Below are positions 1 through 64,000 of a stretch of DNA of 64,000 bases, piece after piece (position 1 is the first letter of the stretch; the number at the start of each line of letters is the position of its first letter). The notes beneath the pieces are model-generated. The model did no database searches. It saw nothing but the letters and a program-made list of their open reading frames with translations, and was not told where the DNA came from. The DNA is from Sialis fuliginosa (Eukaryota > Arthropoda > Insecta > Megaloptera > Sialidae), in the NCBI GenBank assembly GCA_961205875.1, contig OY540820.1, positions 4,650,001-4,714,000 of the forward strand, read 5' to 3'. Both the position numbers and the translations under genes were made by a program.

Positions 1-805
1 TATTAATTGTTTTTATTACTAATTATCTTAAGGAATGATGCTCCATTTGATGGAGCTTTTTTTGCGGAGCATACTGGTAACAATGTTAGGTAGCGTCTTA
101 TATCTTTCCTTGTCTAAGCACAACTGTCAACAGTGTGATTTGATGACAGCAATCGGCCATTGTGTTTCGGAATGGTGGACATCGTGGACATGTAAACATC
201 ATCGGCGTCCAAGAAATTGTGTTATTTTGTTATGCAAATAGTGAAGTGAGTAAATTTTTAGTAATCTTCATTCATATATTTTTGTTCTATAGTCAAATGA
301 ATTTAAATGTTTGACTTTTCAGTAGATTAACTTAACCTGCCCTAATGTAGTTGTGTGTGTTTTTGGTTCAATGCAGTTCAATGTTCATTACTGGATATTA
401 TTTTTGAATAATTCCCAGTTATGAACGTAATGTTTATAACTGTCGTGTTCATTCGCTAAATTAATTCATCCTAATGAACATACAATATATTTTTGATTGT
501 ATCAATTGAAGGACAAATTACTTTTATGTATTACCTACATTACAGATTACAGGGGTGTGTAAAGTTTTTATGCAATACATCTGTTTTTATTGAAAATACA
601 AATTTGGGCCCCCTTCTATGGTTAGTAACATATTTATTAGATTTTTGGTATTTGGGAGGTGATTTATGTCGTTGATAATTTTCAAATATTACAAACAATG
701 GTATTATTTATTAAAATAATAATTAAATTAATTTAATAAATTAAGAATTACGTACACTGTTCACTGTCAAGATTATGTATAAGAAAGTCCCGTAGCTCCC
801 ATGGC
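1..805. other. AT-rich intergenic stretch, no gene
   Basis: No convincing coding region is seen. The short open frame at 35-241 has no recognisable domain. Parts of 55-200 resemble other repeats in the window: the stretch with 'gttaggtagc' recurs near 43292, and 'gatttgatgacagcaatcgg' resembles the interior of the AGGTACTGG element family. This is probably old transposon debris. Confidence 0.5.
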
Positions 806-1071
806 TAGGGTGACCAGGTCTCCGGTTGTGACCCGGAGTCTCAGGGTTTGCATACTGGATCTCCGGGCTCAGGGTTTGGGTGTAATTTCTCCGGGTTTTG
901 CAAAAAATGACGACTAAAAAAAAAAGGTCGTCAAAAATAGAGCAGGGGACATAACAGTGCATATTATGGTAACAAATTTTATGAAAAAAAAAATAAAAAG
1001 AATAAAAAAAAAAAAAAAGGGGTCTTCATTTACATCTTAGGGTTTACCAAAACTAAAATCTGGTCACCCTA
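806..1071. mobile_element. hAT-type MITE, TAGGGTGACCAG family
   Basis: Terminal inverted repeats TAGGGTGACCAG and CTGGTCACCCTA bound a 266-bp non-coding element. It is flanked by a perfect 8-bp target duplication CCCATGGC (798-805 and 1072-1079), the hAT signature. A second copy lies at 46980-47266 and a partial one starts near 17954. Confidence 0.85.
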
Positions 1072-1168
1072 CCCATGGCAGATATTTTTTGTTAAAAATA
1101 CATTTGAAAATCTTACCCCTGACCACACTATTAGTTCTTTGTTAGTGAAAAGATTATTTATTTTAGAA

Positions 1169-3013
1169 ATGGCGCCAAAAAAAGATTATACGCCAGAGCA
1201 AATGCGCAAGGCAATAGAAGAGGTAAGCAAAGGAGTAAAAATTGGAACAGCAGCAAGAAAATATGGCGTACCAAGAGTCACTCTACGAAATAAAATAACT
1301 GGCAGAAGTCCTGTCGAGTGCAGTATGGGACCACCTACCATCTTAACAAAGTATGAAGAGGATATTCTTGTTCAATGGTTGCTCGCATTTAACGATAGGC
1401 ATTTTGTCATAGATAAAGAACAATTACTTAACAGCGTACAACAAATAATTATAAACACTAAAAGACCCAATCCTTTCACTGACAATAGACCGGGTAAAAA
1501 ATGGTACCAATCGTTTTTGAAGAGACACCCTGAATTATCTAAAAGAGCTGCTAAAAACGTAACCACTTCCAGGGAACATGTAACTGAAGATCAAATCAGA
1601 TCGTGGTTTACAGAAATAGATGAATATCTCGAAGAGAAAAATCTGAAACATATTTTAAATGAGCCAGAAAGAATTTTTAATACAGATGAAAATGCATTTT
1701 GCCTTAATCCAAAGGCGGACTGCGTTCTTGTAAAAAGAAATGATTATTCTACGGAAGAGGGGGAAAAGCAAACAGTGCTTATTACAGCTAACGCAGCTGG
1801 ACAGCTTTTACCGCCTATGATTGTGTTCTCTTATAACCTTATTCCGGAACACATATCAAATAGTGTGCCCGACACGTGGGGTATCGGTAAATCAGAAAAT
1901 GGTTGGATTTGTAGAAGCACTTTCTATGAATACATCACTAATATATTCTACCCTTGGCTGATTAAAAATAAAATAACCTTACCGGTTATATTTTTTCTCG
2001 ACGGCCACGGATCCCATATAACCGCACATTTGTCTGAATTCTGTGCGAGTCACGGTATAGAAGTTATCGCTCTTTATCCGAACAGTACACATCTTCTTCA
2101 ACCGATGGACGTAGCTGTTTTTAGACCTCTACAAATATTCTGGAGATTGCAGGTCACAAAATGGAAAACAGAGCATTTGGGGGAACAAGTGAAAACTGAA
2201 AATTTTGCCCCCATTTTTAAACTAGCCCTTGAAGATTTAAGCCAAGAGTGCGTAAGAAATGGATTCAAAGCTGGTGGGTTATTTCCGTTTGGACCTCAGT
2301 ACATTGATTTTTCTGAAATAAACACGCGAAATCGAGAAATAGATAAGCTGAAATATAAAGAGTTTTTTGAGGAACTGCAATCTGAAATTGTTAAATCTTT
2401 TTCTCAAGAGAAATTGGATTTGTTTAATAAATTGTATTATTTAAACTGCGCAGATATGGACAAAGAATTACCTGACGAAGATACTTCTCTTTACATAATA
2501 TGGACTAAATATAAAAATTTATGTCAAGATGCGGTTGATTACAATCATCAGAATTATTCAGTTTCTCAAGACAAAAAAATCAAAACTGAATCTAGTCAAG
2601 CCCAGACAGATGAAAATGCCATAGAGAATGATTTTAATAACGAGCCATGTTTTGCGATTGATAAAAGTGATTCTACGATAACAAAGACAAATGAAATAAG
2701 TGAATATCAACAAGTTATTAATTGTCAATTATCGGAAACGCAAAGGTCTATAAGTTTAAATTTTGAACAGGAAGGAACGTCGGTTCCACATTTAAACCCG
2801 ATACCTTCTACATCGTTCGATGGTATGGTTATACCGACTCCTTTTGAAAAAGCCCTTTTTTGGCCAGAGCCAGAAAAGAAGAAAAGTAAAATTTTAAAAG
2901 AAAAAGTGCCTTCGGTCATCACGAGTAAAGCTTGGAGAGAATTTTATAAACAGAAGAATTGTGCAAAAATCTCACGGAAGAAGAAAAAGAAAAATGAAAC
3001 AAGGAAGGATTAA
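1169..3013 (+). CDS. pogo/Tigger-type DDD transposase, intact ORF
   Basis: A 614-aa protein of the pogo branch of Tc1/mariner transposases. Residues about 5-50 form a psq-type helix-turn-helix, 60-135 a CENP-B-type DNA-binding domain and about 165-380 the DDE-type catalytic domain. The likely catalytic acids are D173 (in NTDEN), D278 (in FFLDGHGSH) and D314 (in LLQPMDV); all are present and the last two are 36 residues apart. The C-terminal third is low-complexity and ends in a lysine-rich tail. The start is the ATG at 1169 in 'agaaATGGCG'; the frame is open further upstream but only to a TTG. No interrupting stop or frameshift is seen. I could not find terminal inverted repeats around it, so it may be a recently active transposon, one whose ends are lost, or a domesticated host gene. 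Small MITEs flank it on both sides. Confidence 0.88.
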   Translation: MAPKKDYTPEQMRKAIEEVSKGVKIGTAARKYGVPRVTLRNKITGRSPVECSMGPPTILTKYEEDILVQWLLAFNDRHFVIDKEQLLNSVQQIIINTKRPNPFTDNRPGKKWYQSFLKRHPELSKRAAKNVTTSREHVTEDQIRSWFTEIDEYLEEKNLKHILNEPERIFNTDENAFCLNPKADCVLVKRNDYSTEEGEKQTVLITANAAGQLLPPMIVFSYNLIPEHISNSVPDTWGIGKSENGWICRSTFYEYITNIFYPWLIKNKITLPVIFFLDGHGSHITAHLSEFCASHGIEVIALYPNSTHLLQPMDVAVFRPLQIFWRLQVTKWKTEHLGEQVKTENFAPIFKLALEDLSQECVRNGFKAGGLFPFGPQYIDFSEINTRNREIDKLKYKEFFEELQSEIVKSFSQEKLDLFNKLYYLNCADMDKELPDEDTSLYIIWTKYKNLCQDAVDYNHQNYSVSQDKKIKTESSQAQTDENAIENDFNNEPCFAIDKSDSTITKTNEISEYQQVINCQLSETQRSISLNFEQEGTSVPHLNPIPSTSFDGMVIPTPFEKALFWPEPEKKKSKILKEKVPSVITSKAWREFYKQKNCAKISRKKKKKNETRKD

Positions 3014-3102
3014 AATAAGAAATACAGTAAGAAAAAGACAACAAAAAACAGAAGCTGTGGTGTTGATTCATCACCAGAAGAAAGAAAACAACATAAAGAC
3101 TA

Positions 3103-3411
3103 AAGGTGTACCGGAATTCTTGTCTATATAACGTCACTACTATTATATTTTAAATATAAACGCATAGATTATTATCTTAAATTAATATAACATTATATAT
3201 GGTATTTCTTTAAAAAAATATATTAAATTATAAAAATTGTGTTTTCCATATATTCTACAATTTTTACAGCTTCGTAAATTATTTGTATAGCATACGTTCT
3301 TTTCGATCGAATGTATTTACATTTATAGTGTCAATAATAATATATAGTGATGTTAAAATATTCACTTTAAATCTATACCGTGAGTTCCGGCCAGAATTCC
3401 TGTACATCTCT
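3103..3411. mobile_element. MITE with GGTGTACCGGAATTC ends
   Basis: A roughly 300-bp AT-rich element with imperfect terminal inverted repeats: AGGTGTACCGGAATTC at the left, and GAATTCCTGTACATCT at the right. The interior (including 'cgtcactactattata') is shared with the element at about 25677-27362. No coding content. Confidence 0.6.
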
Positions 3412-3716
3412 ATTAAAGAGTAAAGTGAATGTAAAAAAAAACATTAATACATTGTTTCATGTTGTGGGTAATGAAATAAATAAATAATATTAATTTTAAA
3501 TATTTCTGTTTTATTGATTATAAAAGTTTATAATTTGTTAATTAACCAAAATAAATTTTATTGAGTAATGACGACTGTTGGCACTTTTGTAGCTAGATTA
3601 ATTACAATATTATTAATATTTGTATTTTAGCGCGTGACCCGATTTTTTGTAAATTAAAAAAAATATTTGAAATTTAAATAACTTCAATAATTAAAAAGTT
3701 CTATAACAACGAAATA
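3412..3716. other. AT-rich spacer
   Basis: No coding, RNA or element structure was recognised. AATAAA-like motifs near 3475-3487 could serve as a poly(A) signal for the transposase ORF upstream. Confidence 0.4.
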
Positions 3717-3725
3717 CTACTATAT

Positions 3726-4248
3726 CAAGGTATATAAAGACAAGGTAGTCTCAACAATTCCTTGACCAATCAGCGTTGGCGCGGGAATTGACGTCACCTG
3801 GGGGATCTATTCAAATGTCATAAATTTTTAATAGAATATTAATTACAAAAAATCCTTTATTTATTCTTGTTTTCGTATTTTTTGATATTTTAACAACACA
3901 TACAATCAAATAAGTACAAATTCGACATAGCAAAATCATAAAGTGCTGTCAGAATCATATAACGTATTGCCAACTTAAGAATAGTAAAAATGATACTTCC
4001 TGAATTGACCAAATTGTCTTTGACAGCTTTTTTATGATTTTACAATGTCGAATTTGTACTTATTTGATTGTATGTTTTGTTAAAATATCAAAAAATACGA
4101 AAACAAGAATAAATAAAGAAATTTTGAGTAATTAATATTCTATTAAAAATTTATGACATTTGAATAGATCCCCCAGGTGACGTCAATTCCCGCGCCAACG
4201 CTGATTGGTCAAGGAATTGTTGAGACTACCTTGTCTTTATATACCTTG
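3726..4248. mobile_element. Foldback element with CRE/CCAAT/TATA termini, copy 1
   Basis: A 523-bp element with long inverted arms (about 3726-3949 and 4031-4248) beginning CAAGGTATATAAAG and ending CTTTATATACCTTG. It is flanked by a perfect 9-bp duplication CTACTATAT (3717-3725 and 4249-4257); a 9-bp TSD is typical of Mutator-like elements, but no transposase is present to confirm this. Each arm carries TGACGTCA (3789-3796 and 4178-4185), a CCAAT box and a TATA-like motif. The same interior is found in copies 3 and 4 (56954 and 48325). Confidence 0.88.
4178..4243 (+). promoter_or_regulatory. Outward promoter-like module in the foldback terminus
   Basis: Reading outward through the right arm: CRE TGACGTCA at 4178-4185, an E2F-like TTCCCGCG directly after, a CCAAT box on the reverse strand (ATTGG, 4204-4208) and TTTATATA at 4236-4243. 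The element ends at 4248, so transcription starting 25-30 bp past the TATA would begin in host flank. The left arm carries the mirror image on the minus strand. Motifs are seen directly; promoter activity is inference. Confidence 0.5.
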
Positions 4249-4257
4249 CTACTATAT

Positions 4258-5004
4258 AGTTTTTGGAGTTGCTGATTAACTGATTATGAATTTCAAAGGT
4301 TAAAAATCTGCAAATTCAAAATTATCTCGAAAAATAAGGTATGCAAAGTTAGCAACGCCAGCGACGAAAAGTGCAGCCAACATAAAACAAACAAATTCAA
4401 CAAATTAAAATTGTTAATAAAACCGAAATAAAACATCGGGAGTGAAATTAATTAGCATAATTATAACAAACAAACGATTATCTTTCTTATTACGTGATAA
4501 TTATTCATAATACTACAATTAAATACACATAACCTCAACATCTGTCAGATACAAAAGATAATGAAAAAAGTGCTTAAACATTATTGTTTCAGAGACATAA
4601 GGCGACAATTGTTATTAAATATAATATTTAATATATAAATAATATAATATTGCTAACTTTGCATACCTCGAAAAATATCAAAAAATATTATGAATAGTAG
4701 GCAACACGCATAACAAACCTTTTCACCCCTCCTGTCGTATTTTAACCCCTTCGCCAATGATCGAACTAGGGAGTGAGGGAGTGTATGTTGATTATATTTT
4801 TATAATAATATGACGAATATGACCATTAAACTTTCACTGGTGGCAAACGAATGACATAAGCTAACGTTGTATTAATTCTACTGATTATTCTCTCAGCGAA
4901 TCAGTTACTGTTTTTTTTTTGGGAATCGTAGTTCAGATGCAGAGTTTTACTTATTTAATTTATATTGTAAAATTGAAAGTATATGTATTTATGAAATTTA
5001 TGTG
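4258..5004. other. Upstream region of zinc-finger gene 1
   Basis: AT-rich sequence without a recognisable gene. The stretch 'agcgaatcagttactgt' near 4897 is shared with the region 5' of the second zinc-finger gene (near 44230), so it is probably part of an ancestral 5' UTR or promoter duplicated with the gene. Confidence 0.45.
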
Positions 5005-5109
5005 ATGTATCACGTGAAACAAGAACATACAGAAGAAGAAGAAATCAATCTTCTGCAAGATATTGTAATTGATGATGAATTTTTAATAAATTATAAGCAA
5101 GAACAGCAG
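5005..5109 (+). CDS. Zinc-finger gene 1, exon 1
   Basis: A 105-nt exon encoding 35 acidic residues. The opening HVKQE and the closing DEF-x3-Y/C-KQE pattern match exon 1 of the paralogue at 44334-44594, but this copy has lost two of its internal KQE repeats. VKQE fits the SUMO-acceptor consensus (hydrophobic-K-x-E); modification is inferred, not shown. Confidence 0.75.
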
Positions 5110-8100
5110 GTAATGAAAAACATTGTTAAATCATATTGAGTAATCAAAGTAATATAAAATATACCTATATAATATTATATATTAAACACACTAGTTGTTT
5201 AAAATAGATGATATAGATTTACAGTAAATAAAGGCATTGAAAGTAAAAAATAATAATTTTTTACTTTCAATGATAGAGGTTATTTGTTGGTCGGTAAAGT
5301 AGGCACTGTTTGTCATTGCCACGTAAGCGTAAATATAAAATTAAAAAACAGCGGCTCCAAAACAATTGTATTAAATATAATATTTATTTTAACCTTTAGA
5401 GGACGGGGATTTTTGCGTTGAAATCGATCTTTTTATTTATACAAAATTTATACATGAAATCAATTAATTTCTCACGTGGCCTGCCCGATCAAGTTGCCGA
5501 TCGATATATCGACCAGTCCCGTCCGCAACGGAAAGTTCACTGTAAAAAATTCAGTTTGACGATTTGAAGGGAGTTTTCCTACGTAATTTGATGCGCTGAA
5601 TACGAAAAAGTCTTGGAGGCAAACTTGACCTTGAAAATCGCATTTCAAAGTCAAATTTATAGTTGTTGCTATTTAAGCTTCAAAATTGGTGAACCCACGT
5701 TTTTTGATGCGTTGAGTATGGAAAAAATATTCATATGGGTCACAAATGTAAGCCTCGGTTTCGAAAAAAACGGGTTGCCACCTGGAGAGTGAGCGATGAA
5801 CGACGAGGCCCACAGGCGCCCTGTTATGCGGGGTTTTCAAATATATACAACGCGGAGGGTTCTTTACGACTATTCGTGTGAGTAATGTATGTCTTGATGT
5901 ATTTCAACAAATAATAATAATAATAATAGTAATAATAACAATAGTAAATCTTCCACAAGAAAGAAACAACCAAGTGCTAACCTGCTGGTAGGAACTAACG
6001 ATAATTTCAATTTTCGGCCTTATATTCACCTTGAAGACGATTTTTGCGAGATGTAATACTGTTTTTTTCATGTTCAGTGCATCATAAAAAAATAGGTATG
6101 CTAACTGTCAGGCCGAAATAGCCAAAACAAAGTTGACCTTAAAATGCGATTTTCAAGATAAAGGGTGCCTCCTGAATCTGTTTTACTATTTTTTTTCGTA
6201 TTCAGCGCATCAAAATACGTAGGAAAACATCGAATATTTTTTTGTCCTATGGGTGGTCGATATTTCGACCACTCCCGTCCTTAAAAGGTTAATTACATAA
6301 ATAAATACCGGGGGGTCATCCAATACTGTACCGGTGCATATTTAAGTAAAAATAAATGGGGTTATTTCATTTTGAAAATGTCGTCAACTATTTATTACAC
6401 ACCTTTTTTCGGGTCCATACTATTGATTTTATAATGTGCTTTTTTATTATAGTTATAATATAAAAAATTAGAATACTATCTCTACATTTGTTTTTATACA
6501 TATTTAGCATCCAGAAACAATTGTCAATACTTTTGAACGGTTAAGATTTGCTTTATAAACCTATTTGAACCTCTCGAAGTCATAATATTGTTATTGTGCT
6601 CTGACATCCCTTTTATACGGCCCTTAAAATGAAGTCTTGTGCGATTTAAGTAGAAATCGGTGATTTCAAATAATAAGTGTACCTACCTCATAAATTTCAT
6701 AGCATTTACATTATTTATTACTACTGCTAGAATCCCTAGCAAATTCATAACGATTTTGCACCTCACAGCTAATTAACTTTTGAAAATTTATATATATATT
6801 ATATATATTTATAGAATGGTTCTATTACCTGTTTGCAATATTGAATGTATATGTTATCAATTATGGTTTTACAGGAAGACTTGGAAGATAAAGAAGAAAA
6901 CCTGACAGATACCGACAATGTGAAAAAAGAAAATGAAGACGAAAGTAAAGAAACAAAAGAAAATTTAAATTCAATTAACTGTATGTCAGAAAACCAGAGC
7001 GAGAATTTAAAAAAATATAAATGTTATCTTTGTAATAAATATTTTAAACTGAGAGGTAATTTATTACAGCATATATTAATACATACGAATCGACGATCAT
7101 TTAAATGTGATCAATGTGAAAGCAGTTTTGGAAAAAAAAGTACTTTAAATACACATAAATTAACACATTCTAATAAACGACCTTTTAAATGCGATCAATG
7201 TGATTTCAGTTCTAAAAGTAAATGTAGTTTGAATAGACATAAATTAACGCATTCTACTAATAAACACCGACCTTTTAAATGCAGTCAGTGTGAATATAGA
7301 GGTTCAACAAAATGGAATTTAAATGCACATACAGTAACACATTCTAAAAAACGACCTTTTAAATGCGACCAGTGTAAGTTATGTTTTCCACAAAAAGGTA
7401 ATTTGACTTCACATAAACGAATACATTCTAATTTAAGACCTTTTAAATGCGATCAGTGTCAATTTACTTGTAAACATAAATGTTATTTGAATACACATAA
7501 ACTAACACATACTAAAAAACTACCTTTTAAATGCGACCAATGTAAGTTATGTTTTGCACAAAAATGTAATTTGACTAGACATAAAGTAACACATACTAAT
7601 TTAAGACCTTTTAAATGCGACCAATGTAAGTCATGTTTTGCACAAAAATGTAATTTGACTGTACATAAACTAATACATACTAATTTAAGACCTTTTAAAT
7701 GCGATCAATGTATGTCACGTTTTGCACAAAAAAGTAATTTAATTAGACATAAATTAATACATACTAATTTAAGACCTTTTAAATGCAGTCAGTGTAAATA
7801 TAGGTGTGTAACAAAACGTTATTTAAATTCACATACATTAACACATTCTAAAAAACGACCTTTTAAATGCAACCAATGTAAGTTACGTTTTGCACAAAAA
7901 AGTAATTTGACTGCACATAAACTAACACATACTAATTCAAGACCTTTTAAATGCGACCAATGTAAGTTATGTTATGCATATAAAACTAGTTTGACTAGAC
8001 ATAAACTAACACATACTAATTTAAGACCTTTTAAATGCGACCAATGTAAGTTATGTTATGCACATAAAGGTGCTTTGACTAGACATAAACTAACACATAC

Positions 8101-8212
8101 TAATTTAAAACCTTTTAAATGCGATCAGTGCGGCCACAGTTTTGGACGAAAAGATCATTTGAAGCAACATAGAGTACGTTTACACAGCGCTGTTATTCCG
8201 GTTTTACTGTGA
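5005..8212 (+). CDS. C2H2 zinc-finger protein 1 (two exons, 14 fingers)
   Basis: Exons 5005-5109 and 6875-8212, joined in phase 0, give 480 aa. Exon 1 (35 aa) starts MYHVKQE and ends KQEQQ before the donor GTAATG. Exon 2 follows acceptor TTTTACAG. An acidic, lysine-rich leader up to about residue 90 precedes 14 consecutive C2H2 fingers of the form FKCDQC-x12-H-x3-H, joined by TNLRP/SNKRP-type TGEKP-like linkers; the linker between fingers 3 and 4 is two residues longer. Such arrays bind DNA in the nucleus, so a sequence-specific transcription regulator is the likely role. Fingers 7-9 and 11-13 are near-identical, suggesting recent internal duplication. An AATAAA at 8360-8365 may end the transcript. 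Exon 2 is certain; exon 1 is supported by the paralogous gene at 44334, which has the same split. No closer orthologue is recognised. Confidence 0.88.
5393..6288. mobile_element. piggyBac-type non-autonomous element
   Basis: An 896-bp element inserted in intron 1 of zinc-finger gene 1. Its ends are CCTTTAGAGGACGGG and CCCGTCCTTAAAAGG, each flanked by TTAA (5389-5392 and 6289-6292), the target duplication and CCYT ends typical of piggyBac. Subterminal 'cgatatatcgacc' near each end is also repeated in inverse. No transposase is seen. It explains much of why this intron (1,765 bp) is longer than its counterpart in gene 2 (459 bp). Confidence 0.85.
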
Positions 8213-8416
8213 CCGATGTAGTTAAACCGTTTACACATACGAGAATAAGTAACATCCGCTGGAATTATAATTCCGATTAGAAGTACCTACGCTATAAGTT
8301 CGATAGCGTACCAAGTACCAGCAAGAAATCCCAAAAATACTTCGTCTCCTTTTGTTATAAATAAACATTATATCTTTAAAAAGTATATTTTTCGAAGAAA
8401 AAAAAAATGAATGGAA

Positions 8417-8450
8417 TACCATATATTAAACATATGTTTAATATATGGTA
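8417..8450. repeat. Perfect 34-bp palindrome
   Basis: A perfect inverted repeat centred on the CATATG at 8431-8436, with 17-bp arms TACCATATATTAAACAT, just downstream of zinc-finger gene 1. It may be a transposon footprint or an extruding hairpin; no function is evident. Confidence 0.8.
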
Positions 8451-8548
8451 ATATATAGACAACTGCCTTCACTTACTCACTCACTCATCTATCATGATTT
8501 TCACCATTTCCACTTAATTTAGAACCTTGAAATTTTGTATATACATAT

Positions 8549-10014
8549 AGTATAGGAGCCAGCTGCAAAATCGGTGTAGATTTAACAACCGTCTGCCGTT
8601 GTGGTTTTTTTGAAGTACTCACTCAGACAAAGCTCGGACAATGAGTCCGGTCCACCAGCTTGTAGGGATTTAATAGATAGGGCCCACGAAAAATATTCAC
8701 AAAAAAATCACGTAACAACCGTTTGAATGAGACGGTTGCTTATAGTAGACCCCAATTAAAGATGTTTTAGATATACGGCAGAAATTTTTGCGTAGGGGTT
8801 TAATTACAGGGGCCTCTCAAAATTTCGTCCCAAAAAAATCAGATAACAACCGGACCAGACCTGGTGCAAAATGTTTATTTGACATATACTTACATAAAAA
8901 CATAATGGCAGAATTTTTTATGTAGGGACTTCGGTGCTATAAGGCATACAAATGGCCAGAGTTGGGCCCCAATCTTAAAAATGCTGTAAAATCTAAAATA
9001 CCGAATGAAAATTTCTGCCGCGCGGTGTATGCCTTTGTTATGAACTATAAAATAGATATATATCCATGGCAGAAGTTTTTATTCATGCAGTTCCTCCTCC
9101 CAGCTCCCCCAAAAGGTAAATTTGAATTAGTAATAAAATGCACTAAAAAAATCATAACAAATAGGTCTATAGAGGCTTATAAACTTATAAAATGATAATA
9201 TATTATTGTATTTAATGTTAGACACCCCCCGTGCCCCCCGCTCACCCCCAAGAGAAAATTTGGGTTAGTAATAAAATTCGATAAAAAATCATTACAATTA
9301 GGTCTATAATGGCTTATGAACTTTTAAAATGATAATTTATTATTGTATGAGGGGGGGCACGGGGGGTGTCTAACATTAAATACAATAATATATTATCATT
9401 TTATAAGTTTATAAGCCTCTATAGGCCTATTTGTTATGATTTTTTTAGTACATTTTATTACTAATTCAAATTTACCTTTTGGGGGAGCTGGGAGGAGGAA
9501 CTGCATGAATAAAAACTTCTGCCATGGATATATATCTATTTTATAGTTCATAACAAAGGCATACACCGCGCGGCAGAAATTTTCATTCGGTATTTTAGAT
9601 TTTACAGCATTTTTAAGATTGGGGCCCAACTCTGGCCATTTGTATGCCTTATAGCACCGAAGTCCCTACATAAAAAATTCTGCCATTATGTTTTTATGTA
9701 AGTATATGTCAAATAAACATTTTGCACCAGGTCTGGTCCGGTTGTTATCTGATTTTTTTGGGACGAAATTTTGAGAGGCCCCTGTAATTAAACCCCTACG
9801 CAAAAATTTCTGCCGTATATCTAAAACATCTTTAATTGGGGTCTACTATAAGCAACCGTCTCATTCAAACGGTTGTTACGTGATTTTTTTGTGAATATTT
9901 TTCGTGGGCCCTATCTATTAAATCCCTACAAGCTGGTGGACCGGACTCATCGTCCGAGCCACAACGGCAGACGGTTGTTAAATCTACACCGATTTTGCAG
10001 CTGGCTCCTATACT
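8549..10014. repeat. 1.47-kb near-perfect palindrome (foldback)
   Basis: Left arm 8549-9239 and right arm 9352-10014 are inverted copies around a 112-bp spacer. By eye they differ by at least three substitutions and one 28-bp indel (left arm, about 8609-8636). Each arm contains degenerate tandem units of roughly 105-110 bp built on 'ggcagaaatttttgcgtagg' and 'ataacaaccg'. The spacer is a diverged tandem copy of the innermost arm sequence. The two identical-looking 77-codon open frames (8962-9195 + and 9396-9629 -) are a consequence of the palindrome; they show no domain and are not called as genes. No transposase or clear target duplication was found. Confidence 0.85.
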
Positions 10015-10314
10015 AATATATTCTCTGGGGGTTCTAGATGCATGCCATTAATTATAATTGATTAATAGAAAAAAACATTTTTTTAAATTGATGGTAGCAG
10101 GCTCTTGTATTATCAAGGATTCCATTTTAAATTTTGAGTAAAACAAAATAAAATAGCAAATAGATTATTTGACTAATGTTTTATATACAAATGATTGATT
10201 ATTATTGATAAATAAAAACATAAATTTGTTAAGAGCGTGTATTTTTATTGAAATTCCTGTTTCCGCATCACGTTGATTGGTAAGTTTCATCAGTGTGTCA
10301 TTTCAACCAGGCGC
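10015..10314. other. Repeat-poor spacer
   Basis: AT-rich sequence with no gene, RNA or repeat structure recognised. It ends with the 8-bp target duplication of the following hAT element. Confidence 0.4.
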
Positions 10315-10540
10315 TAGGGTTGCCAGGTCCGCTTCCAAAAAATAGGAGAAGCGGCGGGAGGGGGTGGAGGGGGGCTTAAGTAGTAAAAAAATAAAATAAA
10401 AATTTGAACACAGCAAATTAGTATTTACGTAAAACAATGATTAACTTTTATGTTTATAATGCTTCAACGAAATCTTTGGTTTGACAAATTCGCGCTCTAC
10501 ATTATGTTGATTCTCCTATCCTTATTCTCTAATTAAATGT

Positions 10541-11146
10541 CCGGTATTATAAAGAAGCTAGCAAAATTTGCTAGCTAGCAAACACTTTCAATTGAGGTTC
10601 TTACCTATCTGACAGTTCTTTTTAAGTGAAATGTTTGACAATTTTCGCGCACGCGTGGTATGTAAACACCACGGTATTAAAACAGTGGCAATATTATGAA
10701 AATTATTTTGTACGGTCAAAGACAGGGCCGTAACTACCACCGGGGTAGTGCCCCGGGGTCCCCGAAGGTAGGGGTCCCCGCAGCGTAAAAATTGGAGGAA
10801 GTAAGTAAATAAAATAAATTGTGTAAGCTAGGAGCAAAAAAAAAGGTTTTCAATTATTACTAATTTTGAATTGAATGACTTTTTTTTTTACTAATAAGGA
10901 GTAGACTAACTACAGTTTGTTAACTATATGAGATCAAAAAAAAAAAAATTCAAAATTATAATGATAATTTTACATATTCTGGGGGGCCCTCAGCCACCTC
11001 TTGTCCCGGTGCAGGTGCCCCGAGCTTCTAGTTACGGCCTTGGTTGAAGAATCGCTGCTCTAAATTTCATAGCTAGTCCATAGATACTATCACAGAATTA
11101 ATACCCCATTTGAAAGTGCAAATTTGCTAGCTCCTTTATAATACCG
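10541..11146. mobile_element. MITE with CCGGTATTATAAAG ends
   Basis: Inverted ends CCGGTATTATAAAG and CTTTATAATACCGG, extending inward through a shared GCTAGCAAATTTGC-like motif. ATGT flanks both sides and may be the target duplication. It sits inside the hAT element 10315-11295 and itself carries a third insertion. Confidence 0.75.
10723..11042. mobile_element. hAT MITE, CAGGGCCGTAACTACCACC family
   Basis: Ends CAGGGCCGTAACTACC and AGTTACGGCCTTG, with GC-rich subterminal 'gccccggggtcccc'. The 8-bp flanks GTCAAAGA and GTTGAAGA agree at six positions. Other copies: 47769-47981 (perfect TSD) and a fragment at 40197-40265 inside another hAT element. Confidence 0.75.
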
Positions 11147-11503
11147 GATGTTAGACTGTAAAACTTTAGATTACGTACCATTTCATCATAAAGCTTTTGA
11201 ATAAAAAAAATGTTCACTATTTTGTGAAAAAAGCAGTGAAAATAATGTGAAAAAAGCGGACTGTCCGCTCAAATAGTGGACACCTAGCAACCCTACCAGG
11301 CGCACATAAGGACGGATGGCTGAATTATGACGACAAATATATAAAATATGATTTTAGTGGATATTTTGATCAGAAAAGGAGACTGCTTTCAGAAAAATGC
11401 CCAAATTCCTATGTTAAATCTTTTTAGGTATATAAAAATGAATGTTCGTTTGTATGAGTATCGATTTCAATGCGATTTCGTAGCATTAATCCTTAATATA
11501 TAT

Positions 11504-11518
11504 AAAGCTCAACGTCTC

Positions 11519-11552
<34 letters not shown>

Positions 11553-12384
11553 CGTTAGTTACCTTATCACTCGAGAACCACTTATCCGATTTACGAGTTT
11601 TTTTTTTTAATTCATAGGTACGTTCTCTGGCCAGGTTATAGGCTATATTTTTTTACGTTAGGTAACATAACAACAAAGCAGTGACGATAATAGTAAATCA
11701 AGTCGGAAAAAATTTTGCCGTCGGCGCGCTGTTTCGTAATACGCTGCCTAAACCGTTCAATATAGAACAAAATAATGTAATAAAGAATTGTGTAGAATCA
11801 AAAGTTCTTCAATTAAGTCCGCGACACCATATGTCTAACTTTTATATTTTAGCCACAATGACTGCTTTTATGTTACAAAGAAAACATAAAATATTTGGGT
11901 TTTGTTTACATGGACTTATGACCTGCAAAACATTAATCCATATCGAAATAAATGATTTCATCGTCATAAGTACTTAATGTAGATATAGTTTGCCATTTAC
12001 AGCATCCAATTTGGTCGTATAGTTTAGAAAATATCTTAAAATATATTTATAAAGATAATATCTTAAATGTATGGTGTCGTGCCGCATCGAAGCGAGTACA
12101 TCAGACTGGATTCGCGTACGCTCGGTTGTTATTCGGAGTCCCTCGGCTGATCGTTTGTGTTTATTTTGTTTTCAATAATTAACATTTAAATTTAAACAGA
12201 ACACAAATTATTTGTACTTTTTTTTCTTCTGATTCGTTTTTGTTAGGTAATTTAGGTATTGATAAATTATTATTACAATAATAACTAATCGTGTTTGTAC
12301 TTAATTATTTAAACTATATTTTTCAAAAATCCTAAACAATAATTCCGTAGTCTACGCGAGCGAAGCCGCGTGGGCCCAGCTAGT
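11504..12384 (+). mobile_element. Helitron-like non-autonomous element
   Basis: The 3' end reads ACGCG-AGCGAAGC-CGCGT, a GC-rich hairpin, followed after nine bases by CTAGT (12380-12384), the CTRRT-type Helitron terminus. The 5' part begins 'tataaagctcaacg' followed by a (GTCT)n microsatellite (about 11517-11550). The same 5' part recurs inverted at about 21780-21965 and 22565-22697. No Rep/helicase coding is seen; the open frame at 11681-11977 has no known domain. Confidence 0.6.
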
Positions 12385-12997
12385 ATTTTATAAAAACCTA
12401 AGATCAAAAGACTAAAAAATATTTATCAAGTCGTGTTTTGTTTCCATGATGTCACAACATACCATAGAATTCTATAATTTACGATTTCAATATTTTATTA
12501 ATTTAGATCACTATGATCACGTCTCTTCCAAATATTTTGTTGAACAATTAGATGATTTTTAACACATGTTATCAATTAAATATTTTGAAATATATTGATT
12601 GAAAAATTGAAATATAAAGAAATATTTCACATCCAAGACATAAAATATCGAAATTGATTACGATTGTTGCTAACCTATTTATTTATTATTATATTTTCAT
12701 ATAAATTCTAACACGGGACTTGGTTGGGAGTTTGACAATATAATTTTTATACTATTGAACGGATTTTATTCCGGTTTTCACTTAGGTTAGGTGTATAATT
12801 TGTGGATATTCTGTGTAAATTTTATGAGGTCGGAAAAAAATCGCAATGAACCGTGTGTTGTGGGCAGGTTGGGTGGGCATATTAAGTGGACATGTAGAAT
12901 ATTTTAGGTCACTATGATTTTGTGGATATTAAGCTGGGTAACATCGGGTCCAATGCGCTAGTTTAAACATATAAATCGGATTTAGCAACTGTAGATA
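12385..12997. other. AT-rich spacer
   Basis: Nothing recognisable: no long open frame, splice-supported exon, RNA or inverted repeat. Confidence 0.4.
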
Positions 12998-13717
12998 AGG
13001 TAATGGCACCAGTTATGGCCGCTATAAATACCAGTTTTCGTTTTTTTTTGGATTAATGGGCTTGTTTTTTGTAATTCTTATAAACTCATGTTACTAATAC
13101 AACAATTATTTAATCAATTTAATTACCAAAGTCCGCAAATATAGTTTTTTTCTTTTTTTAATTATAGCATTTTATGTTTTTTCACCAATAATGGATAAAG
13201 TAAAACCAGTAATGAGCACGCCAGTGGCGTAGCAAGCACAATTGGCGTCCGAAGCACGGTACTTTTTTGGCGCCCCTGAAAAACATAAAGTAATATAATA
13301 CATAGAATATCGTCGTCTTGGGGACCATTTGGCGCCCCTCTACGAGTGGCGCCGGGGGCATGATAGACCCCCTTCCCCCCCTCGCTACGCTACTGGAGCA
13401 CGCAGTAATGGACATTTGCTAATGATAAGTACTACGACACAAAAGATATAAAAGAAAGAATCGTCAAATTTGAAACAATGTAAAGCAGTTTCTATGATAA
13501 TATAATAATTAATAAATAAATTATAGTAATAATTAGTTTAAATGTCCACCATTTTGACACCTATTGGCCGATTGTCATCAAATCACGCTGTAAGACAGTT
13601 AAATGTACATATATAATATTAATATTCAGAAATGGTAGTAATCAAATATCAACACATATTTCTAATTCAGTACATTTAATTAAAAATTAGCCATTACTGG
13701 GGTCCTTGCCACTACCT
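12998..13717 (-). mobile_element. AGGTACTGG MITE, copy 1 (interrupted)
   Basis: A member of the window's most frequent family. The termini are variants of AGGTACTGGCACCAGT flanked by TA (12996-12997 and 13718-13719), which points to a Tc1/mariner-type MITE. It is reversed relative to most copies and split by a 174-bp hAT MITE at 13222-13395. Confidence 0.85.
13222..13395. mobile_element. hAT MITE, CAGTGGCGTAGC family
   Basis: Ends CAGTGGCGTAGC and GCTACGCTACTG with a perfect 8-bp target duplication GAGCACGC (13214-13221 and 13396-13403). It is inserted in the AGGTACTGG MITE, so it is younger than that copy. Confidence 0.88.
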
Positions 13718-13759
13718 TATATTGCATAATATTAAAGAATCCCGAGTATCGAACGATTG

Positions 13760-14155
13760 GAATGCCACGCGTCCACAAACTTGAAACACATTATATACAC
13801 TCGATCAACTTGTTGAATCAATTCAAAGCGGCGAGAGTAGAAGTGGTTTGAGAGAGGACACACGAACGACGGCGTCCCCCGTCGCGTCGTGTAAAATATC
13901 GACGCGAACGCGGTGCGGCTTCTTGACGCGCAAGCACCGCCCCTAAGTGTCCCGGGCAGGGCAGCCTGGCGGGAAGTAAAGCGTTAACAGTTACCACTCG
14001 AGTGTTGGTCGTCGACACAAGTTAACGGGGGCCTCCATTTGTTGCTCGTTGTTGTCACACCTGTTGGTACACAGTCTGTTGCGTGTGGTCCCGCCATTTC
14101 TCATCCGGAATTTTCATTTATACATATCAAGCATATCATGAACATTCATTAGAAG
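13760..14155 (+). promoter_or_regulatory. Promoter and non-coding 5' exon of the RASD-like gene
   Basis: A conspicuously GC- and CpG-rich block in otherwise AT-rich DNA. TATATA at 13792-13797 could place a start near 13820. The block ends with a good splice donor (AGAAG|GTATGT, intron from 14156) and its only nearby ATG (14138) is followed within three codons by a stop, so this looks like an untranslated first exon. The next exon in line is 16647-16789 with an in-frame ATG. Assignment to that gene is inference from order, strand and splice sites. Confidence 0.55.
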
Positions 14156-14334
14156 GTATGTGGCTAACTTTTCTTTTTTTTTTGATGATTGTTGATTCAT
14201 CTATACGTGAATATATTGCTTAATGCAGGGGTTTCCAAACTGCCGATTTTTAGTGCGTTGAATTGTGATTATTATAAGGTTTGTCTGCATTGGCGTTGAA
14301 TTTAGGGTATATGAGGTTGCAGGTCTTGAATTTT

Positions 14335-15618
14335 TCACGATTGTGATCCGACGTGAACGTAAACTATTTTCTTTTTTTGATATTCTTGCATTTTTATGTT
14401 TAAATACCTGTCATTTAAAAGAAAAATAAAGAAAATTATTATTTATAAAGTAAGTTATGATGTTCCTTCTAATTTTTTCTTATCTTTAAATTGAGTTTTG
14501 ATTTTTTTTGGAATAGAAGATAGATTTTGACACACTGATTTCAAATTCGTCAATTAAAATCAATTTCAACCACGCGTTCAAAAGTTACGACTATATTACT
14601 TCCTCGCAATATCGAAGATACGAGAAGCTTTGTGATCGTTTCAGATTGAGATAAAAAAAATGTTCTCCGATTTCAAAATTTTAAATTGATCTTTCTGTTT
14701 CATGTCAAGACAAACACTTTTCGTTCCCTGTCTGTCTGTCCGTCTGTTCCTTGAATCCGTATCACACGCATAATTCATGAACCACTGGACCGATATTATT
14801 GAAACTTGGTCGGATGGTTGGATCTGGCTTGAGGACGGTCCCATTTCAAAATCGTGTGTAAGGGGGAGGGGTGATATTCCAAAATATTTATTTTTTCAAG
14901 ATATCTCAAGAACGTCACATTTTACGTGAAAATTTTATAGAATATTTTTTGTACAGCATTCAATTTCCTATAATATGGGTCTACAACGTTTGTCGTAAAA
15001 TATTCCCTTACAAAGATTTATCTCAATTTATTTTAAAAATTCGTGTTTTGTTTTTCTAAATTGATATTTGCTTGGACATATTAAATGTCATTTTGACGTT
15101 TTAAATGTCATTTTGACATTTGTCAAAAAATTAAAAATATACGAAAAAAGATGTGTCTTGAGAAAAAGTAATATTTTTTAGTAAATTTGTATAAAAATTA
15201 AATGGTTAACCAATTCCAGGCAATTTATCTCAACACTATCGGTTTTTATTTAAATTGTTCAATAATTAACTACCTTTGGTGAATATAGTACGAGGAAGCA
15301 CTGTGCATTTACTTGGCAGATATTTTCTCAAAAATTTTGAAAAAACTGAAACTCATTTTCTATACAAAAACATACTTTTAATAAAATCAAAAATTTGATA
15401 TTTTTTAGTCATATTTCATGCTTCAAATTTCAACTTTCCATAGAAAACTCAATTTAAAGATAAGAAAATTAGAAGGAACATCGTAACTTACTTTATAAAT
15501 AATAATTTTCATTATTTTTCATCTAATTTTTCTTTTAAATCACGGGTATTTAAACATTAAAATGCGAGAATATCAAAAAAAGAAAATAGCTTACGTTCAC
15601 GTCGGATCACAATCGTGA
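14335..15618. repeat. Long inverted repeat enclosing a CTTCCTCGCAATATCG element
   Basis: Arms of about 195 bp (roughly 14335-14530 and 15430-15618) start CACGATTGTGATCCGACGTG and mirror each other with several mismatches. The interior, 14599-about 15310, is a copy of a dispersed repeat that starts CTTCCTCGCAATATCG, carries a GTCT-rich tract and 'gaaccactgg', and ends 'cgaggaagcactgtgcattt'. Other copies of the inner repeat: 18972 on, 28436-29070, 29571-30380, and reversed at 49502-49745. Confidence 0.7.
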
Positions 15619-16026
15619 CTAGTACATATGTATTCAATTCCGAAAAGTGGCTGTTTCACATTTAAAATATATTTAAAACACGACCGGTTGAATTTTTAAA
15701 ACGGCGCAGCGAAAAACCTCCCCTGCATTCGTAGCCGTGTACAAAAACTTAAATAGGCTCCTATATGCTCCTATAAAAAAATTACCCCTTATCACAATAA
15801 GGGGTAATTTTATTTAACTTACACCTCCAATGATTTAATTATAAATATTTAATACATTTATTTAAAACTATTCTTTATTTTAATAGGTAAATAAAGTTAA
15901 ATATTGTGTGTATCATTTTTCAAATGATAAGATATCATAAAAACATGTATACATACATATAGGCATATGTGCTGCACTATTCTGCTAATCAGCTATTATT
16001 AATTTAATTAAGTAAACATAGCAATA
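15619..16026. other. Intron 1 spacer
   Basis: AT-rich intron sequence with a short palindrome 'aaattaccccttat...ataaggggtaattt' (about 15778-15810). No coding content. Confidence 0.4.
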
Positions 16027-16585
16027 AGGTACTGGCACCAGTCTTGGATCTTACCTCAGTGTTGGACTCTTGTTTAATTAAATGCACTGAATTAGAAATA
16101 TTTGTAGATATTTGATTACATACTGCCATTACTGAATCATAATCTATAACATAACAGCTTAATATGATGGCAATCAGCCAATCAATAGGTGTCAAAATGG
16201 TAGATATCTAAAGTAATTATTAGTGTAATTTATTTATTAATTATTATAATATTATCATACCAACTGCTTTACATTGTTCTAAATTTGATGATTCTTTCTT
16301 TTATATCATTTGTGTCGTAGTACTTATTATTTTGTAATCATTAGCAAGTGTCCATCACTGCGTGCTCATTACTGGTTTTACTTTATCCATTACTGGAGAA
16401 AAAACATAAACAAAATAAAAGGCTATAATTTAAAAAAACAAAGTATATTTGTGGACTTTGGTAATTAAATAGATTACTTATTTTATTAATAACATGAGTT
16501 GATGAGAATTACAAAAAAAGAAATCCGTCAATCACAAAAACAGTAAACCTTGCTCTTATAACGGCCATAACTGGTACCAGTACCT
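16027..16585 (+). mobile_element. AGGTACTGG MITE, copy 2
   Basis: Termini AGGTACTGGCACCAGT and ACTGGTACCAGTACCT between TA dinucleotides (16025-16026 and 16586-16587). It ends 61 bp before the splice acceptor of the first coding exon of the RASD-like gene. Confidence 0.88.
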
Positions 16586-16646
16586 TACCTAGTGTTTGTA
16601 TCAGAGATTAGATACCAACGCAAAATAAAATGTTTCTGATTTGCAG

Positions 16647-16789
16647 ATAAATAAGAATATCTACATCATCTCCAAGTCACCTACGCTACCTCACACAAAC
16701 AAAATGAAAAGCAGACATCAACTAAGGAGACGTTTCAGTCTACAGCCTTCGTTCTTCAAAGACTCTCAAGATGACAATCACCATCATAA
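16647..16789 (+). CDS. RASD-like gene, first coding exon
   Basis: Acceptor TTTCTGATTTGCAG ends at 16646; 57 nt of 5' UTR precede ATG 16704. The encoded MKSRHQLRRRFSLQP... is strongly basic and ends with HHHK split in phase 2 at donor GTAAGA (16790). Phase 2 fits exactly with the exon at 22921, which is the main support for this start. Confidence 0.75.
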
Positions 16790-19700
16790 GTAAGATAATA
16801 ATAAATACTTTTTTATTTTCATCTCTACTGTTTTTATTTATTTTATCCACGTCTTATATATAATAATAATAATAACAATAATAACGCTTTATTTCAAAAA
16901 ACCAAATTAATGGTGTAAAATGCGTCGTAGAAGAGATAACAAGAGAACATTAAAAACATTTGGTAAAACTACATAAGATAATGAAATAAGACATATACAA
17001 TTAAAATATAAAATATAAAATTATAAAATTAAAAAAGAAAAAAAAACTTACAAAATAGACTTACAAAATACATGTTAGTAGCGTGTGATTTTAATTGCTA
17101 AATTCATTAAAACTGTAATGGTTTTTTTCTAGAAGAAAAGCTCTTAGCTCTTTTTTGAATTTAGGGCCTGAGTGTGATTTAATATTTTCTGGTAGTTTGT
17201 TATAGACTCTGATGACGGAATTTACCACTCCCTGGTTGATGAGCTGTAGTTTTGTCTGTGTAGGGGTGTAAACGTTTTTTTGACGAGTGTTATGGGAATG
17301 CTCTGGTAAATAGTTGGAAATGTGTTTTTATGAAAACTGCACATTCATATATGTATATGTCTGTAAGAGTGAGAATATTCAGTTGTTTAAATAGTGGTCT
17401 GCATGACTCTTTTGGATTTTTTTTTAAAATGAAGCGTAGACAACGTTTTTGTATTAAGAACAATTCATTAATATTTGTAGATTTACCCCAGAAGATTATA
17501 CCGTATTTTAAATTAGAGTAAATGAAAGCGTAATAGACTGTTAATAGGACATTAATTGTGGTGAATTTTGATAGGTAATTTAAAAAGAAAGAATATTTTG
17601 ATAGTTTTTTAACTAAGTGTTCTATGTGTGGTTTCCAATTTAAGTTTTTATCAATGTGTATACCTAGGAATTTAACGTTTTCTGATATGTGGAAAATTTG
17701 ATTGTTAATTGTGATGTTATCTACATGTATTACATACGTAGTTTTTACTATATAATGCTATATATTAATCCCAGAAGGAATAATGGTCATTATACCCTCT
17801 TGTGCACTAATCACAATTTCTCCAATTAAATAATACCATGGAAACAAAATACACAAACTCTAAAGTCTAAAAAGTTTATTAAAATGAGTGCAACGTATAC
17901 GCGATGACATGAGAAAAATGCGATAGAAGCTAATATAGCGTAGATTGTAATTAGGGTGACCAGGTCTCCAGTTTTGAACAGCGTTTCTCCGGGCTCCGGG
18001 TTTTGTTATAAAATCTCCGGGTTTTGTAATAATACAACTAAATTAATATAATCATAAGTAGTGTTGGACAGCCAGCTTGTAAAAAATATCTGCCTTGGGA
18101 ACCACGGGACTTTCTGATACCTAACCTAACCTAACCTAACAGTCAATTGTATACGTGATTCTTTGTTTATTAAAACATTTCTAACAAACTAACAAGAAAG
18201 AACAAAATGAATAATTTTATATTTATATAACAAGTTTTTTTTCTTAACGTAATAACTGAAAACGGATGTTTACTCTTGTAAATTTTTGGATTTTTAAATT
18301 ATTTTTGAAATAAGAAAAAAATGTTTTAGATAAAAAATGTCGAGTATGTTATTATCTATAATTTATTTCCCATACATTTTTTTCTCTGTTATGAACCATT
18401 TGAATTATAATAAATTTTTTTTTTCAAAAATTCGTTTTTACAAAAAAATGAATAGAACATAAATTATAGATATAGATATTACCTACATTTTTTAACTTGA
18501 CCATTTTTCTCTATCCGGTTGAAGGATCGTTTTCAAAAATAGGGCGTTTTCTTCCCAGTCAAAAATTAATCTTAAATATAAAATATCACCCTTCTACGAC
18601 TTGTCGTATTTGAGTTACAGCGCTTACAGACAGACAGACAGACAGACGGACACACAGACATCATGGCGAAAATAGTCAGAATGGATTCAGGGAAGGTCAA
18701 AATAGATAATTCCGTCAAAATCCGGAGTTCGAAAAAAATCGGCTTCACTATACTTACTTATACTAATGTATATTTCATATACATGGTATAAGAAAGTAAA
18801 AAAATCTAAAGACCTTTTTTTTAGTCATCAAATTCAATAATCATAATACTGAGAGAAGACACGTTTAGAATGGAACAGACATTTAGACACCCCCTCCAAA
18901 AAAAAAAAATAAATCACCCATATCTCCACACAATAAAACTAATTTAACTAACGAAATGTATTATTTTATTACTTCCTCGCAATACCGAAAATACGAGAAG
19001 CTTTGTGATCGTTTTAGAATGAAACAAAAAATTGTTCTCCGATTTCAAAATTTTAAATTGATCTTTCCGTTTTAAGGCAAGACAAACATATTTCGTTCCG
19101 TGTCTGTCTGTCTGTGTGTTTGTTCCCTGAATCCTTGTCACACGCATAAGTAACTCATAAACCACTGAACCGATATTAATTAAATTTGGTCGGATGGTTA
19201 GGTATGGCTTGAGGACAGTCCCATTTCAAAATCATCAAAATCGTGTGTTAGGGGGAGGGATGACATTCCAAAATATTTATTTTTTCAAGATATCTCAAGA
19301 ACGACACATGTTAGCGAGGAAGATTTGTTTTTATTATATGAGTATAAGAAATTATATTATATTACTAGAGATTGGAAAAATAGTTGTTATTTTCAATGAA
19401 CTAGTTACTAGTTGAATTTCGGAAAGTAGTTGATAAATAGTTTTTTTTACGATTTAATAATAATTAGTGCAAACGAAGCAGTGGAAAGTGTCGCAAATAG
19501 TTTAAAAATAGTTAAAAAGGTAGTTGCAAATAGTTGATTTCAAATTGTGTTCAATGAAACCAATTTTCTGAAAATGGTGGAGATATGTAATAAAAATTAC
19601 AATAAATGCATTTTGACGCAATAGTTAAAAAACTATTTTTCCAATCTCTATATATTACGTACCTATAAGAAATACCAATGACAGCTTTTTTTATGAAAAA

Positions 19701-22700
19701 TGTTGATAGATTGAGACTACATTAATTCAAATATTTGTAAAAAAAATAATGGTTGATGTTTTTCATTTTATCGATTTAAAAAATTAAATTATCAAATCCT
19801 GTTTTTTCTCACTACTTAATTCGAATTACCGTGTTCTGACATTGTTCCGGTTTGAATGTTATAAGCAATAACCAGGCCCGGATTTACCGAACAGACTTTT
19901 TTATTTAATTCAAAAAGCAAATTAAAGAAAAAAGTTTATTCTACCAAAACAATTTCTCAAGTCCTGTAGATCCTCTCAAAACTGATATACATTTTTGAAA
20001 TTTTTTTGTATCCTTTTCTATTAGTGTACGACCATTTTTGACCATGTTTTTTTATAATTATAATTCAAACGGTCCATAATAGAAACAATATTTATATTAA
20101 TTTTTGTAGATTGTAAAGAACGTTATTTTCTATAATACTATATTTATATTCTATTCTTTTAAGGGTTCTATAGAAACCCTATTAATCTCACTTTGTCGTC
20201 CGTCCTTTTCATTCAAAGCAAAACATTTAATTAGATCAATTTTTCACGAATAATGAAAAAGTTAAAACAACGCACAAAAATGTTTACAAATAATATTGTC
20301 AATAATAATTTTCATATTGTATCTGTAAATATGTATACACAACACCATACATTTATAGTTTGAAATACGCAAAAGGATTATATTGCTATTGATATCAAAT
20401 AACAAAATTACAAGCTTTTGAAATCCTGCGCGATGGTCGAACATTGGTTTTGTTCTGCTACATTAATTCTGGATAATTTCAATCCAGCGTATCATTAATT
20501 ACGATATAACACACAGGATTACTCTGCAGCGGACTTTTTAAGGTAGTATTGCGATGTGACTGTTTAAAATTTTCAATTTTTGTAATGCATATTTTGAAAG
20601 TAAAATATATTGAGAATCATTAATTCTGAAGAATTGATAATTATTTATTTTTTTACTTAAGATTTATTATTACTTATTTTCATCAATATTGTATTAAAAA
20701 AGAAACAACTTTTTCAGTCTCTATTAATCAAACATATAAGGTAGTGGCACCAGTCTTGGATATGACCCCAGTAATGGCAAATTTTTAATTAAATGTATTA
20801 AAGTATGTAGAAATATGTGTTGATATTTGATTACTACCACTTCTGAATATTAATCTATATACATTTACCTGTCTTACAGCGTGATTTGTTGATAATCGAC
20901 CAATAGGTGTCAAAATGGTTGACATTTAAACTAATAATTAGTATAATTTATTTATTAATTATTATATCATCATAGAAACTGCTTTACATTGCTTCTAATT
21001 TAACGATTCTTTCTTTTATATCTTTTGTGTCGTAGTACTTATCATTTTGTAATCATTAGCAAGTGACCATCACTGCGTGCTCATTACTGGTTTTACCTTT
21101 GTCATTAATGAAGAAAAAACATAAATAAAATAAAAGATTATAATTTAAAAAACAAACTATATTTGCGGACTTTGGTAATTAAAATGATTAAATAAAGAGT
21201 TAGTTGTTTTATTAGTAACATGAGTTCATGATAATTACAAAAATCAAGCCCATTTATTAAAAAAAAAATCAAAAACTTGCACTTATAGCGGTCATAACTG
21301 GTGCCTTTACCTATATTTTTCCTATAAACCGTAGTTAAATTATATACACCCTATAAATATCGGTGCTATACCTAACAGTATTGGTTCCAAAAAGGATAGA
21401 GAAATATCATTTAAATAACAAAAGGATAGGACCCAGTATTGAACCTTATGGTACCTATATATTTTTATAAAAGATTCCCATATGATTGAATTTCACCCGT
21501 TGTATATTGATTTCGACACAATGTTTTCTATCAGACATGTAGAACATAACAGGATCAAATGATTAATTCCGTAATAGTAGGGGAAAGGTGTGTAAGATAG
21601 ACACTCTAAGCTTTTTTGCTCATAACTTGTATGTAAATTTATATTTCGCGGATATTAATATACCATTCAAAAGAGGACCTTTATTTGGCTGGAGAAACTT
21701 ATTGAATAATGTTATAAGAAAAAAAAATATTGCCATTTTTCTTAGGGGTTGAAACTTGAAATTGGATTTTTTCAACTTTTTCCGACTTCATTTACTATTA
21801 TCGTCACTGCTTAGTTGTTATGTTACCTAACGTAACAAAATATAGCCTATAACCTGGCCAGAGAATGTACTTATGAATTAAAAAGAAAAACACGTAAATC
21901 TGATAAGTGGTTCTTGAGTGATAAGCGCACTAACGGACAGACAGACAGACGTTGAGCTTTATACAAGGTCTTTCAAGTTCGAGTTTCTTTTTCAGCAGTG
22001 TTTTGTTCTGACAGTTATCATAGTTTTTCGTTTTTTGTTTGACATAAATCAAGTTGAAAGTGTACAATTTACTAAAATGAATTCGATTTCGCTCGAAAAC
22101 CGTATAAAAATAATCAAAATCCAACGAAACAATGAATTTATTGCGAACGAAATTCCAGGGAAGAATAATCTCAAGAAATTTTGAAGCAGTTTGTCCGCCA
22201 AGATCGCCGGATTTAACGCCTTTGGACTATTTTCTGTGGGGCCATCTCAAAGATAGAGTTTATGCAAATAAACCAGAAAATATTGAAGCCTTGAAAGACA
22301 ACATTGTGCGCGAAATTGCCGAGATAGAGCCCCAATTATGCCGAAATGTCATCGAAAACTTCACCAAAAGAATCGACATCTGTAAGCGTGCACACGGGGG
22401 ACATTTGCAAAATATCAATTATCATACATAAATTTTAGACCCTCTACTACATATATCAATAAACATATTATGATTTTCCATTCAAAATGGGTGTTTAATT
22501 TTAATTTTAAAAAGAAACTCGAACTTGAAAGACCCGTTATGTATAGATAATTAAATTGAACAGTTTTTGAACCTGGCCAGAGAACGTATCTATGAATTAA
22601 AAAAAAACACGTAAATCGGATAAGTGGTTCTCGAGTGATAAGCGCACTAATGGACAGATAGACAGACAGATACACGTTGAGCTTTATATATATAGATAAT

Positions 22701-25700
22701 TATATTTAACAGTTTTTGAAGTCGGTGCCAAATCAATAAAAAAAAATTTATGTAATAAAAACTGTTAAATTGAATTATTATTAATATACTTTTCAGTGTT
22801 TTTAGGGTCTTTTTAGAGTAGTTTTTTTTAGGTTTAGCCTTGTGTGTTTGTAATTGGATAGCACTTATACGTTATTAACAAATTCAGAATATTAAATAGA
22901 TACTTTATTTTGAATTTCAGATTACACAGACACGATGAAAGTAACAGTATACAAAAATCAGAAGGCGTTAGTATCCCTACGAAGGTACGACACAAAATCG
23001 TTGTCATGGGAGCTGCGAAAGTGGGAAAATCTTCGCTTATCACGCAATTCTTGTATGGCACATTCTCTAACAAATATAAACCCACGATTGAGGAAATGCA
23101 CCATGGTGATTTCAATGTACAGGTAAGATTTTAATATTTGTTAAAGGTGACAGCTTTTTCAGTTGCACGTGATTATCAGAAAATAAATGCATTCATGGAA
23201 TTAAAAATGTAAATAAATTGACTAAAATTAAACAGATTTGAAAAAAACGAAAACTACCTTGTTTAGAATGAAAAAACCTTTCAAATGAGATATCACTTGC
23301 CCTATCATGTTATTTAAAATTTTAAGGGTTGTGCTCATAGCGTAGAGGGTTGAAAAGATTCTTGCAAAAATTTTATTGCAAAAGATGTCCCCCTTGAAAG
23401 CAAAATCGACGTGTTCGAGCGTTTTTACAAAATCTTATTTTAACTGACCAAAACCGCGACCATTTCGTTTTCGTTGCGCCACCCTGTATATTATCCAAAA
23501 AATTAAAGGAATAAACAATTACATTTTTTTTAGTGTTTTTTGAAGAGCTATATATCTTTGTGAAAAATGGGCGTATTGAAATTTAAAAAAAAAAGCATAT
23601 TAAAGCTTCCAGTTTCTAGTTTTTAGATTTTTTAGCATAACATTTTATTGAGTTACGGTTATCGAGCAATCATAAGAAATAGTGGGACAGAAATAATTTC
23701 ACGGGGTCGGGAAATTTTAATATACAGGATGTTCACAAGAACTGAATGATCATTGCTAAATTCGTTATTATTGAAGCTAAAAGATCAAAGTATCTGTATT
23801 TTTTCCGGGATGAATAATGGTGGTGTCAAAAAAAAACAATTGAATTTCAGAGATATAATGTACTGGCGCCAGTCTTGGATATATGACCCCAATAATGGCT
23901 ATTTTTAAATTAAAAATACTGAATTAGAAATATTTGTTGATATTTGATTACTACCATTTCTGAATATTAATCTATATACATTTAACTGTCTTACAGCGTG
24001 ATTTGATGACAATCAACCAATAATAGGTGTCAAAATGGTGGACATTTAAACTAATTATTAGTATTATTTATTTATTAATTATTATATTATCATTGAAACT
24101 GCTTTACATTGTTTCAAATTTGACAATTCTTTCTTTTATTTCTTTTGTTTCGTAGTGATTATCATTTTGTAATCAAAGTCCATCACTGCGTGCTCATTAA
24201 TGGTGAAAAAACATAAAGAAAATAAAAGACTATAATTTAAAAATCAAACAAAATTTATCGACTTTGGTAATTAAATTGATTAAATAAAGAGTTATTTGTT
24301 TTATTAGTAACATGAGTTCATGAGAATTACAAAAAAAGAAGCCCGTCAATCACAAAAACAGTAAACCTTGCTCTTATAGCGGCCATAACTAGTGCCAGTA
24401 ACTTATTGCCATATACCTTTTTTTAAATGGTTTAGCCTGTATATTATTAAAATATTAAAAAAAAGTAATTTGAAGTTAACAATTCAAGATTTTAATTGAT
24501 TTAATAGAAAAGCTGCAATTTTTTAAATACTTATTGCCAAGTAATTTTCTTTAAAAATATTTTTGATTATTTTTACCAAATTTAGACCCATAACTCTTAA
24601 AATACAAACTACATTAATGTATATTACAAAATAGTTATATAATTTGTATTTGTCGGTTTCCATTAAGTTATACATATATACAGAGTGGTCCGATTTGGGA
24701 TACAGATATTTTAAGAGCTGATTCCTTGACTCATTGTGAGTAAAATATTGTACAGGAAGGTTGGGTCTATCTTCAACACCCTCTGAAGATACAGGCTGTT
24801 TAAAAACATCCTTCAGAGTTACAAACAAAGATTATCTCATAACTTCCAAAATAACGTAACTAGAGCAACCACAATGAGTAAAATATGTTTATTTTTTTGA
24901 AAATTTTTAAGAAAATTACATTTTTCCCCAAAAGTACCTATAGTATGTGGTTTTTTTTTTATCATTATTTTGGTGTGTCATAATGTTACCTACAAATTCA
25001 TTATACCAAGTTTAGCCTGGGTCTTACAGTTTTCCAGTTATAAAATATAAATGACTACATATTTTGCTACCTACTCTATTAAATGAAACATTCATAATTT
25101 TGTTTTGTTTATAATTACATAATTTTATTGTTAATGTGAATTTACATAATTTAAAACCTATTATGTAATTATAAACGACCATCCTGTATAATAATACAAG
25201 TCCCTGGTTCTAATTATATATTCCTGTTTAAAACGATTGTAAAATACATATCATATTAATCATAACACTCCAATAAAAAATATGTTCAATACAAATGTTG
25301 AACGGCTCAGTTAACGCTGTTGAACAGTGTCAGGCAGAATTTCCTTTGATGTACCAACACGATATGGTTCGTTTGTTTCTCGCCTCAGACGATACCCGAG
25401 GTGATTTAACAAGGCAAGCTTCGTATACGTACACTTTGAAGGATTAATATGTCTTTGGAGCTTGGTCCATTTGTAATTAGAGTTGTACACTATGATACAC
25501 GTAAATATCGGTATTGATTACTGAAGTCTCATCTCGATCTCGAAATTAACAATTGACTGTCTCGTCTTAATCTCTGAAAATAATAGTGATACAAATCTGA
25601 AAAATAGGTATATGTTATCGGCACTCACTATTTAATTACACAGGTCGATATAATTTTTGTTGTTTCTACAACTGTCGGAACTCACGATATATATTTAAAG

Positions 25701-28700
25701 TGAATATTTTAACGTCACTACTATTATATTATTATTATTGACACTGTAATATAATATAATCAGACCCGGATTTACCATGCAGGCAGAGTAGGCAGCTGCC
25801 TAGGGCGGCAAGAATTGAAGGGCGGCAAATTTTGGTGGAAACTTTGAAAACTTATTATATTCGTGGGAATTGAATTTGATTTTGATTCCATTATCGATGA
25901 GTTTGCCATCCGAAAATCGAGACGTAAAAATTTCAACCCATAAGCAATAATTTTTCTATACATGTAACTCAAGCAGGATTAAAATAAAGAAGGTCTTTCA
26001 GTGTTTCCTAATGTAACTTTATAAAAATTTATAAAATTTGAAACCGACGCGACCAAAAAAAAAAGGTCCTGAGTTTTATTAAAAAAAAGTTTTATTAAAT
26101 TGTTAGTTTCGAGGGGGGGGGGGAAATTTTCGTAACTGCCTAGGGGCAACAAATTTCTAAATCCGGGCCTGAATACAATATATATAATATATATATATAT
26201 ATATAAGAACGTATGCTATAGAAATAATTTAACGAAGCTGTAAAAATTGCAGAATTTGTAGAAAACACAATTTTTATAATTTAATATATTTTCTTAAAGA
26301 AATACCATATAAAACAGGGCTGGCCAACTCGCGGCCCGCGACGCTATTATGTGCGGCCCGCGGCCACATATGAACAAATCACGTTTTTATAATGTTTATT
26401 TTAAGTATCAGGTGTTTCAGAATGACTGAGGTTAGTTTTAATTTCCCATTGATTTCTTTTAATTTTTTTGTTCTTTTTATGTGACTTAACTATTCATTTT
26501 AATTGATAATAATGTTTTATAATATAACAAAAAAATTGAAATTTGAAATATTTTTGGGAATAAATAAAACCATTATTTATTAGTATTTAAAATAGGTACT
26601 TAATACCATACATATATATTTTGTTGTTGATTAAATATATTTTTTTAAATTTACTATGATTGAACACTTGCTTGTTTTTCCCCCTCGGATAGTATGAGAC
26701 AAATTGCAACCCTGTGCGGGTCGAAATATTGAGTTTTTTCTTGTTATTTATTTATTATACAAAATCGTAAATATCTCAGTTTCTATGCGAGGTAGTGGGT
26801 AATTTTTTCACTAAAACTCCTAACACTTATGTAGAATTTTTCGCACTGGATCGAATAATATCAATTACTACTCTTCATCTGTGACAGGGGGCGAAATATT
26901 GAAGGTCGGCTATATATATAAAATCCTATGAAAATTAGCTCTGCGTTTTTTATGCTAATTCATTTAAGAGTTTAAGGAGGGGGAGTTAAGTCATTATATT
27001 ATAAAATTGATTATATAAGCTATATATATTGGGTTTTTATTTATTGCTCTATGATTATTAGTTCCGAAGATATAAATGTGACATATTTTCGTTACATTCA
27101 TGTATCCGAGGTTATAAAAAAAATGATTAGAAAAAAATTCAAAACCGGAAAATCGAATTTTTTTTACAACATTTCTTATTATCTGTGGCCCTCAGAAAAT
27201 TTTAGGTCGTCAATGCGTCCCGCGGTACAATTTGGGTTGGCCAGGCCTGATATACATAGAACAATGTTATATTAATTTAAGATAATAATCTCTGTATTTA
27301 TATTTAAAATATAATAATAGTGACGTTAGACGTGAATTCCGGCCGGAATTCCGGTACACCTCTAGTAACTACTTGAATAAGTGATTTCGGAGGTTTTAGA
27401 CGTGCTGTAACCGTTGCTTAAATTGCTCCATCACGTCAGGTTTTTGAGATAGCCTAACCTAAAAATGCAAAAATGACGATTTTGGCAATATTATGAATTT
27501 TTAGTGATTATGAACAAATTCTAACTCGAGATTTTAACAGAATAACACGTTTTGAAGGTCCCTGAATCACGTACGACCTTTATCTCAATGACGTCTGTGT
27601 GTCTGTCTGTGAACGCTCTACAGTCAAAACGGTGAGACTTACAGACATGCAATTTTAAACTACAGATTCTTGTATACTCTAGATGTGCACCTCCTATTTT
27701 TGAAAACCATCACTAAACCGGAAACTGATGTTAATATTTGAATTTTTCGAATTATTTTTGAAACGGTGTGCAGAAGAAAAAAATGTTTTAGATTAAAGTT
27801 ATAGAAAATGCTATTATCTATAATTCATATTTTTGTTAATTTTTCTCCCCAAAAATTTTTTTAAGGAAATAGTCGATTTTATTTAATTTTTGAATTTTTC
27901 GAATTATTTTTTAAACGATACTAGAAAAAAATGTTTTAGATTCAAGATACAGAGTATATTATAATCTATAAAAGCTGATGTGATAGAGCAATTAACGGAT
28001 TCGAAATCACTTATTGAAGTAGAAACAATAAAACAAAATTATTTTTATATCGGCCTATGTTATTATTTAATTAAGTACGCCTTTCAAATCACCTTTTGAA
28101 ATTCCTTTCGAACTTTTCCAACAACGATAAGATTTCTGGGAACTTATTGAACGCTGCCGGCGTTAAAAAATTCTCAATGCACGGTTTCTTCAATTCGTAG
28201 AAGGATGTTTTTTTATGTACACGAATTTTATTCAATGTGTAGACGAATAGGTTGAGTTAGGGGTGCTACACCCTTGAGAGTTGGTTTTATACATACATAT
28301 ATTACAAATATTTATATAAATTCATCAATTGAGTAGGTGTTTATTTGCATATACAAATATTGCTGTAAATAATACTAAATATTTAAAAAAGCGTATTTAT
28401 ATTTATTTATTTATTGAACACATTAAAAGTATTTTCAAGCAATATTGAAGATACGATAAGCTTTTTGATCGTTTTAGAATGAGATAAAAAAAATGTTCTC
28501 CGATTTCTAAATTTTAAATTGATCTTTCCGTTTTACGTCAAGAAAAACACTTTTTGTTCCGTGTCTGTCTGTCTCCTGAATCCTTGTCACACGCATAACT
28601 CATGAACCACTGAACCGATATTATTGAAACTTGGTTGGATGGTTGGGTCTGGCTTGAGGACAGTCCCATTTCAAAATCATCAAAATCGTGTGTATGGGGG

Positions 28701-31700
28701 AGGGGTGACACCCCAAAAAAATTATTTTTTCAAGATATCTCAAGAATGACACATGTTTCGTGAAAATTGTATAGAATATTTTATGTAGAGCATTCAAATT
28801 CTCTACTCTACAAAGTTTATAATTTAAATAGTTTATATTATAATAAATTTAGATTTAGACTGAAATTGTCAAAAATTAAAAATAATCAGGTGCGTCTTAA
28901 GGAAAATTTCGAACTAATATTTTTTAATAAAATTGTATAAAAATTAAATGGTTAATCAAAGCTAGGCAATTTATCTGAGCACTATCAGTTTTTTATTTAA
29001 ATTGTTCAATAATTAACTACCTTTGATAAATTTGGCACGAGGAAGCACTGTGCATTTACTTGGCAAATGTTTTTTTTAAATAAGTCTTAATACTAAAAAT
29101 AAGTATGCACTTGAAATAAATGTAAAAAAAAACATCAAAAACATTAACATTAAAATATCACGTATTTTACCTCTTTGTAATTTGTATTTTTTTACATTTG
29201 TATATAAATTCCACTTGTTTTTCATCGTGTGAATTCTCACATGAAAAGTTGTTTTCGAGGGAGTGATTTAAAACCCTTGGTGAATTTGACATATGGAAAT
29301 GTAGGCTTTTTGATTCCATTCAAAAATAGATTTATATTTCAGTTTATTGACTAAGACTTGGATACGAGATGAGACGAGAGTCTGGTAGTTATAAATGATA
29401 TACTCGTCTCAATATCGTCTTGTGAAAATTGTTTCGTTTTCTAACAAATTAGATCTTATATGAATTTTTTTAACGAAAAATATTTTTTTATGTAAAGGTA
29501 AGGTATAGTGTACTCGCAAAAACCGAAGTTGGAGCCTTAAGTCGGACATTCGTAAAAAATACCTTTTGCTTCCTCGCAATATCGAAGATACGAGAAGCTA
29601 TGTGATCGTTTCAGATTGAGACAAAAAAAAAGTTCTCCAATTTCAAAATTTTAAATTTATTTATCCGTTTCACGTCAAGACAAACACTTTTCGTTCCGTG
29701 TCTGTCTGTCTGTCCGTGTGTCCGTGTGTCCGTCCGTCCGTCTGTCCCCTGAATCCTTGTCACACGCATAACTCATGAACCACTGAACCGATATTATTGA
29801 AACTTGGTCGGATGGTTGGGTTTGGTTTGAGGACGGTCCCATTTCAAAATCATTAAAATCGTGTGTAAGGGGGAGGGGTGACACCCCAAAATATTTATTT
29901 TTTCAAGATATCTCAAGAACGACACATGTTACGAGAAAATTTTATAGAATATTTTTTGTAGAGAATTAAATTTCCTATAATATGGGTCTACTACGTTTGT
30001 TGTAAAATATTCCCTTACAAAGATTTATCTAAATTAATTTTAAAAATTCGTGTTTTGTTTTTCTAAATTGATATTTGATTGGATATATTAAGTGTCATTT
30101 TGACGTTTTAAATGTCACTTTGGCGTTTTAAATGTCACTTCGACGTTTTAAATGGCATTTTGACATTTGCATAAATTTAGATTTAGATTGAAATTGTCAA
30201 AAAATTAAAAATATATGAAAAAATATTCAGGTGCGTTTTAAGAAAAAATTCGAACTAAGATTTTTTAGTAAAATTTGTATAAAAATTAAATGGTTAACCA
30301 ATGCCAGGCAATTTGTATGAACACTATCGGTTTTAGTGAATTTAGCACGAGGAAGCACTGTGCATTTACTTGGCAGATGTTTTTTAATATTCTTAATAAA
30401 TAAAAATGCTAGAAAAAATTATATTTATACAGTTCAAAACCTCAACTACAAAATAGAATTGAAGTTTTTGTAATACAAAAATCTATGATATATGTACATA
30501 TATTATTGAACAAAAATTGTACAGTGAAAAGTTTAAATTAATTTTAAAGAGAAAAAATAGTATTATTTGTTGCCGTGGAAAAAAAAAACATAAAAAATTA
30601 CCTGCATGGTTATAAATTCTTAAATATGATCAATATTGTTATTTTTTGATAATTTTAGAATAAAATATTCGGCCCTTCAAGCTAAAGTATACGGAAAAAA
30701 CATAATTTTGTTTATTTTCGGCTTAGAACGGCAGCATAGTTCCCCCAAATTAGCAGGAAATGAATTAGATCGAATCAGTCTGATTAATAATTTCTGTATC
30801 AGCTAAAATTTGAACATACAGAAGATAAAAAAAATTGCAAAACTAGCTTTTGTACAAAATAATGTTGCAAGCTGGCTTTTTATTGTCAGATTTACAGAAC
30901 AGAGTTGTATTTATACACGTAGCTCGACCTGTTTGTTATTAGTGGCGTTAAATGTAATCTCTGTTCAAACAATTCTATTGGGTAACTGTTTTAAAATTGT
31001 ATTACGTGGCGCAAAACTTACCAAGGTACTGGTGCCAGTTATGGCCACTATAAGAACAAGGTTTAGGTACTGTTTTTGTGATTGACGAGCTTCTTTTTTG
31101 TAATTCTCATGAACTAATAAAACAAGTAACTATTTATTTAATCAATTTAATTACCAAAGTCTGCAAATATAGTTTGTTTTTAAATTATAGCCTTTTATTT
31201 TCTTTATGTTTTTCACCAGTAATGGATAAAGTAAAACCAGTAATGAGCACGCAGTGATGGACACTTGCTAATGATAAGTACTACGACACAAAAGATATAA
31301 AAGAAAGAATCGTTAAATTTGAAACAATGTAAAGCAGTTGCTATGATAATATAATATAATATAATTAATAAATAAATTATACTAATAATTAGTTTAAATG
31401 TCCACCATTTTGACACCTATTGGCCGATTGTCATCGAATCACGCTGTAAGACAGTTAAATGTATATAATATTAATATTCAGAAATGGTAGTTATCAAATA
31501 TCAACACATATTTCTAATTCAGTACATTTAATTAAAAAATAGCTATTACTGGACACATGCACAGCCGCCATGCGGAAGACAACTTTTCTTTACGTTTTGA
31601 TGGTAGTACAAGAATAAATTAAAATTAAATATCCAAGAAAACATTTTTTGTAGCATACGTAATCCTACAGTATTTTTTAAAATCACGTAAAACAAATTAT

Positions 31701-34700
31701 ATTTTTATATTTTATTAAAATAAAACAGTTTAGATTTTGTACAATTTACTCTTCTTATATTATATAAAAAGCGTCAGATAAGTGTGAAAGGAAGTTTGAA
31801 GATTGAAGTAAAGAGGAATAAGAAAAATCTCCGTATTCACGCAAGAACCAAAACTTACCTATATATAGCTTAACTCAATTCTGTCATCGACGGATGAAAC
31901 CCAATTCCAAATATTCAAATTACCAAATCATTGCCTGCGCTATTCTTAGAAATTTAATTATCATGGATTTTACATATGTACAACATATATGAATGAATAA
32001 ATGTTTATCATAACAAATAATATATATATACACATAGGTATATATTAATCAATAAACATATATATTTATTATAATGTATTGTAATGGACTTGTTATTTTC
32101 AAGTTTTTCATCCAATTCAGGTGTCACCAAACTTTTCGAGAAACGGGCCGGATCGAATTTTTTTTAAACATGGAGGGCCGGACAAAAAATATTCTTGTTG
32201 GAATCCTATTAGAACATTTATTTACATGTGCAATTAGCTATGTAAATAGAGTATATATCGAAAATAATGGAAAAGATCTATTCAAATTTCAAATGTAGAT
32301 ATATAAAATTAATATTTCTTATATGTATAAAAAATATTTATAATAATAATAATTATAAATTATATATAAAAATCAGGGGCCGGATGAAAAACTTTGAAGG
32401 GCCGGATTCGGCCCGCGGGCCGTAGTTTGGTGACCGCTGATCTAATTCAATGCTTGCTACACTTATTTGAAAAATGGTCCCTTATGAATGTGGATCTTGG
32501 CTTCTGGATGTAATAGGCTATTGATTATACCGGAAAATAAGAGGTAAAAAGGAACAATTGCGTTAAAAGGTTTTTATTATTTTATATGTTTGTTTGACAT
32601 CTACAGATAATAAAATCACAAAGTGATACTAAATTCACCCTTGCATTTTTGAGGGGGGGGGGGTTAAACCAGTCACTTTTCAATATTTTTAGTATAACTC
32701 GAAAACTAAGCAGAATTGGACAATTTTACAAGAATAATTTTTATAGAAAATTGAATTTCCCATAAAAATGGAAGGTTAAAAAAAATTTTATGCAAGAAAT
32801 TATTAAAAAACAAATCAAAAAATATTTTTTCTTTGAACCTAAAAACGTGAAATTTAAGACATGTCTTTATTTTATGACGTTAGCACCCAATAAGAAAGGG
32901 TTTTTTTAAATTAAAACCAAACAAAAAAAACAAAAATAATTTTTTTAATTATAATAAGAAAGAATTTGTCAAGTGCGTTACGAGCCTCGCGTATTAGTGC
33001 CCCGTACCGTTATGTTAATTTAATTTGAATTATTTTTGAATTTCTGTCTGTGATCGTATAGCCAAAACGGTAAGACTTACAAACATGAAATTTTAAACTT
33101 AAGATTCTTATATAAAAAAAAAACTACTTAATCGGAAACGTGTGTTTACTATGTATAATAAAATGTTTTAAATAAAAGTTATATTTAATGTTTTTATGTA
33201 TAAAATGCCTTATTAGTATTTTCAAATAAGGTATCTTTTGAAAGATACAGTCCTGTGCAATTTATTTTAGTAAATGATTGTATCGAACGCGATTTTTGTT
33301 ATTTAAAATATATTAATTCAGAGAAAAAGTACAATAAAAATAATATTGTTTTAAATCACAATAAAATAACAAAGCATTTTTTTTGTAAATGTTTTGAACA
33401 AATGTTTTGTTTTTACATAAAAAAATCCACCCACAAATAAAAAATAAAAATATTATAACTGGGTAAATTTTGTCTGAAAAGTTTTTCTATAAGCAGCTTA
33501 ATTTTCGAATTAAAAATTCATTATGTTTTATTTTAAATACCCAACATAATATAAAATCACGAAAACTACGCCTTTAAGCATAAAATGTAATTTGTTATCA
33601 AATACAAATCCCCTAATCATAAAAATTGTAAGAGTTTAGACTTACACGTGTTTCAATAGCAATGCTATCGTCATCAGAGTCTAAACTCTTACAATTTTTA
33701 TGGTTAGAGCATAGACATAGAGAATGGACCACGCATCAGACTCGAAAACAGAATCGTGTCAAAAGAAAGAGATAGAAACAGGTTTGGGATATACTTGTCC
33801 TTTTTTAAACAGGAGTATAACTATTTCATTCTTGGCCCCGAACATTAAAAATATTCATAGATATACTATATAAAGAGGTTAAAAAAAAAATAAAAAAAAA
33901 CAATTATTGATTTCTAAATAATATAAGTTTCGAATTTTTTGACCCAATGTTAATATCTTGTTCTTCTTTTTTCGTAGCTTCGTAATGTAACCTAATATCA
34001 AAAAAAATATTTAAAATTTTGTAGTAAGTAAATCTTTTGTAGTAAGTAAATCTTGTATGTGCTGTTTGTAAGTGCAATCCACCTCATCATTTTGTAGCAA
34101 CCACATGGGAATTGATTTAAAACTATTTTTTATTAATATATATTTAATATTTTTGGTAGCAAAAATGTAATTTTCCCGAAATATCCGTTCATAATTTTGC
34201 AAATTTCTATCAGATCAATTGATGTTTTTTTTTAAATTTCCTCGATGAAATATGAACCATTATGGTATGTTTATTGTTTATATTATTTACTTTTCTAATA
34301 AAAAACTTATTGCACAAAAATCACAAGATAGATATACAAAAATATATCGGACAGAAATACTACCCTGAACTATATAGTAAGCTACCAATCAGATTCTTAG
34401 AAAAAGAGATAGATATATTCCAAACTACACTGCATCTCTCTCTCACTTTTTGAACAGATGTTACACTATTGTGTTAATACAGAATGTACTGTCCATTTTC
34501 TATGTCTATGAGTTAGGGGATTTGTATTTGATAAATCATAACCATAGTTTTTGTCTGTTGTTTGTTACAATTTGTTGTTATTTTGTTTTTACTTATAGGG
34601 TGTGCACTTAACATTAGATATTTTGGACACGGCTGGATCGTACGAATTTCCGGCAATGCGGGCTCTGTCGATATCATCAGCAGATGCGTTCGTGCTTGTA

Positions 34701-37306
34701 TACGATGTGACAGATGACGGCACGTTCGAAGAGGCACGAGCGCTCAGGGATCTAATACACGATACAAAAGGTGGTCCGGATGTTCCTATCGTCGTCGTTG
34801 GAAACAAGACTGACGAATATGATAAAAGAGAAGTAAGAAAATATATATGTGCGGAATAGAAGAAACCCTATTAATCTCACTTTGTCGTCCGTCCGTCTGT
34901 TTGTCTTTTTCATTCAAAACTAAATATCTCGTAAACTATACAGGGTGGGGCATTTAAAGTGTTACAGTTTATTATCTCAGAACCATCGCGTATTTGAAAA
35001 AAATGTTTCAACCAAAAAATGTTTAGTTGTGAGGGGTAATCGAATAGTAATATTTATTTGCTATTTTAACGTGGCCTTCAAGGATATTTGAAGGTCAACA
35101 TTATTTTTTTAAATAGGAACCTATAGTTTTTATTTAGTAATCTTATTCTTCGTAAAGAAATACGAATCTTTCATTGAAAACTTTTTTTTGAACAGCCTTA
35201 GCTTTCCAAGATATCTAACAAAATAATTCGAGATTTTGAATATTCAAGAATTTTTTACTCAGAAACTATAAACTTTTGAAAAAAAGTACAAAAATATTTA
35301 TTTTGATCTAATAAACCTTGGAGAATTATTTTAAAAACTTTTTCTATTTATTTTATTTTAACAAAAACAAAAACAAAACCAAATGTTAAAAAAAATTCTA
35401 GAATAATTCTTTAAGTTTTATTAGACTAAAATAAACATTTTTTGTATCTTGTACTTTTTCTTTAAAGTTGATGATTTCTGAGTAAAAAAATCTTGAATGT
35501 TCAAAATCTCGAAATTATTTTGTTAGATATCTTGGAAAGCTTAGATTCCTCCAAAATAAGTTTTCAATGAAAAATTCGTGTTTTTCACGTAGAATAAGAT
35601 TAGTAAATAAAAACTATAGGTTCCTATTTAAAAAAAAGATATTGAAATATTGAAGGCCACGTTAAAATAACAAATAAATATTACTATTCGATTACCCCCT
35701 TACAACCAAACATTTTTTTCAAATATGCAATGGTTCTGAGATAAATATCTGTAACACTTTAAATGCCCCACCCTGTATAAGCTAGAAACTTGAAATTTTT
35801 ACTGAACATGTAAAATGACACCCTCTAGTAAAAGATGTACAAATTTATTGAAAAAATAATTTTTCAGGGGGAGGCACTAAGAAGCTAAAGCTACGTAAAA
35901 AAAATATGCACGTTAAAATGTATAACCAAATAACCGGAATTCAACCCTTATTTTTTTTCTAAATCAAAAATGGTGCCTGCAGAGGGCTTTAAAGCAAATA
36001 AAAAAAAAAAACCAAAAAAATTGTATACTAAGACGTGTGAGGTATCAAAATGTAGATCTCAATAAGTAGAATTTGACCCTATTTTTAATTTTTTTCTAAC
36101 TCAAAAATGGCACCTGTAGGGGGCTAAAAGCAGTATTTAACTCTGTAACTACTGACTCAAAAAATCTGAAAAAATTTGGTAACGAGGCTTTAGTGGGACT
36201 ACCAACGACAAATACTAAAGTCAACAATACAATTTTAAATTTTGGAATAATAGGGAGGGGCGTAATAGATTTTTTTATTTTGATATCTAGGCAAGTGGGG
36301 TGTTAAAATGTAGATCTCAATTAGTAGAACATGACACTTTTTTGTATTTTTTTTTAAGTCCAAAAATGTACCTTCAAACTGTCCACGTAGTACGTACTTC
36401 GGAACCCTTAAGACATATATTCGTGTATGTCTTGCCTGAATTTTTTTACTTAATTGCATTTTAATTTCGCAAAAAACGTCGCTTACTATTTAAAAATTGT
36501 TATTTTCCCTAAAATTTGAATTTTTCCGTGATTGGGACTGGCCCAGGGATAAGGAACCTTTTTATCATAGAAGGCCACATTAAAATTTAAAAATAATAAG
36601 CAGGCCGCATACTTACCGTCTTTCTTGAAGAAGTCTTCGTTGTCAAATATATCCCCACTAGGAAGTTCATATCAAATAACTTCAGAATATACGCGCAATA
36701 GCCAATTTTAATTTACGTTTGATTATTGTAGATTATTTGTTCAAATATTTTTATTTTTGTCTCTTGGCAGAATAAAATTAAAAATAAATTGAAAAAAATA
36801 TATATATATATTATAAATAATTGAAATATTTACCGGCCGCAATGAAGTATTGAAAAGGCTACATGCGGCCTTAAGACCGCAGGTTCCCCATCCCTGGACT
36901 GGCCTATTCGGAACATGAAAGTACCTAAATCTTATAAACCCTATTGCACGTTAATTTCGTGTTTTAGGTTGACACCGAAACTACAGAATCGGTTGTAACT
37001 GTCGACTGGGAGAACGGGTTCGTCGAAACATCTGCAAAAGATAACATCAACGTCTCTAAAGTCTTCAAAGAACTGCTGACTCAGGCGAAAATCAAGTACA
37101 ATTTAAGTCCAGCGTTGAGGAGAAGACGGAGACAGTCGCTTCCGGTTGCCGGTGGAGGTCCACACGACACGCCTCATAAGTCAGCAGCACCTCCACCACC
37201 TGCACATCACGAGATGATCCCTAACGCAGCTCAACTACAACATCTTCAAGAGATTAGAGACAGGCATGCATCAGGTAGTAAACGAAATTCATGTGTATTG
37301 TCTTAA
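16704..37306 (+). CDS. Ras-superfamily small GTPase, Dexras/Rhes (RASD)-like
   Basis: Coding exons 16704-16789, 22921-23122, 34599-34832 and 36968-37306 join in phase (2, 0, 0) to 286 aa, close to vertebrate RASD1/RASD2 (281 and 266 aa). A basic N-terminal extension of about 50 residues precedes the G domain: G1 GAAKVGKS (59-66), switch I PTIEEMHHG (T84), G3 DTAG (106-109), G4 NKTD (165-168) and G5 ETSAK (194-198). The switch II stretch LDILDTAGSYEFPAMRALSI matches the RASD pattern. Ras G12, G13 and Q61 positions are A61, K62 and S110, so low intrinsic GTPase activity is expected, as in RASD proteins. A basic run (R225-R229) and the C-terminal CAAX box CVLS imply farnesylation and membrane attachment. 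AATAAA lies at 37384-37389. The family acts in G-protein and cyclic-AMP signalling; the exact insect orthologue name is not certain. Confidence 0.85.
16860..17745 (-). pseudogene. 5'-truncated non-LTR retrotransposon, RT C-terminal end
   Basis: On the minus strand, from about 17745 to 17300, the translation contains FLGIHIDKNLNW, YYAFIYSNLKYGIIFWG and IQKRCLRFI, typical of the C-terminal end of the reverse transcriptase of Jockey/CR1-like non-LTR elements. A frameshift/stop near 17297 interrupts it; the next frame continues with GVVNSVIRVYNKLPENIK to a stop at 17091. A short 3' UTR ends in an (AAT)n tail at 16860-16885. It lies antisense in intron 2 of the GTPase gene and is a dead, 5'-truncated insertion. 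Confidence 0.85.
17746..18971. other. Intron 2 spacer with repeat fragments
   Basis: No gene. A one-ended fragment of the TAGGGTGACCAG MITE begins near 17954. At 18628-18660 a CAGA-rich microsatellite sits in another dispersed repeat. The rest is AT-rich and unassigned. Confidence 0.45.
18972..19365. repeat. CTTCCTCGCAATATCG-type repeat, partial copy
   Basis: Starts 'cttcctcgcaataccg' and follows the family through the GTCT tract and 'ggtcggatggtta', ending near 19320. The hAT MITE at 19366 lies just beyond it. Confidence 0.6.
19366..19650. mobile_element. hAT MITE with TAGAGATTGGAAAA ends
   Basis: Ends TAGAGATTGG and CCAATCTCTA, with a perfect 8-bp target duplication TATATTAC (19358-19365 and 19651-19658). 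Non-coding, 285 bp. Confidence 0.88.
19659..20736. other. Intron 2 spacer
   Basis: AT-rich. A repeat fragment 'aaccctattaatctcactttg' at about 20176 recurs at about 34864. 'caggcccggatttaccg' at 19873 is one end of the CAGGCCCGGATTTA element family. No coding content. Confidence 0.4.
20739..21312 (+). mobile_element. AGGTACTGG MITE, copy 3
   Basis: Left end AGGTAGTGGCACCAGT after TA; right end 'actggtgcctttacct'. The full-length interior is shared with the other copies. Confidence 0.85.
21967..22534 (+). mobile_element. Mariner-type element, internally deleted
   Basis: Inverted ends GGTCTTTCAAGTTCGAGTTT and AAACTCGAACTTGAAAGACC match perfectly over at least 22 bp and continue imperfectly out to TA dinucleotides. 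At 568 bp it is far shorter than an autonomous element (about 1.3 kb) and keeps only transposase remnants. Confidence 0.82.
22132..22431 (+). pseudogene. Mariner-type transposase C-terminal remnant
   Basis: From about 22190 the translation reads PPRSPDLTPLDYFLWGHLK, the last catalytic motif region of mariner-like transposases, and ends GGHLQNINYHT at a stop (22429-22431). The catalytic core upstream is deleted. A short stretch from 22077 (MNSISLENRIKII) may be the N-terminus in another frame. It cannot encode an active enzyme. Confidence 0.82.
22921..23122 (+). CDS. RASD-like gene, P-loop exon
   Basis: Acceptor TTGAATTTCAG and donor CAG|GTAAGA. It encodes residues 29-96, including the nucleotide-binding P-loop GAAKVGKSS and switch I with T84. 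It enters in phase 2 and leaves in phase 0. The ATG at 22910 lies in the intron-acceptor sequence and is not used. Confidence 0.85.
23123..23857. other. Intron 3, proximal part
   Basis: AT-rich intron. 'gcgccaccctgtatatta' at about 23476 and 'aatatacaggatgttcacaa' at about 23718 look like single ends of ATACAGGGTG-type elements. No gene is seen. Confidence 0.4.
23858..24403 (+). mobile_element. AGGTACTGG MITE, copy 4
   Basis: Slightly decayed ends (ATGTACTGGCGCCAGT and ACTAGTGCCAGTAACT) with the standard family interior. Confidence 0.82.
24680..25188. mobile_element. Possible MITE with TACAG-GTGG ends
   Basis: Left 'tacagagtggtccg' and right 'cgaccatcctgta' form weak inverted ends around AT-rich, non-coding sequence. 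This is a tentative call based only on the ends. Confidence 0.35.
25189..25676. other. Intron 3 spacer
   Basis: Moderately AT-rich sequence with no recognised gene, RNA or repeat. Confidence 0.35.
25761..26171. mobile_element. Element with CAGACCCGGATTTA / TAAATCCGGGCCTG ends
   Basis: Inverted ends CAGACCCGGATTTACC and AAATCCGGGCCTG, subterminal 'ggcagctgcctagggcgg', and near-identical 8-bp flanks AATATAAT and AATACAAT. hAT-type, non-coding. Confidence 0.8.
26315..27249. mobile_element. hAT element with CAGGGCTGGCCAAC ends
   Basis: Ends CAGGGCTGGCCAACTCGCGG and GGGTTGGCCAGGCCTG, with 'gcggcccgcg' subterminally; 8-bp flanks ATATAAAA and ATATACAT agree at six positions. It is 935 bp with no convincing transposase; the open frame at 27051-27275 has no recognised domain. 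Confidence 0.75.
27363..28435. other. Intron 3 spacer
   Basis: AT-rich. A dispersed repeat with 'gtctgtgaacgctctacag' and 'aaaacggtgagacttacaga' (about 27597-27650) also occurs near 33043. No gene. Confidence 0.4.
28436..29075. repeat. CTTCCTCGCAATATCG-type repeat, copy
   Basis: Starts 'gcaatattgaagatacga' and ends 'gcacgaggaagcactgtgca'; the interior 'gaaccactgaaccgatatta' and 'ggtcagtccc'-like order match the family. Non-coding. Confidence 0.65.
29076..29570. other. Intron 3 spacer
   Basis: Nothing recognised in this AT-rich stretch. Confidence 0.35.
29571..30380. repeat. CTTCCTCGCAATATCG-type repeat, fullest copy
   Basis: From 'cttcctcgcaatatcg' to 'gcacgaggaagcactgtgca'. It has an internal tandem array of a ~20-bp unit 'ttttaaatgtcattttgacg' (about 30089-30170, four to five units), shorter in the copy near 15085. 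The imperfect inverted ends CTTCCTCG and CGAGGAAG suggest a DNA transposon derivative. Confidence 0.7.
30381..31023. other. Intron 3 spacer
   Basis: AT-rich; the open frame at 30810-31085 has no recognisable domain and runs into a MITE, so it is not called. Confidence 0.4.
31024..31554 (-). mobile_element. AGGTACTGG MITE, copy 5 (truncated)
   Basis: Reverse orientation; starts AGGTACTGGTGCCAGT and runs through the family interior to 'agctattactgg' at 31554, lacking its last terminus. Confidence 0.82.
31555..32117. other. Intron 3 spacer
   Basis: AT-rich; nothing recognised except simple AT repeats near 32020-32070. It ends with the target duplication of the following hAT element. Confidence 0.35.
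32118..32439. mobile_element. hAT MITE with CAGGTGTCACCAAAC ends
   Basis: Ends CAGGTGTCACCAAACTTTT and GTAGTTTGGTGACCGCTG; flanks ATCCAATT and ATCTAATT (7 of 8). Subterminal 'gggccggat' motifs on both sides. Confidence 0.82.
32448..33593. other. Intron 3 spacer
   Basis: AT-rich with a poly-G run (about 32653). It includes a copy of the 'gccaaaacggtaagacttac' dispersed repeat near 33061. The open frame at 33255-33440 is low complexity and not called. Confidence 0.35.
33594..34535. mobile_element. Palindromic MITE split by a CATAGACATAG element
   Basis: Outer arms TTATCAAATACAAATCCCC (33594 on) and the mirrored end at 34535, plus a hairpin 33617-33706 (TAAGAGTTTAGAC / GTCTAAACTCTTA), form one short palindromic element. 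It is interrupted by a second element, about 33709-34509, with ends CATAGACATAGAGAATGGAC and GTCCATTTTCTATGTCTATG. The flanks GGTTAGAG and AGTTAGGG may be its 8-bp duplication. No gene is recognised inside. Confidence 0.7.
34599..34832 (+). CDS. RASD-like gene, switch II and G4 exon
   Basis: A 234-nt phase-0 exon (acceptor TTTTTACTTATAG, donor GAA|GTAAGA) encoding residues 97-174. It contains DTAG with S110 at the Gln61 position, FPAMRALSI in switch II, and the guanine-specificity motif NKTD. Confidence 0.88.
34940..35779. mobile_element. Foldback element with TACAGGGTGGGGCATTTAAAG ends
   Basis: About 840 bp with arms of roughly 390 bp that mirror each other imperfectly from TACAGGGTGGGGCATTTAAA to TTTAAATGCCCCACCCTGTA. 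It is flanked by TA/TATA and lies in intron 4 of the GTPase gene, inside a repeat that starts 'aaccctattaatctcac' (34864). Non-coding. Confidence 0.82.
35780..36543. other. Intron 4 repeat remnant
   Basis: Contains diverged tandem units of about 100-250 bp: 'aaaatgtagatctcaat' occurs twice (about 36045 and 36305) and 'tcaaaaatggtgcctgcag' / 'tcaaaaatggcacctgtag' form a pair. Probably part of the repeat that the foldback element entered. Confidence 0.45.
36544..36896. mobile_element. hAT MITE with CAGGGATAAGGAACC ends
   Basis: Ends CAGGGATAAGGAACC and GGTTCCCCATCCCTG with a perfect 8-bp target duplication GACTGGCC (36536-36543 and 36897-36904); 353 bp, non-coding. Confidence 0.9.
36968..37306 (+). 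CDS. RASD-like gene, last exon with CAAX box
   Basis: Acceptor CGTGTTTTAG. It encodes residues 175-286: G5 ETSAK, then LSPALRRRRRQSLP (compare the SPALHRK motif of vertebrate RASD proteins), a proline/histidine-rich tail and the terminal CVLS prenylation box before TAA. The terminal serine favours farnesyl over geranylgeranyl. Confidence 0.88.
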   Translation, partial: VDTETTESVVTVDWENGFVETSAKDNINVSKVFKELLTQAKIKYNLSPALRRRRRQSLPVAGGGPHDTPHKSAAPPPPAHHEMIPNAAQLQHLQEIRDRHASGSKRNSCVLS

Positions 37307-37464
37307 AACTTCTATTCATACAATTGTGTAATATTCTTGGATTTAGTTGTTAGGAAAATGTGATTATATACATTCATCAAAATAATAAACGGGTCAATTT
37401 TTTTTATAATAGCATAATTTGCAAAAATCTTTAGAAAGTATTCAAATTTCTATTTTTGTATATA

Positions 37465-37488
37465 AGGTACTGGCACCAGTCTTGGATA
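37465..37488 (+). repeat. Solo terminus of the AGGTACTGG MITE
   Basis: Only the first ~24 bp (AGGTACTGGCACCAGTCTTG on) are present, 160 bp before a full copy in the same orientation. A small scar of a lost or duplicated copy. Confidence 0.6.
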
Positions 37489-37647
37489 CGTATATAAATG
37501 AGAAAATAGGAGGTCTGTGACATACAGTCTGATTGACGGACAGACAGACCGAAACCATAAGGGTTTCTAGTTTTTTATAGTACCCTCAAATTTAATAATT
37601 CAAAAATGTCAGTTAAAAGAAAAGTTACGAATTATTCAAATATAATA

Positions 37648-38161
37648 AGGTACTGGCACCAGTCTTGGATATGACCCCAGTAATGGCTATTTTTAAATTA
37701 AATGTACTGAATTAGAAATATGTGTTGATATTTGATTACTACCATTTCTGAATATTAATCTATATATATTTAATTGTCTTACAGCGTGATTTGATGACAA
37801 TCGGTTAATACATGTCAAAATGGTGGACTTTTAAACTAATTATTAGTATAATTTATTTATTAATCATTATATTATCATAGCAACTGCTTTATCATTTAGT
37901 GATCATTAGCAAGTGTCCATCACTGCGTGCTCATTACTGGGTTTACTTTATCCATTACTAGAGAAAAAACATAAACAAAATAAAAGGCTATAATTTAAAG
38001 AAACAAACTATATTTGCGGACTTTGGTACTTAAATTGATTAAATAAAAAGTTCTTTATTTAATTAGTAGCATGAGTTCATAAGAATTACAAATAAGAAGC
38101 CCGTCAATCACAAAAACAGTAAACCTTGCTCTTATAGCGGCCATAACTGGTGCCAGTACCT
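37648..38161 (+). mobile_element. AGGTACTGG MITE, copy 6 (best preserved)
   Basis: Intact ends AGGTACTGGCACCAGT and ACTGGTGCCAGTACCT between TA dinucleotides (37646-37647 and 38162-38163). This copy can serve as the reference for the family in this window. Confidence 0.9.
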
Positions 38162-38461
38162 TATTTATTTATGTATGACGACTATTTTTAAGTACCATTT
38201 TGAATATTACTTATTTTTCCTCTAGAAATATATATGTTGATCCCTAATTATTTTGAAGAGTGAATTTTTAGTGTGGATGTGGATAAAAAAGGTCTTGTTT
38301 CTTTATTCGATTTATTGTAATTGTTTTAAAGTTAACGGCATAACAATTCAATCAATCAAACCTTAGCTTTTTAATGTATAAACTTGAGTAGAAATCGGAT
38401 GTTTGTAATAATAGAAGAAATAATAATTTGGAAATGTTTATTTATTACTTTGATAAAAAAC

Positions 38462-38913
38462 CAAGATATATAAAGATAAGGTAGTCTCAGTAGCTCCTTG
38501 ACCAATCAGCATTTGCGCGGGAATTACGTCACCACGGGGATGTATTCAAATGTTATAAATGTATAATAAATACAGTAAAAATAGATTTTACGAACATTTA
38601 TCAACAAAAATTGGTATATATAATGATTGATACCTATTACTTTTAAAAAATCGATGAGTGTAGTCGACCAAGAGATGCAAGGGGTGAAAGGGGTGAAAAA
38701 CTTCAAAATAGCAACTGCACTCATCGGTTTCTTAAAGTCTAGGTACCAATGTATCTCTATACCAATTTTCGTTGATTAATGTTCGAAAATCTACTTTTAC
38801 TGTACTTGTTATACATTTATAACATTTAAATATATCCCTTGGGTGACGTAATTCCCGTGTAAATGCTGATTGGTCAAGGAGCTATTGAGACTACCTTGTC
38901 TTTACATATTTTG
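38462..38913. mobile_element. Foldback element with CRE/CCAAT/TATA termini, copy 2
   Basis: A 452-bp palindrome-like element starting CAAGATATATAAAGATAAGG and ending CCTTGTCTTTACATATTTTG. CCAAT boxes are kept and CRE half-changes are present (ACGTCAC on the left, TGACGTAA on the right). Flanks ATAAAAAAC and ATTAAAAAT agree at seven of nine. Only the outer ~125 bp match copy 1; the interior is a different inverted repeat. Confidence 0.82.
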
Positions 38914-39890
38914 ATTAAAAATTAGAAAACTATTTATTGAATAGATCTAAAATCTTAATAATTAAAATACACTGTAATATTCTATTTCTGTATTTCTATT
39001 TTACCAAATTCAGGATTTTTTTTATTCACTTGGGTTAAAATATCAATAATATAATAACTGTATTTTACGTCATATTTATTGAAAAATAAAAAACAAGTTC
39101 AATCTACAAGTTTAGGTTGAAGCAAATATAATTCCTATTTATTTATTTATTTTTTAGTCTAAAGATAATTTTGTTAATCAAAAGCTTGCTTATTACATTT
39201 TTTTTACTTTAATAATAATATTAATAAAATTTTTATTATACATATGTATATGCATTATATTTATACATAAATATTATGTTTTACTTTTAAATAGGTTTAT
39301 ATAAAATTAACGAACAGGGTTGAACTAAAGAAACAGAGCTCACAGAAAATGTTACTTAAGTATTAGCTGCAACAAAAAAAATATGGGCTTAGACCTTTCT
39401 AAGGTTACCATAAAATGTCAATATTTAGCGCCCTCGAAACCAAGAAACTTTTGTTTTAAAAACATGTTTTCTGGAAATTTATTATTTTGGAAATAATCCG
39501 CTGGAAAGTCTTCAAAAAAAACATACAGTAGGGTCTCTTTTTCCACAGTATAAAAATCACTTTAAAAAAGACATTGTTTACATTATAAAATTATGATACG
39601 TTCCATATTTTTTTTAAAACCGCGTTAATCAATTAAAATGGCCGAAAATCGGGTAAAAAGTTAATGAAAATTCACGAATATAAAAATGTCTAAAAAACAC
39701 AATGAAAATTAGTTCGAAAATCTGAAAGAAGTTGACGTAAAACCTAAAATAAAATAAATTTGTTTTTGAATTTTATTTATTTAATTTTATTGAAAACTAA
39801 CAATCATATTTTTTCATGAGAATTATCGTCTGAAAATATGAAATCTTGTTAAACGAACATTTTTATAATAACAACTTGTATGAAAATAGT
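38914..39890. other. Gene-free AT-rich stretch
   Basis: No open frame, element end or RNA is recognised. Confidence 0.35.
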
Positions 39891-39898
39891 ACCGCGTA

Positions 39899-40310
39899 CA
39901 GTGGCGTAGATAGGGAGGGGATTAAGGGGATCAATCCCCCCCCCCATGAAATTACTTCATGAGAAAACTCAAAGACATTTTTAAACTCTTCACTACATAT
40001 ACAATGAACAAAATAGAAAATAGGAAAAATTGGATAAATTAAGAGTAAAGAAAAAAAAAGGTTTTCTTATTGCTTAATTTTCAATTGAATGACCTTTTTT
40101 TAGTAATAAGGAGTAGACTAACTACAGTTTATATAGCTATATGATAAAAAAAAAAAAGTCATTCAATTCAAAATTATAGTAATCATTTTTTTTTATTTTG
40201 CATATTTTGGGGGGCCCTCAGCCACCTCTTGCCCCGGGGCCCCCGAGCTTTTAGTTACGGCCCTGGTCATATCCCCCCTCCCCCATCACAAAAAGCTATC
40301 TACGCCACTG
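39899..40310. mobile_element. hAT element with CAGTGGCGTAGATAG ends
   Basis: Ends CAGTGGCGTAGATAGGG and TATCTACGCCACTG, flanks ACCGCGTA and ACCGCGTT (7 of 8). Inside lies a fragment (about 40197-40265) of the CAGGGCCGTAAC family. A related, worn copy is at 56159-56578. Confidence 0.85.
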
Positions 40311-40588
40311 ACCGCGTTAATTCAACTCTGCGTAAAAAGACCCTGGTGTATTACATATTTTTACAGTCGAATTATTTTTAATTTTATCTTCAAATTAAAA
40401 AATGTTTGAGATATGAGAACGTCTAGAACAATAAAATAAAACCATTTAAACTATAACTGTACAAAAAATAAATTAATTATTGTTGTTACTATGTTACTAG
40501 CTTCATTGTGATATAATGATTTTACTATATTATATATATTCTTAAGTAAACTAATTATATGTACAGTGTGTCACAGGATAAATGTAGC

Positions 40589-41635
40589 AAGGGTGTAATG
40601 AACAATTTTTTTTTTATTTCGGAATGACATTTGGAGATCAAGTCCTGCTTGATGTAAAACTAACGTATACCAAAAATCAGTTCATTCGGTCATCTACAGG
40701 ATGTTTTATAAGCAAAATTGTATAATAAAAAATAACCAAGAACAAACTACCTACATTTTTCAAAATATGAAATAAAATCTATTAAGAAAGTTTGAATTTT
40801 AGAGCATTAAAAAAATTAACACTTTCAATAAATTAAGTAGATATTTTATTGTGAAGTGAATTATTGTTTTTATTGTATCGTTCGAATAGGCATGATGCCA
40901 GTAACAAAGTATCACTGAAATTATGATTTTAAATAATGAAATAAGTTAAAAAGATTCTAAGAAATGAATTTATTTTTATATTAAAAGCGAGATTAATATG
41001 ATTTTTGTTAAAATAAAAACGCAAAATACAGCAATCCGCCATGTTTGATATAATGACGTCACGGCTACGTAAACGTAATTTTTGTTTAATTAATATCTGC
41101 ACTGTTTATAAATTATTTTGTGGATTTAATTTATCAATTTGCTCAGTATTGTGTTACCAAAAGTAAAACCGAGAAACATTAGCGATGAAACAAGGATTTA
41201 TTATAGTTGACAAGGAGTGTTTACATAGACGTGACGTCAAAAATGCGCCATGACACCTGCGCGCGTTTTGGCGTCAAATTCAAAATTAGTTTTAAAAGGG
41301 TCAATTTTTGTGATCAAACTTTTATTTTCTGCAGAAATAAGCATTTTTTTTTTTGAAATAACAGACACGTAAGATTGGTAAGATCATCATAAAATAGTTT
41401 TTAAAAATTAGGCATCATTCATGCCTATTAAAATGCAATTTATTTAATTTGTTTCATTTCAATTTTTTAAAAGTTATTTCTGTTTGGTACGACGTGCCAA
41501 AATTACATTTTAAACAACTTTTCTTAGTAATATGTAGTAAATGCTTATAAAACACCCTGTAGAAGATCAAATGGACTTATTTTTGGTATACATTAGTTTT
41601 CCGAAATTTCAAATTTTTTTTGTTCATTACACCTA
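40589..41635. mobile_element. Foldback element with AGGGTGTAATGAACAA ends
   Basis: Imperfect inverted arms run from AGGGTGTAATGAACAA to TTGTTCATTACACCT and include GTATACCAAAAATCAGTTCA / GACTTATTTTTGGTATAC and 'acaggatgttttataagca' mirrored. The interior has TGACGTCA at 41054-41061 and 41231-41238. Non-coding, about 1.05 kb. Confidence 0.7.
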
Positions 41636-43911
41636 TTGTTACATAGAAGATAATACAAATATATTTGAACATCGGTCATGTTATTTGGTATCTTCATTTA
41701 GAAGATTTTTTTGAGGCGCATGCACACAACAATTTTCTTAATAACGTGTCAATTTCGCGCAGTAATAATTAAAGAAATTTTCTAAATGAAAATACCAAAA
41801 AGGCAATACTTGTTCGTAAGTAACCTATATATTTATTATTATTACTAAGGTATTATTTTTTATAAATTAAAGTCTACATTCCTTTTAGCCAGAGCTGCAT
41901 TAAGATCGCAACGAATTTAAATTAGTATTGTGGTATAACGACTTAAAATTTTTGATTTTTTAAAATTATATGTATTTTGAAAGTAAAATATATTGAGAGT
42001 ATACTGTGAAAATTGTAGACAGAAATTCAAAGTATTTAAGAAGTTATAGCTCATAGAAGAGAACGGGCTGTGTTAGTGTAAAATGTGTTACTAAATCTTT
42101 AAACGCATTTTTTTTTAAACCACTTTTTTCGGTTGGTGGGAAGTAGAAATTCTAATCAACCGATCGGGCTATAATTTTAACACGTTGTTCTACACAGTAA
42201 TATTTATCGTATTACCTCAATTTATTATTAATTATTTAAAAAAAACACGATTTTCGAAAACTTTTTTTTATTATAAATGTCTTATTCTAGGTAATACGAT
42301 AGAGACAATTAAAATCACTACAAATGGAGATGTGCTTCCCACCACTTTTTTTCGAGGAGTCCACTTTGACCCCAAAAAAATACAGTGTTATAAAATTTAT
42401 TAAAAAAAATTTTTTTTTATAATTTAAGTTACAAAAAAAACATCAAAAGACTGAAAAGATTATATTTTACAAAAAAAATCCTGAAATAAAGTTAAATTTT
42501 TAGGCGTCACACTACAATACTGATTTAAATTGTTATTTTTCTAGTATTTTTTTGAAATCTTTCTAATTTAATTGTTTCAAAATGTTTAGGTAAAAGTAAT
42601 ATAATAATAATCAAATCGACTAACACCAATTTATAAATAATTTGTTTAACTCAAATTATAAAATGAATGTTAGAAATAAATGTAATTGGTGTAATGATTA
42701 TTAAAATAATATTATTCGAGTGAGGTTAAAAATACATACATAGCTTCCTTATACTTATTAGGAAAGTCTATAGGTTCATAACAAGTCACCTAGCGTACAG
42801 CCTTTATATACGAAACTGTTACTAAAACTTGATGACGGCCATTTTTCTCAAATGTCATTTTCAATTAAGTTTAATAAGTTATAAATATTGTTTCGTACCT
42901 TGTTGTAATAATTCAACTTACAAAACTAAGTTTATTCTATATAGTTGCAATATTTATGATAATAATATACTCAAGAAATTACGGCTTTCCAAGGGCAAAA
43001 ATCCTAAATTTGAGGATTTCGGCTGATTTTTAGTATTCTTCTACATATATAGTTTTTATAACTTACGCGTTGAAACTTTGTATACTACAAACAACATTGA
43101 CCGCTGGACAGAACATGAATTATGACGTCACAAACGCTTCAATCAATCACGTCGCGTTTTAAATGTTAAATGGTCAATACTCTCATTAGAAAATAATATT
43201 TGAAAATCGACCTGTTTTTGTGCCATATAAAATATTTATTATTAACAAATAAATGGTACATCGCTGACTTTATGGAGCGCATTGGTCTCGACGTTAGGTA
43301 GCATGTTATGAATCCTATATGTTTCCTTGGCTAACAATAAGTAGCTTCCCATTAAGATAAACTACAAATGTACACTGAGTTACAAAAGCTTGGAGTTTCT
43401 CCATGCAACAAACGAATGAATATAATTAGTTACAAAGATATATTATATCACTATAACTTACTAAATATACTATTGTTTTCTACGTAGATGGATATTCATA
43501 CAAATTTGAATGTTCATTTGGAAAAATAAATGTCTTTCATTGTAAAATTTAAAAATATGTAAAAAATAGCAAATAAAAATATATTAAATAAATCAGTCTC
43601 TGTCGATATGTATCTTATTTTACTCATCATGTTACAGATTCCGCCAAGATCTCAGCCCTTTATTGATGGAATTTCATTAAGATAATCTTAGAAATTAGTG
43701 AACAATAAGATTTTTTTTAATTCTTTTAATTTTCAAGGTCATTCATCAAATGTTAGCACCCCCAACTACGACAAAATTAAAAATACGTGGTGTTTAACAA
43801 TTTGACTCCCAGAAGATAGCGTTAGCTGGAAGCAAATTTGTGTGCAAATTCTTTATAATATCGGGCATAAAACATAGTAGACGGGTCTGGAACACCCGGT
43901 ATAATATAGCA
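41636..43911. other. Gene-free AT-rich stretch
   Basis: No supported gene. Open frames at 42185-42403 and 42829-43026 have no domain. Part of 42880-42930 ('ttgttgtaataattcaactt') is repeated inverted at about 55860-55890. 'atgacgtcacaaacg' lies near 43122. Confidence 0.4.
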
Positions 43912-44117
43912 CAGTGGTTCTTAAACTAGGGTACGTTGAACTTTTGCGGGAGGTCCGTGAAAAATATTTGGCAAAAATTAAAGTACTTTTACATTTATAT
44001 TTACCAGTGATTAATTATTACCTAACGACTTTCTTTGTTTTTCTGTCAGGGAGCGGGGTCCCTGAAAAATGATTGTTCAAAAAGGGTTCCTAGACCACAT
44101 AAGTTTAAGAACCGCTG
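43912..44117. mobile_element. hAT MITE with CAGTGGTTCTTAAAC ends
   Basis: Ends CAGTGGTTCTTAAACT and AGTTTAAGAACCGCTG, flanks ATATAGCA and ATAAAGCA (7 of 8). Lies about 220 bp upstream of zinc-finger gene 2. Confidence 0.87.
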
Positions 44118-44333
44118 ATAAAGCAGATATCTAGCGAGTGACGTCAGAGCTAACTTTACAGCTAGCGTCTCTGTTGTATTTAACTGCATTCTATTAATTG
44201 TGAATTTGCAATACTTTCTAATAGATTTTAGCGAATCAGTTATTATTGTTTGTGTCACATAGTCCAGAATTACGGTTTTATTTATTTAATTTATAAACTT
44301 TGACCTCAAGATCGAATAAAGTGTGTAATAAAA

Positions 44334-44594
44334 ATGTTTCACGTGAAACAAGAAGATATAAAAGATGAAATTGAACCTCAAGAATATATAGGAACTTCTG
44401 TTGAATATGAAATATATATTAAACAAGAAGAGATAAAAGAAGAAATTGAACCTTTAGAATATGTTGAAACTTCTGACGAATTAAAAATATATAATAAACA
44501 GGAAGATATAAAAGAAGAAAAGGTAGAAATTGATCCTCTGCAAGATATTGAAATTCGTGATGAATTTGCAATTAACTGCAAGCAAGAATATCAG
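44334..44594 (+). CDS. Zinc-finger gene 2, exon 1 with KQE repeats
   Basis: 87 acidic residues built from tandem units (VKQEDIKDEIEPQEY, IKQEEIKEEIEPLEY, NKQEDIKEEKVEIDPLQ). Several fit the SUMO-acceptor consensus hydrophobic-K-x-E. Unit number differs from the paralogue, so the repeats have expanded or contracted. Confidence 0.8.
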
Positions 44595-46088
44595 GTAATG
44601 AAAAACATTGTTAATATTGAATAATCAAATATATAGTATACTTAGTTGCTATACAATAAAATAATAAGTGTTAATTAAAATTAAAAGATAAAGGTAGGTA
44701 TCGCTCTGTTTGACATATGTCGCGCATGCGTAAATGTAAAAGTAAAAAATTACAGTGTCTCTAAAACAATTTTTATTTTATAAAATTAGCATTCATGTCA
44801 CAACGATAGACAATATTTATAATTAGTGCAGTCGTAGCAGGGGGGGGGGGGGGAGGGGGGCACAATTGGGCATAAGTCTTAAAGTTAATGATGTAAGCTA
44901 TATTTAAAAAAGTAGAGTTTGTAGAATCGCGCCAAGCTGATATATTAACAATTCAACTTATTCGTTAATCTGTCAATTTTAATTTGTTAATAATAGGGAA
45001 AGGTGGTTCCGACGGTCTTAGGGTAATAATAGTTATCAAATGTCGTTTTGCAGGGAGACGTAGAAGTTAAACAAGAAAATCTAACAGACACCTACAATCA
45101 AAATGTGAAAACAGAAAATGAAGACTTCAGTGAAGAAACAAAATATAGTGATATTTTTTTAAATTCAAGTAATGAAAATAAAACTAATCATAAAAATAAA
45201 ACATCTAAAATAAAATTAGCTCATTCTAATAACCTACCTTTTAAATGTGACCAATGTGAATATACTTGCAGACAAAAAGTTAGTTTGAATAAACATAAAT
45301 TAATACATTCTAATAAACGACCTTTTAAATGCGACCAATGTGAATTCAGTTATAGAGACAATGGAACTTTGAAAAGGCATAAATTATCACATTCTAACCA
45401 ACGACCTTTTAAATGCGACCAGTGTGAATTTAATTGTAATCAAAAAACTACTTTGAATAAACATAAATTAAGACATTCTAATAAGCGACCTTTTAAATGC
45501 GACCACTGTGAATATAGTAGCAGAGACAGAGGAACTTTGAATAGACATAAATTAACACATTCTAACCAACGACCTTTTAAATGCGACCAATGTGAGTATA
45601 ATTGTAAACAAAAAGGTATGTTGAATAGACATAAATTAAAACATATTTTTGTACGGCTTTTTGAATGCGATCAGTGTGAATACAATTGTAGACAAGAAAG
45701 TAATTTGATTAGACATAAATTAAAACATTCTAATCCACGACCTTTTAAATGCGACCAGTGTGAATATAGTAGCAAAGACAAAGGTATGTTGAATAGACAT
45801 AAATTAACACATACTAATATTCGACCTTTTAAATGTGACCAATGTGAATTTAGTTTTGGAGTAAAAAGCCATTTGAAAACTCATAAATTAATTCATTCTA
45901 ACCAACGGCCTTTTAAATGCGACCAATGTGAATTTAGCTGTAGACAAAAAGGTAACCTGAATAAACATAAATTAAAACATTCTAATGAACGACCTTTCAA
46001 ATGCGAACTATGCGATTATAGTTTTAAACTAAAAGGTACTTTGAATAAACATAAATTAACACATTTTAATAAATTACCTTTTAAATGA
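44334..46088 (+). CDS. C2H2 zinc-finger protein 2 (two exons, 10 fingers)
   Basis: Exons 44334-44594 and 45054-46088 join in phase 0 to 431 aa. Exon 1 begins MFHVKQE, holds three to four KQE-centred repeats of about 28-30 residues and ends KQEYQ before donor GTAATG. Exon 2, after acceptor GTTTTGCAG, begins GDVEVKQENLTDTY and, after an acidic leader, carries ten C2H2 fingers of the FKCDQCEF/Y type with SNxRP linkers. The linker after finger 5 is worn (IFVRL). Same split, same intron phase and similar leader as the gene at 5005, so the two are paralogues. A nuclear DNA-binding role is inferred from the array. The last finger's linker ends NKLPFK at TGA, where a Cys codon is expected. Confidence 0.88.
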
Positions 46089-46142
46089 AACTAGTGTTAT
46101 AGAAATAAATGTTATTTGACTACACATAAATTAATTAATAAA
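46086..46142 (+). pseudogene. Decayed eleventh finger of zinc-finger gene 2
   Basis: After the terminating TGA the frame still spells a finger: TGA where the first Cys is expected, then AAC, TAG (for Gln), TGT and CYRNKCYLTTHKLI. Two nonsense changes therefore cut off at least one finger that was once coding. Confidence 0.75.
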
Positions 46143-46947
46143 CAACTTAATGTCAATATTGAAATGGAATTTTTAAATACATTACATATTAATAATAATA
46201 TTTGAAGACATAGCTCCATCGCGCCAAGCTGAGATATTAACTATTTCACATTTGTTAACTATGTTACTAAACATTTATATTAGTGTTTTTTATAAGTTTC
46301 TAATGTTTTTTTCCTCATTTTTGTATTCAAATATATAATATTAAATACATACATATAAATTCAAATATTTTAATTATTCATACCTGAATTTTCATATAAC
46401 ATTCATGAAAAATAAATAATGTACCAAAATATTTTTAGACAAAAAGGCAATACGGGGGGTTGGGGAGGGTTCATAGATTTTTAATAAAATACAAATTTTC
46501 TGTATAAAAACATTAAAAAACAAAAACAAAAGTTATTTTCATTGGAAGTTTAGTCCTTTGTATTTGAAATAAATTGTCATATCTAACAATGAATTTCATA
46601 TTTTGAAAAAAAAATTGAAAACTGTACCTCCGTCCGACAGACCTTTTTCGTTTTAAATCGTAAATTAAATATATTTCTAATTAAGCTAGCAACTTCTACT
46701 TCCAGGTAGCTTCCTAAAATTGTATTGGTTATCGATTTATAAAAAAATTATCACGAAAAGTCCTTAGACAAAAAATTGTTATAAGGACATCTGAAAATTA
46801 CACCTTCGGACCGACACATGTGGTCTGACTGGACCTCTATACATTTTGCATGGAAAACGCATAGAATGTGACATATTTTTGTCATTCTATCTGACTTTTT
46901 TCTACTTTTTTCTAGAATATTTTCATAGGAATTATTTATCCAAACTA
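46143..46947. other. Intergenic stretch
   Basis: AT-rich with no gene. 'atcgcgccaagctgagatatta' at about 46218 repeats a segment in intron 1 of zinc-finger gene 2 (44929-44951). Confidence 0.45.
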
Positions 46948-47077
46948 TCGTTTATGCTCACTTTACACACATGCACGCATAGGGTGACCAGATTTTAGTT
47001 ATTGTAATGTCAGCGTTTACAATAACTAAAATCTGGTCACCCTATGCGTGCATGTGTGTAAAGTGAGCATAAACGAT
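46948..47077. repeat. Inverted duplication of host flank plus MITE end
   Basis: Arms of about 58 bp, apparently perfect, start in host DNA ('atcgtttatgctcac'), cross the target duplication TGCACGCA and run into the MITE end TAGGGTGACCAGATTTTAG. Then, after about 12 bp, the whole is repeated in inverse. Confidence 0.85.
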
Positions 47078-47266
47078 TTTTTTTTTTTCATAAAACTTAT
47101 TACCCTAATCTGCACTTTTACACTCCCTGCTCTATTTTTGATGACCTTTTATTTAGTCGTCATCATTTTTAGAAAACCCGGAAAAATTGCACCGAAACCC
47201 TGAGCCCGAAGATCCAGTATGCAAACTCTGAGACTCCAGGTCAAAACCTGAGTCCTGGTCACCCTA
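46980..47266. mobile_element. hAT-type MITE, TAGGGTGACCAG family, rearranged copy
   Basis: Ends TAGGGTGACCAG and CTGGTCACCCTA with flanks TGCACGCA and TGTACGCA (7 of 8). The left part has been replaced by an inverted duplication that also contains host flank. Confidence 0.82.
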
Positions 47267-47768
47267 TGTACGCATATATTCATGTACACATTCGTTTATT
47301 TGTATATAATCATATTATTATGTTGTTTCTTTTCTCTTTGTTCTCCAAACAAAATTTTTATAAATAAATATAATTCATTTTATATATATATTTTTGTTAA
47401 TATAAAATCAACTTATAAATAACAACCTCATTCATAAATAGTAAATCTTCATTCATTATTTACAATTTTTTAAAGAGAGATTGTAGACTTTGTTTACAAG
47501 AAGGCGATAAGCTGCATCAAAAAACTTTTTTTTGTCAAACGTGCTCAAATCAGTATCTAGTGTATCAGCTTGCATTTCTGAAGACCAATAAATCAGTTCG
47601 TATCATATTCCATCATAAAGCTCATTGTTATCCATTTTTTTATAACAACATTGAAATAACTCAAAATAAAATACAAAAACAAACGAAAAAAAAACAATTT
47701 TTTTTCACAATCTAAAAGCCTTTTAAGAATTTTTTTTCGTTTACATGTAGAAAAACATATGCCGAAGC

Positions 47769-47981
47769 CAGGGCCGTAACTACCACCGGGGCAGCTGGGG
47801 CGGTTCTTGAAAATGTTAAACATAAATTATTCATGAAAATAAAAACTTGAGATTATCGACTAAAAAAAAAAAGGTCATTAAAATCTAAATTACAAATAAG
47901 TGGTACGTTTCCAAGTAAGAATGTGGGGGTCCCTCGGTCTCTTCTTGCCCCAGGGCCCCCGAGTTTGTAGTTACGGCCCTG
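47769..47981. mobile_element. hAT MITE, CAGGGCCGTAACTACCACC family
   Basis: Ends CAGGGCCGTAACTACC and GTAGTTACGGCCCTG with a perfect 8-bp target duplication GCCGAAGC (47761-47768 and 47982-47989); 213 bp. Confidence 0.9.
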
Positions 47982-48324
47982 GCCGAAGCCACTGAGAGAG
48001 GTAAGACATTAAAAAATTTTGCCTACCTGTGATAGAAATAAGTGTGAAGTTGAGTCAAATTTTCATACAAATGCATGTAAATGCATAAGGGTCCAGCCAG
48101 ACACCATGTGTCGGTCCGAAGGTTATCGGAATTAAACCACCCCGACCCTGGAGACACTTGATACACATATCGGGGAGGAGTAATACAAATATAAAAAAAG
48201 TAAGTTCGAAGCACAGTAACATAATATTATTCATACATCTTAAAGATAGTTTTAATATAGGCTCATAACAAAAAATAATAAAACTTTGAAAAAAAAAATT
48301 ATTGTACATACTTCTTTGATATCG

Positions 48325-48489
48325 TTAAAATATCAAAAAATATGAAAACAAGAATAAATAAAAGATTTTTTTGTAATTGATATTCTATTATACGTTTATA
48401 GCATTTAAATACATCTCCCAAGTGACGTCATTCCCCCGCGACCGCTGATTGGTCAAGGAGCTGATGAGACTACCTTGTCTTTATATACC
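48325..48489. mobile_element. Foldback element, half copy (copy 4)
   Basis: Only the right arm of the CRE/CCAAT/TATA family is present, from 'gttaaaatatcaaaaaata' to 'tgtctttatataccg'. It keeps TGACGTCA, GATTGG and TTTATATA. A short CTATGTCTATG-ended fragment follows (about 48496-48535). Confidence 0.75.
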
Positions 48490-48539
48490 GTGTTCTATGT
48501 CTATGAGTAGAATATTATGTCCATTATGTCTATGGTAGA

Positions 48540-49402
48540 GCCCTGTAAATGCCAAAAGGGTCAAAAGGTTAAAGGTAGATGATTTTTTTTTATTTATTAC
48601 AAATAATTTACAACTTAAAAATTTAAAAAGCATATATTTACATTAAATAATGGTATGTATAGCTTAAGTAATTGAAAATTTCAATTTCTATTTTACTATT
48701 AATGTATGTTTAAATTTTCGCGCTAAAAATATTTAAGAAGAAAAAGAAGAAATAATTGGAATGCAGAAAATTATTATACCTATTTGTACGATACGTATTC
48801 TGTTACTCTTATCATTTTCCTATTAATGTAGTTTTAAAAGTTATTTTTCATATATCTGTGCCTTATTAGCGAACATATGTGATAAATTTAAATAAATAAT
48901 TGGAATTCGAAACACAGTAAGTAGCAATTGTAAAATGTATGATTAATTTGTACAATATATAATGTTTGAGGTACCTAATTGCCATTTTATGTTTGTGCTA
49001 AACCCATGTTAAAAATGTTAATTGTAAAATCAAATAACTGTTTTGATAATTAATTTAAAGTAAATTGTATAAATGTATATAAGACAGAAGGTAATGGGTA
49101 ATAACAAGATGCTGTACTTATTGTTAGTACAGAGAATTGTATATTATGACATGCCACATTCCTTAATACAGAAAGTTTTTCCACATACTTTCCATAATTA
49201 AATGCTTTTTCACATGATAAAAAATTACACATTAATGAGATAGCTGAACAAATTGATAATATTAGGTGCTCATATTGTATATTTTTTATATTATATTTGT
49301 CAAATAATTTTAGGAAAAATTCTTTGAACACCAAAAATGAATGAATACTCTTGAAGAATGTTAATCACATATTTACAAAACTAGTAGTGTTTGTTTTGAA
49401 AA
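48540..49402. other. Upstream region of the angiomotin gene
   Basis: AT-rich with no supported gene, RNA or element. It should hold the promoter and 5' UTR of the angiomotin gene unless untranslated exons lie further upstream. No clear TATA/initiator pair stands out. Confidence 0.4.
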
Positions 49403-49481
49403 ATGGGTTCTTTACAACAACCTGGCCGGTTTCTATCATATAGTAATAATATTCAAAGAACATCAGGTCTTCAAAGTCAAG
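49403..49481 (+). CDS. AMOT: Angiomotin exon 1 (start)
   Basis: Encodes MGSLQQPGRFLSYSNN and on to GLQSQ, ending in phase 1 at donor GTAAGT. The frame joins exon 2 cleanly through a split glycine codon. It is the least certain exon because the N-terminus of motins is poorly conserved. Confidence 0.7.
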
Positions 49482-52400
49482 GTAAGTTATATTTTATGAT
49501 AAATATGTTGTATTGATTTTGAAATGAGACCGTTCTCAAGCCAGACCCAACCATCCAACCAAGTTTCATTAATAATAAAGGATTCAGGGGACAGACACAT
49601 AGACGGACGGATAGACAGACAGACACAGAACGAAAAGTATTTGTTTTGATGTGAAACAGAAAGATCAATTTAAAATTTTGAATTTTTTTGTCTCATTCTA
49701 AAATGATCACAAAGCTTCTCGTATCTTTGATATTGCGAGGAAGCAAAAATTGAGAAACTGTATGGTTTAAAGTCTACACAATCACAAACAGTAGCTATCG
49801 CAGATAAATTTTTTATTAAAAAGTAATTTTTTTTAAACTTCAGGTGGTTATCATCAAAGTTTAAGTGGAAGTGAAACAGATGTGTCTACATCGAATGAAA
49901 ATTTATCAAATGAAGAACGATATGTAATTCGTCACACTCCCCGACAAGAACCACAAGGTCAAGAAAATTTACAGCAATCGGTATCTAATAGAAGTTCCTT
50001 GAAAGAAAGTCTTCCTTCTAATCGTAGTTCATTAGATGTTTCATCATCTTCATATAACACGCTTATTATTCATGATGATTTGTGGAATAACAGGTTGGTA
50101 TTTCTGGAATGAGTGAAATGCTAAAAGGCTAACGGTTTTTATGTATTTTCAGATTATCTGGTATTCGTGATCAATCAGAAACTAATACACCCATGTTTCT
50201 TTCTTATTCAGTCGACAGTAAAGTATCTTCTGGTGGACAGAAATCAATAACCAAAGATCGTAACAGTCTCAACAGTATCGGTGTACAGGAAATAACTGAA
50301 ATTCCTGATGATTATTTGAACCAGTCTCATGTTTTGAAGCATCTTGCAAAAGAAGTAAGGAAACTAATTTTAATTAATTTATACATGATGTTCTTTAAGT
50401 ACTCACTCTTACTCAAGGGGGTAATAAATAATAATAATAAAAAACAATAATGACTATTTTTTAATTAAATCATATATTAATCTACCAGTTGATTAATATA
50501 TGATTAAATGTACTGAATTAGACATATGTGTTGATATTTGATTATCACCATTTCTGAATATTAATCTATATACATTTAACTGTCTTACAGCGTGATTTGA
50601 TGACAATTGGCTTATAGGTGTCAAAATGGTGGACATTTAAACTAATTATTAGTATAATTTATTTATTAATTATATTATAGCAACTGTTTTACATTGTTTC
50701 TAATTTGACGATTCTTTCTTTTATATCTTTTGTGTCGTAGTACTTATCATTTTGTAATCATTAGCAAGTGTCCATCACCGCGTGCTCATTACTGGTTTTA
50801 CTTTATCCATTACTGGAGAAAAACATAAACAAAATAAAAAACAAACTATATTTGCAGACTTTGGTAATTAAATTGATTAAATAAAGAGTTACTTGTTTGA
50901 TTAGTAACATGAGTTCATGATAATTACAAAAGAGAAGCCCGTCAATCACAAAAACAGTAAACCTTGCTCTTATAGTGACCATAACTGGTGCCAGTAACTT
51001 ATATTGTTATTTGAATACAGGTGAAAGTTCCATCTAGCTCTGGATCTACAATGAGAGACAGTGGAGTTTCTGAAAATGTTGAACTGGATCGTTTATCTCT
51101 TACACGAAAAGATAATAATTTTCAATCTCATTTTGAATATGACTTACCCAATCCAATAGTATGGAAAAATAGAAGTCCTGGTTGGTCATTAATCAACAGA
51201 CATCGAGGAAAAAATGAAAAATTCAGTTTATCTAAATCACAACCAGATTTATCACGCATCAGTGGTAATTCTTATGATGTCCAATATCGTAGAGGAGCTT
51301 CTGCTCCCCGACCTCGAACTAAAGGGAGAGAAGAATTGGATATTGGAGAAATTTGGCAATCGAATGAAATTGTAGATATTCTTATACATGAAAATAATAC
51401 ACTTAAACTGGAAATCGATAATTGTCAACAGAAGGTCGCAAAATCACAAAAGGTATTTAAAAATATAGCCGATTATGATACCTTAACACTGTGTTCAGGG
51501 TGTCTACTTTCTGGAAAGTCAGGGAAGCTTAAAGTGGTCAGGGAATTTCTTAAAAATTCTGAAATTTTAGGGAATTTATTAAAATTTTTTTGAAACATCA
51601 GGAAAAAAAATGTATAAATTTAAGTAGACGAGCAAAAGAAGTAAGTAACAAGTGTAAATTTTTAAGTTATGACCAAAAAAAGGTCTTCAAATTTTATTTC
51701 TGCATCCCCCCCCCTCCTGGAATTATGAATCTGTGGTCAAGAAAAAGAAAGGGAGTTTTATTTCCAAAAACCAGTGGACACCCTGGTGTTATATTTTTAC
51801 CGATTTAATATTTAATTGAATTCTAGTTGGAGCAAGAAATCAGTAAAGTACATCAAGCACACGCGGAGCTAGTGGCAATGTCTGAAAAAAGGGAACGTTT
51901 AGAGAGAACGGCACGAATGAGATTGCAGGCGGATTGTAGAAGATTTCAGGAACTAAATCATGCTCTCAGAGAACAATCTGATCTACTACAAACCCAGCTG
52001 TTGGCGACACGAGCTGCGACACCCAACGATCTACCGACTGATGCGTTACGCAAAGAATTGGCCAAACGTGAAGTTCTAATTGCCCAACTTATCACACAAA
52101 GTAAGTTTGTAAAATACTAGCGCATTGGATCTGGTTTTATCCGGGAATATTCATTTAATGCCCACCCAACATTTTCATCCAACATGCAAACAGTAAACCT
52201 TGCTCTTATAGTGGCCATAACTGGTGCCAGTACCTTACTTGTTTTTAATAAACAAGTTCAATTAAAAACTGTATCTCGCACATACAGAGTGTCCCAAGAC
52301 TATGTTGTTATAAATGAAATATTGAACTTTGATAAACATGCAATTTTGTCATATGTAATAGAAAACTTCAAACTTTTTTTACATCGTTGTCAGATCTTTT

Positions 52401-55400
52401 ATCAATTTTATAATACTTATCCGGTGTTGAGACGATACTTTCTCTTGCCTCTATACGTCTGAGCTCCCTGGTAATGTCACCCTCTCCCCATCCAAACTGA
52501 GTAGCATTTGTTTTTCTGTAAGCAGCTTAATTTGTAATGTTTTATTTTGAACACACGGTACAATTGTTTATTTATTTATAGACAAAGAACTGGTTGCTTC
52601 GAAAGAACGTCAGGAAATCGAACTTGCTGCGCAAAGAGCTACTTTACAAGAACAAAGGACTCACATCGATATATTAGACACGGCTTTAACAAATGCGCAA
52701 GGAAACGTGGTCCGTTTAGAAGAGGAAGTGAGTTTTTTTTTATTTTACAGCAACGATAAACAGGTATGATAATTTTAAAATTTGTTACAGTGCCGAAAGA
52801 AACAGATGTACGTAGAACGTGTGGCGCAGTTACAGAGAGCTCTTTCATCGCTACAGCTAGCTAGCGACAGACGTGAGCAAACGGAACGGAAACTGCGACT
52901 GCAATTAGAGCGTGAGTTACGTAATGAACGATCGAAACCGGACGAGTCGGGCGGCGGCATTAGTAACAGCTTGAATGAAACTTCAGCTGCTGAACTGAAA
53001 CGTAGGTTGAGAGAGCGGGAAGAGAAGATCATGAGGCTCGAAGGAGAGTGTGCTAAATGGGAGCAGCGTTATCTTGAAGAAAGTGCGTTGAGGCAAGCCG
53101 CTATTGATGCTGCAAGCATTCCCAAGTAAATTGATCGTTTAATGTGATGTTACATGTGTTTTTATTTAATTAATTTGTTTCCAGAGATGCAAAAATCGCT
53201 GCTTTAGAAAAAACTAGCCAAGATGCTGAAAAATTGATTGCAGAAGCCCGGACAGAAAAAATAAGGCATATGGATGAGGTGCACGAAGCACAAAAGAAAG
53301 TTGCAGATCTTGAAGCAAGGTATTTATTTATATATACATATCTAAATACATGCGTGTAGTATGAGGATCTTGAAAAATGAAAGAGATAGAGATAAAAGTT
53401 ACCTTTAAGAGGGGACAGTTTATAGTGTAATAAAGTTAGCATAAATAAAGGCAAATCGGGAACTTATTCTGCGCAAAATGATTTTTTGTAGAATTGTTCT
53501 ATTATTATTATTATTTCTTTTTGTACGTTTTGTAATTAATCTAAAAATTTAAAACCTATGTAGATTTGTAGGAAATATCATAATGAATTAAGAGGTATTT
53601 TTTTTATTCGATTATCAGAAGCCTGGACATTTAAGATTGGTTTTTTTGTCAGCTAATTTGACCGGGAACTATTTTCCATAAGTCTAGTGCGGGGTTCTTT
53701 AATTTTTTCTACGAATGTATTAATAAGAATAAATAACAAACACAAATTATAATCGTTTATTATTTTCAGATTAAAAGATTTCGAATCAAAGTTAGCAGAA
53801 CGTGATGCAATGATACGTGTATTACAGAAACACGCATACGATAAAGACGTTTCCGCAAGTTCTTCATTCAGCAATATCCTAGGACGGTCACCGCATCATA
53901 CGCCTCATGCTAGTCTCCATTCGGCAACAGCTACGACAGATCTTGATACTGTTTTGGGTACTTCGGTTTCACGCGAGGAACTCGGTATGATTTAACAAAT
54001 CTATATTAATATTATAAAAAAAGTAGGTTTGTCCGATGTAATCTCAAAAATACTATAGTGTACATATCGCCATGCTATAACTCAAAAGAGCTGAGCAGTC
54101 AATAAATAAGTCAAATTTAGCTCATAAACAATAAGAGATACGTTTTAAATTAGTAAAGTACCAGTTCTTACAAAATTTTTATTTGTGATTCAGTTCTCAT
54201 AAAAATTGGGCCAGTTGATTTGTTAGTTCCTGCTATTTATAAAAGTAACTTTTCAAAATAAATTGTAAACTTAAAATAAATATAAACATGAGGTTATTTG
54301 AAGTTTTCTGTTTTTATTTCAGTAAGCAGTGTATTAACTGGATCAACAGGTTTCGGTTCAAGCAATTCTTACGCAGGTAGCGACTCTTCTTATCATACAT
54401 CGTATTCAAAATATGGAAGTGCTGCTAATAAAAGCTTTGACTCTACAAAAAAGAGTTTGGATGATCAATTAAAAGAACTGGATAACCAGTTAGATAATCA
54501 TCAACTTCTTAATAAGGTAAGTGATGCAGAAGTTGACGAAACATTTTATTAGGCTGCCGCCTCGATGTATACATAAATATTGTACTATTTTAATCCATAT
54601 TTATTTGTATATGAAACGTTTAGGTTGATTGTTTAAAAAATATTTTTTTGAAAATTATTTATTTTAAAAATGCACAGAATTTTTTTATGAAATGTTTTTA
54701 TTTCAATCGATACTTAAATTTTTAGCAAAAAAATATGGGTAAAAATAATGCAACACGTTAAGTATAACAATTATTCTGTACGCTGCATTTAGTAAAAAAA
54801 AAAAAAAACATAGACTCAAATTAAGTATTTTGATTTTAGACTGATTTTAAGTTGATCTCTGTTTAACTTTAATATTAATACTTTTATTTTATGTAAACTT
54901 TATGACTACATTGGTTAATTTAACTTCTAGATTTCAAATGTGTAATAGAATACCGAATATAGATACTATTTTTATTCCCTCAAACCCAGAACAGACTCAA
55001 TTCTGTTTAATATAAAAGAATTTTTTTCTCTATTGATACGTGTCTTAAATCGTACGTCACCATTTGGTAAAAAAAAAGGAACTTGTTAGATACGGTGAGC
55101 TGTCAGTTGTTGATAGCTTGAAAAACATGTTTAATTAAATAATTCGCTATTTTCATATCACAGTTTCTTTTTTAATATTAAAGAGTGAGTAAAAATCTGC
55201 AAAAAAGAACAAATAATCGTTTTAAAAAAAATGTATTTTTAATTAAATTAGGGCAAATAGTTTTTGTAAAAAAAAATATAAAGTACGTGATCAAAGATAT
55301 ACTGAGTTATATTACTGCATAAACGTAGTCGTGTACAGAATAATTACTATACTAGTCCACAATCTATGTTTGCATATTCATATTTGAGATTTCAGTCATC

Positions 55401-58400
55401 GATGTTGTAAATGGCAGTCAAATAGTGAGTGTTGTTATTGTTGCATGCTAGTGTTTTTGTTATTTATATATCGTTATTTACATGTCACCGGTGTACAAGC
55501 AAAACACATGAGTACACCATTCTATAGAATTTGTTCCACTCTATCGAAGATTCATTTCAACAAAGTCATATAATTTTCCTTAACATCAAATCTATTATAA
55601 CGTTATCTAAATCTGTAATAACACATTTTATGCAGAAAAAATACAACATACATCAATTCAATGTCTCTTTTTACGCGGTAGATACGTTCCATAACAAATC
55701 GCATATAAAAAACCGATTAAAAAAAGATATTGCTTACATTGTAATTTTTTTTTTTTTGTGACAATTCGTATTCTGTCAACTATATAGAATAACCTTACTT
55801 TTAATTTTTTCTTTAGTTTCTTTCTGGCACAGTTATAAATCTTTTTCCAGGAGTTTTGTAAGTTGAATTATTACAACAAGGTACGAAATAATATTTATAA
55901 CTTATTATTTTTCGTTCGTTTTCCATGTTTATCGTTGACACTTGTATATTTAAGCATTGACTGACATTTAAATTTTGGTTTATGACGTCACGTAACATGG
56001 CGCGCAATATTAAGTATGTACCTTTTTTTAAGTTTGATATTTTGGGGTCGGGATAAACTTTTGGAGTATGAAAAAATGTTCTACAATGTTTTTTTATCTC
56101 TAGATTACATTGAATAGATTTTTAGGGATTTTCATTTTTTACCGGATTACTCTATTGCAGTGGCGTAGATAGGGGGGGGGGGATCAAGGAGATCAATCCC
56201 CCCCCCCCATGAGTCTACTTCATGAGAAAACTCAAATAGATTTTTTTAACTCAGACATTTTTTTAAACTCTTCTAGTATGAACAAAATCAACTTTTTTTA
56301 AATGCAATAGTTAGTACGAAAAGAGTAATAGAATTTTATTTTCAGCTTTTTCGTCGGTTTTAAAAAGGCAAATTAATTTTTTTTAACGTTTTTTTATATT
56401 TTTTTATTATACATACATGAAATGTACTGTATAATAAAGTATAGTAATCATGAAAAAATCGAACTCGAGATTTTAACGGAATTACACGTATTGAGGGTCC
56501 CTGAACCAAAAATATGAGATTAAATATTAAGTCATATCCCCCCCCCCCCCCCCCCAGCAAAAAGCTATCTACAACACTGTTAAATTGTCAGTTGTCATTA
56601 GATACTTCACTCGTAAGTTTTGTAAATTAAACATTCCAGTGCATTCATTGAATATTTAAAAAAAATGAAAATACAATATTATGAAAAATCAAGGTTTTTT
56701 TTGACTTACTGTGTTTTGCTTGTATTCTGATAAGTATATATTGCTTTTGTTACTTAATGAGAAATATATTGTCATCAATATCAATTATTGTGTACTTGGA
56801 AAATATTACTGTTTTGCTTTTTTTGGTATGATTTCAGTACATAATAATACTTTTTTCATCTAATTATATTGTTAAAAATTTAATTTTTAAAATTACATTT
56901 ATTGTCGCTCCAATGTTAACAAATTCTATGTTACAAGAAACATAGGGCACCCACAAGGTATATAAAGACAAAGTAGTCTCATTTGGTCCTTGACCAATCA
57001 GCGTTGGCGTGGGAATTGTCGTCACTAGGAAGATGTTTTCAAATGCTATAAGTGTATAATAGAACAAGCTTGTCCAACCCGCGGCCCGCGAGGATAATTA
57101 CAAAAATAATAAACCTGCATTGAAATTAGCGCGACTAAAAAAAAAGGTGTTCAGTTTTTATTTTTCCTAAAAAACCTTTTGTATTCCATAAAATTAGGAA
57201 TTGAACTTAATGCGACAAAAAAAAGGTGTTCAGTTTTTTTATTTTTGTATATTCTGGTCTGCGGTCCTTAGTTTAGTTTTGGGTTTATGCTAAGCAGCGC
57301 AGAAGGTTCAAAAGGTTGGACACCTATGTAATAGAATATCAATTATGTACAAAAAAAATCCTTTATTTATTCTTGTTTTCGTATTTTTTTTTATATTTTA
57401 ACAACACATACAATCAAATAAGTACAAATTCGACATTGCAAAATCATAAAAAAAGCTGTCACAGACAATTTGGTCTATTCGGGAAGCATCATTTTTACTC
57501 TTCTTATGTTGACAATACGTTCTGTGAGTCTGACAACGAGTAAATGATGGAATTTGTATAATTGATATTCTATTATACATTGGTTACGTTCACGACTGAC
57601 CAAAAACAGTAAACAACGAGCTTTGATTAGTTGATTTATGGAATTTCTGGTGGATTGTACCAGAAATTTAAAGAATGTCATTATTTAAGCGTGTAAGGAA
57701 GTGAGACAGAAGTCAACATGAAGTGAACATAAAAGTTCTTTGGTTAGCCTGGTCATTAGTTTCTATCTCTTTCTAATCACTTCTTTCTCACTTCCTTACA
57801 CGCTTAAAAAATGGCATTCTTTAAATTTCTGGTACATTCCATCAGAAATTCCATGAATCAACCAATCAAATCTCGTTGTTCACTGTTTTTGGTCAGTCGT
57901 GAACGTGACCATTTATAACATTTGAATATATCCCCCTAGTGACGTCAATTCCTGCGCCAACGCTGATTGGCCAAGGACCAAATGAGACTATCTTGTCTTT
58001 ATGTACACAGGTAGAAAAGTGACTTGGGCCAAGAAAATCTTGTTTTATATATAACGAAAACAATATTTTCTCAATATAAGAATGTATTCTTAATCCAAGT
58101 ATATTATTAGTTTCGTCCAACAATATTTCTTTAAAGAGAAACAACAATTTTCTGGATTAAGAATATATTCTTAAATTAAGAAAATATTGTTTTTGTTATA
58201 TAAAAAACAAGGATTTCTTGACCCAAGTCAACTTTTTTACCAGTGTACCTGTACCTGGTGTAACAGGTTGGTAACTTCTGTAAAATCGCTTATTTCAAAA
58301 ATTGAAAACTGATTTTTAGTAAATAAACATACATATCTATTGTAGTAGATCTACATTTTTGGGTACTATTACTACAATCAGAGTGATCTGATTACTGAAC

Positions 58401-61400
58401 TATCATAAGGAAGCGTCGGCTATTACGTAAAAATGATTTTCAAAATTTTTGAAAGATTCAGATTATTACCAACCAAAGCAGTAAGCAAAGTCATGCTTAG
58501 CTACCAAAAATCAATTACAGTTGGACTCCTATAAGTTCGAATTCCCCTTCATCGGAGGATAATTTGTATCTCTCACTCAACGTTGAGAAAATAATTATTA
58601 AAGTGGTTTCACAATTATATAAATGGAAATATACGTACAACATTATTAAACAGACGAAAAAAAACAATATGTTATCAAATACTTACATTAGTATTCAAAT
58701 AAAACTCAAATATAATCACTACACCTTTTTCTGAAGACGCCATATATATTACAAATGATGAACTGTCAAAGAACTTTCCAATTTTACCACCAAGGAGTAA
58801 AGTGTGAGTGTGAGAGAGAAAGCTATTCCCATCTCATTTCATTAGATCGGTATTGTGATAGAAGGGGTAGTCTGTAAGTTCTAATTCCGAGAATTTTGGG
58901 TCCCGTAGCTTAGAACTTATAGGAGTTCTACTACATCAATTTTTGAAATTACAGATTTTACAGGGATGCGAATTCAGAAATATTTACTTTAATTATTAAT
59001 AATTTTTTTCATATTTCTGAATAAGAATAAGTCGTAATTGAATGTGAGTTAACGATTTAAATATTTAATATTTGGGTCAATCCATATGAAGTGGTCCAGC
59101 ACTGGTTACTCGATCATTCTAAAAAAAAATTGTTTTTTTTGTGTGTAATTACCCTAACATGTTGGTAGTTCGAAATGACCATTATTTTAATTTTATTGTT
59201 TTTTGTTTTCGCATGACGGCCATATTTGTTATACAGGTCGCTGCATTTTTTGCACTTTAAAGGGTTTACGGAAACTAGAATATCTCAGCTTCTATCAAAC
59301 CTTTTAACATGGGACTAAAAGCAAATTGTTCAGAATAAAACGGGCTACAAGATTACTTGTAGACATTTTCACCTAAATGTTATCCTAAAGGGTGAAATTT
59401 CAGCCTTAATTCTTAGTTCTATTTTTGAAAAAATCCCATTTTCAAGGGGATGTTTTTGCAAGAAGGGGAAATGTTAACAAGTCAAATTATTTTTTACAAA
59501 TAGGTGTATTCACACACCAAAGTTCAACTATGAGACTTGCCTCCCTTTATTTCAAATTTTTTTCAAAATTTGAAAATTCGAGAAAATGACACTTTCCAGT
59601 TAAAAATCTGAAATTTTAGCCCATTATAGTATTACATAATGGTATTATGTACCAAAAATTTTGGATTGAGATTTAACTATTGAAATGCAAATATCGCAGT
59701 TATGCGAAAACAGAAAACAATAAAATTAAAATAATTGTCATTTCGAACTACCAACATGTTAGGGTAATTACACACAAAAAAACAGTTTTTTTTTAGAATG
59801 ATCGAGCAACCATTTAATTTAATTTTGGACCATTTCGTATGGATTAACCCATTCTTTAAAATACTGTAATGTAATACTTGAAATGTCCATCTTTTATATT
59901 TTCATGAAATAACGGAATATAATTTTTAATTAAACATTTAAAGTAAATATACAAACTTTGATATCTTATATTAATACATAAATTATAATTATTTTAAATA
60001 ATATATTTTGTAACATTTAATGCCCATTACAGTTTTTTCTTTGAAATGGTACGACAATATAATAATTATTGTTAAATTTTGTTGTATTTAAAATATTTTA
60101 ATTCAACAATAAACATTATTTTTATACATTTTAAGGAAACCATATTTAATAACTATTTTTACATAAATTTTAAATGCTCAGTTAATTTTTAAGTAAATTA
60201 TCATGAAGCATATATTTAAAATATATTTTATAATTTAAAAAAGAAATATAACTTTTTATTAATTTCTTTCAGTATTTATTTAAATATTGAGCATTAGATA
60301 TGTATTACATATTATTCTGGTAATAATAATTATATTTTAAATTTCATTTTATCACTAATTAATATTAAATATAATTTTTACTCATTTATCTTGTTTGTCA
60401 TTTAAATTTTTTATAATCCTTTCCTTTTGGTTCTTTATTATAAACAGTGACAATTTATTCCCCAGTTTTACCACTGGAGAGTTTTAATTGAAAATTGAGG
60501 ATCGAGGGTCGCAATTTGAAAATTATGCTATTTGCCTAAAATAGTAAAAAATACAAAATTCATTTCCACTTTCTAATTATATTTGTCAAATGTGGGGTGC
60601 GCCGGTAAATCATTGTCTGAAAAGTTAAATTAGTTAATGTAATTCGGTTTTAGCATTTATTAAATCGCTACAAAAATCCATAAAGTAATGTTAGTATTTC
60701 TAAATTTTGTATTCGGTAATAAATTCAAATTCCGATTAATAGTTATTGGCATTAGTTTGCGTTTGTTTGAAGTAGTTGTTTTATTTTAAAGTTCTATTAA
60801 AATAATAAGGTAGTGGCACCAGTCTTGGCAAGGACTCCAGTAATTAAATGTACTGAATTAGAAATATATGTTGATATTTGATTACTACCATTTCTGAATA
60901 TTAATCTATATACATTTACCTGTCTTACAACGTGATTTGATGACAATCGGCCAATAGGAGTCAAAATGGTAGACATTTAAACTAATTATTAGTATAATTT
61001 ATTTATTAATTATTAGATACATTCTCATAGAAACTGCTTTACTTTGTTTCAAATTTGACGATTCTTTTATATCTTTTGTGTCGTAGTACTTATCATTTTA
61101 GTGTCCATTACTACGTGCTCATTACTGGAGAAAAAAACATGAACAAAATAACAGGCTATAATTTAAAAAACCAAACTATATTTGCAGACTTTGGTAATTA
61201 AATTGATTAAATAAAGAGTTAGTTGCTTTATTAGTAACATGAGTTGATGAGAATTACAAAAACAGTAAAACTTGCTCTTATAGCGGCCATAATTGGTGCC
61301 TTTACCTTATATAATATACACACAAGTGTCGTGATTTATAACTAACAAGTTTTAATGAATTGCTGATGATGGTGTGTCTTTGCCGTGTTGTGTGTCAATT

Positions 61401-63952
61401 AACACGTATTAACAAATCTCCGAACGCCTTCGTTAAACATATAGTAAAATGTGGAAGGAACCGCACAGTCGCGACTCTTGTCTTCTCCTCTTTTCAGCGT
61501 GGGCTTTGCTGTTTTCCAGGATTCTCTAATCCAAGCACTGCGTCGAGAAAGGGAAAAATACCCAAACCATTATTGGCGGGTGTGAGCTCGGCAGCTGCCG
61601 GCCAGTTCGGTGTCCTGCAGGGTTTCCGCCGTGAACCGTCGCCAGGTGNNNNNNNNNNNNNNNNNNNNNNNNNNNNNNNNNNNNNNNNNNNNNNNNNNNN
61701 NNNNNNNNNNNNNNNNNNNNNNNNNNNNNNNNNNNNNNNNNNNNNNNNNNNNNNNNNNNNNNNNNNNNNNNNNNNNNNNNNNNNNNNNNNNNNNNNNNNN
61801 NNNNNNNNNNNNNNNNNNNNNNNNNNNNNNNNNNNNNNNNNNNNNNNNTTCTAATTACATTTTATTGACTAAGATTGTGTTGAAACGTTGCTGTGTTAAC
61901 CATGAAAATTAAATACCGAGTAAATCAATGATTCTTAGATAGAGGTTACACGATCAGTTTGGTATCAGTTCATTCCATGACTGATACCAAACATTGATTG
62001 ACAGACTGATGAACTGGACTGAACTGATACCAGACTGATCGTGTAACCTCTGTTCTAAGGTTAATGTGGCGACTTTTCAACGTGTGTCAACAGCATTCAA
62101 CAATAGAGTAATCCGGAAAATTTTAACATACCTTTTTTATTACTTAACTGCAAAGCTAAAACATAATTTTCGTACGTTTTCCATGTTCATCGTTGCATCT
62201 TGAATCTTGTATATTTAAGCGTTGACTGACATTTCAATACTGGATTATGACGTCACGCAACATGACGCATAATTGGGAGCGTTTGAAAAGTACCTTTTTT
62301 TAAATATGATATTTTGGGGTCGGGATAAACTTTTGGAGTATGAAACAATGTTCTACAATGTTTTTTTTATATCTAGATTACATTAAACATGTTTTTAGGG
62401 GTTTTCATTTTTGACCGGATTACTCTATTATACTTTTTGGACATAGTTCTTTTTCATAAAGTTCAACTCAAGACCTTTTGATTTATGTATAATAAAATTC
62501 TCATATCTTTTTTATACGAAAGTTACGATTTAACGCACAAAAAAAATTTCAGTAGAGAAAATTTTGTGTTCCTTTTTTGTTTGATATGTTGAGTATTACA
62601 AGATTTGTGATTTTCTTATCTACATATTCATTTAGATATAGAAACAAATGAAAATACTAGCTTATGTTACCCCACATGTGGGTTTTACATAGTGCCGTGT
62701 TTAAGGGTTGATATTGGTCTAAATATTTGTAGATATACACTACCCTGCAAAAGTTTAAGACCACCTTAAAAATTTTTCCTTTTTTGACTTTTGCGAATAT
62801 TTCTCGGTCTCTGACCGCTATATTCAACGTGTTTGTATTTACCGATAATAAAATATGTTCTTCGCCCGATAACTGGACGGTCGGTTAGTTACCCGGCGCT
62901 CACATGTATTTCAAATTGTCTCAGCTTTGCCATAGTGACAATTTCTCTTTCCCTAAAATTAGTGAATATATTATATATTTATAATACCTATTGTCATGTT
63001 ACTTACCTTGTGTTTCGATTTTCTGCACCGACAATTGCAGTGTTTTCGCATTTCAAATGACCTAACCTCAATATTGTTAGATCCCCAAAATAATCTTTTG
63101 ATGAAATGAAGAAAGCACAGCAAATTTCGAAGGAAAAACGAGCTTAAGTAGTCATTTTGAATAAATTGGGTCATTCACAGCGAAAAATTACTGAGACGAA
63201 TTGAATAAACTGGTCAAAAATATTACAGGGTGTCCACTTTCTGGAAAGTCAGAGAAGCCTAAAGTGGTTAGGGAAAGTCAGGGAATTCATTAATTTTTTT
63301 TAGAAAGTCGGGGAAAAAGGTCCATAAAATTAAGTTGACGAGCAAAAAAAAAAAGAAAAAGGACATTGAATTGAAAGTAAGTAACAAATGTAAAAGTTTC
63401 AAGTTATGACCAAAAAAAAAAAAATATCTTCAAATTTTATTTCTGCACATTCTTGCCCTGAGTCAGGGAATTTTGAATCTGTGGTCGGGGAAAAGTCAGG
63501 GAATTTTATTTCCAAAAACCGGTGGACACCCTGTATTAGCAAAAAGTCCAAAAATCGACATTTTTTCAGGTGGTCTTAAACTTTTGCAGGGTAGTGTACT
63601 AATGAATTAAATACCAAACAGGCTAGACGATTCGCCATCATCGAGTCGTAAACAAGCTGATATCAGTAGCAGCGGTGAGTCGAGCAAGAGGGCATCACCG
63701 GCGAGATCTCTTATACCCCCGCCACGTAAGGTTGGTGAATACAATCGGTTGGGTGGGAAACCACGGGCCGATCGAGACTCAGCGTCTACCGCGAGCGATA
63801 ACTCGGCCAGTTCTTTACCGCCGCCTTCGTCGTCTAGCAAACTCCGCATGTACGGCACTTCGACCGGTGTCTCGAGTTTAACAAGACGCGGCTCTTCGCT
63901 AGGACGAGATGCTAAAACTGGACAGACGACGAAATATCGAATTCAGTTTTAG
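49403..63952 (+). CDS. AMOT: Angiomotin orthologue, 12 coding exons
   Basis: Exons: 49403-49481, 49844-50093, 50153-50354, 51021-51452, 51827-52100, 52582-52727, 52791-53125, 53185-53319, 53770-53984, 54323-54516, 61520-61581, 63622-63952. All phases agree, giving 884 aa (vertebrate motins range about 675-1,084). Residues about 1-300 are Ser/Asn-rich and include RQEPQGQE, which is also in human AMOT. From about 295 to 640 is the motin coiled coil: IVDILIHENN, EKRERLERTARMRLQ, LTNAQGNVVRLEEECRKKQ, EKIMRLEGECAKWEQRYLEES and ERDAMIRVLQKH all have clear AMOT counterparts. The C-terminal ~200 residues are Ser/Pro-rich and end YRIQF, a possible class II PDZ ligand. Motins bind membranes, junction proteins and actin and regulate YAP in Hippo signalling. 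No PPxY or LPxY motif is visible. The start ATG 49403 is the first in frame; untranslated exons may lie upstream. Confidence 0.9.
49502..49748 (-). repeat. CTTCCTCGCAATATCG-type repeat, reversed, in intron 1
   Basis: Reverse copy of the dispersed repeat ('ggttggatggttgggtctgg', GTCT tract, 'cttcctcgcaatatca'), filling most of angiomotin intron 1 (49482-49843). Confidence 0.65.
49844..50354 (+). CDS. AMOT: Angiomotin exons 2 and 3
   Basis: Exon 2 (49844-50093) and exon 3 (50153-50354) are separated by a 59-bp intron. They encode the Ser-rich N-terminal part with RQEPQGQENL. Human AMOT has its LPxY motif soon after this point; here the sequence continues QQSVSNRSSLKESLPSNRSS without one. Confidence 0.85.
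50499..50999 (+). mobile_element. AGGTACTGG MITE, copy 7, in angiomotin intron 3
   Basis: Left-truncated copy beginning 'gattaaatgtactgaattag' and ending ACTGGTGCCAGTAACT. It fills most of the 666-bp intron and stops 21 bp before exon 4. Confidence 0.85.
51021..51452 (+). CDS. AMOT: Angiomotin exon 4, entry to the coiled coil
   Basis: Acceptor TTTGAATACAG, donor AAG|GTATTT. The last third (IWQSNEIVDILIHENNTLKL, then EIDNCQQKVAKSQK) matches the start of the motin coiled coil. Earlier residues are basic and Ser-rich, with YRRGASAP a possible kinase site. Confidence 0.88.
51496..51785. mobile_element. MITE with CAGGGTGTCCACTTTCTGG ends, in intron 4
   Basis: Ends CAGGGTGTCTACTTTCTGG and CCAGTGGACACCCTG, with a 5-bp target duplication GTGTT (51491-51495 and 51786-51790). 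It makes up most of the 374-bp intron. A 5-bp TSD with CAGGG ends suggests a hAT5-type element. The other copy is at 63226-63533. Confidence 0.85.
51827..53984 (+). CDS. AMOT: Angiomotin exons 5-9, conserved coiled-coil core
   Basis: Exons 51827-52100, 52582-52727, 52791-53125, 53185-53319 and 53770-53984 encode residues about 322-689. This is the motin coiled-coil homology and Angiomotin_C region, the part that binds lipids and partners and that identifies the gene. Heptad-rich sequence ends after MIRVLQKH; beyond it the chain turns Ser/Thr/His-rich (SPHHTPHASLHS). Confidence 0.92.
52187..52228 (+). repeat. AGGTACTGG MITE fragment, right end only
   Basis: 'gtaaaccttgctcttatagt' through ACTGGTGCCAGTACCT, in angiomotin intron 5. 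Confidence 0.7.
54323..54516 (+). CDS. AMOT: Angiomotin exon 10
   Basis: Encodes a Ser/Tyr-rich segment (SNSYAGSDSSYHTSYSKYG) and a short helix LDDQLKELDNQLDNHQLLNK, ending in phase 0 at donor GTAAGT. A 7-kb intron follows. Confidence 0.85.
54517..56158. other. Angiomotin intron 10, proximal part
   Basis: AT-rich, no gene. About 55800-56158 is a diverged relative of the element at 62103-62430 ('ggggtcgggataaactttt', 'ccggattactctatt') and includes 'atgacgtcacgtaacatgg'. Confidence 0.45.
56159..56578. mobile_element. CAGTGGCGTAGATAG element, worn copy
   Basis: Ends CAGTGGCGTAGATAGGG and CTATCTACAACACTG, with long G and C homopolymers (about 56174-56182, 56199-56208 and a C run near 56528-56546). 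Flanks do not match, so no target duplication is claimed. Confidence 0.65.
57065..57328. mobile_element. hAT MITE with CAAGCTTGTCCAACC ends
   Basis: Ends CAAGCTTGTCCAACCCGCGG and GGTTGGACACCTATG, with a perfect 8-bp target duplication TAATAGAA (57057-57064 and 57329-57336). Two internal stretches of 'aaaaaggtgttcagttttt' are tandemly related. Confidence 0.87.
57582..57910. mobile_element. Harbinger-like MITE with GGTTACGTTCACGACTGACC ends
   Basis: Long inverted arms from GGTTACGTTCACGACTGACC to GGTCAGTCGTGAACGTGACC, flanked by ATT on both sides. Removing element plus one ATT restores the sequence seen in the sister copies of the host element, so the 3-bp duplication is well supported. Confidence 0.82.
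58006..58245. mobile_element. TA-flanked palindromic MITE with CACAGGTAGAAAAGTGACTT ends
   Basis: A 240-bp foldback with ends CACAGGTAGAAAAGTGACTT and AAGTCAACTTTTTTACCAGTG between TA dinucleotides (58004-58005 and 58246-58247). Confidence 0.8.
58517..58932. mobile_element. MITE with GGACTCCTATAAGTTCGAA ends
   Basis: Inverted ends AGTTGGACTCCTATAAGTTC and GAACTTATAGGAGTTCTACT around ~400 bp of non-coding sequence. The left end includes GTTCGAATTCC, which resembles a Pol III B box, but no tRNA fold is seen. Confidence 0.65.
59074..59850. mobile_element. Foldback element with GGGTCAATCCATATGAA ends
   Basis: Arms of about 150 bp, from GGGTCAATCCATATGAAGTG to GACCATTTCGTATGGATTAACCC, mirror each other (including 'taccctaacatgttggtagt'). 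Non-coding. Confidence 0.78.
59851..60805. other. Intron spacer
   Basis: Very AT-rich, with no recognised gene, RNA or element. Confidence 0.35.
60808..61307 (+). mobile_element. AGGTACTGG MITE, copy 8
   Basis: Ends AGGTAGTGGCACCAGT and 'attggtgcctttacct' between TA dinucleotides; the interior has a few small deletions relative to copy 6. It lies about 210 bp before angiomotin exon 11. Confidence 0.87.
61520..61581 (+). CDS. AMOT: Angiomotin exon 11 (62 nt)
   Basis: Acceptor GCTGTTTTCCAG; encodes DSLIQALRREREKYPNHYWR plus two bases of a valine codon. Using donor GTGAGC at 61582 it leaves in phase 2, which is exactly what exon 12 needs. Read through, it would stop three bases later, giving a short YWRV ending. 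Phase-0 entry from exon 10 fits. Confidence 0.75.
61586..61648. other. GC-rich segment abutting the assembly gap
   Basis: About 63 bp of unusually GC-rich sequence right up to the run of N. It could be the start of a GC-rich block that failed to assemble. An open frame runs through it (GVSSAAAGQFGVLQG), but no exon boundary supports coding. Confidence 0.4.
61649..61848. other. Assembly gap, 200 N
   Basis: Exactly 200 unknown bases in angiomotin intron 11; the round length suggests an arbitrary gap size. Phase consistency of exons 11 and 12 makes a lost coding exon here unnecessary but not impossible. Confidence 0.95.
61932..62058. repeat. 127-bp hairpin
   Basis: Arms from TAGATAGAGGTTACACGATC to GATCGTGTAACCTCTGTTCTA with internal 'ctgataccaaac' repeats. 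Probably a tiny MITE; a small-RNA hairpin is possible but there is no evidence for one. Confidence 0.7.
62103..62430. mobile_element. MITE with AGAGTAATCCGG ends
   Basis: Ends ATAGAGTAATCCGGAAAA and TTGACCGGATTACTCTAT; the interior has 'attatgacgtcacgcaacat' and 'ggggtcgggataaactttt', shared with about 55900-56158. Non-coding. Confidence 0.72.
62738..63596 (+). mobile_element. Tc1-like element with CACTACCCTGCAAAAG ends
   Basis: Ends CACTACCCTGCAAAAGTTTA and TAAACTTTTGCAGGGTAGTG between TA dinucleotides (62736-62737 and 63597-63598). At about 63106-63200 the + strand spells a worn N-terminal HTH of a Tc1-like transposase (KEKRA, stop, VVILNKLGHSQRKITET). The rest is deleted, and a 308-bp MITE is inserted at 63226-63533. 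Confidence 0.83.
63226..63533. mobile_element. MITE with CAGGGTGTCCACTTTCTGG ends, nested in the Tc1-like element
   Basis: Ends CAGGGTGTCCACTTTCTGG and CCGGTGGACACCCTG with a perfect 5-bp target duplication TATTA (63221-63225 and 63534-63538). Same family as 51496-51785. Confidence 0.88.
63622..63952 (+). CDS. AMOT: Angiomotin exon 12, C-terminus
   Basis: Enters in phase 2 after 'accaaacag' and encodes 110 Ser/Pro/Arg-rich residues (SLIPPPRKVGEYNRLGGK, DNSASSLPPPSSSSKLRMYG), ending KYRIQF before TAG. GC-richer than its surroundings, as the other exons are. Human AMOT also ends in a hydrophobic PDZ ligand (EYLI). The sequence itself is too unlike vertebrate motins to prove the link; strand, phase and position support it. 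Confidence 0.75.
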
Positions 63953-64000
63953 TTCATGGTGTGTTTATACAGTGTGTCCCAAATTTATAAGGGCACCTAC

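What the first reader, a model, noticed from the sequence alone, without database searches (positions are those of the whole stretch)
3726..4248. Foldback transposon whose termini look like outward-facing Pol II promoters (CRE, CCAAT, TATA)
Both arms carry, in the order expected for a promoter reading out of the element, TGACGTCA, an E2F-like TTCCCGCG, a CCAAT box and TATATA, within about 70 bp of the end. The CCAAT box is kept in all four copies of the window (also 38462, 48325, 56954). The CRE or TATA is kept in most arms even where the interior has been replaced. A mobile pair of promoters, one at each end and pointing into host DNA, could rewire neighbouring genes. The motifs are seen; conservation by function and promoter activity are inference, since terminal repeats are also conserved for transposition.
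Basis: partly seen in the sequence, partly recalled or inferred. Interest (0 to 1): 0.78.

Follow-up and report, generated by a model that had tools for sequence, protein, structure and literature searches.

The report
Foldback transposon with promoter-like ends
This is one copy of a very abundant, short, hairpin-shaped jumping element whose ends do carry promoter-like DNA words, but the TATA word fits its consensus better pointing into the element than out of it, so the idea that it carries promoters aimed at neighbouring genes is unproven.

Summary
The element is real and the coordinates exact: 523 bp at 3726-4248, inverted arms, 9-bp target duplication CTACTATAT; its arm word occurs 2,364 times in a 392-Mb genome. 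The motif cluster is beyond chance (0 of 20,000 single-base shuffles of the arm hold all four words). The outward-promoter reading is weak. (1) TATATA is a palindrome; with its flanks the box matches the fly TATA consensus 9/9 pointing INTO the element, 7/9 pointing out; of 139 arms, 103 score 9/9 inward, none outward. (2) CCAAT is the best-kept motif, but inside an invariant 19-bp block; CRE and E2F rank mid-table or lower among arm words, TATATA 28th of 102, and the CRE palindrome is lost in two of six subgroup consensuses. (3) TGACGTCA is a common word in this genome (16,213 sites; reversed word 4,311), much of it apparently in another repeat. Best reading: a non-autonomous foldback element, probably Mutator-like, whose arm joins transposition signals to an inherited, probably inward-acting, promoter region. 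Against this: no transposase partner was found, and the motif order suits an outward promoter. Promoter activity could not be tested.

The parts
3717..3725 (.). left copy of 9-bp target site duplication CTACTATAT
   Evidence: read; family-wide 9-bp duplications
3726..3942 (+). left arm of the foldback element (outer 107 or so bp shared by all six subgroups, inner part specific to this subgroup)
   Evidence: inverted repeats I1 and I2; arm alignment
3731..3736 (.). TATATA; with flanks GTATATAAA it matches STATAWAAR 9/9 reading into the element, 7/9 reading out
3766..3770 (+). CCAAT box (inside GACCAATCAGC)
   Evidence: conservation
3776..3787 (.). TTGGCGCGGGAA, E2F-like (TTCCCGCG on the minus strand at 3780-3787)
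   Evidence: label E2F is recalled, not from a call
3789..3796 (.). TGACGTCA, CRE-like palindrome
   Evidence: label CRE is recalled
3943..4030 (.). loop between the arms
   Evidence: fold
4031..4248 (-). right arm (mirror of the left)
4178..4185 (.). TGACGTCA of the right arm
4187..4194 (+). TTCCCGCG of the right arm
4204..4208 (-). CCAAT box of the right arm (ATTGG on +)
4238..4243 (.). TATATA of the right arm
4249..4257 (.). right copy of target site duplication CTACTATAT
   Evidence: read
38462..38913 (.). second copy, other interior; imperfect duplication (7 of 9 by eye)
48325..48492 (-). single-arm remnant
56954..58006 (.). copy interrupted by two stretches that do not match the element (about 57065-57328 and 57582-57910)

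Best explanation
A non-autonomous foldback (MITE-like) DNA transposon of a large family. By its 9-bp target duplication and long foldback arms it is probably moved by a Mutator-like transposase. The outer 107 bp of each arm is the unit kept by all six subgroups seen: a terminal block, a CCAAT block, a GCGCGGGAAT block, an ACGTCAC block and a TATTCAAATG-TATAAAT stretch, separated by short variable spacers. I think this arm combines transposase recognition with the promoter region of the (unseen) autonomous element, which in Mutator elements lies inside the inverted repeat and reads inward. Shown: foldback anatomy, 9-bp duplications, abundance, block structure, inward fit of the TATA word. Inferred: Mutator kinship, transposase binding, inward promoter role. 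Any outward transcription would be incidental.
For: 9-bp duplications: 20 of 51 two-armed elements exact, 27 of 51 with 8 or 9 of 9 matching; permuted flanks give 0.64 per 51. 2,364 hits for an arm 18-mer at up to 2 mismatches, reversed control 13. Six subgroup consensuses differ at 18 of 107 positions (31, 32, 34, 35, 55, 66, 67, 75-77, 79, 80, 83, 84, 95, 96, 103, 105); the blocks between are invariant. Terminal TATA 9/9 inward, 7/9 outward; 103 of 139 arms are 9/9 inward, 0 of 139 outward; 10 of 3,543 background 18-bp stretches reach 9/9. Inner TTATAAATG stands downstream of CCAAT-E2F-CRE in the inward reading. A seemingly autonomous Mutator-like foldback element with a 9-bp duplication exists in the same genome. 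[quoted passage not shown]
Against: No autonomous partner was found: none of the 10 MULE loci fetched carries an arm by profile search within about 1.5 kb (blastn gave one 26-bp, 88% scrap in L073); four of the 10 were also looked at further out, and the one with foldback arms has unrelated ends. The order of the motifs also suits an outward promoter. The terminal inward TATA has CCAAT, E2F and CRE downstream of it, which is unusual. The inner TATA scores only 7/9 on STATAWAAR and 5/9 in 36 of 139 arms. No initiator was recognised by eye. The TATA consensus is that of Drosophila melanogaster; the host here is unnamed.
Confidence: 0.58

Rival explanations
1. One reading: each end is a working promoter pointing into host DNA, kept by function, so that insertion can switch on neighbouring genes.
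For: CRE, E2F, CCAAT and TATATA stand in that order within 71 bp of each end; CCAAT would lie about 60 bp upstream of a start some 20 bp outside the element (worked out from a TATA-to-start distance of 30-31 bp, PMC4803293). CCAAT is the best-kept motif (11th of 103 5-mers; ACCAAT intact in 984 of 1,141 anchored arms genome-wide against 984 of 1,257 for the neighbouring TCCTTG). [quoted passage not shown]
Against: TATA fits inward better. CRE and E2F are no better kept than average arm words, and the CRE palindrome is lost in two of six subgroup consensuses. TATATA (28/102) is no better kept than the rest of its terminal block: rare changes 3.7% and 3.7% (part of that block was selected for by the 18-mer).
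Confidence: 0.13
2. The blocks are transposase-binding sequence only; the resemblance to CRE, E2F, CCAAT and TATA is chance plus selection of motifs after the fact.
For: The invariant blocks (28, 19, 10, 7, 10 bp) are mostly longer than the motifs inside them; the CRE word varies between subgroups. CAAGG recurs at element bases 1-5 and 16-20 and inverted as CCTTG at 35-39 (read), as binding-site repeats would.
Against: All four motifs in one arm: 0 of 20,000 shuffles. In the 43 arms not holding the exact 18-mer, A/T positions in motifs change less than A/T positions outside (20 of 794 against 66 of 1,379, Fisher p 0.008) and so do non-CpG G/C positions (19 of 428 against 48 of 623, p 0.039).
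Confidence: 0.25

Closest known systems
Maize MuDR/Mu1 terminal inverted repeats
   Same: Long inverted repeats, promoter-like motifs including cell-cycle type elements inside the repeat (PMC3310237, passages seen); an outward promoter at Mu1 (title in the reference list of PMC4287451); 9-bp duplications (recalled)
   Different: Here no gene inside the element, unrelated sequence, and no expression evidence; the TATA word fits inward
Muta1 of Aedes aegypti (type-2 foldback MULE)
   Same: Foldback, TIRs over 100 bp, 8-9-bp duplications, hundreds of non-autonomous derivatives (PMC5225508, passages seen)
   Different: Muta1 arms carry 12-bp subterminal tandem repeats; none were found in these arms, and no transposase was found
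Tm1 Mutator/foldback family of root-knot nematodes
   Same: Foldback ends, MITE-like members, 9-bp duplications (PMC3169594, abstract and passages seen)
   Different: Arms largely of 13-15-bp tandem repeats; unrelated end sequence
'Blurry' promoters of Tc1/mariner elements
   Same: Weak core-promoter motifs in transposon promoters (PMC6446368, start of abstract and passages seen)
   Different: Other superfamily; tested with a reporter gene, unlike this one; the passages seen do not speak of outward promoters
P-element / Galileo superfamily
   Same: Foldback forms and an AAGGT-GTC word near the end (recalled)
   Different: 9-bp, not 7-8-bp duplications (8 and 7 recalled); the one P-like locus examined shows no such arm in the flanks fetched

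Membership tests
Foldback / Mutator-like (MULE) elements | long inverted arms able to fold back | tested here: met
   arms 131 nt at 98% plus 95 nt at 95%; folded energy -348 against -91 kcal/mol for shuffles
Foldback / Mutator-like (MULE) elements | 8-10-bp, mostly 9-bp, target site duplication | tested here: met
   20 of 51 exact 9 bp, 27 of 51 with 8 or 9 of 9, 24 of 51 with 7 or fewer; control 0.64 of 51
Foldback / Mutator-like (MULE) elements | a family member that encodes a MULE transposase between the same ends | tested here: inconclusive
   10 PF10551 matches at E 0.001 or better, none with these arms by profile search within about 1.5 kb; wider flanks seen for 4 of 10 only
FB type-2 (tandem-repeat arms) | short tandem repeats make up the arm | tested here: not met
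   no direct-repeat family inside the element
P-element superfamily | 7-8-bp target duplication (recalled) | tested here: not met
   9-bp in 20 of the 21 elements with an exact duplication of 8 bp or more
P-element superfamily | P-type transposase between the same ends | tested here: inconclusive
   63 matches; flanks of 1 of 63 read in part, no arm
Elements with outward-reading promoters (Mu1 type) | transcripts that start at the element edge and run outward | not testable with these tools
   no expression data
   7/9 outward against 9/9 inward in the consensus; 0 of 139 arms reach 9/9 outward, 5 reach 8/9

The most novel reading that the evidence does not exclude
In this genome at least two unrelated, abundant non-autonomous repeats have each spread paired CRE octamers: this foldback family (CRE with CCAAT and E2F at both ends) and a second repeat with two TGACGTCA sites about 178 bp apart. 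Together they may make up much of a nearly fourfold excess of the site. If bound, they would form a transposon-dispersed CREB/ATF and cell-cycle regulatory network, with the foldback arms acting as two-way promoters or enhancers.
Probability: 0.1. Interest if true: 0.7.

Novelty: new member of a known kind. Interest (0 to 1): 0.3.

Why it matters
If the ends initiate transcription, a family whose arm word is counted 2,364 times could seed promoters across the genome; as it stands it is a well-defined foldback family for which I found no description in the held papers, and a caution that a palindromic TATATA does not give a direction. The excess of CRE octamers in repeats is a testable route by which transposons could disperse one regulatory site.

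Tried and rejected
MULE loci as the autonomous source: not borne out for the loci seen. P-element: tried because of a recalled likeness of the end; not supported. A 3.3-kb arm-to-arm element (L128) looked autonomous, but it is a foldback copy (9-bp duplication AGAAGAAGG) holding a nested Transib-like element with its own 5-bp duplication. Search of viral contigs for an arm pattern: 0 hits. Paper search for four end words: 0 papers. Paper searches listed 2 papers each, none read; one listed 8, two of them seen in passages. Clustering with 8 average-linkage groups was useless (131 of 139 in one group) and was replaced by six groups from diagnostic positions, which the word ranks use. Rows dropped: 190 raw arm hits; 172 after identical arms were counted once (which removes some young copies); 139 with model start at most 9 and end at least 104 used for the conservation counts. 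96 of the 139 hold the exact 18-mer by which many were found, so positions 13-30 are favoured; the 43 others are given separately.

Full report
The thing itself. The element spans 3726-4248 exactly as given: 523 bp, beginning CAAGGTATATAAAG and ending with its mirror. The outer arms are reported as 131 nt at 98% complementarity; an inner arm pair adds 95 nt at 95%, so nearly the whole element folds on itself (-348 kcal/mol against a shuffle mean of -91). It is flanked by CTACTATAT on both sides. Across 51 two-armed elements in the fetched loci, 20 have an exact 9-bp duplication and 27 match at 8 or 9 of 9, against 0.64 in permuted flanks; the other 24 match at 7 or fewer. Among the 27, the first base is never T and the last is a pyrimidine in 24.

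The family. The window lies in an unnamed 392-Mb genome. An 18-mer from the arm occurs 2,364 times with up to 2 mismatches (control 13). The subgroup of the window copy has 378 arms within 1 mismatch over 51 bp (control 0). The window itself holds 7 arms in 4 places. Of 71 two-armed cases in the window and loci (overlapping loci not deduplicated), 67 are 394-548 bp long; the others are 187, 664, 705 and 1,054.

Are the motifs real? Yes. All four are at both ends. In the 7 window arms: CCAAT 7, TATATA 5, TGACGTCA 4, TTCCCGCG 3. In 139 arms: CCAAT 125, TATATA near the end 115, CGCGGGAA 89, TGACGTCA 77; the whole ordered set with TGACGTCA in 46, and with the relaxed ACGTCA in 59. Shuffling the consensus arm 20,000 times base by base never gave all four and gave three or more once. 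The motifs were picked after the fact, which these figures do not correct for.

Are they conserved for themselves? I asked where each motif ranks among all words of equal length in the arm, scored against six subgroup consensuses: CCAAT 11 of 103, TATATA 28 of 102, TGACGTCA 47 of 100, E2F-like 10-mer 69 of 98. In the 43 arms that lack the exact 18-mer, ranks are 6, 27, 36 and 47. Subgroup consensuses differ at 3 of 35 motif positions and 15 of 72 others (Fisher p 0.17). Rare changes (alleles under 8%) run at 3.7% in TATA, 3.4% in the CCAAT region, 3.7% in E2F, 2.4% in CRE and 3.7% in the rest of the terminal block. Matched for base class and leaving out positions 13-30 from the non-motif side, motif positions are better kept in three of four comparisons: non-CpG G/C sites in all arms, 59 of 1,418 against 122 of 1,988, p 0.013; in the 43-arm set A/T sites, 20 of 794 against 66 of 1,379, p 0.008, and G/C sites, 19 of 428 against 48 of 623, p 0.039; but A/T sites in all arms, 70 of 2,575 against 137 of 4,444, p 0.42. 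CpG sites, nearly all of which lie in motifs, go the other way: 38 of 920 against 1 of 126. In the 43-arm set the CCAAT region stands out (A/T sites 1 of 215) and TATA does not (15 of 258). These counts lump sub-subgroups and related arms, so the p values are not strict. Genome-wide, with fixed anchors, ACCAAT is intact in 984 of 1,141 and the neighbouring TCCTTG in 984 of 1,257; ACCAAT has one fewer G/C base, which may explain part of the gap. So CCAAT shows a modest excess of conservation, TATA, CRE and E2F little or none, and the invariant blocks extend past the motifs.

Which way does it point? TATATA is its own reverse complement. With neighbours, the arm reads GTATATAAA inward, a perfect match to STATAWAAR (consensus seen in PMC4803293, one passage), while the best outward word is CTTTATATA, 7 of 9. 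Of 139 arms 103 score 9/9 inward and none does outward; 10 of 3,543 background 18-bp stretches score 9/9, whereas 7/9 or better is found in 656 of 3,543. A second TATA-like word (TTATAAATG, arm-alignment positions 95-103) lies downstream of CCAAT-E2F-CRE in the inward reading; it scores 7/9 in the consensus. Against this, a terminal inward TATA has its CCAAT, E2F and CRE downstream, which is unusual, and the order of the motifs does suit an outward promoter. Direction is therefore unsettled, with the TATA evidence favouring inward.

How special is the CRE? TGACGTCA occurs 10 times in the window against 0.44 expected, only 4 of them in these arms. Genome-wide it occurs 16,213 times against 4,311 for the reversed word. 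In the first 100 listed places (the first 1.0 Mb of C1), 26 of 99 successive spacings are 139-180 bp, 14 of them exactly 178; pairs at such spacing that I could read (window 41054 and 41232; L041; L043) are one other repeat, judged by eye. In the fetched loci, which were chosen for the arms, 58 of 69 sites lie in arms. The octamer is thus a common repeat word here.

What moves it? 9-bp duplications and foldback arms suggest the Mutator superfamily. The genome holds a seemingly autonomous Mutator-like foldback (C7: 482-aa open frame with a MULE domain, arms of about 1.5 kb at 97%, duplication TATTTTATT), but its ends, GGGTTGAGCACAACTC, are different. None of the 10 MULE loci shows these arms by profile search in the stretches seen; blastn at E 0.01 gave one 26-bp scrap in L073. 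A P-like locus gave nothing. Superfamily membership therefore stays an inference.

Comparison. Promoters within Mutator inverted repeats, including cell-cycle motifs, and an outward promoter at Mu1 are on record, and foldback Mutator-like elements with 9-bp duplications are known in mosquito and nematode. Searches of the held papers for the end sequence (0), for foldback elements with promoter activity in insects (2 listed, not read) and for MITEs with NF-Y and E2F sites (2 listed, not read) showed no description of this family; nothing outside that library was searched. I judge it a new member of a known kind. Names such as CRE, E2F and NF-Y are recalled labels for the words.

Noticed in passing
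L128 149-2960 (G000 C1, about 6459628-6462439): A Transib-like element nested in a foldback copy: ends CACAGTG/CACTGTG (identical to the V(D)J recombination heptamer, recalled), 5-bp duplication CAGCG, stop-to-stop frames of 291 and 461 aa; part of the 461-aa frame matches Pfam RAG1 weakly (E 0.003, below cut-off).
   Followed up: partly
G000 C7:18226900-18237600 (L129, L119, L071, L120, L130): Seemingly intact Mutator-like foldback element: 482-aa open frame with MULE domain, arms about 1.5 kb at 97% with 15-bp and about 107-bp tandem repeats, 9-bp duplication TATTTTATT.
   Followed up: partly
window 41054-41239: Member of another abundant repeat with two TGACGTCA sites 178 bp apart; the octamer is found 16,213 times in the genome against 4,311 for the reversed word.
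   Followed up: partly
window 55983 and 62248: Two copies (83% identical over 266 bp) of a further repeat that carries TGACGTCA.
   Followed up: no
G000: Seven P-like transposase matches with the same 907-aa open frame length and the same score on C1, C2 (two), C4, C5, C7 and C13, suggesting recent activity.
   Followed up: no
window 941-3013: 690-aa open frame that looks like a pogo/Tigger-type transposase (by eye; no family search run).
   Followed up: no
window 6845-8212 and 45033-46088: Two long C2H2 zinc-finger open frames of the same style (by eye).
   Followed up: no
window 61648-61847: 200 N in all, first and last at these positions, so a run of exactly 200 N, probably an assembly gap.
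   Followed up: no
target duplications of the foldback family: Weak symmetric preference: first base never T, last base C or T in 24 of 27.
   Followed up: no
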